This document shows positions 1 through 64,000 of a stretch of DNA of 64,000 nucleotides, piece after piece. The first letter of the stretch is position 1. Every line of letters starts with the position of its first letter. Position numbers and translations under genes: made by a program. The DNA is from an uncultured SAR86 cluster bacterium (GTDB taxonomy: Bacteria; Pseudomonadota; Gammaproteobacteria; Magnimaribacterales; AG-339-G14): positions 62,001 through 126,000 of the forward strand of contig CACEOL010000001.1 of NCBI GenBank assembly GCA_902561325.1, read 5' to 3'. The notes beneath the pieces were generated by a model. That model saw only the letters and a list, made by a program, of their open reading frames with translations. It did not search any database and had not been told where the DNA came from.

Positions 1-20
1 AGTTTTTTCAAGTTTATCCT

Positions 21-944
21 TTATCTAACCGGAGTATGCCATTCGGGAAAAGAAGGTCTTTTTCCCCTGACTTGGTCAAAATAATTTTTCTGAAGAGTTT
101 TTGTTACCTCGCCTCTCATTCCAGAACCAATCTTTTGATTATTCACTTGAGTAATTGGAACAACTTCCGCTGCTGTTCCTGTAAAAAAGAGTTCCTGAGC
201 AGATAAAATGTCTTCTTCAGTTAAATCAGCTACTTTAACCTTTATGCCTATTTCTTCTGCAAGGGAGATTATCGCTTTCCTTGTTATTCCATCTAAGGAA
301 GCCTCCAGATTTGGAGTAAAAAGCTCATTATTTTTTATGGCAAAGAGATTTTCGCCTGAACCTTCTGATATAAAATTCTCAGAATCTAATAATAGAGCTT
401 CGTCATAGCCTTCCTTGAGAGCTTCTTTTAGTGCCATCATGGACTTTACGTAATTACCATTTACTTTAGACCTTGAAACTAAGTTGCCTCGCTCTCTTTT
501 GTAAGAGGATATCTTTACCTTAATTCCTTTCTCAAAAACCTCTGGAGCCATATAACTTGGCCACTCCCATGCGGCAACTATTGTATGAACTTTTAAATCG
601 TCTGCTCTTAAACCTAAACTACCTGAACCATAAAAACACATGGGCCTGATATAAGCCTCTTTTAGGTTATTTAATTTAACAATGTCTATTTGAGCCTGAT
701 TAATTTCTTCTTTGGAAAACGGAATTTCTAAGTCAACTGCTTGAGCAGATGAAAACAACCTATCGGTATGATCGTTCAGCCGAAATATTTTTGTACCATC
801 TGGTGTTTCATATGCTCTAACTCCTTCGAAAACCCCAAGACCATAGTGCAAGGTATGAGTTAAAACATGTACATTGGCTTCCTCTGAATTTACAATTTTG
901 CCGTCAAACCAGATAAAACCTTTTTTTTCTGCCAAAGTTGTCAT
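21..944 (-). CDS. ilvE: Branched-chain amino acid aminotransferase
   Basis: Translation MTTLAEKKGFIWFDGKIV...YGLGVFEGVRAYE...RPMCFYGSG...EGYDEALLLDSENFISEGSGENLF is typical of class IV aminotransferase IlvE. The ORF track starts at 1094, but the motif-bearing start is Met at 944. Confidence 0.93.
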   Translation of the reverse strand: MTTLAEKKGFIWFDGKIVNSEEANVHVLTHTLHYGLGVFEGVRAYETPDGTKIFRLNDHTDRLFSSAQAVDLEIPFSKEEINQAQIDIVKLNNLKEAYIRPMCFYGSGSLGLRADDLKVHTIVAAWEWPSYMAPEVFEKGIKVKISSYKRERGNLVSRSKVNGNYVKSMMALKEALKEGYDEALLLDSENFISEGSGENLFAIKNNELFTPNLEASLDGITRKAIISLAEEIGIKVKVADLTEEDILSAQELFFTGTAAEVVPITQVNNQKIGSGMRGEVTKTLQKNYFDQVRGKRPSFPEWHTPVR

Positions 945-981
945 AATAAAAAAAAATTCATTATAAAGTGGATAAACTAAT

Positions 982-2355
982 ATGAAAGTTAATTCTGAAA
1001 TTTTCCGAGCATACGATATCAGAGGAATTGTAGATGAAGCGCTTACTGAAGAAGGAATATTCCATATTGGAAAAGCCTTAGGATCCCATATCATCGCTGA
1101 AGGAAGGACATCTATTTTAACTGCTAGAGATGGAAGAATTTCTGGGCCTAGGCTTCTAGATGAATTTCAAAAAGGAGTGATGTCTTCAGGATGTAATGTT
1201 ATTGACATCGGTGAGGTTCCAACACCACTTCTTTATTTTTCTACTTTTAAGACAAATATCTCTGATGGCGTGATGCTTACTGGAAGTCATAATCCAAAAA
1301 ACTACAACGGCTTAAAAATTGTCATTAACAAGAAATCAATGACTAGTGAAAAAATAAAAAAAATAAAGTTAATGATTGAAGAAGAAAGTTTCATGGATGG
1401 TGCAGGTAAATTAACTTCTCTTGATATAAAAGATGACTATCTAAAAGAACTCAAAGAAAAAATAAACATAAATTCAAAGATAAAAGTTTGTCTTGATTGC
1501 GGAAATGGTGTTGGAGGAGTTATTGCTCCTCAGGCTTTTAAACTTCTTGGATTAGATGTTATTGAGCTTTATTCTGAAGTTAATGGAAATTTTCCCAACC
1601 ATCATCCTGATCCCAGTAATCCAAAAAACTTAAAAGACTTGCAAAAAAAGGTTTTAGAGACAAATTCAGATTTAGGAATTGCCCTTGATGGTGACGGCGA
1701 TAGAGTTGGCTTGATTGACAACAAAGGAAACATAATTTTTCCAGACTTATATATGATGCTTTTGGCTGAAGACCTATTAAAAAAAAATTCCAAAGGAAGC
1801 ATTGTCTTTGATGTTAAGTGTTCAACTAATTTAGAAAAAATAATAAAAAATTTCAATGGAACTCCAATAATGTCACGAACGGGACATTCATATATAAAAT
1901 CAAAAATTATCGAAACTAATGCTCTTCTAGGCGGAGAAATGAGTGGGCATATCTTTTTCAATGATGACTGGTATGGATTCGATGATGCTATTTATTCTGC
2001 TCTGAGAATCATAGAAGTTTTATCAAATAGCAAACTCACATCTTATGAGGTTTTCAGTTCTTATCCGAAACATTTCTCTACTCCTGAGATAAATTTAAAA
2101 ATTTCTGAAAAAGATAAATTTAAAATTATTGATGATTTAAAAACTTTAATAAAGCCTTCTGAATATGAGTTGATAGACATAGACGGAATTAGACTTGAAA
2201 ACGAAAATTCATGGGGCCTTGTGAGAGCGTCGAACACTTCGCCAAATCTTGTATTGAGATTTGAGGGTAAAACAGAAAATGACTTATTAGAAATAAAAAA
2301 TTATTTCAAAGAGATTTTGTCTAAAATAGAAATTGATTTACAAATAGATTTCTAA
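982..2355 (+). CDS. algC: Phosphomannomutase/phosphoglucomutase
   Basis: FRAYDIRGIVDEALT, TGSHNPKNYNGLKIV, ALDGDGDRVGLID and EMSGHIFFND motifs; followed by argB and slmA as in pseudomonads. Confidence 0.9.
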   Translation: MKVNSEIFRAYDIRGIVDEALTEEGIFHIGKALGSHIIAEGRTSILTARDGRISGPRLLDEFQKGVMSSGCNVIDIGEVPTPLLYFSTFKTNISDGVMLTGSHNPKNYNGLKIVINKKSMTSEKIKKIKLMIEEESFMDGAGKLTSLDIKDDYLKELKEKININSKIKVCLDCGNGVGGVIAPQAFKLLGLDVIELYSEVNGNFPNHHPDPSNPKNLKDLQKKVLETNSDLGIALDGDGDRVGLIDNKGNIIFPDLYMMLLAEDLLKKNSKGSIVFDVKCSTNLEKIIKNFNGTPIMSRTGHSYIKSKIIETNALLGGEMSGHIFFNDDWYGFDDAIYSALRIIEVLSNSKLTSYEVFSSYPKHFSTPEINLKISEKDKFKIIDDLKTLIKPSEYELIDIDGIRLENENSWGLVRASNTSPNLVLRFEGKTENDLLEIKNYFKEILSKIEIDLQIDF

Positions 2356-3215
2356 TGAGTATCTCTGAAAAAAACGCGATAAACATCTCTAAAGTTTTAA
2401 CTGAAGCACTTCCATATATAAGAAAATTTAGTAACAAAGTTGTTGTCATAAAATATGGTGGAAATGCTATGGAAAATAAAGTTTTACAGAAAAACTTTGC
2501 AAGAGATTTAGTTCTTATGAAAACTGTAGGTATTCATCCAATTCTAATTCACGGGGGAGGACCTCAAATAGATTTTGAGCTAAAAAAAAATAATATTAAA
2601 TTTGAATTTAAAGACGGAATCAGAAAAACCACGTTAGAAATGATTAAGATAGTTCAAAAGGTTCTTGATAACAAAATTAACAAAGATATTTCGGATCTTA
2701 TTCAGTTCTGGGGAGGCAAAACGATTAGGCTTGTAGGAAAGAAAAACTCTCCAATCAAAGCAATAAAGGATAGTAAAAAAAATCTTGGCGAAGTAGGTTT
2801 GGTAAAAAGTATTGATAAGAAAAAAATATTGGTATCTCTAAAAGCAGGCAAAATTCCAGTCATTTCTCCTATAGGTTGGACTTCTAAAGCAGAGCCAATG
2901 AACATTAATGGAGATTTTGCAGCTTGTTCTGTAGCAGCATCATTAAAAGCAGAAAAAATAATATTGCTTACAGATATTTCAGGTGTAAGAGATCTCGAAG
3001 GAAAAAAAATATCTACAATGAATTTAAAAGAAGCAAAAAAGGTTTTAAAAAATAAAAAAAATATTAAAGGAGGAATGTATCCTAAATTAACCGGAGCAAT
3101 TGATTGCTTAGAAAAAGGTGTAAAAAATGCTCACATCGTCGATGGTCGAGTCCCTCACTCGGTTTTAATTGAGCTTTTAACCGATAAAGGAGTTGGTACT
3201 TGGATTAGTAAATAA
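2355..3215 (+). CDS. argB: Acetylglutamate kinase
   Basis: VVIKYGGNAME, ILIHGGGPQID, NINGDFAA, GGMYPKL motifs. Confidence 0.95.
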   Translation: MSISEKNAINISKVLTEALPYIRKFSNKVVVIKYGGNAMENKVLQKNFARDLVLMKTVGIHPILIHGGGPQIDFELKKNNIKFEFKDGIRKTTLEMIKIVQKVLDNKINKDISDLIQFWGGKTIRLVGKKNSPIKAIKDSKKNLGEVGLVKSIDKKKILVSLKAGKIPVISPIGWTSKAEPMNINGDFAACSVAASLKAEKIILLTDISGVRDLEGKKISTMNLKEAKKVLKNKKNIKGGMYPKLTGAIDCLEKGVKNAHIVDGRVPHSVLIELLTDKGVGTWISK

Positions 3216-3800
3216 ATGGAAAAGAAAAAACAACGAAAACTTATAATAATGCAATCTCTTGCTGCAATGCTTGAGGAAAGAGACTTAATGAAAATTACAA
3301 CTGCAGAATTAGCTAAAAGATCAGAAATAACTGAAGCGGCAATCTATAAACACTTTCCAAGCAAAAGAAAAATCTTTGAAGAATTGGTGGTTTTTTTTGA
3401 GGAAAGTATCTTTACAAGAATTAAAGTCATGAAAGAGGAATCAAAACCAGAGGATTTTCCAGGACAATTGATAGCGCTCGTTTTAAAATTTTGTGAAACA
3501 AATAAGGGCTTTTCTAGGATTCTTACTAGAGAAGTTTTCACTGCAGATGAAGTAAAAATAATTGATAAGGTTGCTAACTGTTTTGAGAAAATAAATATAG
3601 AAATAAGGCAATCGCTTCAAGAATATGAGAGAACAACTAAAAAAAAGCTCAATTTAAATTTAACTGCTTCTTGCGACTTATTGCTATCTTGTTTGGAAGG
3701 ACAAATCCAGTCCTTTGTAAGAAGCAAATTCAAAAAAGATTTAAGTGGTTCCTGGGAAGATCAATGGGACTTCTTAAAAAAAGCAATCTTCTCTAATTAA
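3216..3800 (+). CDS. slmA: Nucleoid occlusion factor SlmA (TetR family)
   Basis: MQSLAAMLEERDLMKITTAELAKRSEITEAAIYKHFPSKRKIFEELVVFFEESIFTRI resembles SlmA; located after argB. Confidence 0.85.
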   Translation: MEKKKQRKLIIMQSLAAMLEERDLMKITTAELAKRSEITEAAIYKHFPSKRKIFEELVVFFEESIFTRIKVMKEESKPEDFPGQLIALVLKFCETNKGFSRILTREVFTADEVKIIDKVANCFEKINIEIRQSLQEYERTTKKKLNLNLTASCDLLLSCLEGQIQSFVRSKFKKDLSGSWEDQWDFLKKAIFSN

Positions 3801-6190
3801 GAAAAAGTTCAAACTTCACCCTCTCATCTTCGGGTTTCGCAAGTTCTCCTGTTTCTAGATTTATTTTTCTTGCAATTAAGCCTGAAGGTTTTTTGAATTT
3901 CCCTTTTGGAATTGTATCGATGATTTGTTTTTTATAATTAAGCCAAATCGGTAATGAGGTAGTGCTTCCAAATTCATTATTACCTAAACTAGATGGGTTA
4001 TCATATCCAAACCAAACAGTGGTCAAAATGCTTTCATTGAATCCTGTAAACCAAGTGCTTTCTGCATCATTAGAGGTTCCTGTCTTAGCTGCAAAATCTT
4101 TTCTTCCTAAATCATTGATTTTTCTTCCTGTGCCCCTTTGTGCAGCTTCTTTCAAAATATCATTTATCATAAATGCAATCCTAGGATCTATGATGAAATT
4201 ATCTTCCTCTCCTAAGTCAGTTCCAAACCATTGAGATAAATAATCTCCGGTTTTAGATTTCTTTTCTTCTGAAAAATTAATCTCATTTCCATCTGGGAAA
4301 AGAATTTTATGAATAAAATAAGGAGCAATTTTTTTTCCTCCATTTGCAAAGATAGAAAACAACTCTGCATTTTTCATTGGGCTTGCCCCATACGAGCCAA
4401 GAGCTAGGGACAAATCATTAGGTAACTCCTCTTTGTAGAAACCAAATTTTTCTAAAGATTCCTTAGCATCTTTAATTGATACCTCTTGAAGAAGTTTCAC
4501 ACTAACAACATTTCTGGACTGAACAAGAGCCTCTCTAAGTCTTGTAGGCCCATAAAATTTTCCACTTGCATTTCGTGGTCTCCATATTTCTTCCAAATTT
4601 TGATCTTCAAATACCAGTGGAGAATCAATAATTATTGAAGCCGGATTGAATCCATTTTCAAATGCGGCTGCGTATAAAAATGGCTTAAAATTTGATCCAA
4701 GTTGTGGCTTGGCCTGAATGGCTCGATTAAATTGACTATTTCGAAAATTGTAACCTCCAACAAGTGCTAAAATTTCACCAGTAGCAGGATTTAAGCTTAC
4801 TAAAGCAGATTGAACCTTCGGATGAATTGATAAGGTAATTGAATTGCTCTGACTGTCATCTTTTGAAAGCCAAATAAGATCTCCGCTTTCAAAAAAATCT
4901 GAAAAATTAGTCAATTTTTTATCTTTTCTGTTTTCGTTTATCCTGGGTCTGATTGATTTTTTTAAGTCTACAAGAAGAATGTTTTCTATTTTTCCTTCCT
5001 TGTTTAAAGTCAACAATCTTTTATCTTCAACGGAAATTAAAATCGCGGGTTTAAAATTTTTGAACTCTGCTTGTTGCTCCAGAAATTCCATGGCTTTACT
5101 AAAAGGATTCTTAGCTTCTAACTCGATGCCAAATTCATCCATATAAGAAAATGGATCATATGCAAAAGCGTAAAAAAAATTCTGATCTGTTTTTAAAGCT
5201 CTTAGGCAATAGATACTCATGATTTTCAGGTTTTTCAAATCCATGTCTTTCTTCATAATCTTCTATTCCATCTTCTACAGCTTCTCTTGCAGCTGTCTGA
5301 TAGCTTGAATCTATTGTAGAAAAAACCTGATAACCATCCTTATAAGCGGAAAGACCATAATTCTGGATGATATATTTTCTTATTTCTTCTGCTAAGTAAT
5401 CAGCTTCAACTTCGGGAGAGATTCCAGAAAATGAAGCTGTAACAGGAGCACTAGATGCAATATCAAATTGAGCTTGATTAATAAAATCTAAAGCAAGCAT
5501 TCTTCTCAATACATAGTTTCTTCTATTAATTGCTTTTCTTGGATTTATAAGAGGATTGATTCTGGATGGTGCTTTTGGAAGAGCAGCTATCATTGCATAT
5601 TGTGCAAGATTGAGGTCTTCTAAATTTTTATCATAATAAATTTCTGCCGCTGCTTTAATGCCATAAGCCCTATTCCCCAAAAAAATTTGATTTACATAAA
5701 GCTCGAATATTTCTTCTTTGGTAAAAGAAAAATCTATCTTCAATGCTGTAAAGATTTCTTTTAATTTTCTCTCAAATGTTCTTTCCTTTGTAAGTACATA
5801 ATTCCTTGCAACTTGCATGGTAATAGTTCCGCCCCCGCTTACAATTTCACCCTCTCTCAAAAATTGATAAGCAGCTCTTACCAAGCTTAAGATATCTACA
5901 CCTGTATGATTAAAATAATCGCTATCTTCTGCAGCTAAAAATGCTTTGACAAAGGTATCTGGAATTTCTTCGAACTGTAATTTTGTTCGGTGAATTTCTC
6001 CAAATTCACCAATAAGTTTTCCATCTTTTGTAAAAATTTTTAGAGGAACTTGCAACTCAACAGACGCTACCTCTGAAGAAGAAGGAATTTCTGGAGCAAA
6101 ATATAGATAAATTCCCAAAGTAATTTGTATCGGCAGCAGGATTAGTACCAAAAGAAAATAAAAGAATTTTGATTTAAATAGATCAATCAT
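3793..6190 (-). CDS. mrcA: Penicillin-binding protein 1A, bifunctional transglycosylase/transpeptidase; reading frame interrupted at an A8 (+ strand) tract 5172-5179
   Basis: Upstream ORF 5156-6190 has GT51 motifs (AAEDSDYFNHTGVD, GGGTITMQVARN). Downstream ORF 3793-5256 has transpeptidase motifs (GSNFKPFLYAAA, AAKTGTSND). Removing one T from the tract on the coding strand gives ...KNRSEFFYAFAYDPFSYMDEFG. Confidence 0.9.
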
Positions 6191-6237
6191 GTTTTAAGGT
6201 AAACTTATTTTAATATTTTAGTCTAAGAGATAAGTTT

Positions 6238-6741
6238 ATGAAGGTTTTTTTAGTCGGCCCAATGGGTACAGGTAAGTCCACAACTGGAAGAAATTTATCT
6301 GAAAAATTGGATTATGATTTTTACGACATAGATAAATTGATTGAAAAAGAAGAAAGAAGAAAAATTAAAGATATTTTTGAACAAGATGGTGAAGATTATT
6401 TTCGTCAAAAAGAATCAAAAGCTTTGAGTGAAACTAAAACCCTCCAAAATGTAGTTATTGCTACAGGGGGCGGCATAGTAGAAAGAGAAGAAAACAGATT
6501 GTTTCTGGAGAATGAGGACAAAGTGATTTTTTTAGACTCCTCTCCTGAAAGACAATACGAAAGAACTAAAGATAGTAAAAAACGCCCGTTACTGAATGAC
6601 GGTGACAGTTTGGAAATTTTAAAAAAGCTATATGAGGAGAGATTTAATTTTTACGAAGCAGTATCAAAGAAAAAAATTTCTATGGATAATTCGAATATAG
6701 AAGAAATTTTGAGAAAAATAATAAATTTTTTAGATAAGTGA
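6238..6741 (+). CDS. aroK: Shikimate kinase
   Basis: VGPMGTGKSTTGRNL P-loop, FYDIDKLIE, ATGGGIV, RPLL. Confidence 0.93.
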   Translation: MKVFLVGPMGTGKSTTGRNLSEKLDYDFYDIDKLIEKEERRKIKDIFEQDGEDYFRQKESKALSETKTLQNVVIATGGGIVEREENRLFLENEDKVIFLDSSPERQYERTKDSKKRPLLNDGDSLEILKKLYEERFNFYEAVSKKKISMDNSNIEEILRKIINFLDK

Positions 6742-7826
6742 AAATCATTAAAGTAAAAACAGATTCAAAAAACTATGACATAAAGGTTGGCCATGATTTA
6801 CTAGGCTCAACACCTCTTAAAAAATTAGTTTCACAAAAAGATATTTTATTAATAATCGATAACAAAGTTCCTGAATTGTTAATCAATAAGTTGAAGAATA
6901 ATTTAAAAAAGTCTTCTTCAAAAAAAATCAATTCAATAAAAATCAATGCCTCTGAAAATAATAAAAATATGTCATATCTTGCCAAGGTGTATGACTTTTT
7001 AATTAGAAATAATTACTCTAGAGATTGTGTTATTTTTGGTATAGGCGGAGGTATAACCTGTGATATGACTGGTTTTATTGCCTCAACTTTTTTACGAGGT
7101 GTTGATTTTATTTTAGTACCCACAACACTATTATCCCAGGTTGATGCCAGTATAGGAGGGAAGACGGGAGTCAATCATAAGGGATTTAAGAATATGATTG
7201 GAACATTTAACCAGCCTACCCAAGTTATCATCGAGACTAAATTTCTTAAGTCTCTATCAAAGTTAGAAATTCAATGTGGATTAATGGAAGTGATCAAACA
7301 TGGGCTTATTGCAGATAAAGGTTTTTTTGTCTGGATTGAGAAAAACTTAAAACAAATTTTGTCTCTGAAGCCTCAATTTATAGAAAAGACTATAAAAAAA
7401 TCAATCGAAATTAAAGCCAGCGTGGTATCAAAAGATGAAAAAGAAAATGGACTTCGAGCAATTTTAAATTTTGGACATACTTTTGGGCATGCGTTAGAAA
7501 CCATCGGCAGTAATAAGCTTTATGCTCATGGCGAAGCAGTGGCTTTGGGTATGCTAGCAGCTACGAAACTTTCAGAAAGTAGCTCAGATTTAAATCCTAA
7601 GGTTTTTAATAGAGTTCATTCCATGATAAAAAATACCGGCATAAAGGTGAAACTTAAGAAAAAAATCATTCCAAAAGAATTAATTAAATTGATGCAATCT
7701 GACAAAAAAAAGAATAATAGCCAGCTTAAATTTATTTTGCTCAAAAAAATCGGAGAGGCAAAAATCAAAAGTATTAGTAATGAAATGACAATAGAAAATG
7801 CTATAAAAAATAGCTTATTTTATTAG
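6738..7826 (+). CDS. aroB: 3-dehydroquinate synthase
   Basis: GGGITCDMTGFIASTFLRGVDFILVPTTLLSQVDASIGGKTGVNH; NFGHTFGHALE. Confidence 0.95.
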   Translation: MKIIKVKTDSKNYDIKVGHDLLGSTPLKKLVSQKDILLIIDNKVPELLINKLKNNLKKSSSKKINSIKINASENNKNMSYLAKVYDFLIRNNYSRDCVIFGIGGGITCDMTGFIASTFLRGVDFILVPTTLLSQVDASIGGKTGVNHKGFKNMIGTFNQPTQVIIETKFLKSLSKLEIQCGLMEVIKHGLIADKGFFVWIEKNLKQILSLKPQFIEKTIKKSIEIKASVVSKDEKENGLRAILNFGHTFGHALETIGSNKLYAHGEAVALGMLAATKLSESSSDLNPKVFNRVHSMIKNTGIKVKLKKKIIPKELIKLMQSDKKKNNSQLKFILLKKIGEAKIKSISNEMTIENAIKNSLFY

Positions 7827-7837
7827 TAAAAGTTATA

Positions 7838-7854
7838 TGCACTACTTTGGTGCA
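7838..7854. promoter_or_regulatory. Candidate NtrC-type binding palindrome TGCACTACTTTGGTGCA
   Basis: TGCAC-N7-GTGCA inverted repeat, matching the known NtrC site form, upstream of gltB. Confidence 0.6.
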
Positions 7855-7900
7855 AAATTAAAATATATATTCTGCTAAATTAAAATTCCTTTTGTATGGG

Positions 7901-7916
7901 GGGCATATCACATGCC
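7901..7916 (+). promoter_or_regulatory. Candidate sigma54 -24/-12 promoter (GGGCATATCACATGCC)
   Basis: GG at 7902-7903 and GC at 7914-7915 with 10 nt between them (the sigma54 spacing), downstream of the NtrC-like palindrome and upstream of gltB. Confidence 0.45.
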
Positions 7917-7975
7917 TTAAAAGTGACGCATTGTCCATGCGTTAAAAGGGCATGTTACTAAAAGAGATGAAGGTA

Positions 7976-10900
7976 ATGTGTGCTAAAAAAAATATTAAAA
8001 ATTTAGAAATTAGGCCTAAGAAACAAGGTCTTTATGATCCAGAATTTGAAAGAGATTCTTGTGGGGTCGGTCTAGTCGCAAACATTAAAGGCGTCCCCTC
8101 TAGGGAAATCATGGATGACGCATACATCATTAATTCTAGAATGGATCACAGAGGTGGTTGTGGTTTTGAAGAAAACACCGGAGATGGTGCTGGAATTCTA
8201 TTAGCTCTGCCCCATGGGTTTTTTAAAGAAGAGGCAAAAAAACTTAAGATAAACCTTCCTGAAAAAGGAAATTATGCTGTAGGAAATATTTTCTTTCCGC
8301 AAAAAAAATCCGAGAAAAACTTCTGTAAAAAAACTATTGAGGATGTTTTAAAAAAAGAAAAACTAGAATTATTAGGCTGGCGAAAAGTTCCAATTGATTC
8401 AAAAAAAGCAGACGTGGGGCCAGCTGCTTTAGATTGCAAGCCAGGAATTGAGCAAATTTTCATTAAGGCTCCAAGGAATATCAAGCAAAATGACTTTGAA
8501 AGAAAACTGTATCTGGTAAGAAAAATATTTACTAAAAAATTAAGACAGGAAAGTAATCTTTCTCAAGCTTTGATGTTTTATGCTTGCAGCTTATCTTCAA
8601 GATTAATTGTTTATAAAGGTATGCTAACGCCTTCTCAACTCTTTCCCTTTTTCCCAGACTTAGAGGATAAAACTTTTGAAACCCATCTCGCTATGGTGCA
8701 CTCAAGATTTAGTACAAATACTTTTCCGTCATGGGATAGAGCTCAGCCATGCAGATATATGTGTCATAACGGAGAAATAAATACATTAAAAGGCAACATG
8801 AACCTAATGCAGTCTAGACAAGGAAAGGCTTCTAGCGATTTATACAAGAATAAAATAAATAAACTTTTTCCTATAGCTGAACCTGATTGCTCAGATTCTG
8901 GAAGTTTCGATAATGTTTTAGAGCTCCTGATCATGACAGGCAGAAAACTGCCTGAGGCTGTGATGATGATGATTCCTGAGGCATGGCAAAACGATAAGAA
9001 TATGGCAAAAGTTAAAAAAGACTTTTATCAATATTCTTCCTCTCTTATGGAGCCTTGGGATGGACCGGCCTCGATAGTTTTTACTGATGGTACACAAGTT
9101 GGAGCGGTCTTGGATAGAAATGGTCTCAGACCCAGTAGGTTTTATGTTACTGATAACGATAAAGTAATTATGGCTTCTGAAGTTGGCGTTCTAGAAGTTG
9201 AGCCTAAAACAGTCTTAAGAAAAGGTAGGCTGCAGCCAGGTAAAATGTTTTTAATCGACTTCGAAAAGGGAAAATTAATTTCTGACGAAGAAATAAAAAA
9301 AGAAGTCGCTAATCAGCATCCTTACGGAGATTGGAATAGCAATCAAATCATTGAATTGGATGATTTGCCCTATAAATCAAAAAAATATGTAGTTTCAGAT
9401 TTGATTTCAAAAATGAAAGCTTTTGGGTATACAACTGAGACTTTGGAATTCATGTTGCTTCCTTTGGTAACAGAGTTGAGAGATCCCCTAGGGTCTATGG
9501 GAAATGATGCAGCGCTTGCTTGTTTATCTGATAAGCCTAGGATGATTTACGATTACTTTAAACAATTATTTGCACAAATTACAAACCCCCCCAATAGACT
9601 CTATTCGAGAAGAAATCATCATGTCTTTGGAATGCTTGATTGGTCCTGAAGGCAACCTTCTTTCTACAGATGAAAATAACGTAAAAAGATTAAGACTAGA
9701 GCACCCTATCCTTTCAAATGATGAGCTAGAAAAAATAAGGTCTATCAAGACCAAAGGATACAAATCAAAAACGATAGATATCACTTACAGAAAAGGTTTA
9801 GGAAAAGAAGGGCTTACAAAAGCGTTGAATAAAATTTGTAAAGAATCCTTAAAGGCTATCGATGAAGGATACTCATTTATAATTCTATCTGATAAAAACA
9901 TTACTTCAGATAAATTGGCTTTGAGTACCCTCCTTGCCTGCTCAACAGTTCACAATTTTTTAGTCAAAAAAGAGAAAAGAACTCAAATAGGTATTGTTTT
10001 AGAATCCGGTGAAGCCAGGGAAGTTCACCATCATTGTTTATTGATAGGTTATGGTGCTGATGCAATAAATCCATATCTAGCCTTTGCTGTTTTGGAAAAA
10101 TCTTTAGAAGATGGGGCTCTAGAAGATAAAAATCTAAATAATTCTTCTGATCTTGTTAAAGCTTATAAAAAAGGAGTAGCCAAAGGAATGTTAAAGGTCA
10201 TGGCAAAAATGGGAATTTCAACCTTGCAATCCTACAAAGGGGCACAAATTTTTGAGGCTGTAGGACTTTCAGAAGAAATCATTGAAAAGTCCTTTCCTGG
10301 TACTCCAAGTAGAGTACAGGGTGTAACCTTTGACATCTTGTCTGAAGAAATGGAAAGGCGTCATCTAATGGGTTTTCCTGAAAGTCTAGAAAACAACATT
10401 ACTTCGTTACCAAATCCTGGTGACTTTCACTGGAGGAATGGAGGTGATTCTCATATGTGGGATCCTAAGTCCATTTCAGCCCTTCAAATTGCAGCAAGAA
10501 ACAATGATGAATCTGCATATTGGAACTTTTCAAATCATGCCAATGAAGAAACTACAAAGAATAGTACTCTTAGAGGCTTGATGAAATTTAAATTTTCTAA
10601 GAATCCTTTACCTTTAGATAAAGTAGAACCAGAAAAAGAAATTGTTAAAAGATTTGCAACAGGAGCGATGTCACTTGGATCAATTTCAACTGAAGCTCAC
10701 GAATCTTTGGCTCTTGCTATGAATAAATTAGGTGGAAAATCTAATACTGGAGAAGGTGGAGAAGATCCAATTAGATTTAAACCTCTTGAAGACGGCAGTT
10801 CTAAAAGATCTGCAATCAAACAAGTAGCTTCAGGTAGGTTTGGTGTCACCATGTGGTATTTGACAAATGCTGATGAATTGCAAATCAAAATAGCCCAAGG

Positions 10901-12539
10901 TGCAAAGCCTGGAGAAGGTGGAGAGCTTCCTGGTACAAAGGTTGATAAATACATCGCAAAAATTAGACATTCGACGCCTGGAGTTGGATTAATTAGCCCT
11001 CCTCCTCATCACGATATTTATTCAATAGAAGATATTGCTCAGTTAATTCACGACTTAAAAAATGCAAATAGAAGTTCAAGAATTAGTGTAAAACTCGTTT
11101 CTGAGATTGGTGTAGGTACTATTGCAGCAGGAGTTGTGAAAGCAAAAACAGATCACTTGGTGATAGCTGGACATGACGGTGGTACAGGTGCTTCGCCTCT
11201 GACTTCCATCAAACATGCTGGCCTTCCTTGGGAGCTAGGAATAGCGGAAACACACCAAACTCTGGTCATGAATAACTTAAGATCAAGAGTTGTTCTGCAG
11301 ACCGATGGTCAGCTTAAAACTGGACGAGATGTTGCTATAGCTGCCATATTAGGCGCAGAAGAATTTGGCTTTTCTACTGCTCCACTAGTAACTTTAGGAT
11401 GCATTATGATGAGAAAGTGTCATCTCAATACCTGCCCAGTAGGAATCGCTACCCAAGATAAAGAACTAAGGAAGAAATTTAAAGGTAGTCCAGAGAATGT
11501 CGTAAATTACCTCTTTATGGTAGCAAAAGAATTAAGAATGATCATGGCAAATCTTGGCATAACTAAACTAGATGATTTGATTGGTAGAGTTGATCTTCTC
11601 GAAATGGATAATGCTATAGATCACTGGAAAAGAGATGGATTGGATCTATCAAAAATTCTTTCTCCTGCCGAAATAATTTACAAAGATACGGAGGTCTTCA
11701 ATACTCAAAAGCAGAACCATAATCTAGAAAAATCTCTTGATATAAAATTATTAAAGAAAATCAAGAATCACATCAAAACGAAAAAAAGAATTGTTATTGA
11801 TTCTAAAATTGGAAATACCAATCGCGTATTTGGCACAATTATTTCCAACGAAGTTGCAAAATCTTGGGGAGCTGCTGGTCTACCCAATGATACCTTGAGA
11901 TTTAATCTCACTGGTTCTGCTGGACAAAGCTTTGGAGCCTGGGCAACCAAAGGCATGACTCTTTCTTTAGAAGGCGATGCAAATGATTATGTAGGTAAAG
12001 GTTTATCAGGAGGTAAATTAATCATCTATCCTCCAGCTGACAGTAGTTTCATTCCAAATGAAAACATAATTTTAGGTAACGTCGCTCTTTACGGGGCAAC
12101 TGATGGTGAAGCTTACTTTAGAGGAATAGCTGCAGAAAGATTCTGTGTAAGAAATAGTGGTGCAAAAGTGGTTGTTGAGGGAATTGGAGATCATGGCTGT
12201 GAATACATGACAGGTGGAAGAGCTGTAATCTTAGGTCCTACTGGTAGAAATTTTGGCGCTGGAATGAGCGGCGGTATTGCTTACGTTTATGATCCAAAAA
12301 ATAATTTTAAAAAGAATTGCAATATGAGCACTTTCGATTTAGAAAAACTTGTTATAAACGAAGACAAAGAAGAATTAAAAACCCTAATTACAAATCACCA
12401 TCGATATACTAAGTCAGATGTTGCTAAAAAGATTTTATCCAACTGGAATAAAGAATTAGCCAACTTTAAAAAAGTTATGCCAATAGACTTCAAAAGAGTA
12501 TTGATGGAAACGAATAATCAAAAATTAAAAGCGAGCTGA
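7976..12539 (+). CDS. gltB: Glutamate synthase (NADPH) large subunit; frame interrupted at C7 tract 9586-9592
   Basis: N-terminal Ntn domain ([12 protein letters not shown]), central and FMN domains ([13 protein letters not shown]..., CPVGIATQD), C-terminal GXGXG domain. The ORFs at 7952-9649 and 9570-12539 join if one C is removed ([25 protein letters not shown]). ATG at 7976 has a GAAGG Shine-Dalgarno. Confidence 0.95.
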
Positions 12540-13991
12540 TGGGTAAAGTAACAGGATTTAAAGAATTCAATAGAGAGGTTGAACCTTACCGTAGTCCTAA
12601 GAAAAGAGTATTGGACTTTAAAGAAATTTATACCGATCACGATGAATCGTTGTTAAACACTCAAGCATCGAGATGCATGAATTGTGGAGTCCCATTTTGC
12701 CAATCTGGAGAAGGTTGCCCTGTTTACAACTTGATTCCTGAATGGAACGATTTGGTTTATAACGAAAAGTGGGAAGAAGCTTTTGCACGACTGTTAAAAA
12801 ACCAATAACTTTCCAGAAGTTACTGGTAGAGTTTGTCCTGCAGTATGTGAAGGTGCTTGTGTTTTAGGCATTACAGAAACTCCGGTTACCATTAAAAATT
12901 TAGAATTTGCAATTGCTGATAAAGGGATTGAATCAGGTTGGATAAAACCAGTCATTCCTAACAAAAGGACCAATAAAAAGATAGCCATCGTAGGTTCAGG
13001 TCCTGCGGGTTTGTCGGCCGCGCAGCAGTTAAATAGTGTTGGTCACTCCATAAACGTTTATGAAAGAGCAGATAGAATTGGTGGTCTTATGATGTATGGA
13101 ATACCCAACATGAAACTTGATAAGTCCATTATCGATATGCGAGTAGACATCATGGAAGAAGAAGGAATAAGGTTCCACACCAATTGTGACATTGGCGGCA
13201 AAGGAAAAAACTCTGTATCGATGGAAAAACTCATTAAAGAAAACGATATTGTGTTACTTACCACAGGAGCAACCAAGCCAAGGGATTTACCCATAAAAAA
13301 TAGAGATGGTGAAGGTGTTTATTTTGCTATGGAGTTTTTGGGTCAAAATACAAAAAGTCTTTTGGATAGTGATTTGAAAGACGACAGTTTTATTAATGCT
13401 AAAGACAAAGATGTAATTGTTATTGGTGGTGGAGATACTGGAAATGACTGCTTAGGTACATCTTTAAGACATGGCTGCAAAAGTCTTACCAATTTTGAGA
13501 TTCTTCCTGAACTGCCGAAAGAAAGATTGGAAAATAATCCATGGCCTATCTTCCCGAGAGTATATAAGGTTGATTATGGACACGAAGAATCTAGGGAAGT
13601 ATTCGGTAAAGATCCCAGAGAATATTCGGTTTCTGGAAAAGAGTTTTTGAGAGACAAAAATGGAAAGCTCACTGGGATTAAAACTGTAAAAGTTGATAAA
13701 GACTTCAAAGAAATAAAAGGAACAGAGCAAACTTGGAAAGCTGACTTAATCTTCTTGGCTATGGGTTTTCTTGGACCTGAAGACTATCTTAATAAAAAAT
13801 TAAAGCTGGAATTAGATGAAAGGTCTAACTTCAAGGCAGAACATAATATCCACCAAACTTCCCATCCTAAAGTTTTTGCAGCTGGCGACTGTCGCAGAGG
13901 TCAGTCTTTAGTAGTGTGGGCTATAAACGAAGGACGAGCTGCAGCTCGAGAAATCGATAGAAAGATAATGGGTAAAACTACCCTAGACTAG
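12539..13991 (+). CDS. gltD: Glutamate synthase small subunit; frame interrupted at A6 tract 12796-12801
   Basis: ORF 12539-12808 ([29 protein letters not shown]) plus ORF 13011-13991 ([38 protein letters not shown]). Removing one A gives ...[28 protein letters not shown]. Confidence 0.94.
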
Positions 13992-14872
13992 TCCTTCTTA
14001 CTTTTTATTTGCCTCATCAGTCCTTCTTGAATGGCTGAGGCTACCAGCTTTCCATCTTCTGTATAGACGGTTCCCCTATTAAAGCCCTTAGCATTACTCG
14101 CACTTGGACTATCTGTAACATACAAGAGCCATTCATCTGCTCTGAAAGGTCTATGAAACCACATTGCATGATCTATGCTTGCTGACATAACTCTTCTATT
14201 CATACCCCCCCAACTAATTCCATGAGGAAGTTGAGCAGTACTCAATAATCCAAAGTCGGAGGCATAAGCCAAAATATTTTGATGGACCAATATATCATCC
14301 GGCAGCTTGCCATTAGCTTTCATCCAAGTATGTTTGTAAGGCGGTTTCTTTTCTGAATTCATAGGGCTGTATTGTTCAACAGTTCTGAGTTCAACGGCCT
14401 TTTCCCTAAGAAAGCCATCTCTAAACTCTTTTGGTATTTCATCAATCATTGCTTCCCTTAATTCTCTTTCGCTCTGTAAATCATTTGGTCCAGGCACATC
14501 AGGCATATCAAATTGATGTTCGAAGCCTCCTTCGTCTATTTGAAAAGATACAATCATATTGAATATGACTTCGCCATTTTGAATCGCATCTACAGTTCTT
14601 GTGGTAAAGCTTCCACCATCTCGAATTCTGACGACGTTATAGACTATTGGCATATCAATTCTGCCTGGCCTTAAAAAATATGCATGAAAGGAATGAGCAA
14701 ACCTCTTTTCTTCTATGGTGTTGTAAGCAGCGCTGAGAGATTGGCCAAGAACTTGTCCACCGAAAACTCTTCCCCAAGCTGTTTTTTCACATTCTCCACG
14801 ATAAAGATTTTCCTCAAGCCTTTCGAGGTTTAAGGTTTCTACTAAGTCATCTAAACTTTTTTGCGTTGACAT
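13988..14872 (-). CDS. tesB: Acyl-CoA thioesterase II
   Basis: RVFGGQVLGQSLSAAYNTI, SFHAYFLRPG, SIDHAMWFHRPFRADEWLLY. Confidence 0.9.
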   Translation of the reverse strand: MSTQKSLDDLVETLNLERLEENLYRGECEKTAWGRVFGGQVLGQSLSAAYNTIEEKRFAHSFHAYFLRPGRIDMPIVYNVVRIRDGGSFTTRTVDAIQNGEVIFNMIVSFQIDEGGFEHQFDMPDVPGPNDLQSERELREAMIDEIPKEFRDGFLREKAVELRTVEQYSPMNSEKKPPYKHTWMKANGKLPDDILVHQNILAYASDFGLLSTAQLPHGISWGGMNRRVMSASIDHAMWFHRPFRADEWLLYVTDSPSASNAKGFNRGTVYTEDGKLVASAIQEGLMRQIKSKKD

Positions 14873-14875
14873 GAT

Positions 14876-15658
14876 TTAGGCCTCTTCAATAGTGTGATCA
14901 ACATCCGTTGCTGGTTTTTCAGAAGACGGTTTTCCAACGACTATTGCTGGCACTCCAGCAACCGTTGTGTTTGCCTCTACATCTGAAAGTACTACACTTC
15001 CGGCAGCAACTTTAGCTCCCTTTCCAATTTCTACGTTTCCTAGAATTTGTGCTGCTGAGCTTATTAAGACTCCTTCACGAACTTTTGGATGTCTATCCCC
15101 AGTTTCTTTTCCTGTACCCCCAAGGGTTACACCTTGAAATATTGATACATCGTTTTCGATTACCGAAGTCTCTCCAATGACAATTCCAGTTGCATGATCC
15201 AACATCACGCCATGTCCTATTTCTGCTTTTGGATGAATATCTACCTCATAAATAGCAGAACTTCTGCTCTGGATGAAATATGCAAAAACTTCTTGTTTTG
15301 CTTTCATAAAATAATTTGCGATTCTGTGAGCTTGTAATGCGGCAAATCCTTTTGAAAATAATAATGTAAATACAAAACCGCTTGATGCAGGATCTCTTTC
15401 CTTTACTGCTTTTAAGTCTATGACAGCTTTAATTAAAAAATCGATATTAGAAAAAACCTCATTGAACTTTTCTTTCAAAATTTCTGACGGATACTCTTTT
15501 GTAGCCAAGTCATCTGCAAGTTTTGCTGATAAAGAATTATCTAAGCCGCTGCAGGATAAGATTTTTTCCTGAAAGAGACCTTCCGAATCCGGTTCTAAGG
15601 AAATTTTATTTTTGCTTTCTTTGAGAATCTCAGCCCAAATATCTTCTACAATAGTCAT
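14876..15658 (-). CDS. cysE: Serine O-acetyltransferase
   Basis: Left-handed beta-helix repeats: VDIHPKAEIGHGVMLDHATGIVIGETSVIENDVSIFQGVTLGGTGKETGDRHPKV. Confidence 0.93.
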   Translation of the reverse strand: MTIVEDIWAEILKESKNKISLEPDSEGLFQEKILSCSGLDNSLSAKLADDLATKEYPSEILKEKFNEVFSNIDFLIKAVIDLKAVKERDPASSGFVFTLLFSKGFAALQAHRIANYFMKAKQEVFAYFIQSRSSAIYEVDIHPKAEIGHGVMLDHATGIVIGETSVIENDVSIFQGVTLGGTGKETGDRHPKVREGVLISSAAQILGNVEIGKGAKVAAGSVVLSDVEANTTVAGVPAIVVGKPSSEKPATDVDHTIEEA

Positions 15659-15772
15659 AAGATAAATTTTTAAGTCGCAAGTCTAAGGCAAGTTAACTCA
15701 AAATTATATATTTTCTTGCTGTTTTTTTTTAAAAAAGGATAATGTTCATTCACCTTTAGGACCAATAAACAT

Positions 15773-16759
15773 ATGAAATTCGATAATTTTTCAATCCAAG
15801 AACCAGATGCAAATGTTAAGGTCAAAGATACCTTTGAAATAGATTCTGATTTAAAAGTAGATTCCTTTTCAGAAAGTAATGAATATGTTCCAAAGTTGGA
15901 TGCTGACTACTGTTTTGACAAAGCTACTACTCTTTCTATTCTTGCCGGTTTTCAAAATAATAGAAGAGTCATGGTTCAAGGGCTGCATGGTTCAGGAAAA
16001 TCAACTCATATTGAACAAGTAGCAGCAAGATTAAATTGGCCTTGTATTCGAATCAATTTAGATAGTCATATCAGCAGAATAGATTTATTGGGTAAAGATG
16101 TGATTGCTATTGAAGATAGTAAACAAATAACAAAATTTCAAGAAGGTATTTTACCTTGGGCTATCCAAAATCCAGTTGCTTTGGTATTTGATGAATACGA
16201 TGCCGGAAGACCAGATGTAATGTTTGTCATACAAAGAGTTCTAGAGGTTGAAGGTAAACTTACTCTTTTAGATCAAAACAGAGTTCTTACCCCTCATCCT
16301 TATTTTAGACTTTTCGCTACAGCAAACACTGTAGGCTTGGGAGATAGCACGGGTCTTTATCATGGGACTCAACAAATTAATCAAGGTCAAATGGATAGAT
16401 GGCACATTGTTTCGCCACTAAACTATCTTTCTGAGGACTTGGAACTTAAAGTTATCCTTTCAAAAGTTAAAGATTTAAATAGCAAGAAAGGTCAATCTAC
16501 TGTAAAAGCAATGATTTCACTTGCTAATTTAACTAGAGAGGGTTTTAAAAATGGAGATATTTCTAATCTGATGTCTCCAAGAACCGTTATCAGTTGGGCA
16601 GAAAACTATTCTATCTTTAATGATATTGGAAATTCATTTGAATTAAGTTTCTTGAATAAATGCGATGAAACTGAAAAATCAATAATTGCAGAGTACTTTC
16701 AAAGGTGCTTTGATTCAGAAACTAGCGATTCTATTTTAAATTTAGTTGAGCAAGCTTGA
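15773..16759 (+). CDS. CobS-like AAA+ (MoxR-type) ATPase
   Basis: Walker [14 protein letters not shown], Walker [24 protein letters not shown], CobS-like [29 protein letters not shown]. Confidence 0.88.
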
Positions 16760-18507
16760 GCCAAAAATCTACTGAACAAAACGTCAAAGATGTAATTAAT
16801 GCTTCCAGTAGAGCAATATCTAAAGATAAAGATCTTAATCTAGAAGTAAATTTTCTCCAGCAAGTCGCTGAACCTGGACATAATCTTCAGGAAAATATTG
16901 AATCCATACAACTTTCAAGAGGAGATGCAGACAGACAAGCTCTGTTACAAAAATATAAATTACTCGAGGAGCCATTAAAAAGAACTGGAATTTCTGAGCT
17001 GGATTTTCTTCTTAAAGATTTCGAAGCCGTAAGGTCAGAAATTTTAGGATCGAAAGAATTTTTGGGAGTAAAACAAAACCTCAGAAATTTATTTTTAAAG
17101 AACCTCTCTCAACAAACCATTGAAAGTAAGCAAGATGCCTTAAAAATAGCTGTTGAGATAAGTTTAAAAAATAAACTTTTAAAGCAAAAAAATAACAAGC
17201 TGGAGGAGGTTTTCTTAAAACCTTGGAAAAAAGCTCTTTCTGAAGTGGAATCGGATTTTAAGCTAGCAGAAAAATACCTAACAGATAAAGAAAAATTTAA
17301 TGAATATTTAATTTCCTTATTCAAAAAATTAGGTTTTGATTTTGAAGATCCTGAACAAGAAGAGCCTAAATCTGATTCTGAAGAAGAAAATGAAGATAAT
17401 GAAGAGGATGGTACTTCTGATCAAGAACAGGAAGATCAGCCTGACAACGATGCATCAGAAGTAGATGATGAAAGTGAGACTGAAATTGAAGATTTTGAGA
17501 TTGAAGAAGGAGATGTTGACGATACAGAAGACTGGGTTGAAAACAGATCTAAACTAGAAGAATTAATTGCGCTTAATCAAAATCAGGAATACAAGGTATT
17601 TTGTAGAGATTTTGACGAAGTGGTAGACGCGAATAACTTATGCTCTTCAGAAGAGTTAAAAAGATTAAGAGATAGATTGGATCAATTGATTGACCCCTCA
17701 AAATCTGTAATAGCAAAATTGGCAAATAGACTGCAAAGATTGCTTTTAGCCCAACAAAGACGTTCTTGGGAATTTGATAAGGAAGAAGGTATTTTGGATT
17801 CTTCTAAACTGCACAAGATAATTACGGATCCATTAACACCTCTTAGTTTTAAAACTGAAAAAGAGACATCTTTTAAAGATACTGTATTAACAATGTTGGT
17901 TGATAGCTCTGGGTCAATGAGAGGAAGGTCAATGACTACTGCTGCAATATCTGCCGATATTATTGGATCAACTTTGGATAAATGTAATATCAAAACTGAA
18001 ATCCTTGGTTTTACAACGAAGCATTGGAAAGGTGGAGATAGTCGAAAGCTTTGGGTGGAATGCGGGAAACCAAGTTCTCCTGGCAGGCTTAATGACTTGA
18101 GACATATTATCTTCAAACCTGCAGACCTAGCTTGGAGAAGAGCTAAAAAAAATCTAGGTTTGATGCTTCGAGAAGGTCTGCTTAAAGAAAATGTTGATGG
18201 AGAAGCTCTTCTGTGGGCTTCTTCGAGATTGATGAAAAGGCCAGAACAAAGAAAAATACTCATGGTTATTTCGGATGGAGCGCCCGTGGACGATAGCACT
18301 TTATCCACTAATTCAACCAGTTATTTGGACAATCATCTGAAACAAGTGATTTCTGAAATTGAAAATCGAACCGAACTAGAATTAATAGCGATAGGGATAG
18401 GACACGATGTTACGAAGTATTATAAAAAAGCTGTAACAATCCATAGGGCTGAAGAACTTGGAAATGTAATGTTGGAACAATTAACAGACTTATTCCAAGA
18501 GAAATAA
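16756..18507 (+). CDS. CobT-like protein with C-terminal von Willebrand factor A (MIDAS) domain
   Basis: Acidic central linker ([20 protein letters not shown]...), [44 protein letters not shown]; 4-nt overlap with the CobS-like gene. Confidence 0.86.
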
Positions 18508-18544
18508 GGTTTGGAATTCTAGAAAAGAGGCTTATAATTTACTT

Positions 18545-19693
18545 ATGAAAATTACAAATGTAGACGGACCTCCTGGATTTAAGGAGTTTGATGATATCGA
18601 AGATCGTATGACTTCAGAGCATGTTGAGGATGTAAGAGAAATCTTCAACACCCCACTAACTGGATCTTATAACTGGGATTACACTGTTGCCGATAACAGA
18701 ATCAAAAGGCTGTACGAATTAGGAAAAGAGCTTAATTGGAATGGATCAATAGATCTTGATTGGTCTAATCACATAAAACGTGGCGATCTTCCGGTAAAAC
18801 CTGAGTTTGATGATTTGGGGAATGTTTATCCTGAATATAACGACATGTCAGAAGATGAAAAAAGGGAAGTCAGCTGGCACGCTTCTGCTTGGGGCTTAAG
18901 CCAATTCTTACATGGAGAGCAAGGGGCTCTTTTGGTTGCTTCTCAACTTGTATCTTGTGCACCTACATATCAAGCAAAACTATATGCCGCCTCTCAATGT
19001 TTTGATGAAGCCAGACATGTAGAAGTATTCAATAGGTATTTACAAGATGTTATGGGCATGTCTTACCCTATTTCACCTAGCCTTAAAGCGCTTTTGGATA
19101 AAGGTCTAACAGACCCGAGATGGGATCTTAAATTTATTGCAATGCAAATAATCATTGAAGGTTTAGCTCTTGCAGCTTTTCAATCAACCAAGATGAGTAC
19201 AAGTTGTCCGTTGCTTAGAGATTTAACTCATTATGTAATTCGTGATGAGGCAAGACACGTAACTTTTGGTATAAATTACTTAGAAGATTTCAACAAAACT
19301 TTATCTGAAGATGAGATTGAAGACCGTGCTAGATTTGCCTATGAAGCATGTGTAATCATGAGAGATAGAATTCAAAATTACGAATTAGGTAAGAAATTCT
19401 TCGGTTACTCAGAACAAGAAGCAAGAGAAGCGATTCTAAAATCTGGTGTTAACGATGACTTTAGAGGTCTATTGTTTAATAGAGTTATGCCAAATTTAAA
19501 GAAGATTGGCCTCTTAACAGAATCTGTTCGTCCTCTTTATGATGAGTTGGGCTTATTAGAATATGAAGTTGCTCCGAGTGACTTCGAAATTGATTGGGCT
19601 GAAATTTCCAAACCTTTAGAATCATCTGATGAGATAGAAACTCAAGCAGAAGAGCAAGCTGAAGTGATTAAGGAAATGTTTCACAATCATTAA
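18545..19693 (+). CDS. Ferritin-like diiron protein, uncharacterised
   Basis: Diiron ligand pattern: HGEQGALL, FDEARHVEVF (ExxH), IIEGLALAAF, RDEARHVTFG (ExxH). Confidence 0.75.
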   Translation: MKITNVDGPPGFKEFDDIEDRMTSEHVEDVREIFNTPLTGSYNWDYTVADNRIKRLYELGKELNWNGSIDLDWSNHIKRGDLPVKPEFDDLGNVYPEYNDMSEDEKREVSWHASAWGLSQFLHGEQGALLVASQLVSCAPTYQAKLYAASQCFDEARHVEVFNRYLQDVMGMSYPISPSLKALLDKGLTDPRWDLKFIAMQIIIEGLALAAFQSTKMSTSCPLLRDLTHYVIRDEARHVTFGINYLEDFNKTLSEDEIEDRARFAYEACVIMRDRIQNYELGKKFFGYSEQEAREAILKSGVNDDFRGLLFNRVMPNLKKIGLLTESVRPLYDELGLLEYEVAPSDFEIDWAEISKPLESSDEIETQAEEQAEVIKEMFHNH

Positions 19694-19713
19694 TCTCTAA
19701 AGAATTTATCTTT

Positions 19714-19749
19714 CATCACTTTGGATAATTGTGCTTTTTCAAAGTGATG
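19714..19749. repeat. Inverted repeat CATCACTTTG-N16-CAAAGTGATG
   Basis: Perfect 10-bp arms between the diiron gene and the kinase-like gene; possible terminator or operator. Confidence 0.6.
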
Positions 19750-19783
19750 GAATCTGTATTGTTTAAAAAATAGTTCATTCAAA

Positions 19784-20587
19784 ATGAATAGTGTCGATAT
19801 AGGAATTGATTTTGGAATAACTAATTCTGACATTGTTATTAATTCCAAAAATAATTTTTCTTATAAATCTTTAAGAAGTGAAAAAAATATCCATTTATCT
19901 TTAAATAACATCTTAAAAAGCATTCAAGAAGAATCAAAAATCAAAAGTATCTCGGTAACGGGAGGGAAACATTTAGATCTCCCTGATAATTTTGATGGTC
20001 AAAAGATATCAAAGAAAAATGAGATAGATTGTATTGGAATTGGAGCAAAGAAAATATCTCAGCTAGATTCAAATTTTTTAGTCTTGAGCTGTGGATCAGG
20101 AACTGCATGTGTAGCTTATGAAAATGAAATCGCTACTCATCTTGGAGGAACCGGTCTAGGAGGTGGCACAATTAGAGGGTTATGCATGTTAGCAGCTCAA
20201 ATAGATGATCCAAATGAAATAGATGATCTTTCTAAAAAAGGGAGTCAAATAGGAGACTATGCTTTGAAGGATGTGATATCTGGACCTATAGGAAATTTAC
20301 CAGAAGATAGTATTGCTGTTCATTTTGGAAATTTAGATATGATGGATAAACTAGAAAAGGAAGATATTTGCAGATCTATTATTTATCTTGTTGCAACAAA
20401 TATAGCAAGGCTAGCTGCCACTACAGCTCTGGCAGCGAAATTAAATAAAATAGTAGTTATAGGAAGATGTCCCAATTATTTTTTATACAAAGAAATTCTT
20501 ACAAAATGGATTGAGTTTTCAGGTTTAGAAGTGGTCTTTCCTGAAAACAGAGAATTTGCTACAGCATTAGGTACTTTAGAAAGTTAA
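19784..20587 (+). CDS. Type II pantothenate kinase-like (Fumble/ASKHA family) protein
   Basis: DIGIDFGITNSDIVI phosphate-binding motif; LSCGSGTACVAYENEIATHLGGTGLGGGTIRGLCMLA matches the type II PanK core. Confidence 0.65.
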   Translation: MNSVDIGIDFGITNSDIVINSKNNFSYKSLRSEKNIHLSLNNILKSIQEESKIKSISVTGGKHLDLPDNFDGQKISKKNEIDCIGIGAKKISQLDSNFLVLSCGSGTACVAYENEIATHLGGTGLGGGTIRGLCMLAAQIDDPNEIDDLSKKGSQIGDYALKDVISGPIGNLPEDSIAVHFGNLDMMDKLEKEDICRSIIYLVATNIARLAATTALAAKLNKIVVIGRCPNYFLYKEILTKWIEFSGLEVVFPENREFATALGTLES

Positions 20588-20593
20588 CTAGAA

Positions 20594-20708
20594 GCCCGAC
20601 GATGTCCTACTCTCGCATGGACGAACCACACTACCATCGGCGCTAAGTGGTTTCACTTCTGAGTTCGGGATGGAATCAGGTGGGACACACTTGCTAATGT
20701 CATCGGGC
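20594..20708 (-). rRNA. rrf: 5S ribosomal RNA
   Basis: Reverse complement shows 5S features (the + strand reads CCCGACGATGTCCTACTCTCGCATGG...GGTTTCACTTCTGAGTTCGGGATGG); adjacent to 23S. Ends approximate. Confidence 0.93.
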
Positions 20709-20760
20709 AAAATTCTAGTTTTTGTATTGTTAAATCCTTTGTTTAATTTCAGCGTTATTA

Positions 20761-20782
20761 AACTTTATTAATATAAAGTATT
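20761..20782 (-). repeat. 23S processing stem, 3' arm
   Basis: AACTTTATTAATATAAAGTATT is complementary (21/22) to 23688-23709 on the other side of 23S. Confidence 0.75.
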
Positions 20783-20783
20783 A

Positions 20784-23687
<2,904 letters not shown>

Positions 23688-23709
23688 AATACTTTAAATT
23701 AATAAAGTT
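23688..23709 (-). repeat. 23S processing stem, 5' arm
   Basis: AATACTTTAAATTAATAAAGTT is complementary (21/22) to 20761-20782. Confidence 0.75.
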
Positions 23710-23847
23710 AAGTCTTTCGAATAATAAGCGCCAAAATTTGCCATTAGCATTTTAAGATAATTATCTTAAAACTTGGTGCACTAATAATTGATAACATTAA
23801 TTATTAGTGTCGTAACTAAATAAATTTAGTTACTGGATCAACAATAC

Positions 23848-23860
23848 TTTTAAAGAACAC
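23848..23860 (-). promoter_or_regulatory. boxA-like antitermination element in the 16S-23S spacer
   Basis: Minus strand GTGTTCTTTAAAA resembles boxA (TGCTCTTTAACA); the same 13-mer occurs in the rrn leader. Confidence 0.65.
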
Positions 23861-23890
23861 ATCACTTATTTTTCTATGAAAATAGTAAGA

Positions 23891-23914
23891 CAAGTAATTC
23901 GAACGGACACTCAC
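23891..23914 (-). repeat. 16S processing stem, 3' arm
   Basis: CAAGTAATTCGAACGGACACTCAC is an inverted copy (20/24 identical) of 25564-25587, bracketing 16S. Confidence 0.75.
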
Positions 23915-23938
23915 AATAAAAGTCGTGTAATTTGTTTA

Positions 23939-25468
<1,530 letters not shown>

Positions 25469-25563
25469 AAATTAAACGATTATTTTTTTTAAAAAAATAA
25501 TAAAAAATGGGTGACTATCGAATTTCGATAATCTAAAAATTGACACTAACCTTTATTAAAATG

Positions 25564-25587
25564 GTAAGTGCCCGCACGAATTACTTG
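25564..25587 (-). repeat. 16S processing stem, 5' arm (leader)
   Basis: GTAAGTGCCCGCACGAATTACTTG, inverted relative to 23891-23914. Confidence 0.75.
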
Positions 25588-25594
25588 TTTATAG

Positions 25595-25607
25595 TTTTAA
25601 AGAACAC
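25595..25607 (-). promoter_or_regulatory. boxA-like element in the rrn leader
   Basis: Minus strand GTGTTCTTTAAAA, same as the spacer copy at 23848-23860. Confidence 0.65.
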
Positions 25608-25629
25608 CCGAGCCTATTTTTCTTAGGCA

Positions 25630-25645
25630 CGAGCGAGCGATTATA
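25630..25645 (-). promoter_or_regulatory. Candidate rrn promoter -10 (TATAAT) with GC-rich discriminator
   Basis: Minus strand ...CCATGTATAATCGCTCGCTCG: consensus -10 followed by a CG-rich discriminator. The -35 is not clear. Confidence 0.5.
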
Positions 25646-25675
25646 CATGGCTTTTAATAATAAGAAAGCGAAGAT

Positions 25676-26899
25676 TTAGCCTTTTTTTAGCTTTATTTTC
25701 AAGTGCTTCAGCTTGCCTACCTGATAGGTATTTTCAGACGGATTTTGAACCAAAATAGCATCATCTGAAAGCTTATTTCCATCTATTTTTACCGCGCCTT
25801 GAGAAATCATTCTCCTAGCTTCTGATTTACTTTTGCAAAGCCTATCATTGCCAAGTTTCTCACTAGACAATAGATCAACAATTGATATTGAAGATGCTTT
25901 AATAGATAAGGTAATTAGTTTGATTTCTGTAGGGTCATTGCCCCTAGAAAACCTATTTGTGAATTCTTTCTGAGCGAGAAATGCTTTTTCTTCGCCATGA
26001 AATCTTGCCACAATTTCTGCAGAAAGTATTTTTTTTGCTTCCATAGGATTTAGTCCTTTTTTGGTTTTATTCTTTATATCTTTAATCTCAGCTGAGGTCT
26101 TAAAACTTAACAAATCAAAGTATCGCCACATTAAGTCATCTGAAATTGACATGATTTTACCAAACATATCGTTTGGATTTTCTTGCAGACCGATATAATT
26201 ATTTAAAGATTTTGACATTTTCTTCACGCCATCAGTCCCTTCCAAAATTGGCAAAGTCATAATAATCTGCTCTTCCAAACCAAATGATTTTTGAATATCT
26301 CTGCCTACTAAAAGATTAAACTTTTGATCGGTTCCGCCAAGCTCGACGTCTGATTTAAGCTCAAAAGAATCGTATCCTTGGACAAGAGGGTATATAAATT
26401 CATGAATGGAGATGGGTTTATTACCTTTGTATCTTTTACTGAAATCATCTCTTTCCAGCATTCGAGCAACTGTCATCTTTGAACTTAAATTAATAAGCTC
26501 TGCGCTTGTCATTTTCTTAAACCATGAAGAATTAAATTCAATTTTTGTTTTTTTCTTATCTAAGATTTTGAAAATTTGTTCTTGATAAGTTTCGGAATTT
26601 TTCTTGAGTTGCTCTAGAGTTAATATTGGACGAGTTTCGCTAACACCAGAAGGGTCGCCTATCATTCCGGTGAAATCTCCTATTAAAAAAACAACCTTAT
26701 GTCCAAGATCTTGAAATTGTTTTAATTTATTAATCAAAACAGTATGGCCTAAGTGTAAGTCAGGAGCAGTTGGATCAAATCCAGCTTTGATGATTAAAGG
26801 TTTATCTTTGTTTAATTTTTTTTCTAAACCTTTTTCAGGGATGATTTCTTCAACCCCACGTTTTAATATTTCTAATTTTTCTGAAGTTGATAAACTCAT
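25676..26899 (-). CDS. tyrS: Tyrosyl-tRNA synthetase
   Basis: [21 protein letters not shown] (HIGH), [22 protein letters not shown]-terminal S4-like [16 protein letters not shown]. Confidence 0.95.
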
Positions 26900-26964
26900 G
26901 AATGTAATTATTTATTTCTCAAAAAATTTATATATATCTTTGAAATGATACTCTAAAAACGTAA

Positions 26965-28251
26965 ATGAAAAATTTAATTCTTGATATTAAGTATTATTTG
27001 CTCTTTCTATTAGTTGTTTTAGCTGCATTCTATTTGTATCTAAATTTTGGTATCAATTTCAACAAAAATTACTCTCCAGAAATAATTGCAGATGCCTCAT
27101 TTAGAGACCAAATAACTTTAAATGAGAATCAGGATGAGAAAATCTTCAAAGGAGCCTTATCTAAGAAAATCAAAGTGGATAAAAATGATACCTTAATTAA
27201 GATACTAAGCTCTAACGGGGTAGAAAATAGGTACATTAAAGCCCTAATTAAGACTAAAGGTTCTGAGAAGCTTGCCAATATAAAAGCTGGTGATTTTGTG
27301 GAAATTGCATTCTCTGAAAATAAAATACCTAAGGAAATATTTGTTACTAGAAATGGTTTGAGGGGGGTTTTAGCAGAATTCAAAGACAAAACTTACTCCA
27401 TAAAAGATCATGAAAGAGTTCCAGAGGTTATTGAAAGGTTTGCTTCTGTGACCATTGATGAGTCTTTATATCAATCAGCATTGAAAGAAGGAATATCAGA
27501 TAGTGTGATTATGGATTTAGTATTTATATTTGGCTGGGATATAGATTTTGTTTTTGATATCAGGTCGGGAGATAGCTTTGAAATTCTTTATGAGGAATAT
27601 TTTTATAAAGGAGAAAAAATCAAAAATGGAGATATTAAAGCCGCAAGATTTAAAAGAGGAAAAAAAGTTTTTTCAGCGATAAGATTCTTTAGTAACGTTT
27701 CGGGAACAAAAGAATACTTTTCCACAAGAGGAGAAAACGTTAAAAAAGCTTTTTTAAGAACGCCTGTCGAATTTTCTTACATAAGTTCTCGTTACAATCT
27801 AAAAAGAAAACATCCTGTCCTGAATAAAATAAGAGCTCATACAGGAGTAGATTATGCAGCGCCTACAGGAACTCCAGTAAGGTCAACCAGTTCAGGGACA
27901 GTGTCTTTTATCGGGAATAAAGGCGGTTATGGAAAACTTATTGAAGTAAAACATTCTGAAGACTACTCAACTCGCTATGCACACTTATCAAAATTTAACC
28001 CAAGATTAAAAAATGGTTCAAAGGTTGAGCAAGGGGAAACTATTGGATACGTTGGCCAGACAGGATTAGCAACTGGGCCGCACTTACACTACGAATTCAG
28101 AGTTGGAGGGAATCACACGAACCCTTTGACAGTAAAGCTGCCGGATGCAAAACCAATATCAGAAGTTGAAAAAAAAGAATTTTTTGATCATGCCATAAAG
28201 ATGATTAATCGACTTGATGAGCTATTCCTAAAATTTTATGCCGAAGTCTGA
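26965..28251 (+). CDS. M23 family murein endopeptidase, MepM-like
   Basis: HTGVDYAAPTGTPVRSTSSGTVSFIGNKGGYGKLIEVKH; GLATGPHLHYEFRV; N-terminal membrane anchor. Confidence 0.88.
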   Translation: MKNLILDIKYYLLFLLVVLAAFYLYLNFGINFNKNYSPEIIADASFRDQITLNENQDEKIFKGALSKKIKVDKNDTLIKILSSNGVENRYIKALIKTKGSEKLANIKAGDFVEIAFSENKIPKEIFVTRNGLRGVLAEFKDKTYSIKDHERVPEVIERFASVTIDESLYQSALKEGISDSVIMDLVFIFGWDIDFVFDIRSGDSFEILYEEYFYKGEKIKNGDIKAARFKRGKKVFSAIRFFSNVSGTKEYFSTRGENVKKAFLRTPVEFSYISSRYNLKRKHPVLNKIRAHTGVDYAAPTGTPVRSTSSGTVSFIGNKGGYGKLIEVKHSEDYSTRYAHLSKFNPRLKNGSKVEQGETIGYVGQTGLATGPHLHYEFRVGGNHTNPLTVKLPDAKPISEVEKKEFFDHAIKMINRLDELFLKFYAEV

Positions 28252-29361
28252 TTTATACATTGGTGTCCTCTCCGGTACTTCAGCAGACTCAATTGATGCA
28301 TTATTGGTTGATTTTTCAAGCTCGATTAAAGTAATTGATCGGTTTTCAGAAAAAATACCTATAACAGTTAAAAATAAAATATTTGAACTCGTTCTAAATA
28401 AAAAAGTTTCAAACTATGCTAGAAAACAAAAAGAATTAGACTGTATTTTAGGGGAGCTCATAGCTAGATGTGTTAACCAATTAATAAAAAAAACCAAGCT
28501 AGATAAGAAAATGGTTAAAGCTATAGGGAGTCATGGACAGACCATCAAACACAGTTCTTCAAGAAGAAACCCTTTTAGCTTGCAAATTGGAAATCCAAAA
28601 TTAGTTAAAAAACTAACAGGCATTAAAGTAGTTTATGGGTTTCGACAAAGCGACATAGCAAACGGGGGTATGGGCGCTCCTCTTACTCCGGCTTTTCATA
28701 ATGAGTATATGTCTAAAGCAAAAGTTAATCGTGCAATCATTAATATTGGCGGAATAACGAATGTAACTTTGCTGCCTTCAAAAGGCAAGATTCTGGGATG
28801 GGATATTGGACCTGGAAATTGTTTCATAGATCAGGCTATTAAAGATCTAACTAATGGAAAAAAACAATTTGATAACAAAGGTGCTTTGGCAAAAAAAAGG
28901 AAATCCACAAGTATTGAAAACTTCCATAAAAAAAATTTCTAAATAAAAGTTACTTCAAAAAACCGATCCCCAAAAGTCAGTCAGTTGAAAATTATGATTT
29001 AAAAAAATTTAAATTTGATCCATCAGAAAAAAAGAAACTTAAAGATGTGGATTTAATTTCAGGCTTAACCGAGATTACTTTTCAATTGATTTTAAGAGAC
29101 CTGCAAAAATATTGTAAACAAAAATACGAGATTTACTTTTGTGGCGGTGGAACAAAAAATGATTATTTAATGGATAAGTTTAAAGAACTAAAATTAGAAA
29201 ATCTGCAATTCTTCAAAACTTCAGATTTAGGAATTGACCCACTTGATGTAGAGGCAATGACTTTTGCTTGGTTAGCAAAGAAGAGAATAGAAAAACAAAA
29301 AATTAAATTAACCAGCGTTACCGGATCTAAACCTTGTTTGATGGGAGAGGTAATAAACTAA
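28238..29361 (+). CDS. anmK: Anhydro-N-acetylmuramic acid kinase; frame interrupted at two A8 tracts (28891-28898 and 28928-28935)
   Basis: [60 protein letters not shown]. Removing one A in the first tract and adding one in the second restores ...[40 protein letters not shown]... Confidence 0.9.
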
Positions 29362-29705
29362 ATTGAGAAAGATGCTCCACAACCACAGGTTGTAGTTGCA
29401 TTTGGATTTTCGATGATAAATTTAGAACCTTCCAAATTTTCCACATAATCTAAAGTTGAGCCAAAAAGATATTGGATGCTTAGGGAATCAATCAATACCG
29501 ATACATCTTCTTCTTTTAAGACAGTATCATCGTCTTCAGCATTTTCATCTAGCTTAAAACCATATTGGAAGCCTGAACAGCCACCTCCCGTTACAAAAAC
29601 TCTAAGATGAAGATTTTTTTTGTTTTCTTCTGCTATTAAGTGTTTAACCTTTAAAACAGCATTTTCAGTAATGTTAAGTTCTTTTGGAACAAATTTTTCA
29701 ACCAT
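29358..29705 (-). CDS. erpA: Iron-sulfur cluster insertion protein, A-type carrier
   Basis: [22 protein letters not shown]-terminal [14 protein letters not shown]. Confidence 0.93.
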
Positions 29706-29706
29706 A

Positions 29707-30688
29707 TCAATTACTCATTATATCCAAACATTGAATTGCTTGACTTGCAGCACCTTTTAATAGGTTATCAATCGCCGAATTAACGACTATTGTATTACTT
29801 TGGAAGGCATAAGTGACGGAAATATCGCAATAGAATGTATTTATTACATTTTTAATCTCTGCTATTTCTCCTTTTTCTTTAATCCTTACTAACTGATGCT
29901 TCTCGTAATAACTTTCATACAAATCATTGAGATTTAAATCATTTTGAGTGACTTCACAATAAAGTGTCACGTATTCTCCTCTGAACAATGGTAAAAGATG
30001 TGGGATAAAAATAACTTCATGGTCGAGATTGAATTCTGTTTTTAGAAAATCCTTTATTTCCGGTTGGTGTCTATGAAAATCAACATTATAAGATTTGAAA
30101 TTTTCTTTGATGTCATCTTCAAGACCGTTTTCTACTGAAGATTTACCTGCCCCGCTAATTCCAGATTTGGCATCCAAAATTATTTTTGAATTTTTTTGCA
30201 AGTAAGGAATAACTGGAAGCAATCCAAGAATGGAAGCAGTTGGATAACATCCAGGTACTGCGACTAAATTTGCTGCTTTAATTTTTTCTGCGGAATACTC
30301 AGGCAAGCCATAAATAGCTTGAGGCAGAAGATTATCAGCCCTGTGTTTGCTGTCATAAGTTTCTTGCCAAAGTTTTCCATTTGAAAGTCTAAAATCTGCA
30401 GAAAGATCTATGACTTTTACCCCTTTTTTTAAAACTTCTGGAACATAGTCCATTGAGTAGTCATGTTTGGTCGCAAAAAAAAACATAATCAAGATTATCA
30501 GGCATTTGATCTATTGGTTGTAATACTAATTTGCTATTCGTTTTTGAATAGACTTCTTTGTATTCCTTTCCTTCATGCGAAAAAGAAGAGACAAAGGCAA
30601 GGCTCAAATCTTCCCTAGACTCAACGATTGAAGCTAACTCTTCTCCTACATAGCCCGTAGCGCCTACTATTCCAATATTCAAAGACAT
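29707..30688 (-). CDS. argC: N-acetyl-gamma-glutamyl-phosphate reductase; frame interrupted at A9 (+ strand) tract 30475-30483
   Basis: [18 protein letters not shown] (upstream ORF), [15 protein letters not shown] and SGISGAGKS (downstream ORF). Removing one T on the coding strand gives [20 protein letters not shown]. Confidence 0.92.
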
Positions 30689-30729
30689 TTATTTATTTTT
30701 AATTTTGCAAAAACATTATACTTTAAAGC

Positions 30730-31491
30730 ATGATCAAGGAAGACAAGCTTATTCTATCTATCGCAGGACACGATCCTACTGGTGGAGCCGGAATTCAAGT
30801 TGATGCACTAATCGCGAATCATCACGGCAAGCATTGTCTCTCAATTCTTACTTGTGAGACTGTTCAAAATTTGAAAAGTTTTGAGAAAATAATTCCTCAA
30901 GATGAAAAATATATTCAAGAATCTTTTAAGAATCTTTTAAAAAACTTTTCTCTGAAGTACTTCAAGGTTGGCTTGGTTCCTAATATCAAAATAGCCAGTA
31001 AATTGGGTAACTTAATTGCTTTAAACAAACCTGAAATTGTAGTGATAGATCCCATTTTGAAATCCGGTACTGGAAAAAAGCTTTTTCTAAAAAAAGATTT
31101 GGATTCACTAATACAAAAGCTCTATACGAAAGCAACTCTATTGACGCCAAACATTTATGAGTTGAAGACACTGACAAACAAAAAAAATATTTTAGATGGC
31201 ATTTTATTTTTACATGATCAAGGCATTGAAAGTGTTTACGTAACTGGAGAATTAAAAAAAGAAAAAATTAGAAATCATCTCTACTCAAAAGGTGAATTAG
31301 TAACTATTGATGAAGTTCCGAAGATGAAAAATATCATTCATGGTAGTGGATGTGCTTTATCGACATCAATCCTATGCTTTTTGGTAAATAAAAAAAGTTT
31401 GAAGGATGCTTGTTCGAAATCACAAAAGCTGATGAAAGTTTTAGTAAAAAATTCAAGAAATCATCTTCATCAGAATATTCTAAAAATCTAA
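30730..31491 (+). CDS. thiD: Hydroxymethylpyrimidine/phosphomethylpyrimidine kinase
   Basis: LSIAGHDPTGGAGIQVDALIANHHGKHCLSILTCETVQN; VIDPILKSGTGKKL; HGSGCALSTSI. Confidence 0.87.
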   Translation: MIKEDKLILSIAGHDPTGGAGIQVDALIANHHGKHCLSILTCETVQNLKSFEKIIPQDEKYIQESFKNLLKNFSLKYFKVGLVPNIKIASKLGNLIALNKPEIVVIDPILKSGTGKKLFLKKDLDSLIQKLYTKATLLTPNIYELKTLTNKKNILDGILFLHDQGIESVYVTGELKKEKIRNHLYSKGELVTIDEVPKMKNIIHGSGCALSTSILCFLVNKKSLKDACSKSQKLMKVLVKNSRNHLHQNILKI

Positions 31492-31493
31492 TA

Positions 31494-32120
31494 ATGATTC
31501 AAGGACTTTATGCAATTACGCCTACTTGTTTGAAAGAAAACGATTTACTTCTTAAAACCGAAGTCTTGCTTAAAAGAGGTATTAAACTCATACAATACAG
31601 AGACAAAAGTATCGATAAAAAGACTTTTCGAGAAAAAGCCAATGCGCTTTTGAAGTTGGCCAAAAAATATGAAGCCAAGTTACTTATCAATGATTATGTC
31701 GAAATTTGTTTGGAAATAAGTGCCGATGGCTTTCACCTTGGTTTAGAAGATTACTCATCTGAGGAAAACTTAGAACTTTTAAAAAAGAACAAAGACTTTA
31801 TTACCAATAATTTGATAAGCGGTTTATCTTGTAAATGGAATAAAGAACTGGTGGTCAATCCTCCTGAAAATGAAATCAGATGGACTTATTTGGCAGTTGG
31901 GTCTTTTTATCCTTCCAATTCTAAGTCGACTATTTCGGAGAGAAATGAAAACGTAAAAAGAGAATTCCTAAGCTATACTGATAAGCCTCTTGTAGCTATT
32001 GGAGGTATCAATAAAAAAAACATCAAGGAAGTAAAAAATTGCGGTTATTCTTGTTTTGCCCTAAGTGAAGCCCTCTATAAAAATCCTGAACATGTTTTAG
32101 ATGAGTATAAAAAGTTATGA
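31494..32120 (+). CDS. thiE: Thiamine-phosphate synthase
   Basis: GLYAITP, IQYRDKS, LLINDYVEICLEISADGFHLG, VAIGGINKKNIKEV. ATG at 31494 follows the upstream stop. Confidence 0.87.
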   Translation: MIQGLYAITPTCLKENDLLLKTEVLLKRGIKLIQYRDKSIDKKTFREKANALLKLAKKYEAKLLINDYVEICLEISADGFHLGLEDYSSEENLELLKKNKDFITNNLISGLSCKWNKELVVNPPENEIRWTYLAVGSFYPSNSKSTISERNENVKREFLSYTDKPLVAIGGINKKNIKEVKNCGYSCFALSEALYKNPEHVLDEYKKL

Positions 32121-33097
32121 AAGTTATTGGTTTTGGCGCAGCGCTAGTCGATAAGCAATTTCTTATTAAAGATGATGCGCTAAATGCTCTAGGTATAGAA
32201 AAAGGTTTAATGACTTTAAATTCTGAAGAGGAACAGAATGAGTTACTTACTTTTCTGCAAGACCAAAATTACAAACAAATTTCTTCATGTGGAGGGTCAG
32301 CAACAAATAGCATTTATGCAGCTGCAGCTTTGGGAACCACCTCTGGCTTCATTGGAAAAGTTGCGCAAGATGAAGATGGCGAAATCTATAACGCAGATTT
32401 GAAAGACAATAACATTGAAATATCAAATTGCGTCACATCATCAGATGGCAAAACCGGTAACTGTATTGTTTTAATTACTCCGGATGCAGAAAGAACGATG
32501 AATACTTATCTTGGCGTTAGTTCTGAAACAAAATTTTCTGAAATAAATTTTGAGCAAGTATCTGAAACAAGTCTGCTCTTTATGGAAGCTTATGTGGTTA
32601 CTTCACCTGATACAAAAGATACCGCAAAGAAACTCATCAAAAGCTGTCACGAATCCGATATCAAAATAGCTTTGAGTCTTTCAGATCCTGGAATTGTTGC
32701 TGGCTTTAAAGACGAACTGAAATCTTGGATGGATAAGAAAATTGATTATTTATTTTGTAATCATGAAGAAGCAAAAACTTTTTGTGATGCCGATAACTTC
32801 GAAGGCTTAAGAAACTATGCAAAAACAATTTTTATCACTAACGGAGTTAACCCAACTATTGTTCTTGAGGAAAAACAAACCTATGAGATACCCGCTTATG
32901 AAGCTAATGCAGTCGATACCAATGGTGCTGGAGATATGTTTGCAGGTGGCGTAATTCACGGTTTGAGCGAAGGCTGGGAAAATGCTGAATCGGTAAAATT
33001 TGGTAACTTTTTGGCTTCAAAAGGAGTTGCTGAAATTGGACCAAGACTTAAAAAAAATAAATACCTCGAATATTTAAAGGAGTTCTCTAAAAAATAG
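32117..33097 (+). CDS. PfkB-family carbohydrate/adenosine kinase
   Basis: SCGGSATNSIYAAAALG, LSLSDPGIV, YLFCNHEEAKTF, DTNGAGDMFAGGVIHGL. Confidence 0.87.
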   Translation: MKVIGFGAALVDKQFLIKDDALNALGIEKGLMTLNSEEEQNELLTFLQDQNYKQISSCGGSATNSIYAAAALGTTSGFIGKVAQDEDGEIYNADLKDNNIEISNCVTSSDGKTGNCIVLITPDAERTMNTYLGVSSETKFSEINFEQVSETSLLFMEAYVVTSPDTKDTAKKLIKSCHESDIKIALSLSDPGIVAGFKDELKSWMDKKIDYLFCNHEEAKTFCDADNFEGLRNYAKTIFITNGVNPTIVLEEKQTYEIPAYEANAVDTNGAGDMFAGGVIHGLSEGWENAESVKFGNFLASKGVAEIGPRLKKNKYLEYLKEFSKK

Positions 33098-33151
33098 GAA
33101 AATTAACTGGATACTTTCATCTTCTTTTGATAAATTCTGCTTTTCTAAATT

Positions 33152-33761
33152 ATGGCTACTAAAAATTCCAAAAAACCAACCAAAGCAAAAAAGCCTGAAG
33201 CTAAAAAAAATAACTAAGGTACAAAAAAAACCGGCAAAGAAACCAGCTGCAAAGAAGACAGGCAAACCAGTAAAAAAAGCAGCCGTTACTAAAAAAACGC
33301 CAAAAAAAGCTGCGGCCAAAGTAAGCGTCTCCTCTACAGATTTTTCAGCTTTCTTGAAGAATTTCCAGCCTTATAGGTCAAAGAAATCGGAAAAATACAT
33401 GAATAAAAATCAACAGAAGCATTTTCTGGGAATGCTGACCGCTTGGAAAGAAGCTCTTATTGAAGAACAAGAAAAAACTGAACAGTTAATTCAACAAGAT
33501 CAAAGTAATTTTCCAGATTCTTTGGATCGTGCTGCAAAAGAAGAAGAATTTATGCTGGAATTGAGAAAAAGAGAAAGAGAACGAAAACTTATAGGAAAGA
33601 TTGACCTTTCTCTGAAAGATTTAGAAGATAATCTTTACGGTTATTGTGAATCCTGTGGTGTTGAAATTGGCATCAAAAGATTGGAAGCCAGGCCCACTGC
33701 AACCAAATGCATCGATTGCAAAACCGTCGACGAAATTAAAGAAAAACAACAGTTCGGTTAA
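33152..33761 (+). CDS. dksA: RNA polymerase-binding protein DksA with a Lys/Ala/Pro-rich N-terminal extension; frame interrupted at A8 tract 33203-33210
   Basis: DksA core HFLGMLTAWKEALIEEQEKTEQL...YGYCESCGVEIGIKRLEARPTATKCIDCK. Removing one A joins MATKNSKKPTKAKKPEAKKITKVQKKPAKKPAAKKTGKPVKKAAVTKKTPKKAAAKVSVSS... Confidence 0.85.
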
Positions 33762-34201
33762 TGTCGTCGCATCTTGCGTACTTGGTTTTAGGCTCTAACT
33801 TAGGGAATCGGTCAACAAATCTCATAAATGCCAAGACAGAAATAAGAGCACTTTCTGATACAAAAATTCTAAAAGAAAGCGAAATCTATAAGTCTCCTGC
33901 TTACGGTCCAATTGACCAGCCATTTTTTTTCAATCTTGCTTTGGAAGTTGAAACGAAGTTCTCGCCTTTGGTGCTTCTAGAACATCTACAAAAAATCGAA
34001 ACGAAACTCAAACGCGAAAAAGATTCTCACATGAAACCTCGAACCATTGATATCGATATTGTATTTTTTGATGACGAAATAATAGAAACGCCTCTTTTAA
34101 AAGTGCCGCACTACGATTGGCAAAATCGAGACTTTTTCATAAACCCGCTGAAAGAAATAAATTGCCAAGCTCAAGAATTTAAAAACTTTAGCTTTGACTA
34201 A
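33761..34201 (+). CDS. folK: 2-amino-4-hydroxy-6-hydroxymethyldihydropteridine diphosphokinase
   Basis: AYLVLGSNLGNRSTNL, YKSPAYGPIDQPFFFNLALEVET, KPRTIDIDIVFFDDE, VPHYDWQNRDFFINPL. Confidence 0.93.
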   Translation: MSSHLAYLVLGSNLGNRSTNLINAKTEIRALSDTKILKESEIYKSPAYGPIDQPFFFNLALEVETKFSPLVLLEHLQKIETKLKREKDSHMKPRTIDIDIVFFDDEIIETPLLKVPHYDWQNRDFFINPLKEINCQAQEFKNFSFD

Positions 34202-34224
34202 AGTTTTCAAGATAGAATTATTTA

Positions 34225-36153
34225 ATGAAAACTTATTCGGTAAGCGAAGCAAAAAAGAAAAATTCCATAATCTCTGAAGAAGATTTCAATGCGGAATATC
34301 AAGAGTCAATAAATAATCCAGAGAGCTTTTGGCAAAAAAAAGCTGAAGAAACCTTAGACTGGTTTTCAAATTGGAATGAAGTGGCTGCATCCGATTTGGA
34401 AGCCGGCGAAGTAGCTTGGTTCAAAAGAGGAAAATTGAATGCTAGTTTCAATTGCGTTGACCGTCACTTGGAAAATCATGCAACCAAAACCGCAATCATT
34501 TGGGAAGGCGATGATCCTAATGACAATAAAGAAATTTCCTTTCAAGAGTTGCATAAAAACGTTTGTCAGTTTGCCAATCTTTTAAAATCCAGAAATATAA
34601 AAAAAGGCGATCGAGTTTGTATTTACATGCCGATGATTCCTGAGGCAGCTTATGCGATGTTGGCTTGTGCCAGAATTGGTGCCATTCACTCAGTGGTCTT
34701 TGGAGGATTTTCCATCGAATCCCTGAAAGATAGAATTTTGGACTCGGATTGCACAACGGTCATAACCGCAAATGAAGGAATAAGAGGAGGAAAACTTGTC
34801 CCGCTGAAAAATAATGTGGATGAAGCTCTAAAGGACTGTCCTAATGTGCACAGCGTAATAGTTGTAAACCGAACGAAAAGCGCTTTAATCAAAGAAAATG
34901 AAGTGGATGTTGATTATTACCAGAACATAGAAAACTTTGAGGTTGATTGCCCTTGCGAAGAAATGGATGCCGAAGACCCGCTTTTCATTCTTTATACATC
35001 AGGCTCTACTGGAAAACCCAAAGGAGTCCTCCACACCACCGGAGGATATTTGTTGGGTGCAGCCTTAAGCCACAAATACATTTTCAATTTAAAAGAAGAC
35101 AGCATTTACTGGTGCACTGCAGACGTCGGCTGGGTTACAGGTCATACTTATATTGTCTATGGTCCTTTAGCAAATGCCTCAACCACTTTGATGTTTGAGG
35201 GTATACCAACATTCCCCGATGTTTCAAGATTCTGGAATGTGATTGATAAACATCAAGTTAATATTTTCTACACCGCTCCTACTGCAATCAGAGCGCTCAT
35301 GGCTCATGGCAATGAACCTTTGCAATCCTCCTCGAGAGATTCTCTGGAAGTACTGGGTACGGTTGGAGAGCCTATAAATCCAGAAGCCTGGGAGTGGTAT
35401 TACCATGAGGTTGGTAAAGGCAAATGCCCGATAGTCGATACTTGGTGGCAAACCGAAACCGGCAGCATCATGATTTCCGGCTTGGCAGGATTTTCTGATC
35501 AAAAGCCAGGTTGTGCTGGTAAACCTTTCCTTGGGATTAATCCTGCGCTTGTGGATGAAGCAGGCAATGAAATCGAAGGCCCGGGAAAGGGTAATTTGGT
35601 TGTAAAAAGTTCTTGGCCATCGCAAATCAGGACGGTTTATGGGGATCATCAAAGATGTGTCGACACCTACTATTCAACTTACAAAGGTTTTTATTTCACA
35701 GGAGATGGCGCTGAGCGAGATGCGGATGGTTTTTATAGAATCACAGGACGAGTTGATGATGTCTTAAATGTCTCTGGGCATCGCTTGGGTACGGCAGAAA
35801 TAGAAAGTGCTTTGGTTTTACACGAAGCAGTCGCAGAAGCTGCGGTAGTTGGTTTTGAACATGAAATCAAAGGACAAGGAATTTATTGTTATGTGAACCT
35901 TATGAAAGAAGCACAAGCTTCGGATGCAATCCATCAAGAATTAATTGGACTCATCGTCAAAGAAATCGGTCCCATTGCAAAACCTGATTCTATTCAGTTT
36001 TGTTACGATTTGCCCAAAACCCGATCAGGAAAAATCATGCGCAGGATTTTAAGAAAAATTGCAGAAAATGAATTGAATAATTTGGGAGATACCACTACCC
36101 TTGCTGATCCAAGTATCGTAGACATCTTGATCAAAGAAAGATTAAATAAATAA
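34225..36153 (+). CDS. acs: Acetyl-CoA synthetase
   Basis: AMP-binding motif [57 protein letters not shown]-like C-terminus ([17 protein letters not shown]). Confidence 0.92.
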
Positions 36154-36783
36154 ATGTTTGGATTCAAAAGTTTAGAAATACCTATAAAGGAAGATTGTCT
36201 GCCTGGTAGAACTCAGGCAATTTACAATCCAGAAAATCACTTCGTGACCGGTGCGCCAATGTCTGAGTGCATGTCTCAAGATAGTCCCAGAATACTCTTT
36301 GGCATGGGCTGCTTTTGGGGAGCTGAAAAAATGTTTTGGGATTTGGATTGTGTCAAGGTTACTGGTGTTGGCTATGCTGCTGGACACACGCCTAATCCTA
36401 CTTATGAAGAAGTTTGTTCGGGATTGACTGCCCACTCTGAAATAGTTTTTGTGACTTACGAAGATGCTTCTAATTTAGAAGAGTTGTTGCAAGTCTTTTG
36501 GGAAGGACACGACCCTACCCAATTAATGCGTCAAGGTGGTGACGTGGGTACGCAATATCGTTCTGGAATTTATTTTTTTGATAAATCTCAAGAAGAACTG
36601 GCCCTCAAAACCAAAGAAATTTATCAAGCAAAACTAGACGCCAATGGCTTTGGTGAAATTGTCACGGAAATCTTGCCGGTTTCAGAAGAATTCTATGCTG
36701 AGGATTACCACCAACAATATTTGGCAAAAAATCCTAACGGCTACTGTGGACATGGCGGTTGTGGAGTAAGGTTTAAAGATTAG
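36154..36783 (+). CDS. msrA: Peptide-methionine (S)-S-oxide reductase
   Basis: FGMGCFWGAEKMFW, GYAAGHTPNPTYEEVCSGLTAHSE, WEGHDPTQLMRQGGDVGTQYRSGIYF. Confidence 0.95.
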   Translation: MFGFKSLEIPIKEDCLPGRTQAIYNPENHFVTGAPMSECMSQDSPRILFGMGCFWGAEKMFWDLDCVKVTGVGYAAGHTPNPTYEEVCSGLTAHSEIVFVTYEDASNLEELLQVFWEGHDPTQLMRQGGDVGTQYRSGIYFFDKSQEELALKTKEIYQAKLDANGFGEIVTEILPVSEEFYAEDYHQQYLAKNPNGYCGHGGCGVRFKD

Positions 36784-37604
36784 CCTTTCCAGTGAAACTC
36801 TTCACCCTTGCTCACTGCTTTATCTTCTTCAATCAATTTATTTAAGTGGGCTAATAGAGAAGCTCGCGCAATGCCGTGAAGCCTTTCATCGACATCGTCG
36901 TAAACCTTTTCAACCAATTGATCTAAGTTGGCTTTAGAAAATTCTGTTAAGGCATCGACTACTTTCTTTTCTCTAAACATTCTATGACTAACAATCCAAT
37001 CCACAACACTTTTGGGATCTTTCATGAGATTTCCATGCCCTGGTGCAATCAAAGAAATATCAAATTGTTTGAGCTTTTCCAAGGACTCAATGTATTGCTT
37101 CATGTTGCCATCAGGTGGTCCTATGACCACTGTGGAGCCTTCCATAATGTGATCGCCGGTAAAGATCATCTTTTCATCTTCTAAGAGATAACAAAGGTGA
37201 TTTGAAGCGTGTCCTGGAGTATGAATGGCTTTTAAGGTGTACTCAATTTCTCTGATTTCGTCACCATCTTCCAACACTTTATTGGCTTTGAAGGTTTTAT
37301 CTTGAGTTTGTTTGTGAAGGGCATACATTCCCATAACCGGTGCTGCAGTTCTTTGGTGCAGTAACTTTGCTCCAGGAGAATGATCTGGATGGGTGTGAGT
37401 TACTAGGATTTGCTTAATGTCATCGCCACAGGCTTTAGCAATATTTTCAATATGCTCTGGCATTGCAGGACCTGGATCAATCACCGTGATTTCTTCTTTG
37501 CCCACAAGATAAGTATTCGTTCCAGGGCCAGTAAAAACGCTGGAATTGCCTGCAGTGATTCTTCTGACTAATGGCGATAACTCAGTGATCGTCATAACCT
37601 TCAT
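36780..37604 (-). CDS. Metallo-beta-lactamase fold hydrolase, LACTB2/GloB-like
   Basis: TNTYLVGKEEITVIDPGP, VTHTHPDHSPGAKLL, HTPGHASNHLCYLLEDEKMIFTGDHIM, APGHG. Confidence 0.85.
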   Translation of the reverse strand: MKVMTITELSPLVRRITAGNSSVFTGPGTNTYLVGKEEITVIDPGPAMPEHIENIAKACGDDIKQILVTHTHPDHSPGAKLLHQRTAAPVMGMYALHKQTQDKTFKANKVLEDGDEIREIEYTLKAIHTPGHASNHLCYLLEDEKMIFTGDHIMEGSTVVIGPPDGNMKQYIESLEKLKQFDISLIAPGHGNLMKDPKSVVDWIVSHRMFREKKVVDALTEFSKANLDQLVEKVYDDVDERLHGIARASLLAHLNKLIEEDKAVSKGEEFHWKG

Positions 37605-38451
37605 CTCCTGGCATAAGCAAAACCATTTTTCCGTCTTGCATGAAAATTTTTGGCTCCACAGTCACGATATTATTTTGGTCTTCCACTTTATTCTTTAAAA
37701 GTGTTTCAGTGTCGGTGAAACCCCTAATGGATTCTAAATTCTTAATGGTTGGGAAAATTATTGGAAACTCGCCCTTTTCTCCCTGGGCGAGAGCATCCTC
37801 GGGTTTAATCCAAATACTTTTTACTCCTTCACTACCATCGTGCCTGGCAGTTTGGCCTTCTGGAAATAGCGCAATGAAAAAATGCGTACTATATCTTTTA
37901 GCTTCGGATTTTGGTGTAACCCAATGAGAAATGTAAGCCAAGCGATCAACAGCAAGTTGTAAGTCCAGCTTTTGGCACAATTCCAATAAAACTGGCTCAC
38001 CTTGGTTTAATTTATCTCGATACTCTTTAAGAATTTCTTTTTCACTTTCGTTTGAAGAGCCAAAAACTTCGCCACTGCTTCTATAAGCTAGCAAGACGCC
38101 ACATTCCTCAAAACATTCTCTGATGCAAGCAATCCAATAGTTAAGCCCTCCTGATTTAACACCTAATAATTGGGATGCAACTTCGTCGGTCAATCCGCGA
38201 CAGTAACTGTTGATGTCGTCTTTTAAATCATATTCATCGAGCTTCCCTCCAGGAAATACCCAGGCACCGCCAAAATTTGTTTTGATTGATCTTTGTATCA
38301 TAAATACTTCTACTGCTTCTTCGATGGTTCTAACCAACAACACCGTAGCTGCAGGTTTAGGTTTAGAAGGAGGCAAAGAAGGATCAGCTTGTTGAATGTT
38401 GATCTTAGGATTTCTCTCTACTTTGATATCTTTAGAATCTTTTTCTGACAT
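37582..38451 (-). CDS. NUDIX hydrolase
   Basis: WVFPGGKLDEYD...ACIRECFEECGVLLAY NUDIX box-like region. Confidence 0.8.
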   Translation of the reverse strand: MSEKDSKDIKVERNPKINIQQADPSLPPSKPKPAATVLLVRTIEEAVEVFMIQRSIKTNFGGAWVFPGGKLDEYDLKDDINSYCRGLTDEVASQLLGVKSGGLNYWIACIRECFEECGVLLAYRSSGEVFGSSNESEKEILKEYRDKLNQGEPVLLELCQKLDLQLAVDRLAYISHWVTPKSEAKRYSTHFFIALFPEGQTARHDGSEGVKSIWIKPEDALAQGEKGEFPIIFPTIKNLESIRGFTDTETLLKNKVEDQNNIVTVEPKIFMQDGKMVLLMPGDEGYDDH

Positions 38452-38471
38452 ATAAATTTTAGATTTCAGGA

Positions 38472-39347
38472 TTGTTTGTACATAATATATTTAATAAATT
38501 TTTATACAAATTGAAAATCAAAGAATTTAAATCAAAAAATATCGAAAAAAAGCTCGTCAGAAATCCTAATTCTAATAAAGGAGACTATGGTCATGTTTTA
38601 GTCGTTGCAGGAAATCTCGGTTTTGGTGGCGCTGCCCTTCTTGCTTCAAAAGGAGTTCTTGTTGGTGGCGCCGGTCTAGTAACCTTAGCAACAAGAAAAG
38701 ATCATCTCTCCGCAGCTTTGGCATATTGTCCAGAAGTTATGACGAAAACTGTAGAAAGTATCTCTGACTTGGAAAATCACTTACCCGATAAAACAGTCAT
38801 TTGTATTGGTCCAGGATTGGGTAGAAATTATTGGGCTGATCAGATGCTTTATAAAACGACAAACTTTGCAGCAAAAGAAAATCTACCGATTTTGATTGAT
38901 GCTGATGGATTAAATATCCTCTCTGAAAATAAATTGAAAATTAAATTACCAAAAAAATTAATCCTTACCCCTCATCCAGGAGAAGCAGCACGATTACTCA
39001 AGACAAAGGTCTCGACCATTCAAAAAAATAGACCACAAGCATTAGCTAAGCTTTGCGATAAATATAATGCAACTGTCATTCTTAAAGGCCATGAAACATT
39101 GGTTGGCAACAAAAGAACTTCATTTATTTGTAAAAAAGGTAATGCTGGTATGGCAGTAGCCGGTATGGGTGATGTTCTTTCTGGACTGGTTTCTGGATTG
39201 ATTGCTCAAGGATTATCGTCTATAGATGCCGCTTGCTTAGGGGTGGATATGCATGCAGGTGCAGCAGATAGTTATATTGAAAAGCAAGATATGAAATCTT
39301 TGATGCCTTCTGATTTATTTAACCTTATGAAAATGAAGGATGAATAA
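38472..39347 (+). CDS. nnrD: ADP-dependent NAD(P)H-hydrate dehydratase, C-terminal YjeF-type domain only
   Basis: NSNKGDYGHVLVVAGNLGFGGAALLASKGVLVGGAGLVTLAT; LTPHPGEAARLL; GNAGMAVAGMGDVLSGLVSGLIAQG. Confidence 0.88.
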   Translation: MFVHNIFNKFLYKLKIKEFKSKNIEKKLVRNPNSNKGDYGHVLVVAGNLGFGGAALLASKGVLVGGAGLVTLATRKDHLSAALAYCPEVMTKTVESISDLENHLPDKTVICIGPGLGRNYWADQMLYKTTNFAAKENLPILIDADGLNILSENKLKIKLPKKLILTPHPGEAARLLKTKVSTIQKNRPQALAKLCDKYNATVILKGHETLVGNKRTSFICKKGNAGMAVAGMGDVLSGLVSGLIAQGLSSIDAACLGVDMHAGAADSYIEKQDMKSLMPSDLFNLMKMKDE

Positions 39348-39792
39348 AGAACTTGTCTTATCAAGCCTTGACGAGACAAAACAGCTTGCAGAAAAAATCG
39401 CTTCTTTTCTAATTCAAGAAAACAATTTCCCGATTTCTATTCATCTTGCTGGAGACTTAGGCACAGGAAAAACTACTTTAGTAAAAGAAGTTTTAAATTG
39501 TCTTGGTATAGAAAATTTCATCAATAGTCCAACCTTTACTTTGATTGAGCCTTATGAAGTCAATGATTTGAAAATCTTTCACATCGATTTATACCGAGTG
39601 GAAAAAATAACTGAGCTAAGCGCAATTGGTTTAGAAGAATATTTGCAGGAAGCGAATTCCATCAACTTTATTGAATGGCCTGAAAAAGGATCTGGTTTTT
39701 TAAAAGAGCCTGACATCGCCATTTCTTTATTTCATCAAGGAGAAGTTGCAAGAAAATGTAAAGTTGAAACTTCTTTAGACTTAAATCTTTAA
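39340..39792 (+). CDS. tsaE: tRNA threonylcarbamoyladenosine biosynthesis protein TsaE
   Basis: LAGDLGTGKTTLVKEVLNCLGI...INSPTFTLIEPYE...HIDLYRV...FIEWPEKG. Confidence 0.93.
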   Translation: MNKELVLSSLDETKQLAEKIASFLIQENNFPISIHLAGDLGTGKTTLVKEVLNCLGIENFINSPTFTLIEPYEVNDLKIFHIDLYRVEKITELSAIGLEEYLQEANSINFIEWPEKGSGFLKEPDIAISLFHQGEVARKCKVETSLDLNL

Positions 39793-39793
39793 G

Positions 39794-41959
39794 CTAGTTG
39801 AGTGGATCCACATCAATGCCAATTCTGACATTTTTAGAATAATCGCTTTGATCAATCATATTAATAACTTGATTTGCAAGGGCATGTATTTTTTTTCGAT
39901 TTTCAGATTTCAGGGTTAAGACCCATCGAAAATAATTTTTTCGCTTTTCGATAAGCTCTGGTTTTGGTCCTATAAATTCTTCGTCATTTAAGTTTAATGA
40001 ACGAGAGATTTCCATCAAAACCTTCTCAGGAAGAGGTCGTTTTAGGGACTCTGCATGAATGTTAATCTGATAAACAAAAGGAGGAAGCTTGCTGGTTTGT
40101 CTTTCTTCTAAAATTTCTTTGGCAATCTTATCGTAATCAAAAGAAGAAATTTTTTCTAAAAAAGGATGTTCTGGTACAAACGATTGCAAAATAACCTTGC
40201 CTTCTTTATCTTCTCTGCCAGCTCTTCCTGAAACCTGAATCAGTAACTGAGCCAGCCTTTCAGAAGCTTTGTGATCTACTGAGAAAAGACCACTGTCAGC
40301 ATCTACTACTACCACTAAAGTTAAATTGGGCATGTGGTGACCTTTGGCTAAAATCTGAGTCCCCACCAATATGAGAGGCTCTTTGGAATCTGGTAATACC
40401 GAGTTGGATTTTAATTTCTCCCTGCCCAAAGCTTCTCGGTCAACTCTGATTACAGGACTATTTTTGAAATACTCTTTTAAAAATTCTTCGAGTTTCTCGG
40501 TTCCCGTATGAAAGAATTCTAAACTTTCTTCGTTACAGTTCAGACAAGCAACAGGCATCGGATGCTTGGTACCACAATGATGACAAACTAATCTTTTGGG
40601 ATTGATGTGATAAACCATTGATACATCGCAGTTGTTGCATTCCGGAGTCCAACCACATTTGTTGCAAAAGACCATTGGGGCGTAGCCTTTTTTGTTGAGG
40701 AAGACTAAAACTTGATTGCCTTTACTCAATTCTTTTGAAATTTCATTGAGACTGTATTCGGTTAAACCCGATTTCAGTTCGGAAGACCTTAAGTCTGAGA
40801 TTTCAAACTTAGGCTGTCTGGCATCTTTTACTCTTTGGGTTAGTTTGTGTAAGAAGTATTTTTCATCATTGCAATTTTTCAGACTTTCTAGGCTGGGTGT
40901 TGCTGAGCACATGATGACAGGAATTTTTTCAAGATTTGCTCGATAAACTGCTACATCTCTTGCTGAATATCTGAAACCATCGATTTGTTTATATGAAGAA
41001 TCATGTTCTTCATCTACCACTATCAAGCCTAAATCCTTAAAGGGAGTAAATATTGCTGATCTTGTTCCAATTAAAATAGATTTAAAACCTTTGTTCATGT
41101 CGTTCCAAGAATGAGCTCTATCTTTTTCTGACATCTCTGAGTGCAAAAGAGCGACATTGTCTTCACCGAATCTCCTTTCAATTTCGGCCTTAAGATTTGG
41201 GGTAAGACCAATTTCTGGAACAAGAATTAGAACTTGTTTACCTTTTTCTATGTGGTCTCTAATCAGATGGAAATATATTTCGGTTTTACCACTTCCCGTA
41301 ACACCAAAAATTAGATGTGCAAAATTTGTTGAAGAATTTTTAATTGATTTATAAATTTTATTTTGTTCAGCATTCAATTCAAAAAAAGCATCTGAATTAA
41401 GTTCTTTATTAGTTTTCAATTCATTTCGATTAAGGCTTTTAATCTCTACAAAACCTTTTGAAATTAAAGCATCCAGAATGGTTTTAGAGATTTTGTTTGC
41501 CCTTAAACCTGGAAGGGATAACTCGGATTTGTATTGAAAAACTTCCAAGGCTTCAAATTGCTTTTTTGCGCGCCCAAAGGATTCTTTGCTAGCTAATTTT
41601 CCCAAGTTTGTAATTGCGTATACCTCTATGGAATCGCTTATTTCTTTGCCTTTTCTCAAGAAAGGTGGGAAATAAGATTTAAATATTTCTCCAATGGGTG
41701 CTTTATAGTAATTGGCTATCCATTGAATGAGTTCGTATGAAGGCTTATCGATTAAAGAATTTCTATCTAAAACTTTGGTTATGGGTTTTATAGATTTTAT
41801 ATTTGGACTGGATTGTTTTTTTAATACGTACCCAACAATTTCTCGATTTCTAAATGGAACTTGAACTCTGGAGCCATTGGAAATCTTAATATTTGAACTG
41901 TAAGTAAAAGAGCTTCTTAAAGGTAAAGGGAGTGCTACTTCATAGTATAAATTTTCCAT
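39794..41959 (-). CDS. priA: Primosomal protein N' (replication restart helicase)
   Basis: LIFGVTGSGKTEIYFHLI, VVDEEHDSSYKQ, zinc-binding CNKCGWTPECNNCDVSMVYH...CHHCG, GTQILAKGHHMPNLTLVVVVDAD. Confidence 0.95.
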   Translation of the reverse strand: MENLYYEVALPLPLRSSFTYSSNIKISNGSRVQVPFRNREIVGYVLKKQSSPNIKSIKPITKVLDRNSLIDKPSYELIQWIANYYKAPIGEIFKSYFPPFLRKGKEISDSIEVYAITNLGKLASKESFGRAKKQFEALEVFQYKSELSLPGLRANKISKTILDALISKGFVEIKSLNRNELKTNKELNSDAFFELNAEQNKIYKSIKNSSTNFAHLIFGVTGSGKTEIYFHLIRDHIEKGKQVLILVPEIGLTPNLKAEIERRFGEDNVALLHSEMSEKDRAHSWNDMNKGFKSILIGTRSAIFTPFKDLGLIVVDEEHDSSYKQIDGFRYSARDVAVYRANLEKIPVIMCSATPSLESLKNCNDEKYFLHKLTQRVKDARQPKFEISDLRSSELKSGLTEYSLNEISKELSKGNQVLVFLNKKGYAPMVFCNKCGWTPECNNCDVSMVYHINPKRLVCHHCGTKHPMPVACLNCNEESLEFFHTGTEKLEEFLKEYFKNSPVIRVDREALGREKLKSNSVLPDSKEPLILVGTQILAKGHHMPNLTLVVVVDADSGLFSVDHKASERLAQLLIQVSGRAGREDKEGKVILQSFVPEHPFLEKISSFDYDKIAKEILEERQTSKLPPFVYQINIHAESLKRPLPEKVLMEISRSLNLNDEEFIGPKPELIEKRKNYFRWVLTLKSENRKKIHALANQVINMIDQSDYSKNVRIGIDVDPLN

Positions 41960-42029
41960 TTAAGTTTATTTGAGAATAAATAGTCTTCTGGTATAGTGCG
42001 GCAGCATATTTTTTTAATCAAGAAGAATA

Positions 42030-42446
42030 GTGAAAAAAGAAATTCATCCAGAATACAGAACGGTTTTATTTCATGATGTGAGTGTAGATAAGTACTACCT
42101 CATTCCATCAACATTGGAAACTGACCAAACAAAAGAATGGGAAGATGGTAATACCTATCCTTACTGTCCTCTTGATGTGTCTTCGGCCTCACATCCTTTC
42201 TATACAGGCCAGAATAAAATTATTGATACTGGTGGAAGAGTTGAAAGGTTCAAAAAACGTTTTTCAAAAAAGAAAGCTGCTGTAAAGGCTGCTCCTGCTG
42301 AAGAAAGCTCTCAAGAAGAGACTCCTCCGGCTGAAGAAGAAGATTTAAAAACCTCGGTTCCTGCTGAAGAAGTAACGAAAGAGGCTCCTGAAGCCTCAAC
42401 TGAAGAAGGAAGTGATGAATCTTCTAATTCTTCTGAAGAAAAATAA
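42030..42446 (+). CDS. rpmE2: Ribosomal protein L31 type B with long acidic C-terminal extension
   Basis: [78 protein letters not shown], then a low-complexity Ala/Glu/Pro/Ser tail. Confidence 0.92.
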
Positions 42447-42488
42447 CTGTTCGTACTTCATTTTTTAGACTTCTAACCAGTCACTAAT

Positions 42489-44276
42489 ATGAATCCTGAA
42501 TTTATTAGAAATATCGCCATCATTGCACACGTCGATCATGGAAAAACAACTTTAGTCGATAAATTATTAGAACATTCCGGCACCTTAGATCGAAAAAATA
42601 TTGGCTCAGAAAGAATCTTAGATTCCAATGATCAAGAAAGAGAAAGAGGAATAACTATTCTTTCTAAAAACACTGCCATCAAATGGAAAGATTACAAAAT
42701 CAATATTGTAGACACTCCTGGACATGCTGATTTTGGTGGAGAAGTTGAAAGAGTTTTGTCTATGGTAGATTCAGTTTTATTGCTAGTTGATGCAGTCGAT
42801 GGTCCCATGCCACAAACCAGATTTGTAACTCAAAAAGCTTTTGAACAAGGACTAAATCCCATTCTAGTTATAAACAAAATCGATCGTCCAAGTGCCAGAC
42901 CAGATTGGGTACAAGACCAAGTTTTTGATCTCTTCGATAGGCTGGGTGGGAACGATCAACAGATGGATTTTCCTACAATCTATACCTCTGCATTGAATGG
43001 AACTTCTGGTCTGGATTTAAAAAAAATTGAAGAAAACATGTCTCCACTCTTAGACCTCATCATAAATAAAGTGAATGAACCCCCTGTGAGTTTGGAAGAA
43101 CCATTTCAAATGCAAATCAGTGCTTTAGATAGTAATAACTATGTAGGAGTAATTGGCATTGGCAGAATATCTCGTGGAAACGTTAAACCAAACGATTCAG
43201 TTGTAGTGATTGATGCTGAAGGAGAGCAAAAAACAGGAAAAATTCTCCAAGTTTTGGGTCACGAAGGCCTTGAAAGAGTTGAGGTCGAAAAAGCTGAAGC
43301 AGGTGACATTGTCTGTGTGACAGGTATAGAAAAGTTATATATCTCAGATACTTTATGTAATCCGGAGAATATAGAACAACTCCCTCCTCTCTCTGTAGAT
43401 GAGCCAACTGTAAGCATGACCTTCCAAGTGAATGATTCTCCATTTGCTGGTAAGGAAGGTAAATTTGTAACTTCAAGAAACATCAAAGACCGACTTGAGC
43501 AAGAATTATTGTCTAATGTTGCTTTGAGAGTTGAGCAAGGTGAAAGTGCTGATAAATTCAAAGTCTCCGGTAGAGGGGAATTACATTTATCAGTTTTAAT
43601 AGAAAGCATGCGTCGAGACGGGTTCGAGTTGGGAGTTTCTAAACCAGAAGTTATTCAGAAAGATATGAATGGCGAAATCCATGAACCTTTCGAACAAATA
43701 GTAATTGATATCGAGGAACAACATCAGGGACCTGTAATGGAAGAAATGGGTTCAAGAAAAGCAGAACTGAAAAACATGGAACCGAGCGAAAGTGGGAGAA
43801 TAAAATTGGATTTTATTGCGCCTTCCAGAGGTATGATTGGATTTAGGTCGCAGTTTCTTACTTTAACGAGCGGTACCGGAATTTTAACCAGTATCTTTGA
43901 TCATTACGGACCTGCAAAAAAAGGTGAGATTACTACTCGTCAAAATGGTGTCCTGGTCTCTATGGCTGAAGGCAAAACCTTAGCCTATTCGTTATTCAAC
44001 TTACAAAATAGAGGGAAGCTTTTTGTAGGACACGGATTGAATGTTTATAAAGGGCAAATTGTTGGCTTACATTCCAGAGACAACGACTTACCGGTTAACC
44101 CAACAAAAGCAAAACAGTTAACCAATATCAGAGCCTCCGGTACTGATGAAAATCTTATCTTGGTTCCGCATATTGAACATTCTTTAGAACAGGCATTGGA
44201 ATTTATCGAAGAGGACGAATTAGTAGAAGTAACTCCTTCAGCTATTAGATTAAGAAAAAAAGCTTTCAGATTTTAA
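42489..44276 (+). CDS. typA: Translational GTPase TypA/BipA
   Basis: [64 protein letters not shown]-terminal TypA domain. Confidence 0.96.
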
Positions 44277-44277
44277 T

Positions 44278-44829
44278 TTATTTAGTTCCTGAAGAACCGA
44301 AACCCTTAGAGCCTCTTTCTGAGAAATCAAATTCAGAAACCAACTTAAAGTTTGGTGAAGTAACAGCAAAGAACATCATCTGGGCAATCCTATCTCCAGG
44401 AAGAATCTCGAATGATTCTTTTGATCTATTCCATAAAGAGACCATGATTTCTCCTTGATAATCTGAATCAATAAGGCCCACCAGATTTCCCAAGACGATT
44501 CCATGTTTATGCCCTAAGCCTGACCTAGGGAGAATCAAGGCTGCATATTTAGAGTCTTTAATATGTATTGAAAATCCAGTGGAAAAAAGAAAAGTCTCAT
44601 CGGACTGAAGAACTTTCTTTTCTTTGATATTAGTTCTCAGGTCTAATGCTGCAGATCCTGCAGTACTAAATTTAGGTAAGGGAATTTTGTTGCCAAGTTC
44701 GTTATCAAGAATTTTAAATTCAACGTTAAGTGCTATATTCGAAGTTGCTTGTTGCCCGGGACTAACCGCTTTGGATATTAAGGAAGGCAGGAATATTCCT
44801 ACTAATTTGAGCAAAATCCATCTAATCAT
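44278..44829 (-). CDS. dut: dUTP diphosphatase (start uncertain)
   Basis: [56 protein letters not shown]-terminal [14 protein letters not shown]. Confidence 0.92.
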
Positions 44830-46024
44830 TAAGGATGTTTTTTGAAATAAATTGCACTATTTTTCTGGCAACCTTTTCTTTTGAAGTTTTAGGTATTTTT
44901 AATTCTTCTTTTTCAGTAATTAATGTCACCTCATTATTGTTTGAGTCAAAACCTATAGAACTATCTGAGACATCGTTGGCGACAATTAAATTCAAATTCT
45001 TTGAAGATAATTTTTTTCTAGCGTTATCAACCATGTTTTCCGTTTCTGCTGCAAAACCGACTATTTTTAAATTGGGATTGTTGTCGGAAACGTGTTTCAA
45101 AATGTCTTCATTTTTTTCTAAACTCAAGCTCATGTTTTTGGATTGATCTTTTTTTATTTTTTGAGGTTCAGCATTCTTCATTTTGAAATCTGCAACTGCG
45201 GCTGTTGATATAAACAAGTCGATATCAGATAGATTTGCGGTAACGTGCTCTTTCATTTCCTCGGCAGATTCGATATCTATTCTTTTGACCCTCTCTGGTG
45301 TATCTAAAGTTACTGGACCAGAAATCAAAGTCACTATTGCGGATTCATCAACAGCGGCTTTAGCAAGCGAAAACCCCATCTTTCCAGAACTTTTATTAGA
45401 GATGTATCTAACAGGATCTATTTTTTCTCTTGTAGGCCCAGCAGTGATTAGTACTTTTTTACCAGCTAGCAATCCGGTAGAAAATTCTTTAGCTACTTCC
45501 TCAATAATTTCCTTAGGTTCTGACATTCTACCAGGACCCACATCACCACAAGCTTGATCACCCTCGTTAGGACCTATTTGGTGAAAAACAGGTTTTTTCA
45601 GCAATGAAAGATTCTTTTTTGTACGTTTATCCTTCCACATGCCTTGATTCATTGCAGGAGCAAAAAATATTTTAGAGTCTGCAGCAAGACATACCGCAGA
45701 CATTAAGTCGTCGCCTCTTCCAGCAGCAAGTTTTGCAAGGCTATCTGCCGAACATGGAGAAATTACTATGGCATCAGCCCATCTTGCTAATTCTATGTGT
45801 CCCATAGCTGATTCGGCATTGGTATCTAGAAGATCTGAATGAACTTCATTACCAGACAATGCCTGCATGGTAAGAGGTGTAATGAATTCTTTGGCTGCTT
45901 CAGTCATCAGTACTCGAACTTCAGAGCCTGAGCTCTTAAATAACCTGATTAACTCAGCCGCTTTATATGCAGCAATACCTCCTGTGACGCACAGCAAAAT
46001 TTGTCTATTAGCCAATTGTTCCAT
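44822..46024 (-). CDS. coaBC: Bifunctional phosphopantothenoylcysteine decarboxylase/synthase
   Basis: [78 protein letters not shown]. Confidence 0.95.
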
Positions 46025-46098
46025 ACAAAAATTATAACTCAGATAGGTTTCTTTGAACTTAGGATTCTGGTATAAAGCTCTTCTTGCAAAAGAATATT

Positions 46099-46335
46099 AT
46101 GAGCAAAGAGTGTCAAGTAACAGGAAAAACTCCAATGGCAGGAAACAATGTTTCTAAGGCTGTTAATAAAACCAAAAGAAAGTTTATGCCTAATTTGCAT
46201 CGTCATAAGTTTTGGGTAGAGTCTGAAAATAAATATGTGACCCTTACTCTTTCTGCTAAAGGGATGAGAATCATTGATAAAAAAGGCATTGATGTTGTTT
46301 TAAAAGAAATTAGAAATCGAGGTGAAAAGATATGA
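46099..46335 (+). CDS. rpmB: 50S ribosomal protein L28
   Basis: [65 protein letters not shown]. Confidence 0.94.
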
Positions 46336-46487
46336 GAGAAAAAATTAAACTAGTCTCCTCAGCTGGAACGGGTCATTTCTATACAACAGATAAAAATAAG
46401 ACTAAAACTCCAGACAAAATAGAATTTAAAAAATATGACCCTAGAGTCAAAAAGCACGTCATCTACAAAGAAGAAAAAATCAAATAA
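46332..46487 (+). CDS. rpmG: 50S ribosomal protein L33 (51 aa; absent from the ORF track)
   Basis: Manual translation: [51 protein letters not shown]; directly follows rpmB. Confidence 0.93.
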
Positions 46488-47100
46488 TTTCGATATTTAT
46501 CTTGCTTCTAGCTCGCCTAGAAGATCCGAAATTCTTAAAAATCTAAAAGTTAATTTTGAAATCCTAAAATGCGATTTTGATGAGTCCAATTTTACTGACG
46601 AAAGTCCCGAGGATTTTGTTATTAAAAATACTCAGCAAAAATGTCTTGCTGCTCATGCGATTAGACAAAAAAAGAAGTTGTCCAATAAACCTATTTTAAC
46701 GGCTGATACTATTGTTGCGATGGATGGCAAAATATTTGGAAAGCCTCAAAACAAAGACCATGCCATTGCAATGCTTCTTGAGTTTTCTGGAAGGAAACAT
46801 TCGGTCATGACATGTGTTTGCTTAGGGGAAACCGACCCTCAGTCTGATGCCGAAGTAAAAATGATATTTGATCTTGTCAGAACTGAAATTCAATTTGCAA
46901 ACTTAAATGCCAATCAATGTGCAAAATATTGGGAAACCAATGAACCAAAAGATAAAGCAGGTGCTTATGGCATTCAGGGTTATGGTGCTTTGTTTGTTGA
47001 GTCTTTGGAGGGTAGCTACAGCAACGTTGTTGGCTTACCAATCGTTGAAACTTGTAAGATTTTCAAAGAAAAGAATATTGGCTATTGGTTGAATCAATAA
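46435..47100 (+). CDS. Maf-like nucleotide pyrophosphatase (start uncertain, overlaps rpmG)
   Basis: [72 protein letters not shown]. Confidence 0.9.
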
Positions 47101-47125
47101 CTTTCTAATTCAGATAAAATGAAGT

Positions 47126-48652
47126 GTGAATTTTTCTAAATTTTTCGCTGGATTTTTTTTTGGTTCTTTAATTGTCTTAGCTTTTCAGCCTTTTAACTAT
47201 TGGTTTTTGACTTTTCTGGTTCCAGGACTTTTCTATCAATTGGTTAAAAATGAAAGCGTAAAAAATACTTTTTTTATTTCCTATTTTTTTGGTTTTGGCA
47301 TTTGGGCATTTGGAATATTTTGGATAGAAAATAGCATAACTGTGTATGGAGGGGCCTCACCAATATTGGGAAGTTTTCTTACATTATTGCTAGCAGCTTT
47401 TTTAAGCTTGTTTCAGGCTATCAGTTTTACCTTATTTAAGCTTGTCACCAACCATAGAAAATCTTTCGAAGCTTTTCTACTTTTCCCAGCCGCATGGGTG
47501 TTGAGCGAATGGCTGAGAGAATTTCTATTTACTGGCTTCCCATGGTTGTACATAGGTTATACCTCTGTAGATAACCTTCTCTTACAAGGTTACATTCCTA
47601 TCCTTGGAATTTTTGGTATGAGTTTTCTCATTGTTTTAATCTCTCAAATATTTCTTTCTTTGCTTGGCAACTTAAGAGACTTAACCCAAAGAAAATCTTT
47701 GTATTTATCTTCCTTTATCTTAATAATCATTTTTATCGGCAATCAACCGCTTGAAAATATCAATTGGACTAAATCAACTGGAAAGATCTCCGCAATAGTT
47801 GTTCAGCCCAATATTGATATCAAAGAAAAATGGACGCAAAAAGGATTAAATAAAATTGAAAGCGCAATAGAAAAAAAATTAAGTCAGAATCCACTACAAA
47901 ATCTCACTCAACCCACTGTCATATTTTGGCCGGAGGTAACCCTTACCTCATTAATTCAAAAAAATCGAATTGATGAATTTAGGAATAGCATTCTTGATGA
48001 AAACAATATGCTCGGAATGGTTATGGGTGCTCTATCGGAAACCAAGTCAGAGGAGATAAATAACTCATTAATTGGTATTGGCAATATCTCAGGTATTTAC
48101 GACAAAAAGTTTTTAGTCCCCTTTGGTGAATATATTCCTTTTTCAGGATTTTTCAGTGCACTTTTTGATTTTTTTAATTTTAATAGACCACAAATATTAC
48201 CAGGTATAGAAAATAATCTTATCGGTGATAATTTAATCAAAATATCTTCAGCAATTTGTTACGAGATTGCCTATCAAAATATCTTTTTATCTAACAGCAA
48301 AAAAACGAACATCTTGTTTAATGCCAGTAATGATAATTGGTTTGGAACTGGCTTAGGCCCCCATCAACATTTGCAGATTGCAAGATTTAGAGCAGCTGAA
48401 CATCAAAAATATTTAGTCAGATCCACATCAACTGGCATCAGCGCCTTAATTAATCATCACGGACAGATAGTTAAAAAAATTAAAACTTCGATTAATGAAA
48501 ATGAATTCGAAAGTTTTCAAGAAGATGTGTTTCTTAAATCAGGTCAAACTCCCTATGCAAATTTTGGAAAAAAACCTTTCTTATTCATATTGGTTATTAT
48601 CTTTTTTATATCTGCGATATTAAAATTTAGAAGAGATGAAAGTTTTATTTAA
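47126..48652 (+). CDS. lnt: Apolipoprotein N-acyltransferase
   Basis: Multiple TM helices; VVQPNIDIKEKW, IFWPEVTL, CYEIAYQNIFL, NASNDNWFGTGLGPHQHLQIARFRAAEHQKYLVRSTSTGIS. Confidence 0.93.
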   Translation: MNFSKFFAGFFFGSLIVLAFQPFNYWFLTFLVPGLFYQLVKNESVKNTFFISYFFGFGIWAFGIFWIENSITVYGGASPILGSFLTLLLAAFLSLFQAISFTLFKLVTNHRKSFEAFLLFPAAWVLSEWLREFLFTGFPWLYIGYTSVDNLLLQGYIPILGIFGMSFLIVLISQIFLSLLGNLRDLTQRKSLYLSSFILIIIFIGNQPLENINWTKSTGKISAIVVQPNIDIKEKWTQKGLNKIESAIEKKLSQNPLQNLTQPTVIFWPEVTLTSLIQKNRIDEFRNSILDENNMLGMVMGALSETKSEEINNSLIGIGNISGIYDKKFLVPFGEYIPFSGFFSALFDFFNFNRPQILPGIENNLIGDNLIKISSAICYEIAYQNIFLSNSKKTNILFNASNDNWFGTGLGPHQHLQIARFRAAEHQKYLVRSTSTGISALINHHGQIVKKIKTSINENEFESFQEDVFLKSGQTPYANFGKKPFLFILVIIFFISAILKFRRDESFI

Positions 48653-49244
48653 ATATTTAATTTTTGTAGTCTTTAGTTCTACCTTTTTTTATGGTTGTAG
48701 CTCAGTGCCTCTGGATTATTCATATTATGAAAATATTAATTTTCAAGAGTTTGGAGAAATTAATAAAAATCGAACTCACGTTTTGATAAATTTAGCTAGA
48801 CAAGAACTTACAATAAAAAGTCCATATTCAAGTAAAACCTATCCCATTTCATCTTCTGCTTATGGAATCGGTAGTGTTCGAGATAGTTTAAAAACTCCTC
48901 TCGGCGCACATGTAATTTCTGAAAAAATCGGCAAAGGAGCAAAAATAGGATCTGTTTTCAAAGCGAGAAAATTTACTGGAGAAGTAGTAGTGCCAATAAC
49001 AGAAAAAATAGATATTAAAGAAGATGTAATAACCACGAGAATTCTATGGCTGGATGGTTTGGAAATTGGAAAAAATAAAGGAGGAAATGTAGATTCAAAA
49101 AGTCGATATATTTACATTCATGGTACCGCCGAAGAGGGTCTTATTGGTGAGCCCGCTAGCTTGGGTTGCATCAGAATGAGAAATACAGACGTTATAAAGT
49201 TATTCAATAGGGTGAGAAAAGGTACGCAGGTATTGATTTACTGA
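48636..49244 (+). CDS. L,D-transpeptidase (YkuD/ErfK family), putative lipoprotein
   Basis: Lipobox-like FFYGCSSV; HVLINLARQELTI; IYIHGTAEEGLIGEPASLGCIRMRNTDVIKLF (HxG...SxGCxRM). Confidence 0.87.
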   Translation: MKVLFKYLIFVVFSSTFFYGCSSVPLDYSYYENINFQEFGEINKNRTHVLINLARQELTIKSPYSSKTYPISSSAYGIGSVRDSLKTPLGAHVISEKIGKGAKIGSVFKARKFTGEVVVPITEKIDIKEDVITTRILWLDGLEIGKNKGGNVDSKSRYIYIHGTAEEGLIGEPASLGCIRMRNTDVIKLFNRVRKGTQVLIY

Positions 49245-49267
49245 ACTTTATTATTTAATTTACATAA

Positions 49268-49864
49268 ATGAGAATTGTTTTAATTTTATTTTGCTTCTTT
49301 CTTGTCAATTGCTCTCAAGGAAATGCTAAAACAGAAAATTTTAACGCAATCAACTTTCAACCTGACCTAAACAAAATCCCTGTAGAAGGTTGTCCTGCTG
49401 TTTTAAATCACAACATACGTGTGCTTGATTCTAAAGAAATCATCAATTTGTGCGAACACAAAGATAAAGTAGTGCTTGCAGTAAATGTTGCCAGTCGATG
49501 CGGCTTCACCTATCAATATGAAGCTTTGCAAACATTATTTGAAAACTACCAAGGAAAAAACTTTGTGATTTTAGGTTTTCCTTCTAGAGACTTTATGTTT
49601 CAAGAATATAGTGATGAAGGTCAAGTAAAAGAGTTTTGTAATTCTAAGTATGGCGTGACCTTTCCGATGTTTGCTACATCAAGCGTCAAAGGGAAAAAAG
49701 CAAACAGCTTTTATCAAAATCTTGCGATAATTACTGGAAAATCTCCTGATTGGAATTTCACTAAGTATTTAATCTCTAAAGATGGTGAAGTCTTAAAACC
49801 TTTCTCCAAGAATATAGAGCCAGATAGCGAAGAAATAATTTCTGCTATCGAATCACTGCTATAA
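49268..49864 (+). CDS. Glutathione peroxidase family protein, putative lipoprotein
   Basis: FFLVNCSQG lipobox-like; VLAVNVASRCGFTYQYEALQTLFENYQGKNFVILGFPSRDFMFQE. Confidence 0.85.
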   Translation: MRIVLILFCFFLVNCSQGNAKTENFNAINFQPDLNKIPVEGCPAVLNHNIRVLDSKEIINLCEHKDKVVLAVNVASRCGFTYQYEALQTLFENYQGKNFVILGFPSRDFMFQEYSDEGQVKEFCNSKYGVTFPMFATSSVKGKKANSFYQNLAIITGKSPDWNFTKYLISKDGEVLKPFSKNIEPDSEEIISAIESLL

Positions 49865-49903
49865 AATCTTTAGACAGATTAGTCATTTGAAGGAAGAAAA
49901 TAG

Positions 49904-51130
49904 TTACGAACTTAATAGTAAATTTTCTCTTTTTCTTATGTTCACAAAAAATAAAGCTAGAATAAAGAGATTAAAGATTCCTGTGATTCCAGCAAAAGTG
50001 AAGGCCCAATTATAGTCGCCATAAATATCGAAGAAATAGCCTCCTAGGAATCCCCCCAAACCCATTCCTATCCATCCAAAGAGAGAAGTTAAGCTCATTG
50101 CTCGTGCTCCGAATTTTGCAGATACCATAACGCGCGTACATACTAATATGCTCGACATTACTCCTGAATAGGTGAACCCGAATAATGCTGCCATAACATA
50201 AATCAAAACAGGAGAAATTAAATGAGGAAACCATACTACAAAGATTGTTTGGCCTAATGACATTAAGATATATCCAGGCAAGGCTCCAATATAATCTCCC
50301 AGCATTCCACCAAGAATCCTCCCAAAGGCTCCGCAAATCATCAGTATCATCAATACAGAAGTTGCGAATTCAAGAGAAAATCCTTTATCAGTAAGCAAAG
50401 GAACTAGATGCATTATTGGAATGGACATACAAATACAACAAAAAATAACCGCAACACTAATCCAAGCAACTACTTCTTTTTCGGATAAGGGAAAACCTCT
50501 TTCTTCCTCTTCTTCTTGATTCCTTGCATTGATTCTCCAAGGTGATTCCTTAATAAGAAAAGAAATAGGTAAAGAAATAAAAATATAAATTATTGCAAGG
50601 TTTACATAAGCCAATTTCCATCCTGAGCTCTCTATTAGAATTCCACTAAGATGAGGTATAAAAGCCTGGCCGATTGCTCCTCCCGAGGCAGCTAGGCCGA
50701 GAGCAAGGCCAGGATTTTCTTTAAACCAAAAGCCCACATTTGCATACAGTGGAGAAAATAATAAAGCACTGCCCATTGCTCCAAACAAAAAATATAAGGT
50801 ATAGAACTGAGCTATGGAGTCTAAACTGCTCAGAGCAAACAAAACGAGGCTCATACAAATAGCGCCTACAAAACCAAACCACTTAGTTCCATATTTATCT
50901 GCGACTTGACCCCATAAAACTCCAAAGACTGCTGAAGAAAGAGATGCAACCGTGTATGCGAATGATGTCTGACCTCTAGACCATCCAAATTCTAGTGAAA
51001 CAGGCTTCAAAAAAACTGATATTGAAGCCATAGATCCAAAAGCTAAACCGCTTAATACAAAAACGACCAAAACCATTACCCAGCCGTAATTGATACCTTT
51101 ATCCTGAAAATAATCCTCTATCGTTTTCAT
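49904..51130 (-). CDS. MFS transporter (monocarboxylate/oxalate-formate antiporter-like)
   Basis: 12-TM-like profile; GWVMVLVVFVLSGLAFGSMASISVFLKPVSLEFGWSRGQTSFAYT; GVLWGQVADKYGTKW. Confidence 0.82.
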   Translation of the reverse strand: MKTIEDYFQDKGINYGWVMVLVVFVLSGLAFGSMASISVFLKPVSLEFGWSRGQTSFAYTVASLSSAVFGVLWGQVADKYGTKWFGFVGAICMSLVLFALSSLDSIAQFYTLYFLFGAMGSALLFSPLYANVGFWFKENPGLALGLAASGGAIGQAFIPHLSGILIESSGWKLAYVNLAIIYIFISLPISFLIKESPWRINARNQEEEEERGFPLSEKEVVAWISVAVIFCCICMSIPIMHLVPLLTDKGFSLEFATSVLMILMICGAFGRILGGMLGDYIGALPGYILMSLGQTIFVVWFPHLISPVLIYVMAALFGFTYSGVMSSILVCTRVMVSAKFGARAMSLTSLFGWIGMGLGGFLGGYFFDIYGDYNWAFTFAGITGIFNLFILALFFVNIRKRENLLLSS

Positions 51131-51204
51131 ATTTGCATCTGAAAAGAGCCTATTCTGCTTTAGAAATTTTTTATGCCGTCCAGCTTAAGACCTTTTCTCT
51201 AAAA

Positions 51205-51882
51205 TCACTGCTCTAAAACTTCCGGAACTCCATTTTTATCAATAACTAAACAATCTGCTTTTCTTGCAGAAAATACCCCATTGGCTACCACTCCAGGAAT
51301 GTTATTTATTTCATTTTCAAAGTCATAAGGTACGTTAAGTTTTAAGTTACGGACGTCTATTATTTGATTTCCATTGTCAGTTAAAAAACCTACTCTGTAT
51401 TCTGGAGTTCCGCCTTTTACCACCATCTGTCGGGCGACATAACTTCTTGCCATTGGAATAACTTCAATGGCAACTGGAAATTTTCCAAGCAGTTTTACTT
51501 TTTTAGAAGAATCACAAATGCAGATAAACTTTTTAGAAGCAGAGGCAATAATCTTTTCTCGAGTAAGTGCCCCACCACCACCTTTTATCATTTCAAAACG
51601 ATCATTGATTTCATCAGCGCCATCAATATAAAAATCCGGAGAACCAACGTCATTTAATTCAGATACTTCCAAACCTGCCTCTTCCAATAATTTCGTGCTT
51701 GCGATTGAACTGGAAACGATAGCTTTAATTTCAGGTTTTTGATTAATAAGTTCTTGGATAAAAAAATTAGTGGTGCTCCCTGTGCCAATGCCAAGAATGC
51801 AATCTTTATGAAGCTTTGAGGCTAAGTGCTCATAGGCTTTGCGTGCAACAGCTTGTTTGATTTCTGAGTTAGAATTTTCCAT
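51205..51882 (-). CDS. rpiA: Ribose-5-phosphate isomerase A
   Basis: ILGIGTGSTTNFFIQEL, DFYIDGADEINDRFEMIKGGGGALTREKIIAS. Confidence 0.95.
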   Translation of the reverse strand: MENSNSEIKQAVARKAYEHLASKLHKDCILGIGTGSTTNFFIQELINQKPEIKAIVSSSIASTKLLEEAGLEVSELNDVGSPDFYIDGADEINDRFEMIKGGGGALTREKIIASASKKFICICDSSKKVKLLGKFPVAIEVIPMARSYVARQMVVKGGTPEYRVGFLTDNGNQIIDVRNLKLNVPYDFENEINNIPGVVANGVFSARKADCLVIDKNGVPEVLEQ

Positions 51883-51936
51883 GTCTATGGCTTATGAGAG
51901 AACTCTACGTATAATACCTCGCTTTCAAGAATTTTT

Positions 51937-53469
51937 ATGAAAAAAGTATTCAAAAACTACATAAATAGGATAGAGAACTCTAAAGTTTACGAAGTTGCCA
52001 ATATTTCGCCTCTGAGTAAAGCTGATTATTTATCAAAAGAGTTGGCAAATAGTATTTATTTAAAAAGAGAAGATTTACAGCCTACCCACTCTTTTAAGAT
52101 TAGAGGTGCTTACAACAAGATTGCTCACCTATACCAATCCAAAAAGATTGCTGAGGTGGCAACTGCGTCCGCAGGAAATCATGCTCAAGGTGTAGCTTAT
52201 TCTGCAAAAGAGCTAGGCATCAAAGCAACTATTTTTATGCCAAAGACTACTCCTTTAATCAAAGTAAATGCAGTGAGAGATTTAAAAGCTAAAGTGGTTT
52301 TAGTTGGCAATAACTTTGATGATGCTCTTAAAGAATCGAAGAAATTTTGTAAAAAAAATAAAGTGAATTTCATTCATCCGTTTGATGATCCATTAGTAAT
52401 CGCAGGTCAAGGAACGGTTGGTCTCGAGATTTCAGAACAATTTCCTGAAAATCTTTATGCTGTATTTGTTGCTGTTGGTGGTGGTGGTTTGATTGCTGGA
52501 ATTGGAGCATACTTAAATAAGGCTCTTCCTAATGTAAAAATAATAGGTGTTGAAGCAGCGGATTCGGCTGGATTACATGCCTCTATGAATGCAGGCAAAA
52601 GAGTGAAACTCAAAGAAGTTGGACTGTTTGCTGATGGAGCTGCGGCAAAACAGATTGGTAAGAATAACTACGAACTTATAAAAGATTTCTTAGACGACTC
52701 AATAACTGTTGATACCGATGAAATTTGTGCTGCTGTAAAGGATACCTTTTTAGAAACTAGAACTGTTCCTGAGCCAACCGGAGCATTAGCACTTGCTGGA
52801 TTAAAAAAATACATCGGACAAAAAAGAATTAAAAATAAAAATCTTATTGCTACTTATTGCGGTTCAAATCTAAATTTTGAATCCTTAGGGCACATTGTTG
52901 AAAGATCTAAAATTGGTGAAAAAAAGGAAATTATCTTAAGTATTGCTATAGACGAAAAAAAAGGATCGTTTAGAAAACTTTGTAGAGACATCGGCCAAAA
53001 AAATATCACTGAGTTTAGTTACCGAAAAGATAACAGTTCTTCGGCAAAAATTCTTTTAGGATTAGAACTTCAAGATTCAAAAAAAAGTAAGGATGTTTTT
53101 TTAAAAGCCTTAAAAAATAAAAAATATTTTTTTACAGATTTAAGCAATGATGAAATTTCTAAAAAACATCTTAAATTTATGCATGGTGGCAGAGGACCTC
53201 AACTGGAAAGAGAATTCACAGAAGAGGTTTATAGTGTAGATTTTCCTGAAAAACCAGGAGCCCTTCTCAATTTTTTAACTTTGCTAAAAGACAAATGGGA
53301 TATCTCCCTTTTTCATTACAAAAATCAAGGTGCAATTTATGGTGGCGCTTTGGTGGGTTTTACAATAAGACAAAACCAAGTAAAAAGTCTAGAAAGAGAT
53401 CTGCTTAGAATTTCATATCCATTTACCAGAGAAACTGAAAACCTAGGGTATCAAGCTTTTTTAAAGTAA
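51937..53469 (+). CDS. ilvA: Threonine ammonia-lyase (biosynthetic)
   Basis: LKREDLQPTHSFKIRGAYNKI, TASAGNHAQGVAYSAKELGIKATIFMP, AVGGGGLIAGI; C-terminal ACT-like regions. Confidence 0.93.
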   Translation: MKKVFKNYINRIENSKVYEVANISPLSKADYLSKELANSIYLKREDLQPTHSFKIRGAYNKIAHLYQSKKIAEVATASAGNHAQGVAYSAKELGIKATIFMPKTTPLIKVNAVRDLKAKVVLVGNNFDDALKESKKFCKKNKVNFIHPFDDPLVIAGQGTVGLEISEQFPENLYAVFVAVGGGGLIAGIGAYLNKALPNVKIIGVEAADSAGLHASMNAGKRVKLKEVGLFADGAAAKQIGKNNYELIKDFLDDSITVDTDEICAAVKDTFLETRTVPEPTGALALAGLKKYIGQKRIKNKNLIATYCGSNLNFESLGHIVERSKIGEKKEIILSIAIDEKKGSFRKLCRDIGQKNITEFSYRKDNSSSAKILLGLELQDSKKSKDVFLKALKNKKYFFTDLSNDEISKKHLKFMHGGRGPQLEREFTEEVYSVDFPEKPGALLNFLTLLKDKWDISLFHYKNQGAIYGGALVGFTIRQNQVKSLERDLLRISYPFTRETENLGYQAFLK

Positions 53470-54012
53470 TTGCTTGTTTGTAAAAACTGTATCTAACTTT
53501 AAGTCGTAGTCTTCAAGTTTCAATTTTTTTATGAATTGAAACTCATAAGCTAAGCCAATAAATTCTGGTTGGGAGACTCTTGAAAAAGTTTTGTCATAGA
53601 ATCCTCCTCCGAAACCCAATCTTTGAAAGTTTTTATTGAAAGCTCTTAGAGGAACAATAACCGCATTCAATTCCTCTAACTGAATAGTTTCTTCGCTGAT
53701 AGGCTCAAGAATATTTAAAGAATTTTTTCTAAATTGAGTTTTTTTATTACAAAGTGCAAATTCCAATATGTTGCTGATGGGGTTGATTTTTGGAAGGTAA
53801 AAATGAGTTTTGGAATTGATAAGAAATTTATTTATTTTCTCAGTTGAAACTTCATAAGGCAAAGACATATAGCTAGCAACATGTGAAAAATTTTTTTTCT
53901 CTAAATGATTTTTTATAAAATCTAAATGGACTTTTTCTTGGCGACTTTTGGAAGAAACAGTTAGGCTTTTGAAGCCTTTTGAAATTAAATCTCTTGCTTC
54001 GGTTTTATTCAT
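53461..54012 (-). CDS. ygfA: 5-formyltetrahydrofolate cyclo-ligase
   Basis: IVPLRAFNKNFQRLGFGGGFYDKTFS; GLAYEFQF; downstream of zapA and 6S RNA. Confidence 0.88.
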   Translation of the reverse strand: MNKTEARDLISKGFKSLTVSSKSRQEKVHLDFIKNHLEKKNFSHVASYMSLPYEVSTEKINKFLINSKTHFYLPKINPISNILEFALCNKKTQFRKNSLNILEPISEETIQLEELNAVIVPLRAFNKNFQRLGFGGGFYDKTFSRVSQPEFIGLAYEFQFIKKLKLEDYDLKLDTVFTNKQLL

Positions 54013-54023
54013 ATTTAAGAGAG

Positions 54024-54190
54024 CTTCCCAAGTTATCGCCGTTAAATAAAACCCGAACCGTAAAGTTCAGGTCGGGAAGAATCACCATCTATCAGGCTGC
54101 CCTAAGGGCGCTCAACAAGAGAAGTATCAAATTCCCTATTTATTTTGCATCGGCTCGAAGTGTTATATAACAAGCAAATAAGCCAGGAAG
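54024..54190 (-). ncRNA. ssrS: 6S RNA
   Basis: Lies between zapA and ygfA (the conserved gammaproteobacterial position). Terminal arms CTTCCTGGCTTAT / ATAACTTGGGAAG pair; internal ...CGAGCCGATGCAAAATA... resembles the 6S 5' region. Confidence 0.8.
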
Positions 54191-54213
54191 CATAGAAAAA
54201 TTATAGCAATATT

Positions 54214-54582
54214 TTAAAGCTTGGATAATTCAGAAATCTCGTCGACTAGCTTGAGGCTTAAATTTTCTTCTTCAGCTGCATCAGCCTTTTCTTCTGAAAT
54301 ATTTGTAGCTGATTTTTCATCTGTCGTTTCTGTTGATACGTCGTTTGCCTCGGTTGTAGAAGCTCCTTCGTTTGAGAGGAATTCATTTACTACATCAAGA
54401 CCTGCTAATACCGCGACTTTTTCAATTGGAAGATTTCTTGTTTTCCGTTTGATGGATTTGATTCGCTTATCCAAAATTTCCCCAGCTTCGATTAAAGTGG
54501 ATTGTTCCTCAGGAGGACAATATAACTGATACTCGATACCTGCTATTTTAAGGGTTACTATGTCTTGATCGTCTTCACTCAT
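54214..54582 (-). CDS. zapA: Cell division protein ZapA
   Basis: VTLKIAGIEYQLYCPPEEQSTLIEAGEILDKRIKSIKRKTRNLPIEKVAVLAGLDVVNEFL; position upstream of 6S. Confidence 0.85.
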   Translation of the reverse strand: MSEDDQDIVTLKIAGIEYQLYCPPEEQSTLIEAGEILDKRIKSIKRKTRNLPIEKVAVLAGLDVVNEFLSNEGASTTEANDVSTETTDEKSATNISEEKADAAEEENLSLKLVDEISELSKL

Positions 54583-54767
54583 ATAGCTTCTAATTTTGAA
54601 ATCAATATTTCTAACTTATTTCTTGATAATTCTATATTATCTTTTAGTCGATTATTCTCTTTTTTAAGTCTTAAATTTTTGTTTCTCAAATCTTTATTTG
54701 CCTCTCTAAGCTTTTTAGATAATTCTAGGAGTTCCTTAAGATTTTTCTCTAATTCCTTCTGCGACAC
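54579..54767 (-). CDS. Small coiled-coil protein, TIGR02449/ZapB-like
   Basis: LKELLELSKKLREANKDLRNKNLRLKKENNRLKDNIELSRNKLEILISKLEAI heptad-rich; overlaps zapA start. Confidence 0.65.
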   Translation of the reverse strand: MSQKELEKNLKELLELSKKLREANKDLRNKNLRLKKENNRLKDNIELSRNKLEILISKLEAI

Positions 54768-54834
54768 AGATATTATTTTATTCTTATATCAATAACGTTT
54801 CTATAAAGACTTTATATTGAAGTAAAATCCTCAT

Positions 54835-56115
54835 ATGGATATTTTTCTAGAAAGAAGAAGAAAATTAGCTGATTTGTTGCCTGATGGCTCAGTCACAGTC
54901 ATTCATTCAGCCAATCAAAAGATTAGAAATGGCGATACTGACTACTCCTTCAGACAAGATAGCGATTTTTTGTATTTGACCAACTTCAACGAAGCCGATG
55001 CTGCCTTAATTATTGAAAAAAAAGGGAATACAATTTTTCATTTGTTCTGTGCGGAAAAAGACGAAGTAAGAGAAAAATGGGAAGGACCTCGGTTGGGCCC
55101 TAAAAATGTATCTCAGCTGGGTTTTGATAGCGGTTATAAAATAGATGATCTTATTTTAAAAACTACAGAATTTCTAGCTGGAGCAGACCATTTATTTTGT
55201 CAAAACAAAAGTCAAAAAAAATTATTCTTTGCCTTAAATAAAGGGCTGAAAAGCCAAAAAATCAACTTTGACTTAAATCCAAAAAATATTAAGAATGTTG
55301 ATTCATTTATACACGAATTAAGACTCTTAAAATCTAGCGAAGAAATCAGTATTATTCAAAAAGCATGTGATATCTCATCTTCTGCACATGAAAGAGCAAT
55401 GAAAGCTGTAAAACCGGAGATGTATGAATATCAACTTGAAGCAGAATATCTACATGAATTTATGGTCAATGGAGCAAAGGAGTGTGCTTATCCTTCAATT
55501 GTTGGAGGAGGAGAAAATGCGTGCATTCTTCATTACAGCAAGAATACAGATTTGCTTAAGGACGGCGATTTAGTTCTGGTCGATGCAGGATGCGAATATA
55601 GGGGCTACGCGAGCGATATCACTAGGACCTTTCCTGTGAATGGAAAATTTTCGTCAGAACAGAAACTTATCTACGAAATTGTTTTGGAGTCTCAAAAACA
55701 ATCTATTGAAAGCATTTCAGAAAAATCCAATCCTCTTGAAACGCATAAAAAATCTTTAGAAGTAATTGTTGAAGGGTTACTAAGCATAGGTTTGTTAAAA
55801 GGCTCTAAAGAAGAAGTCATTGAAACTCAATCCTATTCAAAGTTCTACATGCACCGCGTCGGTCATTGGTTAGGCCTTGATGTGCATGATGTCGGTGGTT
55901 ATGAAAAAGATGGCAAGGTAAGGTCTTATGAAAATGGGATGATTACCACTATCGAACCAGGAATCTACATCAGTAAAGAAGAAAATGTGCCTGATAAATT
56001 TAAAGGAATTGGAATAAGAATCGAAGATGATGTGCTGGTTGAAAATAATCAACCTAAAGTTCTTAGTTCGGCCATTAAAGAGCTTGATGATATTCAACAA
56101 CTTATGGCGAGTTAA
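54835..56115 (+). CDS. pepP: Xaa-Pro aminopeptidase
   Basis: RRRKLADLLPDGS, DYSFRQDSDFLYLTNFNE, LVDAGCEYRGYASDITRTFPVNGKF, HRVGHWLGLDVHDVGGY. Confidence 0.94.
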   Translation: MDIFLERRRKLADLLPDGSVTVIHSANQKIRNGDTDYSFRQDSDFLYLTNFNEADAALIIEKKGNTIFHLFCAEKDEVREKWEGPRLGPKNVSQLGFDSGYKIDDLILKTTEFLAGADHLFCQNKSQKKLFFALNKGLKSQKINFDLNPKNIKNVDSFIHELRLLKSSEEISIIQKACDISSSAHERAMKAVKPEMYEYQLEAEYLHEFMVNGAKECAYPSIVGGGENACILHYSKNTDLLKDGDLVLVDAGCEYRGYASDITRTFPVNGKFSSEQKLIYEIVLESQKQSIESISEKSNPLETHKKSLEVIVEGLLSIGLLKGSKEEVIETQSYSKFYMHRVGHWLGLDVHDVGGYEKDGKVRSYENGMITTIEPGIYISKEENVPDKFKGIGIRIEDDVLVENNQPKVLSSAIKELDDIQQLMAS

Positions 56116-57248
56116 TGAAATATGATGTCCTCATTGTTGGTGCTGGCGTAACGGGTGCCCTTCTTTTTCTTGCGTTGAAGAATAAAAATATAAATGTTGG
56201 TCTAATAGATGGCCGCGATGAAGCGCCGAATAGTTACCGCCATCTATCATTGAATAATAAGAGTATGTCATTCCTTAAAGAGCTAGATGCATGGAATGTC
56301 ATAAGTAAAACTGCTTTTGAATACAACCAGATAAAGGTTTGGGATCAAGAAGGCACTGGATTCATAGATTTTAACGTGAATGAGCTAGAAAAAAATATTC
56401 CAAATATAGGCTTCATAGTCAAAGAAGGAGAAATTCAAAATTCTCTGTTATCTCTTGTTTCCGATTCAAAAGATCTTTTGTGGAGTTGTAATTTAGAAAA
56501 AATAGAAAAAATTAATGGAGATATTCATTGCGATACATCAAAGGGAAAGTTGGAGGCAAAAATTTTAATAGGTGCAGATGGCATTCAATCAAGTGTAAGA
56601 AATCTTTCTTCGATTTCTTCAAGGACTTGGAGTTACAACCAAACGGCAATAGTTGCCAACTTTTCTGTAGCCCAAACAGACCCATGCATTAGACAAACTT
56701 TCACCTCCGTGGGACCGCTAGCTTTACTGCCAATGAATGAGACTGAACTCACCATGATATGGTCCATTGACGATACCAAGGCATATGATTACTTGGATAT
56801 GAATGAGGATGACTTTATAGATGAAATTCATCAATCTTTCGGGGAAAAACTTCCTGAAATAAAATTCTCAGCCAAAAGACAGTCATTTCCTCTAAAACAC
56901 CTTTCTGCAAAAACTTTTGCCAGAGAAAATGTTTTTCTTGTGGGAGATGCGGCCCACCATATTCATCCGTTAGCAGGATTGGGATTAAACGCAGGAATCG
57001 GTGATGTGAAATCTTTAACAGATTTAATTAGTCCTGATAGTTTGCATCAAGTTAAACAAATTGAAGATAAATACAACCGACAAAGAATTCCAATTAATTT
57101 AGCCTTAGCAGCTGCTATGGAAGCCTTCAAAAGAGGTTTCGAACAAAAAAATATCTGGATAAGACTCATCAGAAATCATGCCTTTAGTCTTACAAATAAA
57201 CTCACTTTTCTAAAAAATAAATTTATTGAGCTTGCTACCGAGCTTTAA
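56115..57248 (+). CDS. UbiH/UbiF/Coq6-family FAD monooxygenase
   Basis: DVLIVGAGVTGALLFLAL, IGADGIQSSVR, ENVFLVGDAAHHIHPLAGLGLNAGIGDV. Confidence 0.88.
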   Translation: MKYDVLIVGAGVTGALLFLALKNKNINVGLIDGRDEAPNSYRHLSLNNKSMSFLKELDAWNVISKTAFEYNQIKVWDQEGTGFIDFNVNELEKNIPNIGFIVKEGEIQNSLLSLVSDSKDLLWSCNLEKIEKINGDIHCDTSKGKLEAKILIGADGIQSSVRNLSSISSRTWSYNQTAIVANFSVAQTDPCIRQTFTSVGPLALLPMNETELTMIWSIDDTKAYDYLDMNEDDFIDEIHQSFGEKLPEIKFSAKRQSFPLKHLSAKTFARENVFLVGDAAHHIHPLAGLGLNAGIGDVKSLTDLISPDSLHQVKQIEDKYNRQRIPINLALAAAMEAFKRGFEQKNIWIRLIRNHAFSLTNKLTFLKNKFIELATEL

Positions 57249-57769
57249 TTTTTAATTAATGATTTAGAAAAATCCTCTACTCTCTTCCAGTCGGTAAATT
57301 CAAACCTAGCCTTGGCATTAGTGGGGCCATTGGTAATCCACATTATTAATCTAATCATAAATCTATCGAAAAAATTATAAGTTGGGTAATCAACAACTCC
57401 AGCAAAAACATCCATTTTGTTCGGTTTCCATTTTGTTGCTTTGAGAAATTTTGCAACATAGGGATTCGTATCGGGAGTATTTTTTTCTGGCTTTCTAGCA
57501 ACTACATTTACACTAAAGAAAGCATTTTCTTTGCTTGAAAGCTCATCAAGGTTTTTATCAATAAACTCGAAAAGTTCTTTTCGATAGTTACCATATCTGA
57601 TGCTGGCACCGATAATAATTTGTTGATAATTTTTTAAGCTAAGCGATTGAGCATCAAATAATGAAGTTAGGTCAACGTTTGCGTGATGCTTGATATGTTC
57701 GGCAATTTTGCTCGAAATTTTTTGAGTGTGGCCATCTACAGAAGAATATATTACAAGAGTATTTCTCAT
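57245..57769 (-). CDS. hemG: Flavodoxin-type protoporphyrinogen oxidase
   Basis: TLVIYSSVDGHTQKISSKIAEHI flavodoxin motif, IIIGASIRYGNYRKELFEFI, FSVNVVARKPEKNTPDTNPYVAKFL; next to hemF. Confidence 0.85.
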   Translation of the reverse strand: MRNTLVIYSSVDGHTQKISSKIAEHIKHHANVDLTSLFDAQSLSLKNYQQIIIGASIRYGNYRKELFEFIDKNLDELSSKENAFFSVNVVARKPEKNTPDTNPYVAKFLKATKWKPNKMDVFAGVVDYPTYNFFDRFMIRLIMWITNGPTNAKARFEFTDWKRVEDFSKSLIKN

Positions 57770-57770
57770 C

Positions 57771-58589
57771 TTATTTCCACTTCGCTGAAGGCGGCATAGA
57801 CATTAAGATAGCTTCTGTAGATCCTCCTGTTTTTAAACCAAACAAAGTACCCCTATCCCAAATCAAATTGAATTCGACATAGCGTCCTCTTTTGATTAGT
57901 TGTTGTTCTTTTTCTTCTTCAGTCCAGTCTAAGTCTTTTTTGTTAGATACAGTTTCTTTAATAATATTCAGAGTGGTTGAACCAAGCTCTTTTACAAAAT
58001 CAAAATCGTCTTCCCAGTTTCCGGTATTCAAATGATCAAAAAAAATGCCGCCAACTCCTCTGGGTTCATCTCGGTGTGCAAGATAGAAATATTCGTCACA
58101 ATTTTTTTTAAAATCCGAGTAATATTTATCGTCTGATTTATCACACGCTTCTTTTAATTTGGCGTGAAAAAGTTCGGTTTCTATATCGTCTGGAATTGAT
58201 GGAGTCATATCTGTTCCACCTCCAAACCAATTTTCACCAGTAGATAAAAATCTCGTATTGAAATGAAAAGCCGGCACCTTGGGTGATTGCATATGAGCAA
58301 CCAAACTGATTCCAGAAGCCCAATACTTAGCAGATTTTTCTGTTCCTTTGATTTGAGATTTAAAATCATCAGAAAATTCACCCGCAACAGTTGAAATATT
58401 TACCCCAACCTTTTCAAACACCTCGCCTTTTAGAATGCTTATTTCGCCACCGCCAGAACCTTTATGATTCCATTTTTTTCTTTCAAACTTTCCGCCATCT
58501 AATTCTTCAAAGGCAGCGCAAAAATTATCTCTCAAAGATCTAAACCATTGAGATGCTAAATCTTTTTTTTCATCTAAACTGCTGGTCAT
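57771..58589 (-). CDS. hemF: Oxygen-dependent coproporphyrinogen III oxidase
   Basis: GGGEISILKGEVFEKVGVNIS, PAFHFNTRFLSTGENWFGGGTDMTPSIP, HRDEPRGVGGIFFDHL, RGRYVEFNLIWDRGTLFGLKTGGSTEAILMSMPP. Confidence 0.96.
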   Translation of the reverse strand: MTSSLDEKKDLASQWFRSLRDNFCAAFEELDGGKFERKKWNHKGSGGGEISILKGEVFEKVGVNISTVAGEFSDDFKSQIKGTEKSAKYWASGISLVAHMQSPKVPAFHFNTRFLSTGENWFGGGTDMTPSIPDDIETELFHAKLKEACDKSDDKYYSDFKKNCDEYFYLAHRDEPRGVGGIFFDHLNTGNWEDDFDFVKELGSTTLNIIKETVSNKKDLDWTEEEKEQQLIKRGRYVEFNLIWDRGTLFGLKTGGSTEAILMSMPPSAKWK

Positions 58590-59602
58590 AGTTGGGATAT
58601 TTTATTTGCAATTAAATTATTGATGGCTTCTACATGCTCGTCATTATCATTTAAGCAAGCTATGTAATGAAAAGCTTCACCTCCAGAATCCAAGAATATT
58701 TCTTTATTCTCTTCATCGATTTCTTCTATGGTTTCTAAACAATCCATACTAAACCCTGGCGATAAAATTAAGATATTCTTTACTCCCTCTTTGGGTAATT
58801 TTTCCATCAGTTCACTTGTATAGGGTTTTAACCACTCTCTTCCAGCAGCTGCTAATCTCGATTGAAAACTAGTAATGTATTGATTTTCTTCAAGCCCTAA
58901 AGCTTCTGCAACTAAGCGAGAAGTCTTCTTACAAAAACAATGGTAAGGGTCTCCTTCTTCAAAATATTTTTTTGGAATGCCGTGATAAGAAAAAACTACC
59001 TTGTCCTGTTTTCCATAAAATTCATGAGTTTTAATTGTGTTAGCTAATGAATTTATATACTCAGAATTGTCATGGTAGCCGCTCACAAAATGCAAACTAG
59101 GAACCCATCTCCATCTTGAAAGAATTGCGCTCACCTTATCGAATATTGTTGCAGCAGTTACTGCAGAATATTGGGGAAACAAAGGTAGGAGTAGAATTTT
59201 ACGACAATTTTTCTCCTTCAAATTCAATAAAGCTTTTTCAAGGCTTGGATTTCCATAGCGCATGGCTAATTCAAATTCTATAGATTCATAATTTTCATTC
59301 AGGTTTTTTATCTTGCTTAAAAATCTCTTTGAGTAAACCAGCAACGGCGAGCCTTCTTCAAGCCATACTGATTTATAAAGTGCTGCTGATTTTCTAGGTC
59401 TAAAAGGCAAAATAAAGAGATTAAGTACCAACCACCAGATTATTTTTGGTACTTCTATGACTCTCGTATCTGATAAAAATTCTCTAAGGTATTTTCTTAC
59501 ATCTTTTGTAGAGTAACTATCTGGCGAACCAAGATTACAGATAATTACACCAACTTTTTGTTTATCTTCGTGAGAAAAATTCTCTTCTCCTAAAAAACTC
59601 AT
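58586..59602 (-). CDS. hemH: Ferrochelatase
   Basis: VGVIICNLGSPDS, FLSDTRVIEVPKIIWWLVL, VVFSYHGIPKKYFEEGDPYHCFCKKT, TSFQSRLAAAGREWLKPY. Confidence 0.96.
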   Translation of the reverse strand: MSFLGEENFSHEDKQKVGVIICNLGSPDSYSTKDVRKYLREFLSDTRVIEVPKIIWWLVLNLFILPFRPRKSAALYKSVWLEEGSPLLVYSKRFLSKIKNLNENYESIEFELAMRYGNPSLEKALLNLKEKNCRKILLLPLFPQYSAVTAATIFDKVSAILSRWRWVPSLHFVSGYHDNSEYINSLANTIKTHEFYGKQDKVVFSYHGIPKKYFEEGDPYHCFCKKTSRLVAEALGLEENQYITSFQSRLAAAGREWLKPYTSELMEKLPKEGVKNILILSPGFSMDCLETIEEIDEENKEIFLDSGGEAFHYIACLNDNDEHVEAINNLIANKISQL

Positions 59603-60618
59603 AAATAAGACCTTACTTTTTTTACAAAATGTTTAACATTTTCTTGGGGTGTGGTCTTTATAACACCATGGCCTAAACCACATACCCATCCTTTTCTATC
59701 CTCTATTGAAAGAGAGGAAATATCTTCTAAAAACAAATTTAAAGCTTTATCGAATTCGTTGAAATCCTGAGTAATGATTTTTTCACTGAAATTACCTTGG
59801 ATGAATCCATCTTTCCTTTTTGCAAAAATATCTTGAATGCTGACATTTGAATCTACCCCAATTCCTGCAAAAGGAACTTCGAAGCTATCAGATGCATCAA
59901 AGATATCATCATAAGAAACGCCATCTTTTGCATAGTAACCAACTTGATTTGGAAAAGACTTTACCAACTCACTTAAAATTTTATTGAGGTAAATAGATAA
60001 ATCATCTTTAGCAAGCTGGTGAGCACAAGAATCAAAAATCATTACCACTTCAGCTCCAGCCTGCAATTGCAAAGAAATATTTTTATGTAAAAGAGGAAAG
60101 ATATACTCTTCCAAAATTGCCCATTGGTATCCCTCAATTTTTTCTAGCTTGTCTAATTTGTTAGTCGCTGAAGCAAAAGATAACAATGTCCATGGTCCGC
60201 CAATAAAGCCAATCATGGACTTATCTTCTGGAAGCAGTTCCATCGTTCTTTCTATTGCCTCCCCTTGGAATTCCAAAGAAGCAATGGGATTTTTATTGAT
60301 AAGAATTCTAGAGGCATTTTCCTCAGATAGATGTTCTTTAAATATTGGGCCAGGATCGTAAATCAAATCCATGCCCAAAGACTCCAAAGGAAAAAGAATA
60401 TCGCTGAATAAAATAGCTACATCAAAATCAAATTCTTCTATCGGACCCAAAGCAGTTTGTGCTGACAAGGCTGGATTTTTACAAAGTTCAACGAAGGAGT
60501 GAGATTTCTTAAGATTTTGATAATGATTATGATATCTGCCAGCTTGACGCATAAACCATATTGGCGGAATTTCCTGAGGAACCCGATTCAAAGCATTTTG
60601 AAACCTGGTGTTACGCAT
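59599..60618 (-). CDS. hemE: Uroporphyrinogen decarboxylase
   Basis: IPPIWFMRQAGRYHNHY, AILFSDILFPLESLGMDL, GFIGGPWTLLSF, FAGIGVDSNVS; likely start Met at 60618. Confidence 0.96.
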   Translation of the reverse strand: MRNTRFQNALNRVPQEIPPIWFMRQAGRYHNHYQNLKKSHSFVELCKNPALSAQTALGPIEEFDFDVAILFSDILFPLESLGMDLIYDPGPIFKEHLSEENASRILINKNPIASLEFQGEAIERTMELLPEDKSMIGFIGGPWTLLSFASATNKLDKLEKIEGYQWAILEEYIFPLLHKNISLQLQAGAEVVMIFDSCAHQLAKDDLSIYLNKILSELVKSFPNQVGYYAKDGVSYDDIFDASDSFEVPFAGIGVDSNVSIQDIFAKRKDGFIQGNFSEKIITQDFNEFDKALNLFLEDISSLSIEDRKGWVCGLGHGVIKTTPQENVKHFVKKVRSYL

Positions 60619-60626
60619 ATAAGAAA

Positions 60627-61622
60627 TTATAGATTTTTTGCTATCTCTTTTGCGGCATAAGTTAAGATGCAATCCGCACCAGCTCTCTTAAATGAAAGAA
60701 GCGATTCAAATATTACTTCCTCACTGAGCCAGTTTTTTTCAACTGCTGCCTTCAACATAGCGTATTCACCGCTTACTTGATAAACAAAGGTTGGCATTTG
60801 AAATTTCTCTTTAACTGCCTTTACTACGTCAAGATAAGGCATACCTGGTTTTACCATAACAATGTCAGCTCCTTCATTTATATCCAAAGCTACTTCATGC
60901 AGAGCTTCATTAATATTTGCTATAGCCATTTGATAAGTATCTTTTGTTTTATTCCCAAAAAATTTTGCAGATTCTACTGCTTCTTTAAAAGGACCATAAA
61001 ATTTTGAACTGTATTTTGCTGAGTAAGCTAGGATTATAGTATTTTTATAATCCTTTTCTTCTAAGATTTTTCTTATAGAGCCAATTCTGCCGTCCATCAT
61101 GTCAGATGGGGCAATGATGTCAGTTCCTGCTTGAGCTAACTTTAAAGCTTGATCTTCCAGAACTTTAAGTGTCTCATCGTTATCAACATCACCGTCTGAA
61201 TTTAATACGCCATCATGACCATGAGTTGTATAAGGATCTAAAGCTACGTCAGCAATAACTAGAATTTCCGGAAAATTTTGTTTTATTTTTTTTATGACAT
61301 TATTAAGAAAATTATTTTCATTTACTGCCTCGAAACCTTTCTCGTCTTTCTTGTCTTCATCGATCACAGGAAAAATTGCTACCGCTTTGATACCTAAACT
61401 GACAAGCTCTTCGATTTCTTTGAGAATACTAGTTTCTGAGTGTCTAAAAATTCCAACTAGAGATTCTATTTCTTCTTTTTCTTTTATGGATTCCTTAACA
61501 AAAATTGGTTGAATTAAATCATCAGTGGACAATTTATTTTCTGCCACAAGATCTCTAATCGATTTATTCGATCTCAATCTTCTGAGTCTAGAAAGAGGAT
61601 ATTTTCTTTTAAAATTTGCCAT
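60627..61622 (-). CDS. hemB: Delta-aminolevulinic acid dehydratase (LDPYTTHGHDG, non-Cys metal site)
   Basis: RLRRLRSNKSIRDLV, VIADVALDPYTTHGHDGVL, APSDMMDGRIGSIR, MVKPGMPYLDVV, YQVSGEYAMLKAA. Confidence 0.96.
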   Translation of the reverse strand: MANFKRKYPLSRLRRLRSNKSIRDLVAENKLSTDDLIQPIFVKESIKEKEEIESLVGIFRHSETSILKEIEELVSLGIKAVAIFPVIDEDKKDEKGFEAVNENNFLNNVIKKIKQNFPEILVIADVALDPYTTHGHDGVLNSDGDVDNDETLKVLEDQALKLAQAGTDIIAPSDMMDGRIGSIRKILEEKDYKNTIILAYSAKYSSKFYGPFKEAVESAKFFGNKTKDTYQMAIANINEALHEVALDINEGADIVMVKPGMPYLDVVKAVKEKFQMPTFVYQVSGEYAMLKAAVEKNWLSEEVIFESLLSFKRAGADCILTYAAKEIAKNL

Positions 61623-61644
61623 ATCAAGTAAACAGGTGCGTAGC

Positions 61645-63153
61645 TTACTTTGCTTCGTTTACTTTTTCCAGCCAGTCTTCATAGTTTAAAAAAGGCTTTA
61701 TTTTATTGGGATATAGTTTGTCTAACTCATCAAAAGTTTTGCCCAAACCACATGAATGTTCTGCATTTTCAATGCTAGGAAATCTTTTTAAAGCTTCTTT
61801 AAAAGAGCTGATAGACATCCAATAAAAATGAGAATACAGAGTTAAATCTTCTATATCTGTTTCAGGAACTAATTTATAAGTTGCAAGTAGTTTTTTATCT
61901 TTAGATTGTGAATCGACATGAGAAACCAAAAACCAATTTAATTTTTTATGTAATGAGCTGGGTTGAGATTGTTCTTCTCCTAAACTGTCTGAAGTTCCGT
62001 TTACCCATATTCCCTTCTTAGCTAATTTAAACCAGTTTTCTATTCCGCTTGTCCAAACGACATTGGATAAATCGATTGACGTACCTTTTTCTATTGAACT
62101 TGCTCTAGATATATATAATCCAGAATTTTTCAATATCTCTAATTCTTTTATCCCCTCATTGATTATTGATCGAGAAAATAATTTGAAATCTTTTTTTAAT
62201 TTTGGATAAAAATCTTTTATGGGATTCTCAAATCTTGATAATTCTTCTTTAAATGGTAAAAAAGACCTATTATCAATGAGTTCGTTATCCGGGGTTAAGC
62301 CTTTCTCGGTAATAATTTTTCCAAGAGGATGATTTTCTATACTTACTCCAATTTTTTGATGACAGCCTCCGCCGTATTTTTTGAGTTTCTCTCTCTCATC
62401 TTCTACATTTTTAAATACATCTAAATCATTGATTTCACTAAGTAATTTAATAACTTTTTTATTACCCGATTTTACCTCAATGGCCAATGCTCCCTGACCA
62501 GGAGCACAAGGATTTTGAGAGCAAGGAATCACCATCCACAAAAATTCGTCTAAGTCTTTTTTAAAGGAATCTAATTCATTGGAAATTTCTCCTTTGGGTG
62601 ATAGCAACCGATCTAAAGCAGCTTTTGCTATTACTAAGCCATCTGCATTTGAGTTTTTGAGTTTCTGAACTCTTGTAAGAATATTTCCCCTAATGTCACT
62701 AAAGGTGAGGGAGTTTGTTTTAAAAGGAAATGCTTTTGTTAAAAAGGATGACAGATTTTCTTGTCTTCTAGGAGATGAAGTAAAGATTTCAATTTTTTTC
62801 TTTTTGAGTGAGTCGTTTTTAAATATCAAAACATCTCTTAAATCTGCTCTTTTTATTGTTGCAGCTACTTCCGTTCCTTCTTCAAGATCAACTGGTAAAT
62901 CTTTCCAGGAATGAACAGCAATATCGGCATTGTCAGATAATAATTCTTCTCTAATATCCGAAGTAAAGACACCCATTTCAGGCATTTTATGTAATGGAGT
63001 AGTTAAATCTATATCGCCTGATGTATCTTTGGTTTTAAAGTTTATTTTGATTTCAGGAAATCTTTTTTTAATTACTTCAGAAACCTCTGTAGCTTGAATT
63101 TTAGCTAATACACTTTTTCTTGAAATGATAGTTAACATATTCATTATAACCAA
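61645..63153 (-). CDS. hemC: Divergent hydroxymethylbilane synthase with ~190-aa C-terminal extension, possibly a HemD-like domain
   Basis: HMBS features: ISRKSVLAKIQATEV, DIAVHSWKDLPVDLEEGTE, TSSPRRQENL, DIRGNILTRVQKL, PGQGALAIEV, GGGCHQKIGV. The C-terminal part VVWTSGIENWFKLAKKGIWVNGTSDSLGEEQ...FYWMSISSFKEAL...HSCGLGKTFDEL is beyond normal HMBS length. Confidence 0.85.
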   Translation of the reverse strand: MVIMNMLTIISRKSVLAKIQATEVSEVIKKRFPEIKINFKTKDTSGDIDLTTPLHKMPEMGVFTSDIREELLSDNADIAVHSWKDLPVDLEEGTEVAATIKRADLRDVLIFKNDSLKKKKIEIFTSSPRRQENLSSFLTKAFPFKTNSLTFSDIRGNILTRVQKLKNSNADGLVIAKAALDRLLSPKGEISNELDSFKKDLDEFLWMVIPCSQNPCAPGQGALAIEVKSGNKKVIKLLSEINDLDVFKNVEDEREKLKKYGGGCHQKIGVSIENHPLGKIITEKGLTPDNELIDNRSFLPFKEELSRFENPIKDFYPKLKKDFKLFSRSIINEGIKELEILKNSGLYISRASSIEKGTSIDLSNVVWTSGIENWFKLAKKGIWVNGTSDSLGEEQSQPSSLHKKLNWFLVSHVDSQSKDKKLLATYKLVPETDIEDLTLYSHFYWMSISSFKEALKRFPSIENAEHSCGLGKTFDELDKLYPNKIKPFLNYEDWLEKVNEAK

Positions 63154-63254
63154 TCCTTATAAACAGCTATATTATTATAATTCTGTTAGTTTTGAATATT
63201 TAGTTTGCGTGCTTTTAGGTCTATAGTAATGAACAATTCCTTCTTGGAGATGAA

Positions 63255-64000
63255 ATGAACTACAAAAAATATTTTTCTGATGAACTTACTTCTTTAAAGT
63301 CACAAGGTTTGTACAGAAAATTTAGAGAAATAAATAGAGATAAGAAACATTTCCCGAAAGCAACGGAAAGATTTGAAGGTGCTGAAAGAGCTGTAGAAGT
63401 TTGGTGCAGTAATGACTACCTAAATTTAAGTCAGCACCCAGAAGTAATCCAAAAATCTATCGAAGTCATCAAAGAATTAGGCACTGGTTCTGGAGGGACA
63501 AGAAACATTTCAGGAACTTCTTCTTACCATGCTGATTTAGAAAAGGAATTAGCAAACTTACATAACAAAGAATCAAGTCTTATTTTTCCTTCTGCCTATA
63601 CAGCTAATCAATCTTCCCTTTGGACTTTATGTAAAAAGCTTGAAGGTATTGAAGTCTTTTCTGATGAACTTAATCATGCCTCAATGATTCAGGGTATTAA
63701 AAATGCCAACGTACCTTGTCATATTTTTCGCCATAATGATGTTGGTCATTTAAGAAAACTTTTAAATACATCAAATGCCAGCGTACCCAAGTTGATAGTT
63801 TTAGAATCTCTTTATTCGATGGAGGGTCTAAGATCTCCTCTAAAACAAATTGTTTCCTTAGCTAAAGAATTCAATGCTATAACTTATCTTGATGAGGTTC
63901 ATTCAGTTGGACTTTATGGTTTAGAAGGTAGAGGCATTGCGGAGGAGCAAGATGTTTCTGGTGAAATAGATATTATAAATGGAACCCTTTCTAAAGCTTT
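63255..64000 (+). CDS. hemA: 5-aminolevulinate synthase (C4/Shemin pathway), truncated by window end
   Basis: Manual translation MNYKKYFSDELTSLKSQGLYRKFREINRDKKHFPKATERFEGAERAVEVWCSNDYLNLSQHPEVI...GTGSGGTRNISGTSSYHADLEKELANLHNKESSLIFPSAYTANQ...LDEVHSVGLYG...IDIINGTLSKA. GGTRNISGT and IDIINGTL are ALAS hallmarks. Not in the ORF track because no stop lies in the window. Confidence 0.93.
   Translation, partial: MNYKKYFSDELTSLKSQGLYRKFREINRDKKHFPKATERFEGAERAVEVWCSNDYLNLSQHPEVIQKSIEVIKELGTGSGGTRNISGTSSYHADLEKELANLHNKESSLIFPSAYTANQSSLWTLCKKLEGIEVFSDELNHASMIQGIKNANVPCHIFRHNDVGHLRKLLNTSNASVPKLIVLESLYSMEGLRSPLKQIVSLAKEFNAITYLDEVHSVGLYGLEGRGIAEEQDVSGEIDIINGTLSKA

What the first reader, a model, noticed from the sequence alone, without database searches (positions are those of the whole stretch)
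61645..63153. Unusual long HemC that may contain the missing uroporphyrinogen III synthase
No stand-alone hemD is visible in an otherwise complete cluster. The hemC product is ~500 aa, versus about 310 aa normally, and its core is divergent (HSWKDLP instead of HS(M/L)KDVP; SSPRRQ; GGGCHQKIG around the cofactor cysteine). The extension carries WTSGIENWFKLAKKGIWVNG and YWMSISSFKEAL...CGLGKTFDEL, loosely reminiscent of HemD (TSxxxxxxF... GxxTxxxL). It could be a fused, degenerate HemD of the kind seen in some non-gammaproteobacterial HemC lineages.
Basis: partly seen in the sequence, partly recalled or inferred. Interest (0 to 1): 0.62.

Follow-up and report, generated by a model that had tools for sequence, protein, structure and literature searches.

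The report
Heme enzyme with hidden second enzyme
In the abundant ocean bacteria called SAR86, the heme-pathway enzyme HemC carries an extra domain that sequence searches do not recognise but whose predicted shape is that of the next enzyme (HemD, which no SAR86 genome with the long HemC otherwise has), so one protein most likely does two consecutive steps.

Summary
The ORF at 61645-63153(-) (502 aa; likely 499 from the ATG at 63144) is a real HemC: its core exceeds the curated cut-off and has every catalytic residue, including the cofactor cysteine. A ~185-residue tail follows. The tail matches nothing in Pfam, NCBIfam or PDB sequences, but its AlphaFold2 model (pLDDT 88) finds uroporphyrinogen-III synthase (UROS) as the top eight Foldseek hits among 350,542 PDB chains. 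All 37 SAR86-order genomes with the long HemC lack a HEM4/HemD match; all 14 with a ~300-aa HemC have HemD. The long form recurs in a second gammaproteobacterial order and, inside an identically ordered heme operon, in a complete 1.2-Mb genome of another class. All long HemC cores form one clade (100/98): one origin, then horizontal spread. Best explanation: a bifunctional HemC-HemD fusion with a compact, sequence-cryptic UROS domain. HemC-HemD fusions are known (Leptospira), so this is a new variant. UROS activity is inferred, not shown. Side finding: 18 of 20 long HemCs outside SAR86 (G908 aside) lack the cofactor cysteine yet keep the other eight catalytic residues checked.

The parts
61645..63153 (-). 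long hemC ORF (hemC-hemD-like fusion), 502 aa from TTG; more likely 499 aa from ATG at 63144
   Evidence: ORF list and sequence; conserved full length in 37 SAR86-order genomes
62254..63144 (-). hydroxymethylbilane synthase part, about residues 4-300 (three HMBS domains), with R12, S14, K84, D85, R129, R130, R155, R161 and cofactor Cys264
   Evidence: TIGR00212 and PF01379 above cut-offs; HMBS structures top Foldseek hits over ~300 columns, TMt 0.67-0.80; residues invariant
61645..62184 (-). C-terminal UROS-like domain, about residues 323-502, two alpha/beta halves; invariant Y426, W367, G386, H466, G471
   Evidence: AF2 pLDDT 87.7; top eight PDB structure matches all UROS; no sequence-family match; invariants
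60627..61622 (-). hemB (porphobilinogen synthase), immediately downstream of hemC
   Evidence: NF006762 473.5 bits, cut-off 297
59599..60672 (-). hemE (uroporphyrinogen decarboxylase), the enzyme that uses uroporphyrinogen III
   Evidence: TIGR01464 206 bits, full length, below the 303-bit cut-off
58586..59602 (-). hemH (ferrochelatase)
   Evidence: TIGR00109 297 bits, cut-off 124.6
57771..58589 (-). hemF (oxygen-dependent coproporphyrinogen oxidase)
   Evidence: NF003727 363.8 bits, cut-off 297
63255..63998 (+). 5-aminolevulinate synthase gene, divergent from hemC, cut by the window end
   Evidence: TIGR01821 347 bits, cut-off 338.6

Best explanation
The gene encodes a bifunctional enzyme. 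The N-terminal ~300 residues are a hydroxymethylbilane synthase (HemC) that builds hydroxymethylbilane from four porphobilinogens on a dipyrromethane primer held by Cys264. The C-terminal ~180 residues are a compact uroporphyrinogen-III synthase (HemD function) that closes the bilane with inversion of ring D, handing uroporphyrinogen III to HemE encoded two genes downstream. The tail has the UROS fold but has diverged beyond recognition by sequence profiles. The fusion arose once and spread horizontally, replacing the separate hemC-hemD pair. Shown here: the HemC part and its active-site residues, the predicted UROS fold, the mutual exclusion with HemD, the single HemC-core clade. Inferred: UROS catalysis, and any channelling of the unstable bilane between domains.
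For: (1) Unbiased structure search: extension model pLDDT 87.7, pTM 0.76; Foldseek over 350,542 PDB chains gives UROS as ranks 1-8 and 10 (best 3mw8, E 9.6e-5, prob 1.00; 3p9z TMq 0.59), with the first non-UROS hit at prob 0.18. (2) Mutual exclusion in the SAR86 order: 37 of 37 long-HemC genomes have no HEM4 over cut-off, 14 of 14 short-HemC genomes do, usually adjacent; the 10 genomes with no HemC hit also have no HEM4 over cut-off. (3) Replication: 22 of 147 genomes of another gammaproteobacterial order carry the extension. 17 of those lack HEM4; in the other five the HEM4 protein is an apparent exported paralogue (two read in detail) or lies on one contig with a second canonical hemC, a likely contaminant. 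All 13 tested genomes of that order lacking both extension and HEM4 also lack HemC. (4) G908, a complete genome of another class, has the same ALAS|hemC*-hemB-hemE-hemH-hemF order, a 492-aa HemC with the extension, and no HemD by profile search of all six frames. (5) HemC cores of all long forms are one clade, 100/98. (6) The pathway needs uroporphyrinogen III: hemE, hemF and hemH are in the same cluster. (7) Tyr426 is invariant in 28 of 28 sequences and aligns with the Tyr of the HemD vYxR strand in the profile comparison; a conserved active-site Tyr is the one residue implicated in UROS (PMC7242693).
Against: No significant sequence similarity to HemD: Pfam and PDB profile searches empty, hhalign probability only 0.6-3.8%, so homology rests on a predicted fold. 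Global TM-scores are modest (0.37-0.59 by query length). No activity data. The UROS literature warns that sequence diverges strongly and that no essential residue is established (PMC7242693), so conservation cannot prove catalysis. A claimed bifunctional HMBS in Plasmodium failed the hemD complementation test (PMC8698207). Mutual exclusion is phylogenetically clustered, so the counts are not independent events.
Confidence: 0.9

Rival explanations
1. The tail is a relic or structural UROS-fold domain without catalytic activity, and an unrelated, still unidentified protein supplies UROS activity.
For: No sequence match to HemD; UROS analogues could escape profile searches.
Against: The tail is retained in three separate taxonomic groups exactly where no HemD is found, with invariant positions across distant members; a dead domain would be expected to erode, above all in streamlined 1.2-Mb genomes.
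Confidence: 0.06
2. A canonical hemD exists elsewhere in these genomes but is missed by assembly gaps or by HMM sensitivity, and the tail has another role.
For: The window's assembly is 87% complete; HemD evolves fast.
Against: None of 37 long-HemC genomes has one, including single-contig G016 and G040 and the complete G908. A profile of SAR86-order HemD finds divergent HemDs in relatives but nothing credible in 13 f1/f2 genomes. The weak hits read in detail were UvrB, a nucleotide-sugar epimerase-like protein and CarB-like.
Confidence: 0.03
3. These bacteria make uroporphyrinogen I spontaneously and do not need UROS.
For: Hydroxymethylbilane cyclises spontaneously to uroporphyrinogen I (general knowledge).
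Against: hemE, hemF and hemH are kept together with hemC, and coproporphyrinogen oxidase needs the III isomer (general knowledge).
Confidence: 0.01

Closest known systems
Leptospira interrogans HemC-HemD fusion (Guegan et al. 2003, as cited in PMC8698207)
   Same: HMBS and UROS activity in one polypeptide; no separate hemD needed
   Different: [quoted passage not shown] here the UROS part is undetectable by Pfam, NCBIfam or PDB sequence profiles, is only ~180 aa, and belongs to a proteobacterial clade. The Leptospira sequence was not fetched, so common origin was not tested.
Canonical hemC + hemD pair of SAR86-order families f3/f4 (rsmD-hemC-hemD-rho)
   Same: Same two activities in the same order; hemD adjacent to hemC
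   Different: Two genes, ~300 and ~217 aa, HEM4 detectable, different genomic place, HemC cores outside the long-HemC clade
Plasmodium falciparum HMBS, once claimed to be bifunctional (PMC8698207)
   Same: Suggested to house UROS activity in an organism without a known hemD
   Different: It has no UROS-like domain and failed to complement a hemD mutant; the SAR86 protein has an added UROS-fold domain

Membership tests
Hydroxymethylbilane synthase (HemC, TIGR00212/PF01379) | Curated profile score above cut-off | tested here: met
   TIGR00212 193 vs 164 bits; PF01379 171.8 vs 22.1 bits
Hydroxymethylbilane synthase (HemC, TIGR00212/PF01379) | Catalytic Asp and substrate-binding Arg/Lys/Ser | tested here: met
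   R12, S14, K84, D85, R129, R130, R155, R161 invariant in 28 aligned sequences
Hydroxymethylbilane synthase (HemC, TIGR00212/PF01379) | Invariant Cys that anchors the dipyrromethane cofactor | tested here: met
   GGGC, C264 (C261 in the numbering), invariant in all 27 rows of A3; lost in 18 of 20 non-SAR86 long HemCs
Hydroxymethylbilane synthase (HemC, TIGR00212/PF01379) | Three-domain HMBS fold | tested here: met
   Full-length model, top 32 PDB matches all HMBS over ~300 columns
Uroporphyrinogen-III synthase (HemD, PF02602 HEM4) | HEM4 profile match | tested here: not met
   No HEM4 hit in any of 31 extensions at E<=10; own HemD HMM finds none of the extensions. By sequence it cannot be filed in PF02602
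Uroporphyrinogen-III synthase (HemD, PF02602 HEM4) | Two-domain alpha/beta UROS fold | tested here: met
   AF2 pLDDT 87.7; UROS are Foldseek ranks 1-8 and 10, best E 9.6e-5; predicted model, not a solved structure
Uroporphyrinogen-III synthase (HemD, PF02602 HEM4) | Conserved active-site tyrosine | tested here: inconclusive
   Y426 invariant and aligned with the HemD vYxR Tyr, but only in a sub-threshold profile alignment
Uroporphyrinogen-III synthase (HemD, PF02602 HEM4) | UROS activity (type III isomer formed) | not testable with these tools
   Needs complementation or HPLC assay
HemC-HemD fusion (Leptospira type) | Same domain order and common origin of the fusion | not tested
   Fusion described in PMC8698207; Leptospira sequence not compared

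The most novel reading that the evidence does not exclude
In the second gammaproteobacterial group the fused HMBS has lost the cysteine that anchors the dipyrromethane primer (18 of 20 proteins) while keeping the other eight catalytic residues checked, and it is the only HMBS found in those genomes tested (one carries a second, probably contaminant, copy). These fused enzymes may therefore make uroporphyrinogen III without a covalent primer, or with one anchored elsewhere, perhaps made possible by the attached UROS domain.
Probability: 0.2. Interest if true: 0.85.

Novelty: new variant of a known kind. Interest (0 to 1): 0.62.

Why it matters
It explains how SAR86, one of the most abundant marine bacterial groups, can make heme without a recognisable hemD, and corrects a gap that automatic annotation would report as a broken pathway or heme auxotrophy. 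It supplies a new, very divergent, ~180-aa UROS lineage for an enzyme whose essential residues are still unknown, so conserved positions can be compared across unrelated-looking sequences. It also gives a natural two-step fusion for testing channelling of the unstable bilane. The cysteine-less sister group challenges the rule that HMBS needs an invariant cofactor cysteine.

Tried and rejected
Sequence-only proof of HemD homology failed: Pfam and PDB profile searches and hhalign against SAR86-order HemD and a 37-row HemD profile (best probability 3.8%, though above the reversed and shuffled controls at 0-0.3%). A stand-alone HemD elsewhere was sought with PF02602 and with a SAR86-order HemD profile. 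The best leftovers were read by eye: UvrB (L001), a nucleotide-sugar epimerase-like protein (L115) and CarB-like (L141 of G908). The five second-order genomes that have both the extension and HEM4 were followed up: L099 and L106 are HEM4 proteins with an N-terminal signal-like stretch beside TonB-receptor genes; L092 is a contig with a full canonical hemC plus cobA-hemD, probably contamination; L101 and L109 were not read in detail. The idea that a shifted cysteine (CPxAPGQG or HxCGxGKT) replaces the lost cofactor Cys was checked: no cysteine column is present in all members. A paper search for SAR86 with uroporphyrinogen found no relevant report.

Full report
What is there. The window lies in a SAR86 genome: the nearest loci with public names (50-98% identical HemC) are SAR86 cluster or unnamed Gammaproteobacteria assemblies. 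The ORF at 61645-63153(-) is intact. Its reading from TTG gives 502 aa; an ATG at 63144 with AAGGA upstream is the likelier start. Downstream on the same strand come hemB, hemE, hemH and hemF, and a 5-aminolevulinate synthase gene diverges from it. Residues up to about 300 are HMBS by curated profiles and by fold, with the active-site residues and cofactor cysteine in place.

The tail. About 180-200 residues follow. They are conserved at full length in 37 SAR86-order genomes with 28 invariant positions among 31 sequences. No Pfam family, no PDB sequence and no HemD profile matches them significantly. AlphaFold2 with the family alignment gives a confident model (pLDDT 87.7), and the full-length model is better still (90.2, pTM 0.90). 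Foldseek against all PDB chains returns uroporphyrinogen-III synthases as the first eight hits, with a sharp drop to unrelated proteins. The sequence then makes sense as two alpha/beta halves: NVVWTSGIENW..WVNGTSDSLGE and HFYWMSISSF..HSCGLGKTFDEL, each resembling the HemD pattern TS-x-x-x-x-x-F..G-x-x-T-x-x-x-L; this reading of the pattern is inference.

Genomic logic. In the SAR86 order, families f1 and f2 have the long HemC and no HEM4 (0 of 37). Families f3 and f4 have a ~300-aa HemC and a HEM4 gene (14 of 14), adjacent in an rsmD-hemC-hemD-rho arrangement where read. The 10 genomes with no HemC hit also have no HEM4 over cut-off. The extension profile found a second gammaproteobacterial order: 22 of 147 genomes carry it, always attached to HemC where the frame is complete. 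Seventeen lack HEM4. Of the other five, two were read and hold HEM4 proteins that look exported, and one holds a foreign-looking contig. All 13 tested genomes without HEM4 and without the extension lack HemC altogether. A proteobacterial survey of 399 genomes added G908, from another class: 1.21 Mb in one contig, with the operon ALAS|hemC*-hemB-hemE-hemH-hemF in exactly the window's order and no HemD in a six-frame profile search.

Origin. A maximum-likelihood tree of HemC cores puts all 41 long forms in one clade (100/98) apart from 29 short forms, including those of the SAR86 order's other families. A single fusion event followed by horizontal transfer, at least into or out of SAR86 with its operon, is the simplest reading. 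Direction was not tested, and long branches (G908, G513) limit detail.

Mechanism. HMBS releases hydroxymethylbilane, and UROS closes it with inversion of ring D (PMC7242693). The downstream enzymes encoded here need the III isomer (general knowledge). The fused tail most likely performs that step. Tyr426, invariant, is the best candidate for the conserved UROS tyrosine; the alignment supporting this is below significance. Channelling is plausible but untested.

Known and new. HemC-HemD fusions are known from Leptospira (PMC8698207), so the principle is not new. New are the proteobacterial clade, the sequence-cryptic compact UROS domain, and its explanation of the missing hemD in SAR86. In the non-SAR86 gammaproteobacterial members, 18 of 20 have lost the cofactor cysteine that is described as invariant in HMBS (PMC3949521), while R12, S14, K84, D85, R129, R130, R155 and R161 stay invariant. 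In 21 of the 22 genomes this is the only hemC found (one, G545, only as fragments); G492 has a second, probably contaminant copy. In the tree the two members that keep the cysteine (L080, L081) are sister to the group of 16 that lack it or, for one truncated row, were not scored; L070 is a separate loss. That is an open lead.

Limits. The fold is predicted, not solved. Activity is inferred.

Noticed in passing
L069-L089 (genomes G425, G438, G484, G513 and others): Long HemCs outside SAR86 lack the dipyrromethane-anchoring cysteine in 18 of 20 cases although the other eight catalytic residues checked are invariant and no other HemC was found (except one probable contaminant). L080 and L081 keep it.
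   Followed up: partly
L113/L116 (G908, complete 1.21-Mb genome of another proteobacterial class): Same heme operon order as the SAR86 window (ALAS divergent, hemC*-hemB-hemE-hemH-hemF) with 34-56% protein identity: apparent horizontal transfer of a whole heme operon.
   Followed up: partly
L099:1318-2241, L106:1255-2235: HEM4 (UROS-like) proteins with an N-terminal signal-like stretch next to TonB-dependent receptor genes; possibly exported UROS-fold proteins of unknown role (L101 and L109 look similar but were not read in detail).
   Followed up: no
Genomes G042 (single contig), G436, G449, G482 and others: No HemC and no HEM4 in assemblies of 91-95% completeness: candidates for heme auxotrophy.
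   Followed up: no
window 59599-60672: HemE scores 206 bits, well below its 303-bit curated cut-off, although full length: a divergent uroporphyrinogen decarboxylase.
   Followed up: no
window 63255-63998: A gammaproteobacterium with 5-aminolevulinate synthase (the glycine route) at its heme locus rather than the usual glutamyl-tRNA route (usual route from general knowledge).
   Followed up: no
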